Shown here: positions 1 through 37,097 of the stretch, in pieces
How positions within the stretch are numbered: position 1 is the stretch's first letter
Layout of the letters: the number at the start of each line of letters is the position of its first letter
From: Patescibacteria group bacterium
Lineage (GTDB): Bacteria > Patescibacteriota > Minisyncoccia > RBG-13-40-8-A
Length of the DNA: 37,097 nucleotides
NCBI GenBank assembly: GCA_018897295.1
Contig: JAHILA010000013.1
Span: 1-37,097, forward strand
Reading direction: 5' to 3'
The notes under the pieces: model-generated
What the model was told of the DNA's origin: nothing
What the model saw: only the letters and a program-made list of their open reading frames with translations
Databases searched by the model: none
Position numbers and translations under genes: made by a program

Positions 1-84
1 CCGATATCTTAAAGCATAATTGTATAAATCTACAAATCCTTTGATACCCGTATACTTACAATGAATATGATTAAAAAACTCCAT
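1..84 (-). CDS. partial CDS running off the left edge
   Basis: An open frame starts at ATG (84-82) and stays open for 28 codons to the window edge. The start is 12 nt after the stop of the glycosyltransferase upstream of it, and AGGA lies 4 nt before the ATG. The peptide begins MEFFNHIHCKYTGIKG. I do not recognise the family. Its place after two glycosyltransferases suggests a further gene of the same operon. Only the N-terminus is visible, so function cannot be assigned. Confidence 0.4.
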   Translation of the reverse strand, partial: MEFFNHIHCKYTGIKGFVDLYNYALRYR

Positions 85-96
85 GAAATCCTAAAT

Positions 97-1194
97 CTAC
101 TTAGGCCTCATAGAGTGCAATATGTTAATGACCTTATGCACTTTATCTATATACTCTTTTATTTCTTTTTCAAATTTCTCTCTGCTGAATTTCTGGACAT
201 GTGCGGCGATAAATTTCGAGTCGTAATTTTTTAAACGCAGCCTGCGGATGCCATCTGCCAAAACTGCTGGATTTTGATAATCGAAAAACTCCCCTGTTTT
301 GCCTTCGATGATTGTTTCAATCGCCCCTCCTGACCTGAAAGCCAAAACCGGCTTGCCGAAAAACATTGCCTCAACCGGCGCTATACCGAAATCATCTTCT
401 GATGGAAAAATAAAAGCTGTGCAATTTTGGTAATACTTATTCACGACCTCATCCGGCTGCCATCCTAAAAATTTTATATTTTTTTTGGCTATGCTCTGTA
501 AAAATCTTTTTTCTGGTCCAGTGCCGATAATCATTAATTCCAATCCTAATTTATTGAAAGCTTCAATTGCTAAATCAATGCGTTTGTATTTGCGTAATTG
601 AGAGACGATTAAGTAAAATTCACCCCGAGATTGAATGGGCGGGCCCGCCCGCCAAGCAAGCCAGCTTGCTGGCGTTGCGGGCGGGTATATCACCACGGAA
701 TCTCTTTTGTAGTATTTCTTGATTCTCTCTTGTATTGCCTTTGAACAGGCAATGAATTCATCCACCCGTTCTGATGCCTGTCTGTCCCACATTCTGAAAT
801 AATGCAACAAGAAATTCTTTCTTGATTTGTCCCATAAATACCTGGTCGGACTATAACAATAACAGATATGCGTGGTTTTGGGACGGGTAATAATTCCTTT
901 AACCCAAGAATGACTGGAGGAAATTACTATATCGAAATCGCGCAAGTCAACGGTCTCGGTAGCAATCGGCAATAATGGCAAAAGCCATTGATAGTGCTTG
1001 CGCATGAATTTAGGAAATTTCTGCAAAAACGAAGTATGCACTCGCTTGATTGGAAATAATTTTTGTTTAATGTCCGGAAGGTAAAACAATGTATAAAGCT
1101 CGGCATCGGGAAAAATATCGGACAAAATTTTAAAAGTTTTTTCCGCCCCGCCGTAAGAAGCCAAATAATCATGTATTATCGCAATTTTAGACAT
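97..1194 (-). CDS. GT4-family glycosyltransferase (GT-B fold)
   Basis: This 365-residue protein is a retaining GT-B glycosyltransferase that probably transfers a sugar from a nucleotide-sugar donor onto a cell-surface glycan or lipid-linked acceptor. The N-terminus (IAIIHDYLASYGGAEK) has the glycine-rich acceptor-domain loop with GGAE. The C-terminal donor domain has the EX7E motif in EDDFGIAPVEA followed by FGKPVLAFRSGG. It overlaps the next glycosyltransferase gene by 8 bp, so the two are probably translationally coupled. About 19 residues between VIYPP and EFYLIVSQL are encoded by a GC-rich palindromic element and look like an insertion. Acceptor and sugar cannot be told from sequence. Confidence 0.9.
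   Translation of the reverse strand: MSKIAIIHDYLASYGGAEKTFKILSDIFPDAELYTLFYLPDIKQKLFPIKRVHTSFLQKFPKFMRKHYQWLLPLLPIATETVDLRDFDIVISSSHSWVKGIITRPKTTHICYCYSPTRYLWDKSRKNFLLHYFRMWDRQASERVDEFIACSKAIQERIKKYYKRDSVVIYPPATPASWLAWRAGPPIQSRGEFYLIVSQLRKYKRIDLAIEAFNKLGLELMIIGTGPEKRFLQSIAKKNIKFLGWQPDEVVNKYYQNCTAFIFPSEDDFGIAPVEAMFFGKPVLAFRSGGAIETIIEGKTGEFFDYQNPAVLADGIRRLRLKNYDSKFIAAHVQKFSREKFEKEIKEYIDKVHKVINILHSMRPK
636..686. repeat. GC-rich palindromic element inside a GT4 gene
   Basis: CCCGCCCGC (644-652) pairs with GCGGGCGGG (677-685), and an inner GCCAGC-TT-GCTGGC hairpin lies at 660-673. It adds about 19 codons in frame between the two Rossmann-like domains of the glycosyltransferase. Its GC content contrasts sharply with the surrounding gene. 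Confidence 0.75.
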
Positions 1195-2239
1195 TAGTAA
1201 TTATTTCCAGTGTTTCTTTAGTGCATTTGGACCAAGAAAAACGCTGAACATTTTCATAACCTCTTTTAATTAATTCATCGCTGAAATTCTGATTGCGGAT
1301 AATTTTATGGATTGCCTCTGCGATTTCTGTTGGGCGATACGGATTTACCAGTAGTGCGCTACTTGCCCCGCCACGGCGGTGGTCTCCTAAAATCTCGGAG
1401 AAACTTGAAGTGCTCGCAGCAACTACCGGCGTTCCGACTTTCTGCGCTTCCAAAACCGGAATCCCAAATCCTTCGTAAAAAGACGGAAAGATAAAGACAT
1501 CAGCATTTTTTAATAAAGACCATTTTTTATTATCATCAACATAGCCAGTACAAATAACATCATCTTTTAAATTTTTATAAATTTTGTAACCAATATTCGG
1601 TCCGGCTAAAATTAATTTATGCGGGATTTGATGATCTTGTTTTAAAATTTTAAACGCTTTAATTAAACCCTGAATATTTTTTCTTTGGTCTCCCCTGCCG
1701 AGATATAGTAAGTATGGAGTATTTAATATTTCGGCCTGCCCCTCCTTCGCGCTTTGCGCTTCGGCGGGCAAGGGGTTTCCGACGCCGTGATGAATTACAA
1801 AAATCTTGCTTGTATCGGCATGATAAAATTCAATTAAATCATCTTTCGTATTTTGAGACGGAACAATTATCCTGTCTGCTTTTTTGACATTTCTTTTTGT
1901 CATCCAGCGCAAAAATAATCTTTTAAAAAATGGATACATTTTCGGCAGTTTCTCAAATTCCAGCCCCTGAATAGTAATAACCAACCTTGGATGGATTAAT
2001 GGAAAAGTATGCGCTGGCACAAACAAGACATCGGGAGGATTTTTAAACATCTCCCAGCTTAATCTTATCTGGGTCCAAAGTTTTTTGAATGGCCATTTTA
2101 AATTATCAGGAGAATATATTAAAATCCGATGCTTTTTGGATTCTTCAAGCATCGGAAAATTCGTCAATAAATTGTAAACATATTCCTCAACACCAGTCCG
2201 ACGTTCTAATGAAATATTTACAGCAATCCCGATTTTCAT
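1187..2239 (-). CDS. GT4-family glycosyltransferase (GT-B fold)
   Basis: This 350-residue GT-B enzyme has a mannosyl/rhamnosyl-transferase look. The N-terminus is GIAVNISLERRTGVEEYVYN, and the mid-protein motif YLGRGDQRKNIQGLIKAF is the donor-domain entry. The EX7E motif is in FYEGFGIPVLEAQKVGTPVVA. The ATG overlaps the mreB stop as ATGA, which indicates translational coupling. Two palindromic elements have entered in frame. One adds residues around LPAEAQSAKEGQ. The other puts HRRGGASS inside the conserved GD-ALLVNP segment. The likely role is cell-surface polysaccharide assembly; the substrate is unknown. Confidence 0.9.
   Translation of the reverse strand: MKIGIAVNISLERRTGVEEYVYNLLTNFPMLEESKKHRILIYSPDNLKWPFKKLWTQIRLSWEMFKNPPDVLFVPAHTFPLIHPRLVITIQGLEFEKLPKMYPFFKRLFLRWMTKRNVKKADRIIVPSQNTKDDLIEFYHADTSKIFVIHHGVGNPLPAEAQSAKEGQAEILNTPYLLYLGRGDQRKNIQGLIKAFKILKQDHQIPHKLILAGPNIGYKIYKNLKDDVICTGYVDDNKKWSLLKNADVFIFPSFYEGFGIPVLEAQKVGTPVVAASTSSFSEILGDHRRGGASSALLVNPYRPTEIAEAIHKIIRNQNFSDELIKRGYENVQRFSWSKCTKETLEIITNV
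1362..1382. repeat. palindromic element in frame inside a GT4 gene
   Basis: CTTGCCC start followed by CCGCC (1368-1372), AC, GGCGG (1375-1379). On the coding strand it contributes HRRGGASS between GD and ALLVNP. GT4 proteins usually read GDAALLVNP without a break here, so the insertion is 24 nt and frame-preserving. Confidence 0.75.
1736..1772. repeat. GC-rich element in frame inside a GT4 gene
   Basis: TGCCC (1737-1741) pairs with GGGCA (1766-1770) around an inner GCGC-TTT-GCGC (1749-1759), and it ends GGGCAAG. It encodes the segment around PAEAQSAKEG in a loop just before the conserved YLLYLGRGD strand. Confidence 0.65.
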
Positions 2240-3243
2240 TTTTTTGACATTATGCTTCGTTTATAAACTTCCAGATTTTCTAAAATAATACCTGTTCCTT
2301 TAACAACGCTAAGCAACGGGTCGCCAACAACATAGCAAGAAACGCCAGTTGCTTTAGAAATCAAATCATCAATATTAGATAATAATGCCCCGCCACCGGA
2401 TAAAAACATTCCTCTATCTATGACATCAGCAGCCAATTCCGGCGGGGTAACCTGTAAAACGCTTTTGATCACCCTGACGATTTCTTTCAATTCTCCTGAA
2501 ATCGCCTCAACCACTTCTTTGTTGGTAAATTCAATTGTTTTCGGCAGGCCTTCTATCAAGTCCCTGCCTTTTATTTTTAAGTTTCCGCGTTCAGGATTAG
2601 GAATAGCGCTGCCAATTTGAATTTTAATTTGTTCGGCGGTTCTTTCGCCGATAGCCAGGTTGTATTTTTTCTTGATATAGTCGGCAATCGCTTTATCAAT
2701 CTTATCTCCTGCTACTCTGACTGAAGACCAAGCAACGATTCCCCCTAAAGAAATAATCGCCACTTCTGACGTACCTCCGCCAATATCAACAATCATATTG
2801 CCTGCAGGCGAATTAATCGGGATTCCAGCGCCAATAGCTGCCAGAATCGGTTCTTTGGCAACATAGGCTGTCTTGGCTCCTGCGTGGAGAGTTGCTTCAA
2901 TTACTGCTCTTCTTTCAGTAGAAGTTATACCTGCTGGAATAGAGACCATAACTTCCGGCTTGAATATCCTAAATCTACCTCCTGCTTTATTGATAAAATA
3001 GGACAACATTGCTTGGGTGACCCGGTAGTCAGCAATCACGCCGTCTTTTAATGGACGGTAAGCGACAATAGTTTCAGGTGTTTTCCCAATCATTTCCTTG
3101 GCTTCATTGCCCACTGCCAGAACCCGGTTATCTTCAATGGATACAGCAACCACAGAAGGTTCATTAATCACTATCCCTTTTTGAGGAATATAAACCAAAG
3201 TATTGGCCGTACCTAGATCTATGCCAATTTTTCTCACAAACAT
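2236..3243 (-). CDS. mreB: rod-shape actin homologue MreB
   Basis: MreB polymerises into membrane-associated filaments that guide lateral cell-wall synthesis. The 335 residues match the usual length of about 340. The actin-fold phosphate loops are visible: GIDLGTANT at 7-15 and DIGGGTSEVAIISLGGIV near 153. MreB-typical segments include RPLKDGVIADY and GGGALL near the C-terminus. It is the first gene of an operon with two glycosyltransferases, joined by a 4-bp ATGA overlap. The start has no Shine-Dalgarno site. A TTGCCA-17-TAAGAT promoter ends 6 nt before the ATG, so the mRNA is probably leaderless. Confidence 0.96.
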   Translation of the reverse strand: MFVRKIGIDLGTANTLVYIPQKGIVINEPSVVAVSIEDNRVLAVGNEAKEMIGKTPETIVAYRPLKDGVIADYRVTQAMLSYFINKAGGRFRIFKPEVMVSIPAGITSTERRAVIEATLHAGAKTAYVAKEPILAAIGAGIPINSPAGNMIVDIGGGTSEVAIISLGGIVAWSSVRVAGDKIDKAIADYIKKKYNLAIGERTAEQIKIQIGSAIPNPERGNLKIKGRDLIEGLPKTIEFTNKEVVEAISGELKEIVRVIKSVLQVTPPELAADVIDRGMFLSGGGALLSNIDDLISKATGVSCYVVGDPLLSVVKGTGIILENLEVYKRSIMSKK

Positions 3244-3249
3244 AATTAC

Positions 3250-3278
3250 ATCTTACCCTATTTTATTCGTCTTGGCAA
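3250..3278 (-). promoter_or_regulatory. mreB promoter, predicted leaderless
   Basis: TTGCCA (3278-3273), 17-bp spacer, TAAGAT (3255-3250), then 6 nt to the mreB ATG. The -35 overlaps that of the divergent PEGA promoter by 5 bp. Confidence 0.6.
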
Positions 3279-3300
3279 TAATTTTTAAAAGTGCTAAATT
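3272..3300 (+). promoter_or_regulatory. PEGA gene promoter, predicted leaderless
   Basis: TTGGCA (3272-3277), 17-bp spacer, TAAATT (3295-3300), then 6 nt to the ATG at 3307. It shares its -35 bases with the opposing mreB promoter, so the two polymerase complexes should exclude each other. Confidence 0.6.
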
Positions 3301-3306
3301 AAGATT

Positions 3307-4260
3307 ATGACTCGAAGAACACGCAGAATTATTTTTTATTTCTTTGTGCTGATATTTATTGTTTTCGTCCCGCTGATTATTTTTTATGCCCTGGGCTATA
3401 CTTTTGACTGGGAGAAAAAGACCATTGTCGCTACGGGCGGAATTTATCTAAAATCAGCGCCGTCAGGAGCTAACATTTATATTAATGACAACCCGAAAGG
3501 AAAAACCACCAAACTTATCAGGCGATTGCCGCCCAAAATATACGATATTGAAATAACAAAGACGGATTTTCATCCTTGGCACAAGGAATTAACTGTTGAA
3601 CCTAATCTGGTGGCAAAAGCCAATAATATTCTACTTGTGTCGTCTAATCCTAAAATCTCATTAGTGGCTACAGAAAGCGCGGAATATTCTCTGTTTGAAA
3701 AAAAGGAAACAAATCCTTATTTCATCGCCAATAAAGATCTTAATGAAACAAAAACCTCAAAAACTCTGGCCAAAAACGTACTCAATTTTGTGGTTTATAA
3801 AAACGGTATTTTATATTTGGATAACCTAACTGGCCAGATTTTCGAACTGGATTTAACTACCTTAAAATCAGCGGAGTTTTTTGAGCAGGTATTTCCGAGT
3901 TTTAATCAAGGAAAATGGATTCTCTCCAGCGACAATAAAAAACTGCTCTGCCAAAAAGACAAATCAGTTGAGATTTTGTGGCTGGACGATGTCAGTAATA
4001 ACTCAATTTTGCGCCAAAAAGGAGATTTGGATAAGATTGATTTCAACGTAAAAATCAATGACGTAATCTGGATGCCCGAAACCGATGAGCATTTAATTGT
4101 TGCAACCGATAACACGATTTTAATTACTGAACTCGACAGCCACTTTCCGCGCAATACTGTAAATTTCATTACTACTGACAAGCCACAAATAATTTATAAT
4201 GCTTCAGATAGAATCCTCTACTTCCAAAGCCAGAATAAAATATATCAGACAAAGATATAA
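3307..4260 (+). CDS. membrane-anchored PEGA-domain protein
   Basis: This 317-residue protein has a basic N-terminus (MTRRTRR), one membrane helix at about 8-30, then a PEGA domain at about 42-105. Diagnostic PEGA features are GGIYLKSAPSGANIYINDN, the KGKTT turn, and PPKIYDIEITKTDFHPW. The rest (about 110-317) looks like a repeated beta-strand domain facing outside the membrane. PEGA domains are linked to surface-layer or envelope scaffolding; the ligand here is unknown. It is one of few plus-strand genes and is divergent from mreB, which fits an envelope role. There is no Shine-Dalgarno site. Confidence 0.85.
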   Translation: MTRRTRRIIFYFFVLIFIVFVPLIIFYALGYTFDWEKKTIVATGGIYLKSAPSGANIYINDNPKGKTTKLIRRLPPKIYDIEITKTDFHPWHKELTVEPNLVAKANNILLVSSNPKISLVATESAEYSLFEKKETNPYFIANKDLNETKTSKTLAKNVLNFVVYKNGILYLDNLTGQIFELDLTTLKSAEFFEQVFPSFNQGKWILSSDNKKLLCQKDKSVEILWLDDVSNNSILRQKGDLDKIDFNVKINDVIWMPETDEHLIVATDNTILITELDSHFPRNTVNFITTDKPQIIYNASDRILYFQSQNKIYQTKI

Positions 4261-4287
4261 ATCAGAAATATAAATTATTATGTTATC

Positions 4288-4325
4288 ACGTCAACTTAAG
4301 CTACGATCGTAGCTTAAGTGAACGT
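4288..4325. repeat. near-perfect 38-bp inverted repeat
   Basis: The core 4294-4319 is a perfect 26-bp palindrome centred on GATC (ACTTAAGCTAC and its complement). Beyond a 2-bp mismatch, ACGT is repeated on both sides. No U-tract follows on either strand, so it is not a standard terminator. It lies between the convergent PEGA gene and a small membrane gene. It could bind a dimeric protein or form an mRNA 3' end. Confidence 0.75.
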
Positions 4326-4340
4326 TAATTGAATTTAAAT

Positions 4341-4378
4341 AAAAATAGCGGGGTTGAGGTTTTTACCTCTCCCCCGCT
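4341..4378 (-). terminator. rho-independent terminator of the small membrane gene
   Basis: AGCGGGG (4347-4353) pairs with CCCCGCT (4372-4378), and GAGGT with ACCTC closes the upper stem. On the minus strand the hairpin is followed by ATTTTTATTT. It lies just after the stop of the gene at 4386. Confidence 0.75.
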
Positions 4379-4385
4379 TTGCGGT

Positions 4386-4580
4386 TCAGGAAACCTGTTC
4401 GCTTTTTTCCAGCGATTCGGATTTTCCGAGATATAACCCTAAGAAAAACACCGAAATGCTGATTAAATAAGCAAAAACTGAAATCTTCAGGAGAATCTCC
4501 AGCTGCCAGATGATGTTTAAAAAACCAGCAAGAAAGATAAAACTCCCTGTTACGAGCGGCAAAAAACTTATAAATTTCAT
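4386..4580 (-). CDS. small two-helix membrane protein
   Basis: This 64-residue protein has two hydrophobic stretches at about 4-24 and 30-53 and a charged tail (GKSESLEKSEQVS). No family is recognised. A strong Shine-Dalgarno sequence (GGAGGAG), a TTGACA-17-TATAGT promoter 27 nt upstream and a terminator right after the stop show it is an independent real gene. Function unknown. Confidence 0.75.
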   Translation of the reverse strand: MKFISFLPLVTGSFIFLAGFLNIIWQLEILLKISVFAYLISISVFFLGLYLGKSESLEKSEQVS

Positions 4581-4613
4581 TACTCCTCCTTTTTTGGCTT
4601 ATTTGATATATTA

Positions 4614-4642
4614 ACTATAACAGGATATTATTTCCCTGTCAA
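4614..4642 (-). promoter_or_regulatory. promoter of the small membrane gene
   Basis: TTGACA (4642-4637), 17-bp spacer, TATAGT (4619-4614). It overlaps the 3' end of the FAD/Fe-S gene. The predicted start near 4607 gives a short leader that holds the AGGAGG site. Confidence 0.65.
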
Positions 4643-6481
4643 ATCATTGCGATAATTCTCATTGAACTCTTTTAGTTTTGCGCCAACAATAGTTTCGCAG
4701 GTTTTGGTGCAGTTTCCGCAAAGAACACACTTTTTGATTTGCCCCTCTATGGCAGGGATTTCCGGATCACCTTCTTTAACTTCCAAAACTCTGTACCTAA
4801 TTAAATTTTTGAATTGTTTTGGCCCTGTCTCGCCTTTTTTCGCAGTAATCCAAGCAGGACATTTATTCTGGCAATAAGCACATTCCATACAAGACCATTC
4901 TTCTAGCCCCAGCGGTTTCATTGGAATTTTTATATTATCATAAATCTTTGCCTTGCTGAACATTGTTTCAGGATTAAGAATATCATCAGAGTCAAAGATT
5001 TTCTTGATTTCTTTAAGATATTTTAGTATCTTTCTACCCCATTCTTTTTTCAAATACATACTTCTACATCTACCTCCGCCATGCTCTGTGGCAATTGTAC
5101 CGTCATATTTAAAGACCGCAGCATAAACTTTATCCGCAATTTTCTTGATTATTTTCACGTGTTTCTTGCTTGTTGCTTCAATTACCGGATCAATATGAAT
5201 CGTGCCTGTGCCTGCGTGCCCGTATAAAGTGACCTGGATATTCAAATCCTTAAATATCTGCCTCAAATCTTTTATTAAATCAGGAAGGTCTTTTATTCTT
5301 ACTCCGACATCATCAATAGAAACCAGTGGCTTGGTAGTCGGAGAAAATTTTGCAGTCAAAGGTAATAAGCATTTTCTTAATTCCCAGATTTTTGCCATTT
5401 TTTCCGCATCCTTAATAACCTCGCCGACCAGTTTAAAATTCTTTAATGAATTTTCAAACTCCTTTAATGTTGCTTCTATTTTTTCGTCAAACTGTACAAT
5501 AAACATCGCTTCTGCTTGTTTAGAAAGTCCCAACATCGGAAAACAGCTTGAAGCAAGCTCCAGCGAAACCTTATCAACTAACTCAACCCCAGAACAACCA
5601 AGTCGCTTAACTTCCTTGATAAAATTATCAATCTGATATAAGTCAGCCAGAAACACTGCCCAGGAAACAGGCCCGCCTGCCAACGAGGCAGGCTTTTCTA
5701 TAACTTTTAATTTAATTTCCGTAAAAATACCCAAAGTGCCGATGCTCCCCATCATCAGATGTGCAATCAATTCATTAGTATCAGCATATTTATCAAAAGC
5801 AAAAATATTATAAGTGGAAGCATTCTGCACATCAGCCTTGCGGTTGATGATTGCCATTGATTTTTTGTCATTTAAAATCTTTTTCCGCAGAGCTTCCAGT
5901 TTTTCTTTGAATTTTTCAACTCCTTGTCCGGTTTCAGTATTAACAATATCGCCGTCAGCATCAATAAATTCAATTGCCAGCATAAAATCATCAAGAGTTC
6001 CATATTTTACCGCGCCTCCGCCGCAGGCCTTAGTTGCTACATTGCCCCCAATCATACAAGCTCTTGAGGAAGCCGGCACAGGCGGCAAAAATAATCCCTT
6101 TTCAGCAAGCTTTGCTTGTAAATCATCATAAATTACTGCGGGCTGTGTACGAACAAAAGCGACTTGCCCTGAGCTTGTCGAAGGGGGAATAATTTCCAAT
6201 ATTTTGTCGAAATATCTTGTAAAATCAAGAATAATTCCCGGGCCAACTGCTGCACCTGCAACGGATGTTCCTGCTGTTCTGCAAGTAATGCCGATTTTGT
6301 TTTCTTTGGCGAATTTAATTGTCTTTTGTATATCCTGTTTTGTTTTTGGCAAAACAATCAGCTCTGGAACAAATTTATAAATGCTCGCATCGGTCGCATA
6401 AACCTCACGCCAATATCTTTGCGTCAAAATATCGCCCTCAATTTGTTTTCTAAATTGTTCAATTTTTTCTTTTGATAACAT
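4628..6481 (-). CDS. GlcD-like FAD oxidoreductase with two Fe-S motifs
   Basis: This 617-residue protein is a flavoprotein dehydrogenase for a 2-hydroxyacid such as D-lactate, glycolate or 2-hydroxyglutarate. The FAD-binding PCMH domain (about 35-225) shows TCRTAGTSVAGAAVGPGIIL and GGNVATKACGGGAVKYG. A GlcD-type FAD-oxidase C domain follows, with LYGHAGTGTIHIDP and IATEHGGGRCR. The C-terminus holds two CxxCxxCxxxC sets (C531-C541 and C585-C595) that could each ligate a 4Fe-4S cluster. The CCG domains that follow such clusters in longer relatives are absent, so electrons must leave to a separate partner. Two palindromic elements lie in frame. A -10 box 7 nt before ATG suggests a leaderless start. 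Confidence 0.9.
   Translation of the reverse strand: MLSKEKIEQFRKQIEGDILTQRYWREVYATDASIYKFVPELIVLPKTKQDIQKTIKFAKENKIGITCRTAGTSVAGAAVGPGIILDFTRYFDKILEIIPPSTSSGQVAFVRTQPAVIYDDLQAKLAEKGLFLPPVPASSRACMIGGNVATKACGGGAVKYGTLDDFMLAIEFIDADGDIVNTETGQGVEKFKEKLEALRKKILNDKKSMAIINRKADVQNASTYNIFAFDKYADTNELIAHLMMGSIGTLGIFTEIKLKVIEKPASLAGGPVSWAVFLADLYQIDNFIKEVKRLGCSGVELVDKVSLELASSCFPMLGLSKQAEAMFIVQFDEKIEATLKEFENSLKNFKLVGEVIKDAEKMAKIWELRKCLLPLTAKFSPTTKPLVSIDDVGVRIKDLPDLIKDLRQIFKDLNIQVTLYGHAGTGTIHIDPVIEATSKKHVKIIKKIADKVYAAVFKYDGTIATEHGGGRCRSMYLKKEWGRKILKYLKEIKKIFDSDDILNPETMFSKAKIYDNIKIPMKPLGLEEWSCMECAYCQNKCPAWITAKKGETGPKQFKNLIRYRVLEVKEGDPEIPAIEGQIKKCVLCGNCTKTCETIVGAKLKEFNENYRNDLTGK
5671..5693. repeat. palindromic element in the FAD/Fe-S gene
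   Basis: GCCTGCC (5675-5681), loop AACGA, GGCAGGC (5687-5693). On the coding strand it supplies ASLAGGP between EKP and VSWAVF, a loop in the FAD-oxidase C domain. Confidence 0.7.
6164..6186. repeat. 23-nt element, CTTGCCC family, in the FAD/Fe-S gene
   Basis: It begins CTTGCCCTGAGC and ends CGAAGGG. On the coding strand it reads PSTSSGQ, placed between two strands of the PCMH domain. A related 23-nt copy lies in the opposite orientation relative to its gene at 14155-14177. Confidence 0.75.
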
Positions 6482-6488
6482 ATAGTTA

Positions 6489-6494
6489 ATTATA
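6489..6494 (-). promoter_or_regulatory. -10 box of the FAD/Fe-S gene
   Basis: TATAAT lies 7 nt before the ATG at 6481 and no Shine-Dalgarno site is present, which predicts a leaderless transcript. No good -35 is seen. It could act independently of the upstream structured RNA promoter. Confidence 0.45.
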
Positions 6495-6507
6495 TCATAA
6501 ATGTATC

Positions 6508-6691
6508 AAAAAAGAGCGAACATCGCACGTATGTTTTCACAGAGCGATAGTGAAAACAAATATTAAAGTGGAAGACGCTCCTCTTATCTCTCCTCTGATT
6601 TGTCATTCAGAAGCAGATTTGAAACTGACAAAAAGCAACCACTATAATTGCGACATTCGCTCATTTCTGGCTCCTATTACCAAATACGAGC
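6508..6691 (-). ncRNA. candidate structured RNA, class not recognised
   Basis: The 234-bp gap between the FAD/Fe-S and PAP2 genes has no credible ORF but folds well on the minus strand. P1 pairs 6662-6649 with 6527-6514 (14 pairs, two of them G-U). P2 pairs 6648-6639 with 6571-6562 (one mismatch). P3 pairs 6632-6626 with 6605-6599. P4 pairs 6558-6550 with 6540-6532 around a 9-nt loop. Six U residues (6513-6508) follow P1 directly. A TTGACT-17-TATAAT promoter predicts a start near 6691, giving about 184 nt. The FAD/Fe-S ATG is 27 nt beyond the U-tract. It is either a free small RNA or a riboswitch-like leader. GAGCGA of P1 can also pair with UCGCUC in the P4 loop, so the terminator could be opened by a switch. 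Confidence 0.55.
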
Positions 6692-6697
6692 ATATTT

Positions 6698-6726
6698 ATT
6701 ATATAAAATCGATTTTCAAAAGTCAA
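6698..6726 (-). promoter_or_regulatory. promoter of the structured RNA
   Basis: TTGACT (6726-6721), 17-bp spacer, TATAAT (6703-6698). It overlaps the stop codon of the PAP2 gene and fires towards the FAD/Fe-S gene. Confidence 0.65.
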
Positions 6727-7246
6727 GAATTATTTTTTTAGTTTTATATTTTTTTATTATTTTTCCAACTATTATCCCTGAAATAATACCAATTATCGCT
6801 CCGACTAGAATATCCGATGGCCAATGGACTCCGCAGAAAACGCGGGCGAGAGAAATTAAAATCGCGCTCACAAAAAAGAATACCCCTAATTTTTTATTGA
6901 AAAAATAAATTGCCGTTGCCAGGGCAAAAAATATTGCCGCGTGGCCTGATGGCATTGATTTAAAATCGGCATTTTCCGCAATTATTTTATTTGCTGTTTC
7001 CAACACCATATACGGCCGAGCACGTTGGACAATGGTTTTTATGATTTCCGCAATCACAAGACGGGAAAGAAAAACAGAAATTGTAACTGACAAAACCATT
7101 AAACGGTTTTTCTTCCATAATAAAAGAATTATAATAACAGCTCCTATAATATACTGGTAAAAATCAGCCAAAAACATCCCGATATAATCCAGTGCTTTTG
7201 ATTCAAAAACCAGTCCGTTGATTTTTTCAAACAAGTATAAATCCAT
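6716..7246 (-). CDS. PAP2-family membrane phosphatase
   Basis: This 176-residue integral membrane phosphatase probably recycles a lipid carrier pyrophosphate such as undecaprenyl-PP, or another lipid phosphate. The three PAP2 signatures are complete: KTIVQRARP (K70 to P78), PSGH (99-102), and the R135...H141WPSD set, which supply the histidine nucleophile and phosphate-binding residues. Five to six membrane helices are visible. The neighbouring GT2 synthase and nearby glycosyltransferases fit a glycan-lipid role. Translation starts 4 nt after a conserved hairpin element (7250-7317) that probably controls it. Confidence 0.92.
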   Translation of the reverse strand: MDLYLFEKINGLVFESKALDYIGMFLADFYQYIIGAVIIILLLWKKNRLMVLSVTISVFLSRLVIAEIIKTIVQRARPYMVLETANKIIAENADFKSMPSGHAAIFFALATAIYFFNKKLGVFFFVSAILISLARVFCGVHWPSDILVGAIIGIISGIIVGKIIKKYKTKKIILDF

Positions 7247-7249
7247 ACA

Positions 7250-7317
7250 CCGTAGTAGATTCTCGACTAATTAAAATTATCTTGCTGCCCTGCAGCAGTC
7301 GAGAATTCACTACGGGG
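7250..7317 (-). promoter_or_regulatory. covarying hairpin element, copy 1 (5' UTR of PAP2 gene)
   Basis: Outer stem CCGTAG (7250-7255) with CTACGG (7310-7315), middle stem 7259-7268 with 7297-7306 (10 bp), and a small side hairpin GCTGC-CCT-GCAGC (7284-7296). It ends just before the PAP2 start codon. A second copy precedes tkt at 17753-17822. Three base pairs differ between copies, each with the compensating change. A TAAAAT box at 7332-7327 would start the transcript at the element itself. Confidence 0.7.
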
Positions 7318-7347
7318 CATATTTATATTTTAGCAGAAATTTAAAAT

Positions 7348-7380
7348 AAAAAAAATGGGGGTGCCAGTTCTGGCACCCCC
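7348..7380 (-). terminator. terminator of the GT2 gene
   Basis: A 10-bp stem GGGGGTGCCA (7357-7366) with loop GTTC and TGGCACCCCC (7371-7380). On the minus strand it is followed by A and eight T residues. It lies 22 nt after the GT2 stop. Confidence 0.9.
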
Positions 7381-7402
7381 TGAAATTCTTTTTTCCTCCT
7401 TT

Positions 7403-8899
7403 TTATTGAATCTCTTTCGGGCGTTCCCAAATTGCGTTCTTGGACCAATCTCGAATCCCCTTAAATTTTGTATCAATGATTGTTCCGACAAACGTTTTCA
7501 AGAACTGTACCGAATTCATTGCCCGTAGAAAATACCACGGCAACATGTTAAGCATAGATTCTTTAACAGCTTTTAAAAAAGCTTTATCGCTTCTTTCTAT
7601 GCGTAACTTTTTATTAATAGCTATTGTTACCAAACAATATTGGATAACAAAATCTACTAAGAAAAAAGTGGCAAAGTATTTTGGCTTGAGCCCAAACCCA
7701 AACAACAAATACGTAATCAGGAACAAAGGAATACCAAGATAAATTAAACTACTAAATAATCCCTCATATTTTGCGCCATACACCGTCCATGTGACCCTCG
7801 TTCTTTTGCGAAACTGTTTTGATTTAAGAGCCATCACTTGGTGAAAACCTCTTGTCCAACGATCAAGTTGTTTGGCGAGGGACTTCAAATTAGTAGGTTC
7901 CTGTGTGTACATTATCGCCTTCTTTACAAAGAAGGCTCTGTTGTGCCTAAAGGTAATTCTTTGTCCTCCTTTTTTATAGAATAACCAGACAAATCGATCA
8001 AACGGCATTCTCCATATTTCCTTGTTTTTACGAACGACTGACACCTCAAAATCTTTAAGTTCCCTGCCGAATTCAATGATTCTTTGCTTGGCTACTCTAA
8101 ATTCTCCAGAGTTGCTTTGAACAGATAGTGTCAACTCTAGATCTTCCGTCACCGTCTTGTTGGGAAAATAATACTCTTTTGTCCTGCACATGAAACCACA
8201 ACCAGGCGCTACATACAATGCCGTAAAGTTCTGTCCTGTCCTGACAAGTATCTGACCAAAAGAGTATTCTGCTGTTCTGGCTCGCGCGATGAATTTTTCT
8301 ACAAACCCAGAATGGCCATTTTTCTTAGGCATAACTACTGCGCCAAGAATGGTGTTTTGGGTAATAACCAATCTCTTCCTACTAACGCACAATTTGTACA
8401 TGTTGTTTCTGAATTCTTCCAGAAAATGAGCGTCCAAAATAGTATCTGAATCTATGGTTACTATCCAATCAACACAATCAAGAAGCCCTTGATTTTTTAA
8501 AGCATTAATTCCTTCGGCCTTGGACATTCTCTTTTTGCTTACTGCCAATAATGTTGGTGGTTTAATAGTGTTTTTATAGAGGATTATCTCTTCAAAACAC
8601 GGATTTTGAGAACTCGCAGAGATGATGTTGTACTTATAGGCCCAAAGATAATCTTGAATACTCTGCATCGTTTTGTCAGTTGAACCATGTTCAGATACTA
8701 CGATTATGCTAGGCAGAAGAGTTTGTCTTAATACCGCGCTAAGCGTTTCCTTGATACCACTTCCTTCGTTATAAACAGTGATAAGAACTCCAATCTTTTC
8801 CTTCGGGTTAATTAACCTATAGCCATTCTTTTTGACAAAAAATGACAAAACTGTGTGCGTGAGAGTAACCGGAGATAAAGGGAAATAAGGTGTTTCCAT
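7403..8899 (-). CDS. membrane GT2 glycosyltransferase, processive-synthase type
   Basis: This 498-residue family 2 glycosyltransferase resembles hyaluronan, cellulose or N-acetylglucosamine polymer synthases. The GT-A core shows TVYNEGSG (41-48), KAEGINALKN, the metal-binding DSD (150-152), TED (251-253) as catalytic base, and QLDRW (344-348), the QxxRW acceptor motif. Two to three membrane helices follow at about 375-430. The N-terminal helices of most synthases are missing. It follows an exported beta-rich protein by 12 nt and ends at a strong terminator, so it is last in a three-gene unit. The polymer made is unknown. Confidence 0.88.
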   Translation of the reverse strand: METPYFPLSPVTLTHTVLSFFVKKNGYRLINPKEKIGVLITVYNEGSGIKETLSAVLRQTLLPSIIVVSEHGSTDKTMQSIQDYLWAYKYNIISASSQNPCFEEIILYKNTIKPPTLLAVSKKRMSKAEGINALKNQGLLDCVDWIVTIDSDTILDAHFLEEFRNNMYKLCVSRKRLVITQNTILGAVVMPKKNGHSGFVEKFIARARTAEYSFGQILVRTGQNFTALYVAPGCGFMCRTKEYYFPNKTVTEDLELTLSVQSNSGEFRVAKQRIIEFGRELKDFEVSVVRKNKEIWRMPFDRFVWLFYKKGGQRITFRHNRAFFVKKAIMYTQEPTNLKSLAKQLDRWTRGFHQVMALKSKQFRKRTRVTWTVYGAKYEGLFSSLIYLGIPLFLITYLLFGFGLKPKYFATFFLVDFVIQYCLVTIAINKKLRIERSDKAFLKAVKESMLNMLPWYFLRAMNSVQFLKTFVGTIIDTKFKGIRDWSKNAIWERPKEIQ

Positions 8900-8911
8900 T
8901 TTCGTCTCTTT

Positions 8912-9853
8912 TTATCTGTCTCGTTGATAGGACAGCCAAAGATTGGCAAAAATTCTCCATGTGCGATAAGGTCGTTCGGGATTCATATCCCAGCCATAAC
9001 CACCAATGTTGTGGAATTGGGCATTTTTGTGGAAATTTCCCCAGATATGCTCCACGCCGATCCTGAAACTGCTGTACCTGAACTGCAGACCAAGACCGCC
9101 TTCATAGTAATTGTTCCACGGATACTGTTTCGTGTCGTAAGCGCCATTGATTTTTCCAATGACTTGGATCATGGACTTGCTTCTTTCTCCTGCTTCGGCT
9201 TTTTCTTTCGCAAATCGTATCAGATTTAAATCAACTTCCGCGGTGGTGTAAAAGATTACATTGTTGTAGTCAATATAGTTTGGCTGTTTGTCTGTACCAC
9301 GTCCATGGTAGTAAATCTGTCCCCATTCTTCGCCTTGGAGCCAGTCTCCCACTCTCCAGTCATCCCAAAAGCTTCCGAATGCCCGAAACGCAGTATACTC
9401 ATTCGCATCTTCTGTGATAAAATCCCAGCCCTGGTCTCCGACATTCGTAAAACGAGCAGATGGCAGATAACGGACATTTGCAATTTCAATTCCGAACTGG
9501 AAAAAACCCGGCCGCCACCTCACACCAAACGCGTTTTCCACGATATTGAACCATGGAAGACCTCTTTTGGGCTCATACGTGACTCTGTTCCTGTAGAACG
9601 GACCCAGGAATTTTTCCTTGTCCATGAACAGATTGAACCCGACGTTAAGATCGTTCATAGCGACCACAATCTCTTTGTTTGCCATGTAAGGAGTTCCTTT
9701 GCCGTGGTAATAGATTCCTGTCCAGTTCTCGATCAGCCATTGGCTCACTTTCTTGTCCTTTGCTTCATCCTTTTTCTCTTGGGAGAATAAAGGTTGGCTC
9801 AAAAACAAAGTAACCACAAAAAAACAAAAAACAATCAAAATCATTCTTTTCAT
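8912..9853 (-). CDS. exported beta-rich protein with internal duplication
   Basis: This 313-residue protein has a clear signal peptide (hydrophobic 4-20, cleavage near LFSQ). Two repeats follow at about 42-170 and 175-313. Each opens with W..IYYHG(K/R)GT and closes with a stretch like F.NVGDQGWDF against FHNIGGYGWDM, then an aromatic strand ending at FWDDWR or LWLSYQR. Alternating aromatic and polar residues suggest beta strands. Family unknown. The layout beside a GT2 synthase recalls exported partners of polysaccharide synthases. A good AGGAGG site precedes the ATG. Base composition looks richer in GC than the flanking chromosome. Confidence 0.8.
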   Translation of the reverse strand: MKRMILIVFCFFVVTLFLSQPLFSQEKKDEAKDKKVSQWLIENWTGIYYHGKGTPYMANKEIVVAMNDLNVGFNLFMDKEKFLGPFYRNRVTYEPKRGLPWFNIVENAFGVRWRPGFFQFGIEIANVRYLPSARFTNVGDQGWDFITEDANEYTAFRAFGSFWDDWRVGDWLQGEEWGQIYYHGRGTDKQPNYIDYNNVIFYTTAEVDLNLIRFAKEKAEAGERSKSMIQVIGKINGAYDTKQYPWNNYYEGGLGLQFRYSSFRIGVEHIWGNFHKNAQFHNIGGYGWDMNPERPYRTWRIFANLWLSYQRDR

Positions 9854-9900
9854 GTTGATTTCCTCCTTTTGGAAATTTTCAGTATCAGTTTATAAGCAAG

Positions 9901-9931
9901 GTGAGAAAGAGGGATAAACCCTCTTTCTCAC
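9901..9931 (-). terminator. 13-bp perfect hairpin at a stop codon
   Basis: GTGAGAAAGAGGG (9901-9913), loop ATAAA, CCCTCTTTCTCAC (9919-9931). The stem includes the stop codon of the upstream gene. The U-tract is poor, so it may only attenuate or protect the mRNA between the first and second gene of the unit. Confidence 0.6.
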
Positions 9932-11205
9932 TCGAAAATTGGTTTTGGGTCTCCGAAACTTGTTTGTTTTGGAAACTCTCTGAACAATCTATAACCAGGT
10001 TCGTATGGAGCCGAGTGAAACAATATGGCCCGATTTTTATCCGATTCCAAGAGCCAATTCTTTACAACAAGATAATCTTCTTCATAAGCCACACGAATAG
10101 CCACAACACGCGCGTCTTCTTCTCTGGCAACAGATATAATCTTGCGGCCTTCTTTTAATTCGCTAACCTTGACGATTATTAAATTAAAATTTATGCCACT
10201 GATTTTCTGAAGTTCTTCGAAATACCTTCTCGGCGCATCGTAATACTGAATGGGATAAGATTGGTTTGTGTCTTCAACCACTATTTTCTCGTCCAACTCA
10301 ATTTCTACTGGTTGATCTCCGATAATTGCCCCGAAAACTCCTTTCTTTACAGGGGCAGTACCAATAAGCACACCACTTCCTTCATATCCTACATATCCTA
10401 TAATTTCTCCGACATACCTATCACAAGGGAAGTAGACATTGATTCCGAGACCAGCTAAATGTACGGCTGCCTGCATTTTTGAAGGCGTATCGCCGCATCC
10501 TACTATTAATGTGGCCTTTTCGTGAACTGCCTGATGAACAATAGAAGAGATTCCGTGAGTATCCCTAAGCAACCCAACATTCTTTTTCACCGTAGAGGTT
10601 GGATACAGAACCTTGTCCTTTAGAACCTCATACTTAAAAATTCCATTCTCGTCGGGCGCAAACCATGCATTATTATACTTACGTACAATTGTGTTTGTAA
10701 GCATACGTAATTTTGCATCAGTTATATCTAGGATGTCTTTTATCCTTGCGCCTTCGTGATAAGTAATAAGCTCCTCTTTTTTGGGTGTTTCTGAGGGAAG
10801 TTTATCAATTTCCTTGCCGTACCAGTCGCGATTTACACGATCAACTTGAGCGCCAATCACATCGTTTTTGTTTACCAGTATTTTACTCCGGCCCAGTATT
10901 AATTTTCTGAGCCCGGATTTGTCATTAGGGAGCACGAGTTTTCTTTTAATCGGTTCTCCCTCTACTTTTACCATTTTAGAGTAAATACCTGTTTTTAGCG
11001 CTAACTCAAGTTCTGTTTCTGCCTTCTGAATTGTGGATTGAATTTGGATGTGCTTTTGGTTTACATACCTCAAAACCAAAAAAGAAACGCAAATCAACAA
11101 CAATATTAAAAGAATTACTCTTTTAATGTAACATTGATATCCTTGTTTGTTTTCGTGGTTTTCTGCAAACCTAATCCTTAAATCTTCCGGTTTTACGGTT
11201 TTCAT
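9928..11205 (-). CDS. membrane-anchored protein of unknown function
   Basis: This 425-residue protein has one membrane helix at about 28-46 (VILLILLLICVSFLVL) after a basic stretch, so most of it is probably extracytoplasmic. The C-terminal half reads as an alternating alpha/beta fold with TLIVGCGDTPSKMQAAVHLA, then GINVYFPCDRY and YEGSGVLIGTAP. I recognise no catalytic motif or family. It has AGGAGG before the ATG and is first in a unit with the exported beta-rich protein and GT2 synthase. That suggests a role in polymer synthesis, export or sensing. Confidence 0.75.
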   Translation of the reverse strand: MKTVKPEDLRIRFAENHENKQGYQCYIKRVILLILLLICVSFLVLRYVNQKHIQIQSTIQKAETELELALKTGIYSKMVKVEGEPIKRKLVLPNDKSGLRKLILGRSKILVNKNDVIGAQVDRVNRDWYGKEIDKLPSETPKKEELITYHEGARIKDILDITDAKLRMLTNTIVRKYNNAWFAPDENGIFKYEVLKDKVLYPTSTVKKNVGLLRDTHGISSIVHQAVHEKATLIVGCGDTPSKMQAAVHLAGLGINVYFPCDRYVGEIIGYVGYEGSGVLIGTAPVKKGVFGAIIGDQPVEIELDEKIVVEDTNQSYPIQYYDAPRRYFEELQKISGINFNLIIVKVSELKEGRKIISVAREEDARVVAIRVAYEEDYLVVKNWLLESDKNRAILFHSAPYEPGYRLFREFPKQTSFGDPKPIFE

Positions 11206-11240
11206 GTTTTCCTCCTTATATTATTTAATTTTCAAAAAAA

Positions 11241-11268
11241 CAAGATTAATCTATAAAGACTAATCTTG
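11241..11268. promoter_or_regulatory. inverted repeat at a transcription start
   Basis: CAAGATTA (11241-11248), 12-nt loop, TAATCTTG (11261-11268). It begins 4 bp downstream of the -10 box, so it spans the start of the transcript. It may be an operator or a 5' mRNA hairpin. Confidence 0.5.
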
Positions 11269-11271
11269 ATT

Positions 11272-11299
11272 ATTATAGCAGATAAAAAAACCTTGTCAA
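11272..11299 (-). promoter_or_regulatory. strong promoter of the GT2 module
   Basis: TTGACA (11299-11294), 16-bp spacer, TATAAT (11277-11272). It fires into the 11205-7403 unit. The -35 starts 5 bp from a tandem 37-bp repeat. Confidence 0.75.
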
Positions 11300-11304
11300 C
11301 CCCC

Positions 11305-11378
11305 TGTACAAGATGACCACATAGGTGACACTTTTGATACTTGTACAAGATGACCACATAGGTAACACTTTTGATACT
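11305..11378. repeat. two tandem 37-bp direct repeats
   Basis: Units 11305-11341 and 11342-11378 differ by one base. Each contains TGTACAAGATGACCACATAG, then GGT(G/A)ACACTTTTGATACT. By memory the unit resembles the tandem transposase sites at ends of IS481-like elements, but no transposase is present. It could also be an operator array for the adjacent promoter. Confidence 0.85.
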
Positions 11379-11430
11379 TCAAATTGATTAGAATTCATTT
11401 AGCTTAGACCTCCCTGCTATAAATATAAAA

Positions 11431-11467
11431 GGGAAGCATTAAAGACTCAATATCATTAACGCTTCCC
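11431..11467 (-). terminator. terminator of the DUF5658-like gene
   Basis: GGGAAGC (11431-11437) pairs with GCTTCCC (11461-11467), extended by TTAA with TTAA after one mismatch. The minus-strand tail is TTTTATATTTAT. Confidence 0.7.
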
Positions 11468-11486
11468 CTTAAATTCCCTTCGTGCT

Positions 11487-11855
11487 TCATCTTTTTTGGA
11501 TTCGTATCCCGATGCTCACATTTCTTGCAGAGATATAAGTTATCGCCGTTGTAAAAACACACAATAATACTGTGGCAAGAGTTTTATTATCCTCTTTTAG
11601 GTTCCGCAGCGATTTGACAACAAGGAATGTCGATCCGCCTTTCACTAAAGCAAAAAGGTAGGGATTTTTTGCAATAGATTTCATAAACGGATTTGATTCT
11701 TCTATCCGGGTCGGGTACTTTTGAAGAAGATAAGTGGTAGAGACGTAATCAGCGACATTCGAGGTAATGTAGATTTTCTCTACAAAGCTATAAAAATCAG
11801 CATAGCAAGGGGAAAAGACAATCAAAAGAACAAGTAAAAGAACGACTTTTTTCAT
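11487..11855 (-). CDS. small membrane protein, DUF5658-like
   Basis: This 122-residue protein has an N-terminal hydrophobic segment (4-19) and two more at about 68-82 and 92-109. The pattern VADYVSTTYLLQKYP, then EESNPFMKSI, resembles DUF5658 proteins (D..T...L, E.NP). Function unknown. A strong GAGGAGG site precedes the ATG and a terminator follows the stop, so it is a separate transcript or the end of one. The match to the family is by eye. Confidence 0.65.
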   Translation of the reverse strand: MKKVVLLLVLLIVFSPCYADFYSFVEKIYITSNVADYVSTTYLLQKYPTRIEESNPFMKSIAKNPYLFALVKGGSTFLVVKSLRNLKEDNKTLATVLLCVFTTAITYISARNVSIGIRIQKR

Positions 11856-11886
11856 TTTAACCTCCTCATAATTGAATCTTAATCAA

Positions 11887-12300
11887 TTAATTATATTTAT
11901 AATCGAAAGTGCTGTATGCTAAGGTCAATTCTTTATTTTTCTTTATTTTTCTTAATGTGATGACTTCATGACCGCCCTTGACTCTTTTTACATTTGGCGT
12001 TTTGGAATCATTAAAGAAAAACGAAATATTCATCCCATTAAGTCCGTCTTCATTCACTTCAATTTTACCATTTTTTTCAATAACATAAAAATCATCTATC
12101 ATTTTTATCACATCTTTTTCTAAATGCTTCAAATCGTCAATGCTTATCTCCGCCCATTTCTGTCTTTTTAATCCTTTAAAAGGATTGAAGTTTTTTGGAA
12201 TATCGCGGATAGCAAAAACCCCCACGCCGTGGTGCGGGGATATTTTTAATCTACAATAAGTATTCTTTAGATTTCTTAAGGCGGTTCTTTTGATATCCAT
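11887..12300 (-). CDS. SET-domain protein
   Basis: This 137-residue protein is a minimal SET domain, a fold that methylates lysine with S-adenosylmethionine. Visible SET features are GVGVFAIRDIPK at 25-36, the N-x-S-x-x-PN-type cofactor segment ISFFFNDSKTPNV at 92-104, and ELTLAYSTFDY at 124-134, which ends in the tyrosines of the active channel. The usual NH is replaced by ND. It starts directly after the purD-like stop and is the last gene of a long operon. The substrate is unknown; ribosomal or other housekeeping proteins are possible. Confidence 0.82.
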   Translation of the reverse strand: MDIKRTALRNLKNTYCRLKISPHHGVGVFAIRDIPKNFNPFKGLKRQKWAEISIDDLKHLEKDVIKMIDDFYVIEKNGKIEVNEDGLNGMNISFFFNDSKTPNVKRVKGGHEVITLRKIKKNKELTLAYSTFDYKYN

Positions 12301-13620
12301 TTATTTGAAATAACCCCAGGTCTGAAGCTTATCAGAATCCTGATACCATTTTAAACCGATGTCTGTCCTGTAATACATATTTTGGAGCATTATATTTTTG
12401 ATTCTATTATAAGCCTGCTTTCTTGTCTCTTCGACTGTGTTCCCTGAACCAGTAACAATTAAAACATATCCTGTTTCGCCAGCAACGCACCAAACATTAT
12501 TTATTAGTTTCACATCCCCTAAATGAACGCCGTCCAAATTCGGCTTTCTGAAAAGAATTGATAAATCCCTGTAAATAAAAGTTTCATTTTTATCTTCATA
12601 AGGATATGGCGGAACTGCGACTACAATACCTACCTGAAATCCTTTTTTTGTTTTTAACTCGAATTTTTCTTTTTTGGCAATTGTATAAAGGAACTCGCCC
12701 ATTTCAGAAGTAATACCTTCCATTTGAATACTAATAGTGGGATATCCAAAACGGCAAGTAAATTCAAGAGGAAAGATGCCTTTTTGATTAGCAATACAAT
12801 TCAAGTCTACATATCCAATATATCCAGATTTTCTCAGCTCTTCTTTTATTTTGGCCAAAGTCATATTAAAAATTTCATTCGGCTCTGACCAATACATCAG
12901 CGTTCCCATTTCTCCAGTATACGGCCCTATATCTCCGGGGAAAAGCTTCTTGTGCTCAAAATTAATATTTATAGGGTAAATAAAATCTTCTCCGTTGAAA
13001 AAAGCGCCGACAGCTACCTCAACACCGACAGCCATTTTCTGGATTTGAAATGTTTTTATTTTTTTTGCCCATGCTTTTTTATTTTGTTCCAAAATTTCAA
13101 TTAAATCCTTGCCATCATCTTCCTGGCCCAAAAACAGAACTCCTTTTAAATCAGAACTAATAAACCCAGACGGTTTAAAAACATACCTCCCGGGGTTTGA
13201 TTTGATAAATTCTATTGCTGAATTAAAATCGGTAAAATCCCAATGCGGAAGAATACTCAGTCCGGCTTTTTTTATTTCATCCTGCCCGAATTCCCTGTCT
13301 TCTTCAAGTTTATCCGTATATTTACTTCCGCCAACAACAAGTTTCCCTTCTTTTCTTAAAGAGTCAGCAATATTTCCGAATCCCACATCGTCAAAAACAA
13401 TTACATCAGCCCAATCTTTATATTCCTGCCAATTGTCAACTTTTTCAAGAAATCCTTCATAAACATCTTTATCGCCTTCTGATTTTATATATATCTTAAC
13501 CTCGTGGCCTTCATTTTTTATTTTCCATGCTAAATCGCCGCTTAAACTTTCAAAAGAAACAAATAAAAAATTTTTGGGAGTAAAATCTTTTTTAGTTTTT
13601 TCATTATTTAGATTATTCAT
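12301..13620 (-). CDS. purD: PurD-like ATP-grasp ligase
   Basis: This 439-residue protein resembles phosphoribosylamine-glycine ligase, which joins glycine to phosphoribosylamine in purine synthesis. PurD-like segments include FPGDIGPYTGEMGTLMYW, GYVDLNCIANQKGIFPLEF, CRFGYP, and a C-terminal VTGSGNTVEETRKQAYNRI followed by YYRTDIG. The N-terminal domain (LFVSFESLSGDLAWKIKNEG) is divergent from canonical PurD. No other purine-synthesis gene is in the window, so it may serve a partial pathway or a different amine ligation. It is flanked by prmC and the SET gene in one operon. Confidence 0.75.
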   Translation of the reverse strand: MNNLNNEKTKKDFTPKNFLFVSFESLSGDLAWKIKNEGHEVKIYIKSEGDKDVYEGFLEKVDNWQEYKDWADVIVFDDVGFGNIADSLRKEGKLVVGGSKYTDKLEEDREFGQDEIKKAGLSILPHWDFTDFNSAIEFIKSNPGRYVFKPSGFISSDLKGVLFLGQEDDGKDLIEILEQNKKAWAKKIKTFQIQKMAVGVEVAVGAFFNGEDFIYPININFEHKKLFPGDIGPYTGEMGTLMYWSEPNEIFNMTLAKIKEELRKSGYIGYVDLNCIANQKGIFPLEFTCRFGYPTISIQMEGITSEMGEFLYTIAKKEKFELKTKKGFQVGIVVAVPPYPYEDKNETFIYRDLSILFRKPNLDGVHLGDVKLINNVWCVAGETGYVLIVTGSGNTVEETRKQAYNRIKNIMLQNMYYRTDIGLKWYQDSDKLQTWGYFK

Positions 13621-13648
13621 AATTATTTTAATAATAATTTAAAAAAAT

Positions 13649-14302
13649 TTATTTAGCAATCAACCAGCGATATTTTTTAAACTGGTCTTTGCAGATTTTA
13701 TAATTTTTATAATTTAATTTTTCCAAAAGTTTTTCCAGCTCTCTTTTTTGTAAATGATCGAACTCCATATAGATTTTTCCGCCTTTTTTAAGGTATTTCC
13801 ACGCGTCTTTTAGAAATTTTCTGATTAGTAATAATCCATCTTCTCCGCCAAAAACAGCATTCAATGGCTCGTAATTCAATACTGACTGCTGGACTATGTG
13901 CTTATTTCTCAACGGCACATATGGAGGATTGGCAAAGATATAATCAAACCTCCCTTTAATTTTCTCAAAAATATCCGACTGGATTATTTTATATTTATTT
14001 ACTGAAACTTTATTAATTTTTAAATTGAGTTTGATTTGTTTGATAAGATTTTTATCAATCTCAACAAAAACCATTTGCGAATTTTTAGTGTGTTTCAGAA
14101 TTGCAATGCCAATACATCCGGAGCCGGAAAAAATATCAAGGCAAACAAATTTCTCCCTCGACTTCGCTCGGGACAAGTTGTTTTTAATAACTTTCTTGAC
14201 CCAAAATTCTGTTTCTTTTCTTGGAATAAATGGGCGAAACCTTAAATCAATCTTACAGCCAAGAAAATTTTTATAACCTTTTTTGTATTCAATTGGTTCC
14301 AT
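13649..14302 (-). CDS. prmC: PrmC/HemK-type glutamine N5-methyltransferase
   Basis: This S-adenosylmethionine methyltransferase probably modifies the GGQ glutamine of peptide release factors. The cofactor loop is LDIFSGSGCIGIAI (55-68) and the catalytic NPPY is at 125-128, with the family-typical VLNYEPLNAVFGGEDGL after it. I place the start at MEPIEYKKG (14302). The longer frame to 14377 lies wholly inside rlmE and looks spurious. It overlaps rlmE by 14 bp. The usual N-terminal helical domain is missing, giving 217 residues. LSRAKSR (43-49) derives from an inserted repeat. Confidence 0.85.
   Translation of the reverse strand: MEPIEYKKGYKNFLGCKIDLRFRPFIPRKETEFWVKKVIKNNLSRAKSREKFVCLDIFSGSGCIGIAILKHTKNSQMVFVEIDKNLIKQIKLNLKINKVSVNKYKIIQSDIFEKIKGRFDYIFANPPYVPLRNKHIVQQSVLNYEPLNAVFGGEDGLLLIRKFLKDAWKYLKKGGKIYMEFDHLQKRELEKLLEKLNYKNYKICKDQFKKYRWLIAK
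14155..14177. repeat. 23-nt element, CTTGCCC family, in prmC
   Basis: On the minus strand it begins CTTGTCCCGAGCG and ends TCGAGGG, matching the 6164-6186 element at about three quarters of positions. It codes LSRAKSR in a surface loop before the first methyltransferase strand. Confidence 0.7.
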
Positions 14303-14879
14303 AATTCTTACCAATAATATAAGTTTCCCGACTCTCTTTGCGCGAGGCCTTTGGCTTGTAGATTTTTGCGGACTCAAAACTCTTTTTTATTTTCTGGAAA
14401 AAATTACCAGTCCCCTCGCCTTCTAAAATCTTGCAGACAAAATTCCCTCCTGCTTTTAAATTGTTCTTCATAATCTCCAGCACCCTTTCGCAACACTCTA
14501 ATGAATTTTCCGCATCGACAAAATGTTCTCCGGAAGTATGGGGCGCAACATCAGAAACAACAATATCAAAGGTCTTATCAATATTAAAATCTATTATATC
14601 TGATTTAATAAATTCTGCGTTTTCAGGAAGTTTGATTTTTAAATCTATAATATCTGTCCCAATAGCTTTGCCTTTATCGCCAACTTTTTCCGCAATATAC
14701 AAAAGCCATGACCCCGGAGCGCAACCCAAATCTAAAACACAATCCCCTGTTTTGAAAATTTTAAATTTTTCATCAATTTCCTGAAGTTTATAAACTGACC
14801 GGGCAGGATAATTTTCCTCCCGGGATTTCCGCGTATAATATTCATCTTTTAAATTTTTACGATACATTATTGTTTTCAA
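14289..14879 (-). CDS. rlmE: 23S rRNA 2'-O-methyltransferase RlmE (FtsJ)
   Basis: This 196-residue enzyme methylates the ribose of a uridine in the peptidyl-transferase centre of 23S rRNA. The K-D-K-E tetrad is present: K31 (ARSVYKL), D110 (SDVAPHTSGEH), K150 (FVCKILEGEG) and E185 (ASRKESRETY). The cofactor loop is LDLGCAPGSW (49-58). Length matches the family (about 200). It overlaps dedA by 23 bp at its start and prmC by 14 bp at its end, so this part of the operon is tightly coupled. A start at the fifth residue is possible. Confidence 0.94.
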   Translation of the reverse strand: MKTIMYRKNLKDEYYTRKSREENYPARSVYKLQEIDEKFKIFKTGDCVLDLGCAPGSWLLYIAEKVGDKGKAIGTDIIDLKIKLPENAEFIKSDIIDFNIDKTFDIVVSDVAPHTSGEHFVDAENSLECCERVLEIMKNNLKAGGNFVCKILEGEGTGNFFQKIKKSFESAKIYKPKASRKESRETYIIGKNYGTN

Positions 14880-15444
14880 TCCCTTTTCTTGCGTATTTGG
14901 AAATTAAGTGGCTTATAAAAAGAAAAATTATAATCCCGATAAGTAAAGCTGTTTCCCCGTATTTAAGATATTTTTTAAACAAATCAAGATATGCGGAAGA
15001 GAAATAAGCAATGCCGCCAATTAAAGAAACCCAAGCAACCGAGGAAACAATGATGGTTTTTAAATAAGACATAAGCGGAATCTTTAATGCCCCGGCGCGC
15101 ATTAATACGCCGTGATAAATTAAAGTAAATCTCATTATAAAAATTGTACTCCCTGTGTTGTTTTGTAATCTTCTATCTAGTGCCATCGATATTTTACCCA
15201 TCCATTTTTTGGCAAATTTGGATTTTTTTTCAAGGTGTCCTCCCAGAAAATACCAAAAGAAATCGCTGAAAATTATTCCTGCTAATACAACCGCGATTAA
15301 GACGTTCAAGTTTAAATATTCAAGATGCGCCAAATAAATAGAGGCGAACAAAAATGCTTCCCCCTCTATTATCATTCCGATAAAAATCAGAATATAAATC
15401 CACAAACCAAGAGATATAAAATGATGCAAAAAAAGCGATTCCAT
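14857..15444 (-). CDS. DedA-family (VTT domain) membrane protein
   Basis: This 195-residue integral membrane protein belongs by pattern to the DedA/VTT family, some of which flip polyprenyl phosphate or phospholipids. It shows a glycine/acid start (IEGEAFLFASIYLA), FSDFFWYFLGGHLEKKS, and the conserved amphipathic segment FIMRFTLIYHGVLMRAGALK with the family arginines. Four to five helices are visible. It starts 6 nt after tkt. The family supports a role in lipid-carrier recycling, but the substrate is not shown here. Confidence 0.85.
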   Translation of the reverse strand: MESLFLHHFISLGLWIYILIFIGMIIEGEAFLFASIYLAHLEYLNLNVLIAVVLAGIIFSDFFWYFLGGHLEKKSKFAKKWMGKISMALDRRLQNNTGSTIFIMRFTLIYHGVLMRAGALKIPLMSYLKTIIVSSVAWVSLIGGIAYFSSAYLDLFKKYLKYGETALLIGIIIFLFISHLISKYARKGIENNNVS

Positions 15445-15450
15445 AATTAT

Positions 15451-17751
15451 TTACTCTAATGCTTTTAGGATTTTTTCTTTAAGTCCCTGCGGATCGAATT
15501 TGGCATATTGATAAACCTCGGACGGCGGGCCTGATTTAAGGAATTTATTAATGCCGATTATTTTCTTTTCATAATCTTTGGGCAGGACAAACGCATTTAA
15601 AAATCCGGGCCAGCCATTATGCAGCGTTATCACTCTCTGCCTGTCTTCATCAGGAAATATTGCATTGGCTTTTTCCGGATTCGTCTGCCTTAATTCCTCG
15701 AATAATTCCGGCGAAGTAACAGCCAAAATTTTAACATCATTATTTACTTCTATGTCCGGCAGAATCTCCAGGACATTTGCCAAAATCTGGCCTCCAGAAA
15801 TCGCCAGAACAATTTTCTTTTTTCCATTCTCGGAATAATTCTTGAATACATATGCGCCATTAATTGCTTCTCGAGCCGGCGGTACTCCGTTTTCGCGCTT
15901 GAATACAAGAGTATTCGGCCTCATTATTGACAAAGCAATAGGTTCGCCTTTTTCCAATGCATAAAACAGCATTTCAATAGTTTCATTGGCGTCTAATGGT
16001 TTGTAAACCTTAATTCCGGGATAAGCCATAAATAGCGACATCCAGAATAATCCATGATGAGTTGGGCCGTCTTCGCCTGTTTCCGGACCGTCGTGCGCAG
16101 CCAGCATAATAAAGAATCCTTTGAATTTCTGGTTGACTTCTTCATACACAGCATTGTTTATCAAGGCCATTCTTACTGGATTGCTCATAATTGATGTAAA
16201 TACTCCGTAAGTTGCAAAAACGCTCATTGCCTGGAATCCTCCTGGCAAAATATCCTGAGTTAATGCGCAAGACATCATTGCCATATTCTGCTCAGCAATT
16301 CCAAACCTGATTCCTCTGCCTAATGGATTTTCTTTATTGATAATTCCAAAAACATTTTCTGCGGCGCTGGTTAAAATCGATTTTGCCAAATCTCCGGAAC
16401 CGAGATAGAAAAACGCTGTCTGGGACATCAGCCATTTAAAAAACGCTTCTGTTGCTTTTCTTGTGGCAATAGCTTTGCCCTGCTCAAAAACCAATTCCGC
16501 AGGCAACGCATCAGGCCTTTTCACTGATTTATAATCAGCAATCGGGCGGTTCCCAAGCGCTTTTTTCATCTGTTCCAGTAATTCTTGTTCTGTTTTTTGT
16601 TTTTTGGCGCCGATTTCCAATCGTCCAGTGAGATAATCGACGTATTCTGCGGTTAATTTTGAAAGCACTGCTTCAATATCTTTTATTTGTTCGCCTTCAA
16701 TTCCCGGCACATCAAATCCCAGTTTTTTCATTGCTTGCACATATTCCTCGTGCGGCAATGGCATGCCATGAGAATCAGCAGTATCTTCCAATTTCCCGTA
16801 ATCTTTACCTTTAATCGTGTGGCAAATAATCACTGTTGCTTTTTTATTGTCAAATCCCTGAAACGCTTTTCTATAAGCATAAATCAATTCTGTAATATTA
16901 TGCCCATCAACCTCAATAATATTCCAGCCGGACCCGAACCAATGATTTAAATACGGCGAATTAATCACCTCGGTAATTGGCCCATCAATCCCGAATTTAT
17001 TTAAATCTAAACTGACAACTAAATTATCCATGCCTAATGCTTGGGTCAAGTTTCGCGCTTCATAACTCATTCCCTCTTCTGTTTCCGCATCTCCGGCCAG
17101 AACAAAAACTTTAGTATCCAGACCATTTGATTTCTGCAGGGTTGCTAGCCCCAAAGCAGCAGACAAACCATGTCCAGAAGAACCAGTAGACATATCTGAC
17201 AAAGGATAATTCGCTTCAACGTGCCCACTCGGTCCACCGCAATGCCTGAAACGCACCAAACAGCTCGGATAAAAAGCATCCAGTTTTTTAATATCAAATT
17301 CTCCGCCTTTTCTTTTTAATGATTCATAAATTAGGGATAATGTTGAATGGAACAATGGCGTACAATGGCCTGCTGCCCAAACAATCCTGTCCCGGCCCGG
17401 ACTGTTCGGATCCAATGGGTCAAAAGTAAAATCACCAGACAAAAGCAAAGACAAGATTTGTTCTACTTTTGAAGAAGAACCTCCAGGATGCCCTGACTTG
17501 ATGCTGTCAATGGCGCAAAAAGCCAGCGCCCTGATAATTTTTGCCAGATGCGCGGTTTTTTCCAAATCAATTCCATCAATCGGTTTCAAGTTTAAATCCT
17601 GTAAATTAATATAATATCCGCCTTCTGCTAGATATTTAAATCTTTTCGGCTCTTTTTTCATCAAGGCGCCCAATTCTTTCTTATCCAGGATATTATAATC
17701 CGTTTTTTTATTGTTCTTATTGTTTTTGATTATTATTTTTTTGATAACCAT
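15451..17751 (-). CDS. tkt: transketolase
   Basis: Transketolase moves two-carbon units between sugar phosphates using thiamine diphosphate, linking glycolysis to pentoses for nucleotides. The 766 residues exceed the usual 650-680. The extra length is an N-terminal lysine-rich leader and a longer middle part. The ThDP motif reads GDAETEEGMSYEA, then LNKFGIDG. The substrate loop SGHPGGSSS and the catalytic-domain motif GIAEQNMAMM are intact. It heads an operon with dedA, rlmE, prmC, purD and the SET gene. The ATG lies directly next to a conserved hairpin, which suggests translational control. Confidence 0.95.
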   Translation of the reverse strand: MVIKKIIIKNNKNNKKTDYNILDKKELGALMKKEPKRFKYLAEGGYYINLQDLNLKPIDGIDLEKTAHLAKIIRALAFCAIDSIKSGHPGGSSSKVEQILSLLLSGDFTFDPLDPNSPGRDRIVWAAGHCTPLFHSTLSLIYESLKRKGGEFDIKKLDAFYPSCLVRFRHCGGPSGHVEANYPLSDMSTGSSGHGLSAALGLATLQKSNGLDTKVFVLAGDAETEEGMSYEARNLTQALGMDNLVVSLDLNKFGIDGPITEVINSPYLNHWFGSGWNIIEVDGHNITELIYAYRKAFQGFDNKKATVIICHTIKGKDYGKLEDTADSHGMPLPHEEYVQAMKKLGFDVPGIEGEQIKDIEAVLSKLTAEYVDYLTGRLEIGAKKQKTEQELLEQMKKALGNRPIADYKSVKRPDALPAELVFEQGKAIATRKATEAFFKWLMSQTAFFYLGSGDLAKSILTSAAENVFGIINKENPLGRGIRFGIAEQNMAMMSCALTQDILPGGFQAMSVFATYGVFTSIMSNPVRMALINNAVYEEVNQKFKGFFIMLAAHDGPETGEDGPTHHGLFWMSLFMAYPGIKVYKPLDANETIEMLFYALEKGEPIALSIMRPNTLVFKRENGVPPAREAINGAYVFKNYSENGKKKIVLAISGGQILANVLEILPDIEVNNDVKILAVTSPELFEELRQTNPEKANAIFPDEDRQRVITLHNGWPGFLNAFVLPKDYEKKIIGINKFLKSGPPSEVYQYAKFDPQGLKEKILKALE

Positions 17752-17752
17752 A

Positions 17753-17822
17753 CCCCGTAGTAGATTTCCGACTAATTAAAATTTATTTGTTGCCCCGCAA
17801 CAGTCGGAAATTCACTACGGGG
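17753..17822 (-). promoter_or_regulatory. covarying hairpin element, copy 2 (5' UTR of tkt)
   Basis: Outer stem CCCCGTAG (17753-17760) with CTACGGGG (17815-17822), middle stem 17764-17773 with 17802-17811, side hairpin GTTGC-CCC-GCAAC (17789-17801). Read as RNA the 3' arm ends CGGGG, one base before the tkt AUG, so any G-rich ribosome site is inside the stem. A TATAAT box lies at 17862-17857. Confidence 0.72.
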
Positions 17823-17875
17823 CATAAATTAAAATACTTAATACCTACTATTTTTAATTATAACAAAATTTTAAA

Positions 17876-17904
17876 GAAATAAAAATGGGTCCCGCAGCTG
17901 CGGG
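17876..17904 (-). terminator. terminator of the exported coiled-coil gene
   Basis: CCCGC (17891-17895), loop AGCT, GCGGG (17900-17904), extended by flanking GGT/ACC-like bases. On the minus strand ATTTTTATTTC follows. Confidence 0.7.
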
Positions 17905-17922
17905 GTCATTTATTTACTTTTC

Positions 17923-18705
17923 TTACTCTTCTGTTGTCGGAAAAGCAGCTCTTAATTCGTCTTTTGCTGCCTGTATTGCTGCTTTAAAATCATTCAGTGC
18001 TTTTTTGAATGCATCCTGCCTGGTTTCAACCAGTGTTTTGGTGCTGATTTTCTCAATCGCTTGCCTGTCGCTGTTGTATTTATCTTTTCCTGCTTTTAAT
18101 TCTGCCATAAAAGTCGTTCTTATTTGATTGGCGTCAACTCCTGCAGCGCAATCGTCTTTGGCTTTTTGCACAGCCACTTGATAAGCATTGCGATAAGCGT
18201 TCCTGGCATTTTCTGTTGCTGTTTTGCGATTATTGATTAACTGGTCTAATCCAGTTCTAAAAGTAGAGATTGCCGCATCAACAGCTGTCTTACGCGCAGA
18301 TATTGCAGCTTCCACTGCCTGCTTAAATTCAAGCACTGCCTGCTTTTGCGCGTCTGTCTGCGCTTTTTCTTCTAATTTAGTATACTGCTCCTCTCTGTTT
18401 TGCTCCCATTTCTCCCTGTGTTCTGCCAGTTTTTCTTCTCTTTGCAATCTTCTTTTCTCTAAGTTTTGCAATCTCTCTTCTTGCCTATTTGTTAATCTCT
18501 CCTGATTTTTGGCGAGATTCTGATCAACCCTTTCAATCCAATTTTCTATTCTTGAACAAAACACTCCTTTGTTTTTCCCGCCAGCATTATCACTTTTAGC
18601 CATAGATAATACAGGCAACAAAAATGACACTGCTAATAGCATTACTAATATGCTGATTGAAATCTTTCTAAAATTCGTTTTCATTGTAGGATTGACCAAA
18701 ATCAT
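17923..18705 (-). CDS. exported coiled-coil protein
   Basis: This 260-residue protein has a signal peptide or anchor at about 13-36, then a long charged helical region. The first part (55-125) is rich in E, K, R and Q; the second (125-250) is Ala-rich with repeated KTAVDAAI or KTATENA motifs. It looks like an extracellular coiled coil. The start at MILVNP is chosen because AGGAG lies 4 nt before it; MKTNF at 18684 is possible. It overlaps the preceding exported gene by 38 bp, so the two may act together. Function unknown. Confidence 0.75.
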   Translation of the reverse strand: MILVNPTMKTNFRKISISILVMLLAVSFLLPVLSMAKSDNAGGKNKGVFCSRIENWIERVDQNLAKNQERLTNRQEERLQNLEKRRLQREEKLAEHREKWEQNREEQYTKLEEKAQTDAQKQAVLEFKQAVEAAISARKTAVDAAISTFRTGLDQLINNRKTATENARNAYRNAYQVAVQKAKDDCAAGVDANQIRTTFMAELKAGKDKYNSDRQAIEKISTKTLVETRQDAFKKALNDFKAAIQAAKDELRAAFPTTEE

Positions 18706-18973
18706 TAATCTCCTGGCTGTCTGCTGTAATCAAATTGATATCAGCAGTTTCTTCGTTCATTAGTATTTCTTCATTATCGGAAAAAGTCAGAATTGCATCA
18801 ATAATATCATCAACATTTCCGGTTGTCGCCGGAATAGGCAGCATTTCTTTTGAAACATCCTGTATTTTTGCCGAATTATCCCCATTGTTAATTAAGTTAA
18901 ACTCATTGATTCCGAAAATAACTATTACTAAAACTATAATAACAATAGGAACTAATATTTTCCATTTTGTCAT
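18668..18973 (-). CDS. small anchored acidic protein
   Basis: This 101-residue protein has one N-terminal membrane helix (about 5-21) and an acidic, probably extracytoplasmic tail, with MLPIPATTGNVDDIIDAI in the middle. No family is recognised. It overlaps the start of the exported coiled-coil gene, which suggests translational coupling and a shared surface role. Confidence 0.6.
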   Translation of the reverse strand: MTKWKILVPIVIIVLVIVIFGINEFNLINNGDNSAKIQDVSKEMLPIPATTGNVDDIIDAILTFSDNEEILMNEETADINLITADSQEINDFGQSYNENEF

Positions 18974-19022
18974 AGGATTATGAATTTGGTTTAAAATTAA
19001 TTTATTAAATGAAATTCGACCT

Positions 19023-20117
19023 TTAAGCGTTGCTTTTTATTTCTATTACGTCGCCGTCTTTTACAATATATCCCTTGCCTTCTGTGCGGATTAATCCTTT
19101 TTCGCGCGCACTGGCAAATCCGTGCGCATTTAACAAGTCCTTCCAGTCAATAACTTCGGCTTTAATAAAGCATCTTTCAAAATCAGTATGGATTGCTCCG
19201 CCCGCTTGCGGCGCAGTATTGCCCATTTTCATGGTCCATGCGCGGGTTTCATCTTCGCCTGTTGTGAGAAAGGTTATCAAATCCAATAATTTATACGCTT
19301 CCTTGATTAATTCATCCAATTTGGATAATTCCGGCAACCCAAGCGTCTTCCTTTCATTAATAGTTAAATCCCCTGCTCCGAATTCGCTTAAAATATCAAT
19401 TATAATATACGGCCAATCTTTTTCTTTAAAACTCTGGATTATTTCCGCAGGAATTTCTTCTTCAACGCCATTGAGCAAATATAATCTTTTTTTCATAGTC
19501 AAAAGCTGGCAGCTTTGCAATATTCTTTCTTCATCCTCGTTCCATTCTGCTTCACTTAAAACCTTTCCTGTTTTTAATAATTCTTTGGCTTTTTTCATTG
19601 CTTCCTGCTCCCCGACAAAAGCTCCGCATTTTGACGGGCCCGCCTGCTTGCGCGAAGCGCTTGCGGCGGGTTTTCCTATTTTTTCTAAAATTTTATCCAC
19701 TGTCTCCAAATCTTTTAAAGCCATTTCTGTATCTAAAATTTCCTTGTCTTCTATTGGGTCGATTTTATTCCTGGGATTAATGATTTTTTCATTCTTAAAA
19801 CAGCGTAAAACATAAACAACAGCATCAACTTCTCTAATATTTGCCAAGAACTTATTGCCCAGCCCCTCGCCTTGACTTGCGCCTTTGACCAAGCCCGCAA
19901 TATCCACAAACTGGACTGTGGTATAAATTTTTTTCTTTGAATGGGTTAAGTCAGCCAGTTTATCAACTCGCTCGTCAGGCACAGCAACAACGCCAATGTT
20001 CGGGTCAATGGTACAAAAAGGATAATTTGCGCAATCTACTTGTTTTTTGGTGATTGCCTGGAATAAAGTCGATTTTCCCACATTCGGCAACCCCACAATT
20101 CCAATTGATAATGACAT
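19023..20117 (-). CDS. ychF: redox-regulated ATPase YchF (Obg-type)
   Basis: YchF/OLA1 is a ribosome-linked P-loop NTPase that prefers ATP. The 364 residues hold G1 GLPNVGKST (8-16), DIAGLVKGASQGEGLGNKFL as the G3 region, and LYLLNGVEEE, where NxxE replaces the NKxD that would select guanine. A C-terminal TGS domain ends GYIVKDGDVIEIK. About 20 residues (KPAASASRKQAGP and flanks) in the coiled-coil arm come from a palindromic element. It starts 1 nt after rarA. Confidence 0.95.
   Translation of the reverse strand: MSLSIGIVGLPNVGKSTLFQAITKKQVDCANYPFCTIDPNIGVVAVPDERVDKLADLTHSKKKIYTTVQFVDIAGLVKGASQGEGLGNKFLANIREVDAVVYVLRCFKNEKIINPRNKIDPIEDKEILDTEMALKDLETVDKILEKIGKPAASASRKQAGPSKCGAFVGEQEAMKKAKELLKTGKVLSEAEWNEDEERILQSCQLLTMKKRLYLLNGVEEEIPAEIIQSFKEKDWPYIIIDILSEFGAGDLTINERKTLGLPELSKLDELIKEAYKLLDLITFLTTGEDETRAWTMKMGNTAPQAGGAIHTDFERCFIKAEVIDWKDLLNAHGFASAREKGLIRTEGKGYIVKDGDVIEIKSNA
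19636..19670. repeat. palindromic element inside ychF
   Basis: CCCGCC (19639-19644) pairs with GGCGGG (19665-19670), inner GCGC-GAA-GCGC (19650-19660). It encodes KPAASASRKQAGP in the helical arm of YchF, a region that tolerates length change. Confidence 0.72.
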
Positions 20118-20118
20118 A

Positions 20119-21321
20119 TTATTTCAAATACTTTTTGTTTTTTAATTTTTCCGGCAAATAGTCCTGCTTTTCTTTATAATTAAAATCAGGGGAATATTTA
20201 TAATTCTTACCGTAATTTAAATCCTTCATTAATTTTGTCGGCGCGTTGCGGATATGCAGTGGCACAGACAAATTTCCATATTCTTTAACATCAGCCATTG
20301 CTTTTTCATAAGCAATATACAATTCATTGGACTTTTTGCACTTTGCCATATAAACAACTACCTGCGCAAGAATCACACCGCATTCCGGCATACCGATATA
20401 ATGACAGGCATTATAAGCGCTTACTGCCTGCTCTAGAGCGCGCGAATTTTCCAATCCGATATCTTCTGAAGCAAACCTAATTACTCTGCGCGCAACATAC
20501 AAAGGATCCTCCCCTGCTTCCAGCATTCTTGTTAGCCAGTAAAGCGCAGCATTCGCATCCGACCCACGCATTGATTTATGCAAAGCAGAAATAATATTGT
20601 AATGTTCATCCCCATTTTTATCGTAAAGCAGATACGATTTCTGAAAAGCTTCTTTAATATTTTCTAAAGTAATATTTTTTGACAAAGACGAAGCGTATTC
20701 CAGTGCATTTAAAGCAGTTCGCGCATCGCCATTGCTCATCTGCGCCAGAACTTCAATCACTTTCTTGTCTATCTTAAGTTTTAAATACCCCAGCCCCTTT
20801 TCCTTATCTTTAATTGCTTTATTGATAATTTTAATTAAATGCTCTTTTGTTAATTGCTTTAAAACAAAAACCCGGCAGCGTGACAATAAAGAGCCGACAA
20901 CTTCAAAACTGGGATTTTCTGTTGTTGCGCCGATTAAAACAATCAATCCCTTTTCAACGTCAGGTAATAAGGCGTCCTGCTGTTTTTTGTTCCAGCGATG
21001 GATTTCATCAATAAATAAAATAGTTTTTTTGCCAAATCTCTGGTTCTGCTTTGCGATTTCCACGATTTCTTTCAATTCTTTCAAACCAGTATCAACAGCG
21101 CTGATTTTTTTAAAATCAGATTTTGTCTTCTTGGCAACAATATAAGCCAAGGTTGTTTTTCCGCTTCCCGGCGGCCCCCAGAAAATAATTGAAGGCAATT
21201 GGTCAAGTTCAATTGCCTTTTTCAGTAATTTATCTTTACCAAGAATTTCTTCCTGCCCGAGAAAGTCCTCTAGTTTTTCCGGCCTCATTCTGTCGGCCAA
21301 TGGATTTAAAAAACTTTTCAT
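20119..21321 (-). CDS. rarA: RarA (MgsA) AAA+ replication-recombination ATPase
   Basis: RarA acts at stalled replication forks and at DNA ends. The 400 residues show Walker A GPPGSGKTT (49-57), Walker B ILFIDEIHR, the sensor segment IGATTENPSFEV, and the arginine-finger SRCRVF. The C-terminal tetramer domain includes LHKSMRGSDANAALYWL and the family-typical MPECGVILAQ. It is followed by ychF. The start has no ribosome site; TTGATT-17-TAAAAT ends 6 nt before ATG, so a leaderless mRNA is likely. Confidence 0.95.
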   Translation of the reverse strand: MKSFLNPLADRMRPEKLEDFLGQEEILGKDKLLKKAIELDQLPSIIFWGPPGSGKTTLAYIVAKKTKSDFKKISAVDTGLKELKEIVEIAKQNQRFGKKTILFIDEIHRWNKKQQDALLPDVEKGLIVLIGATTENPSFEVVGSLLSRCRVFVLKQLTKEHLIKIINKAIKDKEKGLGYLKLKIDKKVIEVLAQMSNGDARTALNALEYASSLSKNITLENIKEAFQKSYLLYDKNGDEHYNIISALHKSMRGSDANAALYWLTRMLEAGEDPLYVARRVIRFASEDIGLENSRALEQAVSAYNACHYIGMPECGVILAQVVVYMAKCKKSNELYIAYEKAMADVKEYGNLSVPLHIRNAPTKLMKDLNYGKNYKYSPDFNYKEKQDYLPEKLKNKKYLK

Positions 21322-21327
21322 ACTCTA

Positions 21328-21356
21328 ATTTTAGCTTAAAACCGGTCAATAATCAA
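21328..21356 (-). promoter_or_regulatory. rarA promoter, predicted leaderless
   Basis: TTGATT (21356-21351), 17-bp spacer, TAAAAT (21333-21328), 6 nt to the ATG. It starts just after the terminator of the cold-shock gene. Confidence 0.6.
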
Positions 21357-21357
21357 T

Positions 21358-21391
21358 CAAAAATCGGCCCGATGTTCATCGGACCGATTTT
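21358..21391 (-). terminator. terminator of the cold-shock gene
   Basis: AATCGG-C-CCGATG (21362-21374) pairs with CATCGG-A-CCGATT (21377-21389) with one mismatch. On the minus strand TTTTTGATTG follows. A-rich and T-rich sides could make it work both ways. Confidence 0.85.
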
Positions 21392-21411
21392 TGGAAATCT
21401 TCTTTATTCTT

Positions 21412-21609
21412 TTACACCTTGTTAACGTTTGTAGCGTTAGGTCCTTTCGGACTTTCGGCTATGTCAAACGTTACCTTGTCACCTTCCCTAAGTTCGTCAA
21501 ATTTGGCGTTCTTAAGTTCGTTTGAATGAAAAAAGAGATCTTTTTCAGCTCCTTCATAAGTGACGAAGCCAAACCCACGATCTGTGAGTCTTTTGATAGT
21601 TCCTTCCAT
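21412..21609 (-). CDS. cold-shock domain protein
   Basis: This 65-residue CspA-type OB-fold protein binds single-stranded RNA or DNA. RNP1 is GFGFVTY (12-18) and RNP2 is LFFHSN (25-30). The length is normal for the family. No ribosome site is obvious. The promoter places the start near 21698, so the 5' leader is about 88 nt, long for this genome and in keeping with cold-shock mRNAs that are controlled by leader folding. Confidence 0.95.
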   Translation of the reverse strand: MEGTIKRLTDRGFGFVTYEGAEKDLFFHSNELKNAKFDELREGDKVTFDIAESPKGPNATNVNKV

Positions 21610-21703
21610 AAATATAGGTTAACGAATTAAATTCTCAAACTTAGATTACTGCAGTATTTAAACTCGACTATGTTTCACTTTCAGCTCTAGCTTGGACAAA
21701 TAT

Positions 21704-21732
21704 ATACTATCATAGAACAATTATCGTGTCAA
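21704..21732 (-). promoter_or_regulatory. promoter of the cold-shock gene
   Basis: TTGACA (21732-21727), 17-bp spacer, TAGTAT (21709-21704). It faces away from the SWIB promoter. Confidence 0.6.
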
Positions 21733-21749
21733 TGATTTGGCCACAGGGC

Positions 21750-21779
21750 TTTACAATCCTTTACAATCCTTTACAAACC
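21750..21779. repeat. three tandem 10-bp repeats at the SWIB promoter
   Basis: CTTTACAATC at 21750-21759 and 21760-21769, then CTTTACAAAC from 21769-21770 on. The third copy supplies the -35 TTTACA. The one-turn spacing would place a bound factor on one DNA face. Confidence 0.7.
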
Positions 21780-21798
21780 CCTGTATAGGGACTATAAT
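21770..21798 (+). promoter_or_regulatory. SWIB gene promoter
   Basis: TTTACA (21770-21775), 17-bp spacer, TATAAT (21793-21798). The predicted start near 21805 gives a 29-nt A-rich leader with no clear Shine-Dalgarno site. Confidence 0.75.
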
Positions 21799-21833
21799 TA
21801 AAGCAGAGATAATAATTAATAATTAAAAAACAT

Positions 21834-22091
21834 ATGGCACAAAAAGCAAACTCAGCGTTTATGAAGCCGTTGAAAGTCAGCGCGGCTTTAGCTGAAGTCG
21901 TTGGTAATGGTCCAATGCCGAGATCCGAAGTTGTGAAAAAGCTTTGGGTATATATCAAGAAGCACGATCTTCAAGACAAAACCGACAGACGCAATATTAA
22001 TGCTGACGAAAATCTGAAAGCAGTGTTTGGCGGAAAGAAAACCGTCAATATGTTCGAAATGACAAAGCTTGTTTCAAAACATCTTTCATAG
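21834..22091 (+). CDS. SWIB/MDM2-domain protein
   Basis: This 85-residue protein is a stand-alone SWIB domain, basic at the N-terminus. Typical features are FMKPLKVSAALAEVVG, MPRSEVVKKLWVYIKKH, and NINADENLKAVFG followed by VNMFEMTKLVSKHL. In eukaryotes the fold is in chromatin remodellers. Short bacterial forms are known in Chlamydia and CPR genomes and may bind DNA, but their role is unclear. It is one of the few plus-strand genes, with its own promoter and terminator. Its last 19 bases are duplicated at 24593. Confidence 0.92.
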   Translation: MAQKANSAFMKPLKVSAALAEVVGNGPMPRSEVVKKLWVYIKKHDLQDKTDRRNINADENLKAVFGGKKTVNMFEMTKLVSKHLS

Positions 22092-22153
22092 TCAGTTGCT
22101 TAAATTTTCGAAAATTTAACAAAAACCCCCTCGCAAGAGGGGTTTTTGTTTTA
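22072..22153. repeat. direct repeat, left copy (SWIB 3' end plus terminator)
   Basis: The 82-bp left copy covers the last codons of the SWIB gene, an 18-bp palindrome (22101-22118) and the terminator. The 84-bp right copy is at 24593-24676. They differ by one extra A and by the terminator loop (GCAA against GTTGA). Confidence 0.9.
22121..22152 (+). terminator. SWIB gene terminator
   Basis: CCCCTC (22127-22132), GCAA tetraloop, GAGGGG (22137-22142), flanked by five A and five T residues, so it can act in both directions and may also serve convergent transcription. Confidence 0.92.
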
Positions 22154-22172
22154 TCTATAAAAAATTCAAAAG

Positions 22173-22637
22173 TTATTTTTCTTTTATTATTCCGCCGTGA
22201 TAAATCAATTTATATACCAACCTTCTTTTATGAAAAATCGTTTCCTCTCCTTCAAATTTTTCTACTGTTCCCTTTGTTTTATTAAAATATTTAAAATTAT
22301 CTTTTTTAAATCTGTAGGGTCCTCTGAATGGTTTGTTTTCTGAAATTCCTCTCAACGTCTCTTTAAGAAATTGATAAATTTGCCCTGGGGAGACGATTTG
22401 AGAGATAATTTTTCCGTAATAATTCATACCCCAAATTGTTTTTCCACCTTCCCAAACAATTTCCTCGCCAACGAAAAAATTTAACCCGAAATATCTATCT
22501 CTGTATTTTAATCCTCCTTCTTTAAACTCAAATTCTTTGCTTCCATCGAGAAGAAGTTTTTCTCCACCTTCGCCACTTGAAGTATAAGTGTTAATTTTCG
22601 CTTTCACTAAAAATTTACTTAATTGTTTTATATTCAT
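22173..22637 (-). CDS. DUF5680-like protein
   Basis: This 154-residue soluble protein matches by eye the DUF5680 pattern: a short helical start, KINTYTSSGEGG, FEFKEGGLKYRDRYFG, F-GEE-VWEGG, and IWGMNYYGKI. The biochemical role is unknown. It is the left-most gene of the cassette between the SWIB-derived direct repeats. A terminator separates it from the two radical SAM genes, so it is probably transcribed alone. Confidence 0.7.
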   Translation of the reverse strand: MNIKQLSKFLVKAKINTYTSSGEGGEKLLLDGSKEFEFKEGGLKYRDRYFGLNFFVGEEIVWEGGKTIWGMNYYGKIISQIVSPGQIYQFLKETLRGISENKPFRGPYRFKKDNFKYFNKTKGTVEKFEGEETIFHKRRLVYKLIYHGGIIKEK

Positions 22638-22690
22638 AATAATATGGTTAATTCTATTTTAAGAATACAAAATATTAATAATATTGTAAA

Positions 22691-22725
22691 GAAAAAGGCC
22701 GCTATAACCTTAAAGGTTAGCGGCC
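22691..22725 (-). terminator. terminator of the radical SAM operon
   Basis: GGCCGC...ACC (22697-22709, 2-nt bulge) pairs with GGTTAGCGGCC (22715-22725). On the minus strand TTTTTC follows. It lies about 20 nt after the radical SAM stop. Confidence 0.85.
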
Positions 22726-22744
22726 CAAATGTACTACATTCTCT

Positions 22745-23545
22745 TTAATGTCGGTAGAAGCCCATTAACGGTATGTTAAATTCTCTACTCAATGCTCTTA
22801 ACTGCTCTTCAATCTTATCCCAATATTTTTTATCAAATCCTGATTGATAGAGTGATAAGTAACTGGGGTATTTCTCCTTTAGAACATCTTGGATTTCTTG
22901 CCAGTTTCCGCATTTCATATTCAAGCTTTCTGCCATTACAAAATCAACTTTACCTCGAATAGCCGTAAAAATAGCTTCAAGGTTAGTCAACTCAGGTAGA
23001 ATTGGTCCGATAAAGGCGTAGGTAGTAATACCACTTCGGTGAAGAGTTTCGAGGGTCTCTATTCTTTGTTGAGGCATAGAAGAATAAGGTTCGAAGTTGC
23101 GGGCAATTTCTTGATCTGTTGTTGTGATAGTTAGACCTATTTCACATTTGCTGAACTGTTTGAACAAGTCTAAATCTCGAACAACAAGATTAGACTTAGT
23201 CAGAACAGAAACCGGAAAATCGTGTTGAACCAAAATTTCCAGAATTGCTCTAGTAACGCGATACTCCTGCTCAACTGGTTGATAGGCATCAGTGACACTT
23301 CCCAAAAGCACCATGCCTTTTTTTGGTTTTCTGGCCAACTCTCTTGCTAAAACTTCGGGAGCATTTATTTTAACATCAAGAAAATGTCCCCACGATTCGT
23401 CGTGGCCAGTAAACCTTCTCATGAAACGGGCATAACAATAGACGCAACCGTGTAGACAACCAACATAAGGATTAATACAGTAATCTACTTCTGGCAATCT
23501 ACTTTTAGTCAGAAGGGTTTTGCATTGTATAGTGTTAATTTTCAT
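22745..23545 (-). CDS. SplB-like radical SAM protein
   Basis: This 266-residue radical SAM enzyme has the CxxxCxxC cluster motif at C30, C34 and C37 (GCLHGCVYCYAR). It shows the pattern of the SplB/Rv2578c-like group: NPYVGC before the cluster, VLLGSVTDAYQPVE, LTKSNLVVRD, and TYAFIGPILP. SplB repairs spore photoproduct, but the family is broad and its members mostly uncharacterised. It follows another radical SAM gene by 1 nt, with its GGGAGG site inside the upstream gene, so the pair is coupled. The substrate is unknown. Confidence 0.88.
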   Translation of the reverse strand: MKINTIQCKTLLTKSRLPEVDYCINPYVGCLHGCVYCYARFMRRFTGHDESWGHFLDVKINAPEVLARELARKPKKGMVLLGSVTDAYQPVEQEYRVTRAILEILVQHDFPVSVLTKSNLVVRDLDLFKQFSKCEIGLTITTTDQEIARNFEPYSSMPQQRIETLETLHRSGITTYAFIGPILPELTNLEAIFTAIRGKVDFVMAESLNMKCGNWQEIQDVLKEKYPSYLSLYQSGFDKKYWDKIEEQLRALSREFNIPLMGFYRH

Positions 23546-23546
23546 A

Positions 23547-24494
23547 TTACTTTACCTCCCTTTTGTTACTTTTCTGAATGTGAGCAATTGTCCGGCAGAA
23601 TTTTGTTCTTTCAGAATAGTCTGGAATTTTTACTGCTCTTTCCAGAATTTCATCTAAATCATCTTCCGGCAGTTTACCAAGGCAAAATCCTTGGAAAGGA
23701 CGACAATTGCCATCAATAGCCCAAGCACAAGCTGTTATTGTACCATCGGGGAGAATACCAATTGAATCTACTACTGCGGGACACTTTATAGTTCCTTCCA
23801 GTATTTTGAGTGAGTGCTGAAAGAAAATTTTTGTAAAGCCGTGTAATCCTCTCAAAAACTTCATTGCCATTAGATATTCTGAACTAGAGAGAGTAAGTTC
23901 TGCAAGTTTAGTAGCTCTTCCCACAGGATAAAATCTTAATAATTCCCATTCCGAAATGCCGTTTTCACATAGCCAGCGGTATACGCTTTCAAGATTTTTC
24001 TCGGCCATTGTAGTGGAATAAAGAACGGTAACTGCTCTTGTCTTTATTCCTACAGCAACACACTTTTTCATTGCAATCATTGATGCAGGGTTGTATCCGC
24101 GAGGGCGGAAAGGATTTTCTGTCTCCGGCAGATTATCCAATGTAAACTCTACTACGCCAACTTTCTTTAGAAGCTCAAGTTTAACATCAGTGATTTTACT
24201 ACCTGTCATACTAACACCAATTTTTCTAGATTGCAACCAATGAGTAGCTTGTTTTACTACTCGGAAATCTTCATCATAATACAAAGGATCACCACCAGAA
24301 AAATCAATCTCGAAACCTCTGTCGGTCAAGATTTTTAACACTGTTAATTTTTCAGCCAGAATAAGTTCCTCTCCTTTCTCTTTTGCTTCCGAGTAAATAA
24401 AGTTTTCAGTTGTATTGCAAACATGAAATCCAGAAACACAACAAATTGCACAGTCCCAAGGACACGCTCTCGTTAAATTCCATATCACATCCAT
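23547..24494 (-). CDS. radical SAM protein with SPASM-like tail
   Basis: This 315-residue protein has CPWDCAIC (C11, C15, C18) as the radical SAM cluster motif and FSGGDPLYYD as the cofactor-binding GGD motif. The C-terminus (KCPAVVDSIGILPDGTITAC, then NCRPFQGFCLGKL) has the spaced cysteines of SPASM/twitch domains, which bind extra Fe-S clusters in peptide and protein modifiers. It leads a two-gene operon with a strong promoter and an AAGGAGG site. No small precursor peptide is visible nearby, so the target is unknown. Confidence 0.88.
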   Translation of the reverse strand: MDVIWNLTRACPWDCAICCVSGFHVCNTTENFIYSEAKEKGEELILAEKLTVLKILTDRGFEIDFSGGDPLYYDEDFRVVKQATHWLQSRKIGVSMTGSKITDVKLELLKKVGVVEFTLDNLPETENPFRPRGYNPASMIAMKKCVAVGIKTRAVTVLYSTTMAEKNLESVYRWLCENGISEWELLRFYPVGRATKLAELTLSSSEYLMAMKFLRGLHGFTKIFFQHSLKILEGTIKCPAVVDSIGILPDGTITACAWAIDGNCRPFQGFCLGKLPEDDLDEILERAVKIPDYSERTKFCRTIAHIQKSNKREVK

Positions 24495-24531
24495 TTTTCC
24501 TACCTCCTTTTTAAATTTTCAATGTGCATTT

Positions 24532-24556
24532 TCAATTCCAATTACGATGGAATTGA
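24532..24556. promoter_or_regulatory. inverted repeat at the radical SAM transcription start
   Basis: TCAATTCCA (24532-24540), 7-nt loop, TGGAATTGA (24548-24556). The right arm coincides with the predicted start site, so this is an operator or a 5' mRNA hairpin. Confidence 0.6.
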
Positions 24557-24562
24557 TATTTT

Positions 24563-24591
24563 ATCATATATTAAAATTTTAATTTTGTCAA
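24563..24591 (-). promoter_or_regulatory. promoter of the radical SAM operon
   Basis: TTGACA (24591-24586), 17-bp spacer, TATGAT (24568-24563). The -35 ends 2 bp from the right direct repeat, so the cassette carries its own promoter. Confidence 0.75.
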
Positions 24592-24592
24592 T

Positions 24593-24676
24593 TTTCAAAA
24601 CATCTTTCATAGTCAGTTGCTTAAATTTTCGAAAATTTAAACAAAAACCCCCTCGTTGAGAGGGGTTTTTGTTTTA
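24593..24676. repeat. direct repeat, right copy (SWIB 3' end plus terminator)
   Basis: Copy of 22072-22153 including the last six codons and stop of the SWIB gene and an intact terminator. No SWIB reading frame extends to its left. The stop codon of the gene at 24674 overlaps its right end. Confidence 0.9.
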
Positions 24677-24997
24677 CGCTTTATGTGATTTTGCCGTCTT
24701 AAAGAAAAAGAGAAATACTGGTACACCGATAATTATCTGCGCAATACTGGTTGCGGCTTTGCTTTGGCGTCGCGCTGTTTGATTCTCTAAACATTGTTTC
24801 TGATAATCCACTTCTGAAATAACGTTCCCTGTTTTCTCTTCCGGCATGCGAACTGCGTCGTAATAATAACAGTTATCATCCGCTTTTGTGAATATCCAGG
24901 TTTTTAATGCCAGGTCAACAAGACCGATGGCGCCGATAATTGATATTACCAGCCCGATTAAAGTCATAGCCCATAAGAAAAAATTTGCTATTTTCAT
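24674..24997 (-). CDS. two-helix membrane protein
   Basis: This 107-residue protein has helices at about 7-30 and 84-100, separated by a loop with the pattern LKTWIFTKADDNCYYYD and VDYQKQCLEN. Two cysteines in the loop could form a disulfide if it is outside the cell. I know no function. The ATG overlaps the mscL stop by 4 bp, so it is coupled to the channel gene. Confidence 0.7.
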   Translation of the reverse strand: MKIANFFLWAMTLIGLVISIIGAIGLVDLALKTWIFTKADDNCYYYDAVRMPEEKTGNVISEVDYQKQCLENQTARRQSKAATSIAQIIIGVPVFLFFFKTAKSHKA

Positions 24998-25308
24998 AAT
25001 TCTTTTTTATCTACTTTATTAAGTTTTAATGCTTTAAACCCGTAATAAACAACCAAGGCGATAATTATAAAATCTATCAAAATGGAAATAAAATGCCCAA
25101 ACCCTATATAGGATGAGCCGATATGTAAACCGAGATTTGATAAATCACCCAATCTTCCCAAGAAGATTCCGATAATCGGATTGATTAAGTCGTTGACCAA
25201 CGCGGAAACAACCTTGGAAACCGCACCGCCTAAAATAAATCCGATTGCCAGCCCCACTACGCCTTGGCTGCGTATAAAATTTATAAACTCATTTATTTTC
25301 ACATTCAT
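24994..25308 (-). CDS. mscL: large-conductance mechanosensitive channel MscL
   Basis: MscL opens under membrane tension to release solutes in osmotic downshock. The 104 residues are slightly short (family about 120-150) because of a reduced periplasmic loop and tail. Helix 1 carries the pore motif GVVGLAIGFILGGAVSKVV, followed by LVNDLINPIIG; helix 2 is FISILIDFIIIALVVY. A C-terminal charged cluster (KLNKVDKKEL) follows. Confidence 0.93.
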   Translation of the reverse strand: MNVKINEFINFIRSQGVVGLAIGFILGGAVSKVVSALVNDLINPIIGIFLGRLGDLSNLGLHIGSSYIGFGHFISILIDFIIIALVVYYGFKALKLNKVDKKEL

Positions 25309-25341
25309 AATGTAGTTTCAATAATTAATCTGCAAACATTA

Positions 25342-25449
25342 TTATTTTATCAATTTTATTTCTATTATTTTATTTTTGCTTTTTAGCCCTGAAACAATTT
25401 TAACATTATCCTCCTTCGCATCCGCTTTGACGATTATAGAAATCCGCAT
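25342..25449 (-). pseudogene. DUF167 (YggU) remnant lacking its core
   Basis: A 35-codon frame reads MRISIIVKADAKEDNVKI, then VSGLKSKNKIIEI. The first part matches the start of DUF167 proteins and the second their C-terminal strand. The central 40 or so residues, including the usual apP.dGkAN motif, are missing. No Shine-Dalgarno site is seen. It is best explained as a gene with an in-frame internal deletion. Confidence 0.5.
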
Positions 25450-25470
25450 TTAGACTGTTAAATTATTTGG

Positions 25471-25848
25471 TTAATTATTACTCCTTCTTTTTTCCGCACT
25501 TCTCACTCTTTCCTCATCCATGCCAAAATGATGGGCAATTTCGTGCCAAACCGTTTTTTTTACTATTTCTTTTATCTGCTCGTCATTGAAACAAGTTTCT
25601 TCAATTGGTTTTTGAAAAATAGTTATTTTATCCGGCAAAACTCCGGCGTAAAATCCCCTTTTTGTCTGAGGTATACCCTCGTAAAGACCGAAAAGTTTGG
25701 CATCCTTTCTAAGTTTTAATTTCTCTATCTGTCCTTCTGTTGGTTCGTCCTCAACAACAATGTCCACATTATTCATTTTTTCCAAAAACTTTTTTGGAAT
25801 CGCCTCAATCCCCTGTCTCACTAATTCTTCAAATTTTTCCCTGTCCAT
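25471..25848 (-). CDS. HExxH zincin-like metallopeptidase
   Basis: This 125-residue protein belongs to the small metallopeptidase group (PF06262-like) with the active motif HEIAHHFGMDE (102-112). Two histidines bind zinc and the glutamate is the general base. The distal GMDE is characteristic of the group. The N-terminal half has YEGIPQTKRGF and DKITIFQKPIEE. Physiological substrates are unknown. A CAGGA site lies before the ATG. Confidence 0.88.
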   Translation of the reverse strand: MDREKFEELVRQGIEAIPKKFLEKMNNVDIVVEDEPTEGQIEKLKLRKDAKLFGLYEGIPQTKRGFYAGVLPDKITIFQKPIEETCFNDEQIKEIVKKTVWHEIAHHFGMDEERVRSAEKRRSNN

Positions 25849-25861
25849 TTATCCTGTTAAA

Positions 25862-25991
25862 TCAATTTTTGCTTCTTATTTTTATTAATTCCCAAATAGC
25901 GGCCAAACTAAATAAAGGCAAGATTTAAAAATGCTATCAATAATGTAATACTTAATGCTGGCCAAAATTTATTTTTTAATAAATCATCCAT
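25862..25991 (-). pseudogene. mini membrane protein, probably frameshifted
   Basis: ATG at 25991 starts MDDLLKNKFWPALSITLLIA, then FLNLA, and stops at TAG (25908) after 27 codons. In the +1 frame the sequence continues as LFSLAAIWELIKIRSKN to TGA (25862). Dropping one T would give a smooth 42-residue single-helix protein with a basic end. AAAGGAG precedes the ATG but is very close. It may be a short functional peptide, a recent frameshift or a sequence error. Confidence 0.45.
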
Positions 25992-26030
25992 ACTCCTTTA
26001 AATTAAATTTTGGTTAGTTATTTAATGAAT

Positions 26031-26285
26031 TTATTTTAAAATTGCGATAATCAAAGAAAGAACAGCAATAATGCTCATTACAATTGACAGGTATTTCTGA
26101 AACCCTTTAAGATATTTTAATGTTTCGTTTTGATTTTCTAACGCTTCTAATTGAAATACTTCTGGTGCCGTCATTAAAGTTTTACACTTTGTACACATAA
26201 AATAAGCAGGTATAGCGCCTACTTCAAATTGCTGACTGGCATCGGTGTGTTTTTCCCATTCGTGTTCACATTTATTTTTAATCAT
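26031..26285 (-). CDS. zinc-ribbon-like protein with C-terminal membrane helix
   Basis: This 84-residue protein starts KCEHEW and has a second pair CTKC at 31-34. C6, H8, C31 and C34 could bind one zinc ion. A short helical linker leads to a C-terminal membrane helix (about 66-83), so the metal site is held at the membrane. No family is recognised. Confidence 0.6.
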   Translation of the reverse strand: MIKNKCEHEWEKHTDASQQFEVGAIPAYFMCTKCKTLMTAPEVFQLEALENQNETLKYLKGFQKYLSIVMSIIAVLSLIIAILK

Positions 26286-26336
26286 GTTTCTTGATTTATT
26301 TTTTAATTAATTTTTATCCAATCAAATTTTTCTCAA

Positions 26337-27242
26337 TTAAATAAATAACTTTTTAAATCCAGCCGTGTTAATCCAATAATTATTTTTATTCTTTTTAAGT
26401 GTTTTAAAAATGTCTTTGTTTTGTGTTTTTATTTTATTTTCAGTTGTTGAAAGTTTATCGGCATTAAGTAAAGAATTCGAATAAATACCATCTAAAAATG
26501 CCACAAAATGATAATTATTATTACTGCATTTTTTCTTAATTATTTTAGAAAGTTCTAAAACTTGTTTATTTTGCCCACCACCACCAGTATTTAAATGTTT
26601 TGCTTCTAAAAAATATATTGATTTATTATTTTTTATAATTAAATCAATTTTCTTGTCTTGTGTCCCTCTGGCTATATTAACTTTAAATAATTGTTTTATT
26701 TTTTTATTGGAAAATTCTCCTGTTGTTGATTTTACGACACACCTCTTTTGTCGTTTGAAATCATTTAATTTATTCACCAATTTAAAACCTTTTTTAATTA
26801 ATATATTAATTAACTTAGACTCTCCGACATGTCCCTTTTTTCGCGAAGACCCTTTATCAATCAACGCTTGAATCCACTCGCCAGGAACGATATCATTAAC
26901 ATCTCTTTTTATTAAATAAATTTTCGTAATTTCCTTTAAAAGATGTAAATCATTATAGGTTTCTTCAATTTTTGAATCACAAGCATTAATAAATGCGCCA
27001 AACTCGGAATAATTGGCATAATCATCTAAAAGTTTGCGTAATTCTTCAAATAAAATATCAACAATCGCTTCAGAATTTTTTTTATTAATAATTTCTTTAA
27101 TCGCTATTAATTTTTCTTTTATCAGTTTTGTTCGATTAATATATTTATGAAGATTTTTATCTTTCTCCATAAACATATAATTACTGTCTAAAAATTTTTC
27201 CGGATATTTAGCGCAATATTCTAATAATTTAATATTGTCCAT
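26337..27242 (-). CDS. PD-(D/E)XK restriction endonuclease
   Basis: This 301-residue protein is the probable nuclease of a type II restriction-modification system. The catalytic core reads KGHVGESKLINILIKKGF with an early glutamate (E141), then KKIDLIIKNNKSIYFLEAK, giving D200 and E213-x-K215. The N-terminal 120 residues are helical and may recognise DNA. It starts 4 nt after the methyltransferase stop. The gene is much more AT-rich than the chromosome, a sign of transfer. The recognition site cannot be read from sequence. Confidence 0.82.
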   Translation of the reverse strand: MDNIKLLEYCAKYPEKFLDSNYMFMEKDKNLHKYINRTKLIKEKLIAIKEIINKKNSEAIVDILFEELRKLLDDYANYSEFGAFINACDSKIEETYNDLHLLKEITKIYLIKRDVNDIVPGEWIQALIDKGSSRKKGHVGESKLINILIKKGFKLVNKLNDFKRQKRCVVKSTTGEFSNKKIKQLFKVNIARGTQDKKIDLIIKNNKSIYFLEAKHLNTGGGGQNKQVLELSKIIKKKCSNNNYHFVAFLDGIYSNSLLNADKLSTTENKIKTQNKDIFKTLKKNKNNYWINTAGFKKLFI

Positions 27243-27246
27243 ATTT

Positions 27247-28398
27247 TTAATGAAATAAAACTTTTTGATTATTATTGAGTTTATTAAAATATAAATAATT
27301 TATAAGCTTATAAACAAAATCGAAGCTAATTCTTTTTCTGCCATTATCTCTAAAATTGGTTAAAAACAAAGAAAAATGTTTCTGTCTTTCTTTATTTAAA
27401 TAATTATTAAAAAGATCAATCAATTCTTGCTGTTCTCTCAGACTTATCTTCTCTTTAAATAATAAATATGCCATATTGCGTGATGTATTTTTACCAATCA
27501 ACGCAATTGGTCCATATTTTCTAATATCCTCTAATTGTATTTTTTTGCCATTTTTATTGTCTATAGCCCTTAAAAGAATTATATTTTTTTCAAATAACTC
27601 TTTAACGTATTTATCAATATAAAAAGTTCGTTTATCTTTTATGTGATTGTATGCTAATTCAACTTTTTCACTACCGCCAAACAACAAATCTTCGGTTGCT
27701 CTGTAAATACCTAATAAATTTTTCATTGGATCGATTTTTGACCTAAATTCACCGCCCATTTGCCAACCATGTTTTTCCTCTAAAATAATTTGAATTTTTT
27801 GTTCACGCGGGAAAATTTTGGCGTTTATAACGTCTTTTTTAGATTCTCCTCTTCTTTTTTTATAGTAAAAAGAAATTACATTATAGGTTGTGTCTTCGAA
27901 AACTTGTTCTTCAAAAATATTTAAAGAAATTATTTTAAATTTGTTAAAAAATATTTTTCTTATCTTGTTTGAATTTTCTGCTGATAAAAAATTCAGAGGA
28001 ATAATTAAAATGCCTTCCTCTGAATCTAAAATGGAATTAATAGAAACTTGATATAAATCTTCAAACTCGGAATTTTTACCAATAAAATATTTATTTTTTG
28101 TTTCGTCCTTTGCTTTGTTTTTATGAAGATAAGGTGGATTTGTCAAAACAAATTTATATTTTAATGGTTTATTGATGCTATCATTTAAAAATGTTGTTTT
28201 ATCATCAATATAATTTTTATCTATATCATAGCCCTTTATAACTTTGGCTTTATTTCCCTTGGCCCATTTTATCAAATCTTGATTCCCGGCAAAAGGATCT
28301 GTTGCGTCTTTATTATAAATATACTTCTTCATCCCTTGAAGAATATAATCAGAATTTTTAGTGAAAAATTGGCCCAATTGTCTTTGTTTCTCTACCAT
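27247..28398 (-). CDS. N6-adenine DNA methyltransferase (type II R-M)
   Basis: This S-adenosylmethionine-dependent enzyme methylates adenine in DNA to protect host sites. Motifs in order are QLGQFFT (7-13), DPFAGNQDL (34-42) for the cofactor, and NPPY (87-90) for catalysis. The order is gamma-type with a C-terminal target-recognition region. I start it at MVEKQR (28398), which gives 383 residues; the longer frame to 28446 reads through a palindromic element. TATAAT ends 6 nt before this ATG. The nuclease gene follows at 4 nt. Confidence 0.87.
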   Translation of the reverse strand: MVEKQRQLGQFFTKNSDYILQGMKKYIYNKDATDPFAGNQDLIKWAKGNKAKVIKGYDIDKNYIDDKTTFLNDSINKPLKYKFVLTNPPYLHKNKAKDETKNKYFIGKNSEFEDLYQVSINSILDSEEGILIIPLNFLSAENSNKIRKIFFNKFKIISLNIFEEQVFEDTTYNVISFYYKKRRGESKKDVINAKIFPREQKIQIILEEKHGWQMGGEFRSKIDPMKNLLGIYRATEDLLFGGSEKVELAYNHIKDKRTFYIDKYVKELFEKNIILLRAIDNKNGKKIQLEDIRKYGPIALIGKNTSRNMAYLLFKEKISLREQQELIDLFNNYLNKERQKHFSLFLTNFRDNGRKRISFDFVYKLINYLYFNKLNNNQKVLFH

Positions 28399-28404
28399 AT
28401 CCTT

Positions 28405-28410
28405 ATTATA
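28405..28410 (-). promoter_or_regulatory. -10 box of the R-M operon
   Basis: TATAAT (28410-28405), 6 nt before the ATG. A weak TTGCGC 18 bp upstream lies within a palindromic element, so the repeat may supply the -35. Confidence 0.5.
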
Positions 28411-28413
28411 CCA

Positions 28414-28447
28414 CGCCATAAGCGCTACGCGCAAATAGGCGGGCAAG
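28414..28447. repeat. palindromic element next to the R-M promoter
   Basis: CGCC (28414-28417) pairs with GGCG (28438-28441) and GCGC-TAC-GCGC lies between. It ends GGGCAAG like other members of the family. Confidence 0.6.
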
Positions 28448-28473
28448 TCCCTCTTTTCCCGTTAAAATGCAAA

Positions 28474-28492
28474 CCCCGCCTTGCGGGCGGGG
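28474..28492 (-). terminator. GC hairpin after the slipin gene
   Basis: CCCCGCC (28474-28480), 5-nt loop, GGCGGGG (28486-28492). On the minus strand TTTGCATTTT follows, so it may end slipin transcripts. It resembles the mobile palindromic elements and may be one that took on this use. Confidence 0.5.
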
Positions 28493-28530
28493 AAAGTGGA
28501 TTAATATTAAGTTGATTAATAATTATTTCT

Positions 28531-29304
28531 TTAATCTTTCTTTTCCTTATCTTCGGGTCCCTTTTTGCCAAAATGCTCAAATGCCCGCAAAATCTCCAGA
28601 GGAACCGCAAAAACAATTGTATTTGATTGGTCGGAACTTATATCATTAATTGACTGCAGTGTTCTCAAATGAAGCGCGCCTTTGGCTCCAGATAGAGTTT
28701 CTGCTGCTTTTGCCATATTGTTTGCGGCAATCACCTCTCCCTCGGCCCTGATAATTATTGCTCTTTTTTCTCTTTCCGCTTCGGCTTGCTTGCCAATTAC
28801 TCTTTTCATTTCTTCGGGCAAGGTTATATCTTTCAATTCAACATTATTGACTTTTATACCCCAAGGATCGCTAGCCAAATCAATAATACTTCTGATGCTT
28901 TCTGAAACCTTATCTCTTTGTGAAAGCAATCCATCCAAATCAACCTGTCCCACAACATTTCTCATTGTTGTCTGGGCGAGTTGTGAAATGGCGTAATAAA
29001 AATCCTCAACCTCTAAGATGGCTTTTTCTGCGGAGCTGACTTTATAATAAATGACCGCATTAACCCTTACTGAAATATTATCCTTGGTAATTGCTTCCTG
29101 GTCAGGCACATCAACGGCCTTTACTCTTAAATCAACTTTTTGATAGGACTGAAAAATCGGAATAATCAATCTCCAGCCCGGATCCATCATACTGACATAC
29201 TTACCGAACATAAACTTTACGCCTTTTTGATACTGGTTAATCTGCTTTACGGAAATTGAAACAATAAATAAAACTACGCATAAAATTGTATATAAAGTTG
29301 CCAT
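28531..29304 (-). CDS. slipin/stomatin-like SPFH protein
   Basis: This 257-residue SPFH (band 7) protein forms membrane-anchored oligomeric scaffolds. An N-terminal membrane helix (about 3-19) is followed by INQYQKGVKFMFGKYVS and the SPFH core with DVPDQEAITKDNISVRVNAV and the QTTMRNVVGQVDLDGLL segment. A coiled region (EAEREKRAIIIRAEGEV) follows. Slipins are often paired with a NfeD protease, which is not visible here. Confidence 0.93.
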   Translation of the reverse strand: MATLYTILCVVLFIVSISVKQINQYQKGVKFMFGKYVSMMDPGWRLIIPIFQSYQKVDLRVKAVDVPDQEAITKDNISVRVNAVIYYKVSSAEKAILEVEDFYYAISQLAQTTMRNVVGQVDLDGLLSQRDKVSESIRSIIDLASDPWGIKVNNVELKDITLPEEMKRVIGKQAEAEREKRAIIIRAEGEVIAANNMAKAAETLSGAKGALHLRTLQSINDISSDQSNTIVFAVPLEILRAFEHFGKKGPEDKEKKD

Positions 29305-29446
29305 ATTTTTGATTCCACGATTAAATGATTAATTATTAATTATTAAGAATTGATTTTCTACTCATGTCTTCTTTTTCCCGAACACAAAAATGTATAAAAT
29401 CTCTAATTTACGTCCTTAAAATTATTTTTATTCTACTTTTTATATT

Positions 29447-29471
29447 AACACCTTGTATGAATTAAGGCGTT
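29447..29471 (-). terminator. weak terminator between deoxyribosyltransferase-like and slipin genes
   Basis: AACACCTT (29447-29454), 9-nt loop, AAGGCGTT (29464-29471). In minus-strand RNA the one mismatch becomes a G-U pair. The following U-tract is poor. The rest of the 168-bp gap holds nothing I can name. Confidence 0.4.
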
Positions 29472-29472
29472 T

Positions 29473-29916
29473 TTATTCGATTTTACTCAAATCGCCGTTG
29501 AGAATAATTGGTTTCATTCCCAAAATTTCTTCTTTGTAAGATATTTCCGGAATAGGATTGAGTAGATATATTTTCTTTTTCATGAAAAATGCAACACCTA
29601 TTTCCATTAAAGTATTGCCACCAATATAACCATTTATATTGTTTTTATCATAATTTAAAACCAAAACAACATCTGACCAATTTATTTTTTCAAAATGCCA
29701 CATTATAGCTTCTCCCTTTCTGTCCCAAATCCATTTTTCGTCTTCGCTAGCCACTTTTCTTCTTTGATAGTATTCTTTTATGGGAATTATATTACCATCA
29801 CCATCTTTAACTTCAATGGGCGGCAATTTAACTTCATTACCCGCCAGCTCTAGTTTTTCTTTAATAACTAACATTTCATCATAAAAAGCAGTACTGCCAC
29901 AAATTGTTATTTTCAT
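29473..29916 (-). CDS. nucleoside 2-deoxyribosyltransferase-like protein
   Basis: This 147-residue protein has the flavodoxin-like fold of nucleoside 2-deoxyribosyltransferases. It begins MKITICGSTAFYDEM, the phosphate or ribose loop. SDVVLVLNYDKNNINGYIGG is followed by NTLMEIGVAFFMKKKIYLL, where the glutamate matches the catalytic position of the family. It may salvage bases or cleave modified nucleotides. It overlaps nothing but starts 1 nt after the nucleotidyltransferase-like gene. Confidence 0.75.
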   Translation of the reverse strand: MKITICGSTAFYDEMLVIKEKLELAGNEVKLPPIEVKDGDGNIIPIKEYYQRRKVASEDEKWIWDRKGEAIMWHFEKINWSDVVLVLNYDKNNINGYIGGNTLMEIGVAFFMKKKIYLLNPIPEISYKEEILGMKPIILNGDLSKIE

Positions 29917-29917
29917 A

Positions 29918-30319
29918 TTATTGTTTTTGACTTAAATAATTTTCAATCAATTCTATATCTTTTTTATCTTTTTCCCTGTTGTATAATTTTTTCCATTTTA
30001 AAACTTCCTCTAATTTTACAAACGGCAAATCGTCTATTATTTCTGCTTCTTGAATTAATTTATTGATATCCCAATCTCCAGGGTGCCAGTTTTTATAAAA
30101 CTCTATGCCATTTTTTTCTAAATATTCAATACCGCTTTCTTTCTTGCCTAATTCAAAGTCCGGCCTTTTGCTAAAATCATTAAAAATATCTTCCGCAACT
30201 ATCACATCCAAATCTTCAATTTCTCTTATTCCTATAATTCCCATTGGTCCACTGCCAAAAATCGCAAATTTCCACTTCTGTAAATTAAATTCTTTCAATT
30301 TTTTAAACAATTCCTGCAT
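29918..30319 (-). CDS. minimal nucleotidyltransferase-like protein
   Basis: This 133-residue protein resembles a minimal nucleotidyltransferase: FAIFGSGPMGIIGIREIEDL, then DVIV, place a GSGP loop and D-x-D pair at about 20-40. FVKLEEVLKWKKLYNREKDK, then DIELIENYL, is the usual C-terminal helix. Possible roles are AMP transfer to protein or small molecules. No antitoxin or HEPN partner lies beside it. Confidence 0.65.
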   Translation of the reverse strand: MQELFKKLKEFNLQKWKFAIFGSGPMGIIGIREIEDLDVIVAEDIFNDFSKRPDFELGKKESGIEYLEKNGIEFYKNWHPGDWDINKLIQEAEIIDDLPFVKLEEVLKWKKLYNREKDKKDIELIENYLSQKQ

Positions 30320-30343
30320 AGATTTTCATTAAGGATTTTTGTA

Positions 30344-30841
30344 TTAATCAAGTTTTTCAACTAATTCAATAATTTTTTCAATGGTTCTATCTTCTTTGTC
30401 AAAAGAGAATTTGGCTTTCAGTTTCTTACCCTCTAAAATATGCGGCAACCAATATCTATCATCATCCCACATTTCATCAAAAGGAATTTTCCCGATTTCA
30501 AACCATTTTGGCAGCATCTCTTCGCTTTCTATCGGTTCTCCTTCCCATTCTTTGACTAGAAACAAATGAACTTGTTGATCCCAATTTTTTTCTTTTGGCT
30601 GTTCTGGAAAATAAAAATCAATAATTGCGGCTTTTTCGGGATTTTTAATTTTCACTCCGATTTCTTCTTCTGCCTCTCGGATGGCTGAATCAAAAACGGT
30701 TTCCCCTTTTTCTATATCCGTCTTTCCACCTACACCATTCCATCTCCCTTGGCCGAATCCTCTTTTTTTCATTGCCAAAAGAATTTCAGTAATTGAGCCT
30801 TTGTTTTCTTTTATTAACAAGCAAAGTGAAACCTGTCGCAT
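30344..30841 (-). CDS. NUDIX hydrolase, MTH1-like
   Basis: This 165-residue enzyme resembles 8-oxo-dGTP diphosphatases, which clean oxidised nucleotides. The RWNGVGGK lead-in and REAEEEIG of the Nudix box are clear. The box has two extra residues between the glycine and the first glutamate (GGKTDIEKGE). The C-terminal part (DDDRYWLPHILEGKKLKAKF) matches MTH1-type proteins. It has no ribosome site; AAATCT precedes the ATG. Confidence 0.88.
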   Translation of the reverse strand: MRQVSLCLLIKENKGSITEILLAMKKRGFGQGRWNGVGGKTDIEKGETVFDSAIREAEEEIGVKIKNPEKAAIIDFYFPEQPKEKNWDQQVHLFLVKEWEGEPIESEEMLPKWFEIGKIPFDEMWDDDRYWLPHILEGKKLKAKFSFDKEDRTIEKIIELVEKLD

Positions 30842-30845
30842 AGAT

Positions 30846-31208
30846 TTAACAAGTAGTATGTATTAAGGCATTAATCCGTTTACCGGATTTGGCTTTCTCA
30901 TTGTAAATCCCGATTGCCTTGGGCGTTTCGGTCATTATAACCTCAATACTCATAACTTTAAACTTATTTACTATTTCTTTATCTGGTTCCATTGCCCCGT
31001 CCTGGCCAGTTCCAATAATGATAATTTCCGGATTATTGCTTAACAACTCTTTAATTTCCCAATTCCCTATTTTGTGCGAAGTGTCAAAAAGTTTTTTTAA
31101 TTTTTCGCAATCCCGTTCCTCAACTTTCTCGCCAATAATTAAAACCTGGTGATATTTTTTGTTATCTATGACAACTTCGCCGAATTGAGTTGAGTCGATG
31201 TGAGGCAT
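30846..31208 (-). CDS. Mth938/DUF498-like protein
   Basis: This protein has the fold of the Mth938/NDUFAF3 family: MPHIDSTQFGEVVIDNKKYH at the start, then IIIIGTGQDG and the C-terminal AIGIYNEKAKSGKRINALIH. The family is small, mostly uncharacterised in bacteria, and in mitochondria it helps complex I assembly. The start is at MPHIDS (31208) with AAGG 8 nt upstream. The longer frame to 31259 is within the DUF2061 gene. Confidence 0.82.
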   Translation of the reverse strand: MPHIDSTQFGEVVIDNKKYHQVLIIGEKVEERDCEKLKKLFDTSHKIGNWEIKELLSNNPEIIIIGTGQDGAMEPDKEIVNKFKVMSIEVIMTETPKAIGIYNEKAKSGKRINALIHTTC

Positions 31209-31218
31209 GGCTTTTACC

Positions 31219-31419
31219 TTATTCCCTGCCCCAGACAACTCTACTCCAGGCGCGTTCATGGAAATAATAAAGAATTGTTTTTACCAATAAATCAATGCCT
31301 CCGATTGCCCCGGCTAAACTTATGCTGTCCGTAAAAATCCAGACCAAGAACATTGTAGAAATGGTAGCAATAATTCTAAAAGTAACTGTTTTCGCTATGC
31401 TTCTTTTTTTGGTTGGCAT
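31219..31419 (-). CDS. DUF2061 membrane protein
   Basis: This 66-residue protein matches DUF2061: KTVTFRIIATISTMFLVWIF as first helix, then AGAIGGIDLLVKTILYYFHE, then RAWSRV. Function unknown. AAAGGA precedes the ATG. Its stop is 10 nt before the Mth938-like start, so the two probably share an mRNA. Confidence 0.85.
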   Translation of the reverse strand: MPTKKRSIAKTVTFRIIATISTMFLVWIFTDSISLAGAIGGIDLLVKTILYYFHERAWSRVVWGRE

Positions 31420-31482
31420 ATTTTATTCCTTTGCATTTTTTAGTCGCAAAATCCAACTAACAAATCGCTGGTGAATTTATAA

Positions 31483-32079
31483 TTATTCTTTATCATTAGG
31501 ATTAAAGTATCCGCATTCAAGTTTTACATTCAAGCTGTCGCCTACAATTTCTATGGGCGCGTTTTCGTTTTCTTTCAATTGATTATGCCTGAAATTCAAG
31601 ATACAAGCCATATAATTTACGCGGTATCCACGCTGTCCTCCAGTCACTCCGTCAGCAATATTATTTATATCAATTTCATAATTATCATTAAAGAATTTTT
31701 CGATTTTATCATAATCCGCCCGTTTTATATCATCAACTTGATAAAGAACGCCGGAAATGGTTTTGTCTGCCCATGTTGTTCCATCAGAAACAATCCAATT
31801 AAAACTTGTCTCGCCTTTTGCTAAAAGGCCTATGCTCGAGGCCTGCATAACCCCATCAACTAAGTCAACAACCTGGTTAGAGCAAAACTCTTCAAAAATG
31901 CGCAAACATTTTTGCTTTGCCTCGCACCAGGAATACCCGGCAGAGCCGATGCAGTCGTGTTCATCTCTATCCCCTCCAATCGGCTGATTGTTGTTGCTGG
32001 GTTGAGGCCTGTAAAAAGCAAAATATCCCATTCCAGCGATTACGATTATAACTATTATAAATGTAAGTATCTTTTTCAT
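31483..32079 (-). CDS. exported protein with Cys-rich motif
   Basis: This 198-residue protein has an N-terminal membrane helix or signal (4-24), a proline/asparagine linker, then a Cys motif: HDCIGSAGYSWCEAKQKCLR, then FEEFC. This pattern is common in exported proteins of CPR and other bacteria. The C-terminal domain (about 75-198) is unassigned. Four cysteines in the motif and two later ones could form disulfides. Confidence 0.7.
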   Translation of the reverse strand: MKKILTFIIVIIVIAGMGYFAFYRPQPSNNNQPIGGDRDEHDCIGSAGYSWCEAKQKCLRIFEEFCSNQVVDLVDGVMQASSIGLLAKGETSFNWIVSDGTTWADKTISGVLYQVDDIKRADYDKIEKFFNDNYEIDINNIADGVTGGQRGYRVNYMACILNFRHNQLKENENAPIEIVGDSLNVKLECGYFNPNDKE

Positions 32080-32097
32080 CCCGTTAAATATTAATTA

Positions 32098-32391
32098 TTA
32101 GCCGTTCTTTTTGTTAAGATTCTCTAATTGTTTTTGTATCTTATCTAAAATATACTCCCGTTTCTCGTCGTCGCAGGCACCTTTATATTCTTCAATTAAT
32201 TTCTTGTCCAGCTGATCAAAATTATCGGCATATTTTCCCACCCAATCTAAAGCGCAAATATTTTTTTGCTCTGCATTAGTCATTTTCCTGATTTCGCAAA
32301 ATTCTTCAATCAACCGACGTTGTATTTCGCATTTTTCTTCAGTAGAAAGTTTTGTTTCAGATATTTTTCCTGATTCTAAATTGTTTTTCAT
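32098..32391 (-). CDS. small helical protein of unknown function
   Basis: This 97-residue, highly charged, all-helical protein has four cysteines (C17, C32, C46, C73 by eye). No family is recognised. It has no ribosome site, but a TTGAAA-17-TATAAT promoter ends 9 nt before ATG, so it is expressed from a near-leaderless mRNA. Confidence 0.6.
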   Translation of the reverse strand: MKNNLESGKISETKLSTEEKCEIQRRLIEEFCEIRKMTNAEQKNICALDWVGKYADNFDQLDKKLIEEYKGACDDEKREYILDKIQKQLENLNKKNG

Positions 32392-32400
32392 ATTATTTTT

Positions 32401-32429
32401 ATTATATCACTTTATTTTTATTTTTTCAA
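32401..32429 (-). promoter_or_regulatory. promoter of the small helical protein gene
   Basis: TTGAAA (32429-32424), 17-bp spacer, TATAAT (32406-32401), then 9 nt to the ATG. Confidence 0.65.
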
Positions 32430-32436
32430 CCTTTAA

Positions 32437-32472
32437 ATAAAAAGGCATTCTGTTCGATAGAATGCCTTTTTT
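32437..32472 (-). terminator. bidirectional-type terminator
   Basis: AAAGGCATTCT (32441-32451), 7-nt loop, AGAATGCCTTT (32459-32469), with A-run and T-run on the two sides. It ends the small membrane gene at 32479. Confidence 0.88.
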
Positions 32473-32478
32473 CTTTGG

Positions 32479-32667
32479 TCATTTTAAGGTTGTTGGCACA
32501 GCCGGATTTTTTCGTCTTTTCATCATCAAAAAACACATCAGTAGCAGGGCGACCAAAAACGTTACCAAAGAAAATAAAAACCACCCCAATGACCTTCCCC
32601 CTTTTTCAGCCATTATCCACAAATCAACAAACAAAAAGAACATCAGGCCGATACTTATTTTTTTCAT
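32479..32667 (-). CDS. small two-helix membrane protein
   Basis: This 62-residue protein has helices at about 4-20 and 26-48 and a basic tail (MMKRRKNPAVP). A strong GAGGAGG site 6 nt before the ATG and a terminator after the stop make it a real gene. No family is recognised; some CPR genomes have similar short membrane proteins. Confidence 0.72.
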   Translation of the reverse strand: MKKISIGLMFFLFVDLWIMAEKGGRSLGWFLFSLVTFLVALLLMCFLMMKRRKNPAVPTTLK

Positions 32668-32684
32668 CTCTGCACCTCCTCGTA

Positions 32685-33002
32685 TTATTTTCTGGATTTA
32701 TACATATTCCTCATAATCATATTACTTAAATATGCAGCAAAAACCATACGCGATTCTTGTTTTTGAGGAATTTTATTTTTATATTCAACGATTTCATCTT
32801 GTGCTTTTTCCCAGTCAGTATTCACTAATTCCCACATTCTTTGGTCTTCTTTTATTAATTCATCTATATCTTCAAAACGTTTAAAATGACCGGTTTTGTT
32901 TTCTGTTTTTTCTTTTTCCTGCTTAATTAATCCTTGAACCATTGACTTAAACTCTTGCAATGATAAAGGATTTTCGTTTGATTTATTATTTATGTTTTCC
33001 AT
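32685..33002 (-). CDS. small helical protein of unknown function
   Basis: This 105-residue protein is charged and helical with the segment KRFEDIDELIKEDQRMWELV and a basic C-terminus (MRNMYKSRK). No family is recognised. A TTGACA-17-TATCAT promoter ends 7 nt before the ATG and no ribosome site is present, so a leaderless start is likely. Confidence 0.6.
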   Translation of the reverse strand: MENINNKSNENPLSLQEFKSMVQGLIKQEKEKTENKTGHFKRFEDIDELIKEDQRMWELVNTDWEKAQDEIVEYKNKIPQKQESRMVFAAYLSNMIMRNMYKSRK

Positions 33003-33009
33003 ATATTAT

Positions 33010-33038
33010 ATGATAGCAAATTTAAAACATTTTGTCAA
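33010..33038 (-). promoter_or_regulatory. promoter of the 33002 gene, predicted leaderless
   Basis: TTGACA (33038-33033), 17-bp spacer, TATCAT (33015-33010), 7 nt to the ATG. It overlaps the 3' end of the P-type ATPase gene. Confidence 0.65.
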
Positions 33039-35646
33039 AGCTCGTGTTTATTGGCTTGGCACAAAAAATTCTCTTCTTGAAAAATTCAATTAATACAATT
33101 TCTACTAAGGTTATGCCAAAAATTATAAGCCATTCAATTATGCCTAAGGGTTGAGTAGCTAAAAGTTTTTGCAACGGCGAAAAATAAATAGCTCCAATAA
33201 GCAAAATTAAACTAATGGCTACACCACCAACTAAATAACGATTTGAAAATATGTCTTTTCTAAAAATTGTTCTTTTGAACGAACGAACACTAAAAGCAAA
33301 AAATAAAGAATCAAAACAGATAAGGGTGAATACTATTGTTCTTGTTTTATCTAAGTCTCCGGTTGTCTTCCAAAAAAAGAAGAATAAAAGGAGCGCTACC
33401 AAACCAGAGATAAAGAAAATGGCAGTCATCCAAAGTTTTAATGGTTTATTTAATATCGGCTCCTTGGGATTTCTTGGTTTCTCATCCATTACTCCTTTTG
33501 TCTCTTGTTCGGCGGTAAGGGCAATGCCTGGAAAACCGTCCTCAACAAGATTTATCCAAAGAATCTGAGCAGGCAACAACGGAAGAGGGAATCCCATTGC
33601 CATAGTTGTTAAAAATAAAAAGAGTTCAGAAAAATCATCCGCCACAAGATACACAAACACTTTCCGAATATTTCCAAAAATCACTCTACCTTGCTCAATT
33701 GCTTTTACTACGGTTTTAAAATTGTCGTCCAACAACACTAAATCAGCCACTTCTTTTGCCACATCTGTGCCAGAACCGACAGCAACTCCAATATCAGCAG
33801 ATTTGAGGGCTGGGGCATCATTAACGCCATCGCCAAGCATTGCCACCACTTCTCCGTTGGATTGCAGTGCATTAACAATTCTTAATTTATGGCGGGGTGA
33901 GACACGAGCGTAAATAGAAATATGTTTCGCTTTTTCTTTTAGCTCAGTATCGCTTATAATTTCTAAGTCCTTGCCTTCAATTATGTTTTCGTCTTTTGCT
34001 TCAAGACCAATTTCTTCAGCAATGGCTTTAGCAGTAAGTTTATGATCTCCTGTAACAATGACTGTGCGAATGCCAGCTTTTTTGGTAATTGCGATTGACT
34101 CTTTCGCATCCTGACGAAGCGGATCTTTGAGAGCGATAAAACCAATAAGTGAAAGCTCTTTAACTAACTCTGTAAGATTTTGGTATTTTGTTTCAGCGTT
34201 ATAATCTTTATGGGCGCAAGCAAGAACTCGTAAACCTTTTCGGGTAAGTGTTTCCAGTTTTGCTATTAATTTATCTGTTTCGGCTGTTCCTAATTTCTTT
34301 TTTCTGCCATCAACATCCAAATTAGTAGAACGAGCGATAATTTCTTCTGGCGCACCAAGAACGTAAAGCATGTTTTTATTTTCATTTTTACGGTGAAGCG
34401 TTGCAGCGAATTTGTAATCTGATTCGAAACTGATTCTGTCCAATATAGGATATTGTTTTTCTAATTCCTTTTTATCCAAACCCGATTGCATTCCCGCCAA
34501 AAGTAATGCCTGTTCAGTTGGTCTGCCTCGTACCACCCATTCTTGTAATTCCGCTCCTGGATTTTCCACGAAAGCATCGTTTGCCAAAGTAGCGATTTTC
34601 AATGCCGAAATGTGCGACTCAACACCATTGGCATTTTCGCCTTTAGCAAGTCCATTAATGTTATCGTTCATCAGTTCTCTTGTGTTCGTTAAAATATGGC
34701 TTACTTGCATTTTCCCTTCGGTGAGAGTTCCTGTTTTGTCTGTACAGATAACAGTTACGCTTCCTAAGGTTTCCGTTGCGGAAAGTTTTCTCACTAAACC
34801 ATTCTGTTTGAAAATACGTCGCATTCCAAAGACAAGTATAATGGTAATAGCAGGAAGTAATCCTTCGGGTATTACTGAAACCGTTAGGGCTAATGAGGTA
34901 ATAAAAATATCGGCAAAAGATTTTTCCGTGAAATAACCAACAATAATAATAATTGAAATAATAAAAAGAATAAATATTCCAATAATTTGTGAAAGTGAGG
35001 CAATTTTTTTTTGAAGTGGAGTTTTACGTTCTTTTGTTTCTTTAAGAAGTGATACAATTTCACCGATTTGTGTATCAATCCCGATAGCGACAATCACTAT
35101 TGTCGCCCGTCCTTCATCCACGATCGTACCCATAAAAACCATATTAGCTCTTTCAACTTCTTTCTCAACCGCCTGTGATTCCCCGGTAAGACTTGCTTCA
35201 TTTATTTTTAATCCTTTTGATTCAATAATGCGTCCATCGGCTGGCACCTTATCTCCTGACTTCAAAAATACCACATCTCCAACAACCAACTCTTCGCTAT
35301 CTATTTCTTTTTCGCAACCATCCCTTAAAACTCTCGTCCTGAATTTTACCATTTTTTTTAAGGCAAGAAGTGATTTATTGGCTTTATTCTCTTGAAAAAA
35401 CCCAACAGTAGTGTTAATGAGTAATACAATAATAATAAGAATGGAATCCGAATAGTGTTTTAATAGAAAAGAAATAACAACAGTCGCAATTAAAATATAC
35501 ATTAAGGGACTGTTAAACTGACTTAAAAATAGCCGTATTTTTGAATACGGTTTTTCTTGAGGAAGAGTGTTTCGCCCAAATTCCCTAAGTCTCTTTATCA
35601 CCTCCGAATTGGCGAGACCGTCTTTTTTACTTCCAATTTGTCTCAT
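33022..35646 (-). CDS. P2-type cation ATPase (Ca2+/Na+ pump type)
   Basis: This 874-residue pump moves cations out of the cytoplasm with ATP. The N-terminal cation-ATPase domain is followed by TGES (154-157) in the actuator, PEGL (259-262) in helix 4, DKTGTLT (302-308) with the phosphorylated aspartate, LGAPEEI in the nucleotide domain, TGDHKLTA and GDGVNDAPAL in the P domain. The last helices include WINLVEDGFPGIAL, like the NLVTDGLPALAL of Ca2+ pumps. The ion, Ca2+ or another, is inferred. TAGAAT lies 6 nt before ATG with no Shine-Dalgarno site. Confidence 0.95.
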   Translation of the reverse strand: MRQIGSKKDGLANSEVIKRLREFGRNTLPQEKPYSKIRLFLSQFNSPLMYILIATVVISFLLKHYSDSILIIIVLLINTTVGFFQENKANKSLLALKKMVKFRTRVLRDGCEKEIDSEELVVGDVVFLKSGDKVPADGRIIESKGLKINEASLTGESQAVEKEVERANMVFMGTIVDEGRATIVIVAIGIDTQIGEIVSLLKETKERKTPLQKKIASLSQIIGIFILFIISIIIIVGYFTEKSFADIFITSLALTVSVIPEGLLPAITIILVFGMRRIFKQNGLVRKLSATETLGSVTVICTDKTGTLTEGKMQVSHILTNTRELMNDNINGLAKGENANGVESHISALKIATLANDAFVENPGAELQEWVVRGRPTEQALLLAGMQSGLDKKELEKQYPILDRISFESDYKFAATLHRKNENKNMLYVLGAPEEIIARSTNLDVDGRKKKLGTAETDKLIAKLETLTRKGLRVLACAHKDYNAETKYQNLTELVKELSLIGFIALKDPLRQDAKESIAITKKAGIRTVIVTGDHKLTAKAIAEEIGLEAKDENIIEGKDLEIISDTELKEKAKHISIYARVSPRHKLRIVNALQSNGEVVAMLGDGVNDAPALKSADIGVAVGSGTDVAKEVADLVLLDDNFKTVVKAIEQGRVIFGNIRKVFVYLVADDFSELFLFLTTMAMGFPLPLLPAQILWINLVEDGFPGIALTAEQETKGVMDEKPRNPKEPILNKPLKLWMTAIFFISGLVALLLFFFFWKTTGDLDKTRTIVFTLICFDSLFFAFSVRSFKRTIFRKDIFSNRYLVGGVAISLILLIGAIYFSPLQKLLATQPLGIIEWLIIFGITLVEIVLIEFFKKRIFCAKPINTSFDKMF

Positions 35647-35778
35647 AGATTTATTCTACCACTTTTTTAAACTAAAAACCCCATCAATTAAATATGATCG
35701 GGACTTTTAGCATTCAGGTAGATGAACACACATAATAGTATAGCCCACCCTGATTCCTAGAATTTCGCCTTATGATTT

Positions 35779-35949
35779 CTATTCTTCTGTGGGTTTTGAT
35801 TCTTCTCCTGTTGGAATAGATTCATCAGCGGTTGGAGGGGTAACATTTGATTCCTGTTCTGTTCCTAATTCCTCTACTAAAACTTCGTTATCGGTAGGAC
35901 AATTTCCTGCAACCTCGCTCTGATAACCGCATTTTGGACATTTAAACAT
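35779..35949 (-). CDS. short zinc-ribbon-like protein with acidic tail
   Basis: This 56-residue protein starts MFKCPKCGYQSEVAGNCPTD. Three cysteines (C4, C7, C17) match a zinc ribbon, but the fourth ligand is aspartate where related proteins usually have CPxC. The rest is acidic and proline/threonine rich, probably disordered. Its own TTGACG-17-TATAGT promoter is 84 nt upstream. AAGGGG lies about 11 nt before the ATG. Confidence 0.7.
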   Translation of the reverse strand: MFKCPKCGYQSEVAGNCPTDNEVLVEELGTEQESNVTPPTADESIPTGEESKPTEE

Positions 35950-36032
35950 GTTATTTTAGCCCCTTGCAATTCTTCAGAACCACAAGTAGCTTAATTAAAT
36001 TAATTATTGCGACCTTTTAGAATAGTATTTTA

Positions 36033-36061
36033 ACTATATCTGGTTATAAATATATCGTCAA
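36033..36061 (-). promoter_or_regulatory. promoter of the zinc-ribbon-like gene
   Basis: TTGACG (36061-36056), 17-bp spacer, TATAGT (36038-36033). The leader of about 77 nt shows no strong fold. I see no feature in the rest of the 35950-36084 gap, nor in 35647-35778. Confidence 0.6.
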
Positions 36062-36084
36062 CACCATTATTGTAATAATCTTAT

Positions 36085-36744
36085 TTATTTATTAAATAAT
36101 CTCACTAACCAACCGAATAAACTGAATTTGCTTTCGTTTACTTCAATAAACGAATTTATTCTTGTCTGTTCTTCCTCCATGGTTTGGATTTGTTCTTGAA
36201 GCGCTGTCTCATCTGTTTGGTTCTGGGTTTGCTCCATTAGTTGGTTAAGTTGTTCAATCCTGTTTCTTAATTGAACCATTTCACTACGTAAGGCACCGGT
36301 ATTTTTATAACTTGTACCAATCAAGAATGTTTTAATCTTGTTTCTTTTCTGAACCGCCTCAATTTGATTGACAACTTGCTCCTGAACTCTCTCTTGTTCT
36401 TGGGCAATAACTCTAACCTGTTCTCCTATCCCACTCTTTTCATTTTCAACAACATCCAATAATTCTTGCACAACATTAGAAACAGTATTACGATACGTCT
36501 CTCCATTAACGGTTTTTGCCTATTCTTTCATTTGTTGCTTTGTCTGGATTTGCTGTTCTTCTCCTTGATTCTGAATTTGCTGCTGAGTTTGAGTTTGGTT
36601 CTGGGTTTGGATTTGTGAATCTTCTCCCTGATTCTGGGTTTGGGTCTGAGTATCTTGTTGCTGTTGGTTTTGCTGTTGGGCGAAAACTGGTACAAAATTA
36701 AACGTCAAAAAAGCAATCAAGATTCCGATAAAGATATTTTTCAT
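36085..36744 (-). pseudogene. Q-rich exported coiled-coil gene split by an amber codon
   Basis: The frame from 36744 has a signal peptide (to about residue 22, VFAQQ), a low-complexity Q/T/N-rich stretch, and ends at TAG (36522-36520). The same frame continues without another stop to 36085, giving AKTVNGETYRNTVSNVVQEL, then the helical region with KIKTFLIGTSYKNTGALRSE, and ends FSLFGWLVRLF. In CPR genomes I recall such proteins as one polypeptide. One C-to-T change (CAG to TAG) would explain the split. Other genes here end in TAG, so general recoding is unlikely. Confidence 0.75.
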
Positions 36745-36845
36745 AAGTTTTTTGTTTTTTAGTTAAAAATTAATTATTATCACGAATTATTAATCAACCT
36801 TTGTTTTAATTATAACTAATTTTAATTAAAAAGTAAAATCTCGGA

Positions 36846-36874
36846 TTGATTTAAAAATTATTTTATAATATACT
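36846..36874 (+). promoter_or_regulatory. promoter of tRNA-Asn
   Basis: TTGATT (36846-36851), 17-bp spacer, TATACT (36869-36874). The predicted start is within 2 nt of the mature tRNA. A TATAAT at 36864-36869 overlaps it. Confidence 0.55.
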
Positions 36875-36882
36875 ATAAATAT

Positions 36883-36957
36883 TCCGCAGTAGCTCAATGG
36901 TAGAGCAGCTCCCTGTTAAGGAGTTGGTTGTAGGTTCGAGTCCTACCTGCGGAGCCA
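36883..36957 (+). tRNA. tRNA-Asn (GTT)
   Basis: Perfect 7-bp acceptor stem (36883-36889 with 36947-36953), D stem GCTC/GAGC, anticodon stem GCTCC/GGAGT with loop CTGTTAA, so the anticodon is GTT (36915-36917). T stem GTAGG/CCTAC has the TTCGAGT loop. Discriminator G is followed by an encoded CCA (36955-36957). Confidence 0.98.
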
Positions 36958-36984
36958 AATTGTATGTTCGGCGTTTGTTGCCTC

Positions 36985-37060
36985 GGCGCAAAGCGCCTCG
37001 GCACGCCCGCCAAAGGCGGGCAAGGTTGATTTTAAAAGGATTTGCCACGCTCCGCGTGGC
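36985..37060. repeat. cluster of three GC-rich hairpins after tRNA-Asn
   Basis: GGCGC-AAA-GCGCC (36985-36997), GCCCGCC-AAA-GGCGGGC (37005-37021, then AAG), and GCCACGC-TCC-GCGTGGC (37044-37060). The middle one ends GGGCAAG like other members of the family. One may end the tRNA transcript. Nothing else is visible to the end of the window. Confidence 0.75.
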
Positions 37061-37097
37061 TCAAAAAACAATTCCCGTTCCCGCAAAATTCGGTTCG

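Follow-up and report, generated by a model that had tools for sequence, protein, structure and literature searches.

Promoter, ends and terminator of the locus

The window analysed here, a stretch of 37,097 nucleotides, is contig C13 of a Patescibacteria genome assembled into 611 kb and 27 contigs (G000; 96.75% complete). On its minus strand we identified a putative gene for a structured RNA, flanked by a PAP2 phosphatase gene and by a gene encoding a 617-aa FAD-linked oxidase/4Fe-4S protein (4628..6481, minus strand), the downstream neighbour, which lies outside the RNA gene. The candidate promoter (6698..6726, minus strand), which lies partly within the 3' end of PAP2, is composed of a -35 box TTGACT at 6726-6721, a 17-nt spacer and a -10 box TATAAT at 6703-6698. 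It matches at 11 of 12 positions, while weaker promoter-like sites are expected by chance at 3.6 per kb.

The two ends of the RNA pair with each other in the helix P1, whose 5' strand GAGCGAAUGUCGC (6650..6662, minus strand) is supported by covariation and whose 3' strand, GCGAUGUUCGCUC plus six U residues (6508..6526, minus strand), resembles an intrinsic terminator formed by the closing stem. Positions 6662-6650 pair with 6526-6514 over 13 bp, or 14 with the next A-U, including two G-U pairs, and the stem runs directly into the six U residues at 6513-6508; in doing so, P1 closes a domain of ~155 nt by pairing both its ends. The first-pass annotation had described this promoter, the 14-bp pairing of the ends with its U-run, and the helices P2 and P4, all of which we find where it placed them. 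It also put the start codon of the FAD/Fe-S gene 27 nt downstream; the ATG is at 6481, 26 nt past the U-run.

The sequence 6726-6508 folds more stably than all 200 dinucleotide shuffles (z -4.15), and the likely transcript, 6691-6508, has a folding energy of -64.4 kcal/mol in comparison with -42.0 +/- 3.9 in shuffles (z -5.73). The plus strand folds as well (z -3.9), as expected from the inverted repeats. It also carries an antisense sigma-70-like match across the RNA gene at 6619-6648 (TTGAAA-18-TATAAT, 11 of 12 positions), which could be due to chance. Downstream of the terminator, the FAD/Fe-S gene has a candidate extended -10, TGATATAAT (6489..6497, minus strand), a weak site in an AT-rich region; it lies so close to the ATG (window 6479-6497) that the FAD mRNA may be leaderless.

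Relatives and conserved structure

When related genomes were searched at the DNA level, a single clear homologue emerged, in genome G005 (L009/L021; Patescibacteria bacterium). It is ~71% identical over a stretch that starts exactly at the -35 box and ends shortly after the terminator. Past L009, the plain DNA search returned chance matches, one of them (L012) within a coding region. L022, in Candidatus Portnoybacteria RBG_13_40_8, was reached by a protein search that used the FAD gene as query; here the matching RNA is one gene further upstream. A covariance model built from these three sequences (R1; window, L021 and L022) then recovered two copies blind, L031 in G004 (7.7e-11) and L029 in G002 (9.8e-9). 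In total, relatives were found in five of the six genomes of the window's Patescibacteria family, and the RNA is single copy in each genome. In the sixth, G003, the assembly breaks at the locus: its contig ends within PEGA, the gene next to the RNA in G004, so the lack of a match there need not mean absence.

When a five-sequence model (R2) was run on 384 genomes from the class and a sample of 380 from the phylum, the only matches outside the family were chance ones, with the scans scoring only eight candidates per genome so that distant relatives outside the family may be missed. Weak matches in G037 and G359 were judged to be chance, as neither has a paired P1 and a U-run in an intergenic setting. 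In G006, which belongs to another family of the same order, the PEGA relative is flanked by a different gene and the RNA is missing from that site. Within the genomes scanned here, the RNA appears restricted to one Patescibacteria family.

All five copies are preceded by TTGACN and a -10-like hexamer (10-11 of 12 positions matched), and all five retain P1b and the U-run, which by sequence provides the gene with a conserved promoter and terminator of its own, as a stand-alone noncoding RNA should have. About the inferred transcript start there is a 5' hairpin, GCUCGUAUUUGGUAAUAGGAGC (6670..6691, minus strand), that is retained in L021; L022 and L031 have other hairpins instead and in L029 none is evident. 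The relatives also fold strongly, with z scores of -5.2 (L021), -8.0 (L022), -6.8 (L029) and -9.1 (L031).

Covariation was assessed in two alignments, both of five sequences only. In the untouched MAFFT alignment (A4), P1 and P3 are paired in 96% of the cells and six pairs are changed on both sides, a level reached by none of 500 shuffles; when the partner is slid by 1-3 columns, pairing drops to 32-50%. In a second alignment (A8), to which P2 and two crossing helices were added, 13 of 35 pairs have changes on both sides (0 of 500 shuffles) and slid versions collapse, but as this alignment was tuned by hand, by removing or adding a few bases, inserting Ns and shortening two P4s, its counts lean towards structure. 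Because of these adjustments, we base on A4 the claim that, in sequence comparison, P1 and P3 covary across the copies.

P2 is formed by AGUGGUUGC (6635..6643, minus strand) and GCGUCUUCCACU (6567..6578, minus strand) and is well supported by the fold and by comparison: its inner part is paired in 100% of cases and two pairs are changed on both sides. Above it, the apical hairpin of the minimum-energy fold, taken as P3 in the first-pass annotation, turned out not to be the conserved one. The comparison favours P3 between UUUGUCA (6626..6632, minus strand) and UGACAAA (6599..6605, minus strand), pairing 6632-6626 with 6605-6599, where four of the seven pairs are changed on both sides, together with a pseudoknot. 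This pseudoknot, PK1, probably joins UCUG in the P3 loop (6614..6617, minus strand) to the downstream CAGA (6594..6597, minus strand): two of its four pairs are changed on both sides and the same register is found in four of the five copies. On energy alone the signal is weak (combined p 0.007), being strongest in the window and L029, and the best PK1 duplex of the window is in a partly different register. A second crossing helix is tentatively proposed between CUUCU, also in the P3 loop (6609..6613, minus strand), and AGAGG (6584-6580, minus strand), which covary with a C-G/U-A exchange in L021 and L029. As each of the two crosses the other as well as P3, PK1 and CUUCU/AGAGG may be alternative states.

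The last element, P4, is a hairpin with a stem of 8-9 bp, GUUUUCAC-UAUCGCUCU-GUGAAAAC (6533..6557, minus strand). Every copy has a hairpin at this position, with sequence and length varying and the loop kept only in L021; P4 is not conserved in sequence. No ORF common to the RNA copies was found among the five compared, leaving a covarying conserved structure without a conserved reading frame. Within the L022 RNA, GGAG followed by AUG opens a 28-codon ORF (L022:616-707) that is absent from the other copies.

A search of 4227 Rfam families gave no match at the RNA locus, and sub-threshold matches there (RUF21, plastid clpP, mir-248 and NRON) were far below gathering scores and were dismissed. 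With the blind recovery of relatives and the covariation of P1, P2 and P3, which 0 of 500 shuffles reach, this upholds the earlier proposal of a new structured RNA. What is real is a new RNA family within a known kind, the stand-alone structured noncoding RNA.

Neighbouring genes and competing explanations

The first-pass annotation also suggested a riboswitch ahead of the FAD/Fe-S gene. As a cis-regulatory leader, riboswitch or attenuator, the RNA would have P1 opened by a ligand or factor, its 5' strand would pair with the P4 loop, and the terminator would be lost. The RNA is near the FAD gene in four of the five genomes, and P1 with its U-run terminator stands just upstream of that gene in the window, L021 and L029. 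The duplication on which the exchange depends, GAGCG twice and CGCUC twice, is indeed there in the window, though the relatives lack it: the CGCUC of the P4 loop occurs only in the window and L021 and is missing in L022, L029 and L031, leaving three of the five copies without the required sequence and the family without a conserved alternative pairing by which the terminator could be formed or disrupted. The gene order argues in the same direction. G004 (99% complete) keeps the promoter, the RNA and the U-run, whereas no FAD homologue is found in its genome at E 1e-10 and the gene that follows, PEGA, is convergent rather than co-oriented; in L022, the RNA is separated from the FAD gene by a gene of 127 aa that has a promoter candidate (TTGACA-17-TATTTT) of its own. 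A position as the leader of a regulated gene is hence not kept across all or even most of the genomes. In the window, L021 and L029, TATAAT boxes between the terminator and the FAD gene also count against a leader, but alone they are weak evidence in this AT-rich region. On the upstream side the neighbours vary among PAP2, a PfpI-like protein, MTA phosphorylase and a 182-aa protein, the PfpI-like and MTA phosphorylase labels being given by eye from translations. Judged from these comparisons, a riboswitch or other leader for the FAD gene is unlikely.

A short intergenic gene with its own promoter and terminator could also encode a small regulatory RNA that base-pairs with mRNAs, and the pyrimidine-rich CUUCU loop and purine-rich AAGAGG segment would suit such a role. 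However, covariation between these two segments suggests that they pair internally, and there is no long conserved unpaired stretch, making this reading quite unlikely. If it were instead a polymerase-binding RNA of a divergent 6S type, it would agree in being stand-alone and ~180 nt in size with its ends paired in a long closing stem, and no 6S RNA was found over the RF00013 cut-off in any of the six family genomes, an absence that is weak evidence as just 4 of 14 control genomes pass. The locus itself has no RF00013 covariance-model match and no other Rfam similarity, and where 6S RNA is a long rod with one large open bubble, the core here is a pseudoknotted set of several helices; we consider a 6S-type RNA very unlikely. 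The near-perfect terminal inverted repeats, with an A-tract and a T-tract outside them in L022, L029 and L031, could also recall a miniature inverted-repeat element with P1 as its terminal repeats, or a retron-like a1/a2 RNA. This explanation is largely refuted by the single copy in the genome, the conserved external promoter, the compensatory changes inside and the flanking genes scanned, which include no reverse transcriptase or transposase, and we give it hardly any weight.

Proposed role and comparison with known RNAs

We favour, with a probability of about 0.68, a stand-alone and probably trans-acting structured noncoding RNA gene on the minus strand that represents a new family. Transcription would start near 6691 from the gene's own promoter and end at 6508, giving an RNA of ~180-190 nt. 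The 3' end would pair back to the 5' part in P1 and the U-run would release the polymerase, the closing stem doubling as the terminator. The predicted core consists of P1, then P2 leading into P3 with its loop-to-downstream pseudoknot, and the variable hairpin P4. Having its own start and stop, a conserved core and changing neighbours, and being kept without the downstream gene, the RNA most likely acts in trans as a stable molecule, probably bound by protein; P1, with its unusually constant sequence, and the pseudoknot domain probably form the contact surfaces. As the gene is retained through the loss of its neighbours in a genome of just 0.6 Mb, its function may well be a required one, and metatranscriptomes can be searched for it with the covariance model. 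A bolder proposal, which we hold to be improbable, is that the RNA, present in every assembled genome of the family, is a new functional class, either a core ribonucleoprotein or a regulator of polymerase or ribosome where no 6S or SRP RNA is found.

A literature search on noncoding RNA in Patescibacteria and Portnoybacteria returned essentially nothing among the papers covered, and at the curated gathering cut-offs Rfam recognises in G000, scanned nearly whole, only rRNA, tRNA, RNase P RNA, tmRNA and a ribosomal protein L10 leader. Apart from the L10 leader (G000:C7, L072:16776-16893, minus strand; 55 bits, above the cut-off), no cis-regulatory RNA is recognised in this genome. SRP RNA was rejected as the identity of the locus, which has no RF00169 or other Rfam match and no resemblance to it. 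RF00169 matched in none of the six family genomes in comparison with 13 of 14 control genomes, and a motif search of G000 revealed no Ffh/FtsY-type P-loop ORF; the family may lack the signal recognition particle.

Like tmRNA and RNase P RNA, the RNA is predicted to be stand-alone and structured, with pseudoknots and paired ends. Both identities were rejected, as the two are separate genes in the window's genome, with tmRNA at G000:C18:41640-42001 (and elsewhere from the locus in all six family genomes) and a class A RNase P RNA on contig C25. With transcription-terminating riboswitches and attenuators the RNA shares an intergenic stem and U-run upstream of a gene in most copies, but it is kept without the downstream gene, the downstream genes change and the switching complement is not conserved. 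OLE, GOLLD and ROOL are far larger than this RNA. From the orphan structured RNAs raiA, OLE, GOLLD and ROOL (PMC12286853, PMC8632094) it differs in matching no Rfam family and in being found here in one Patescibacteria family only, and it resembles them in having no assigned function, an intergenic position and a complex conserved fold.
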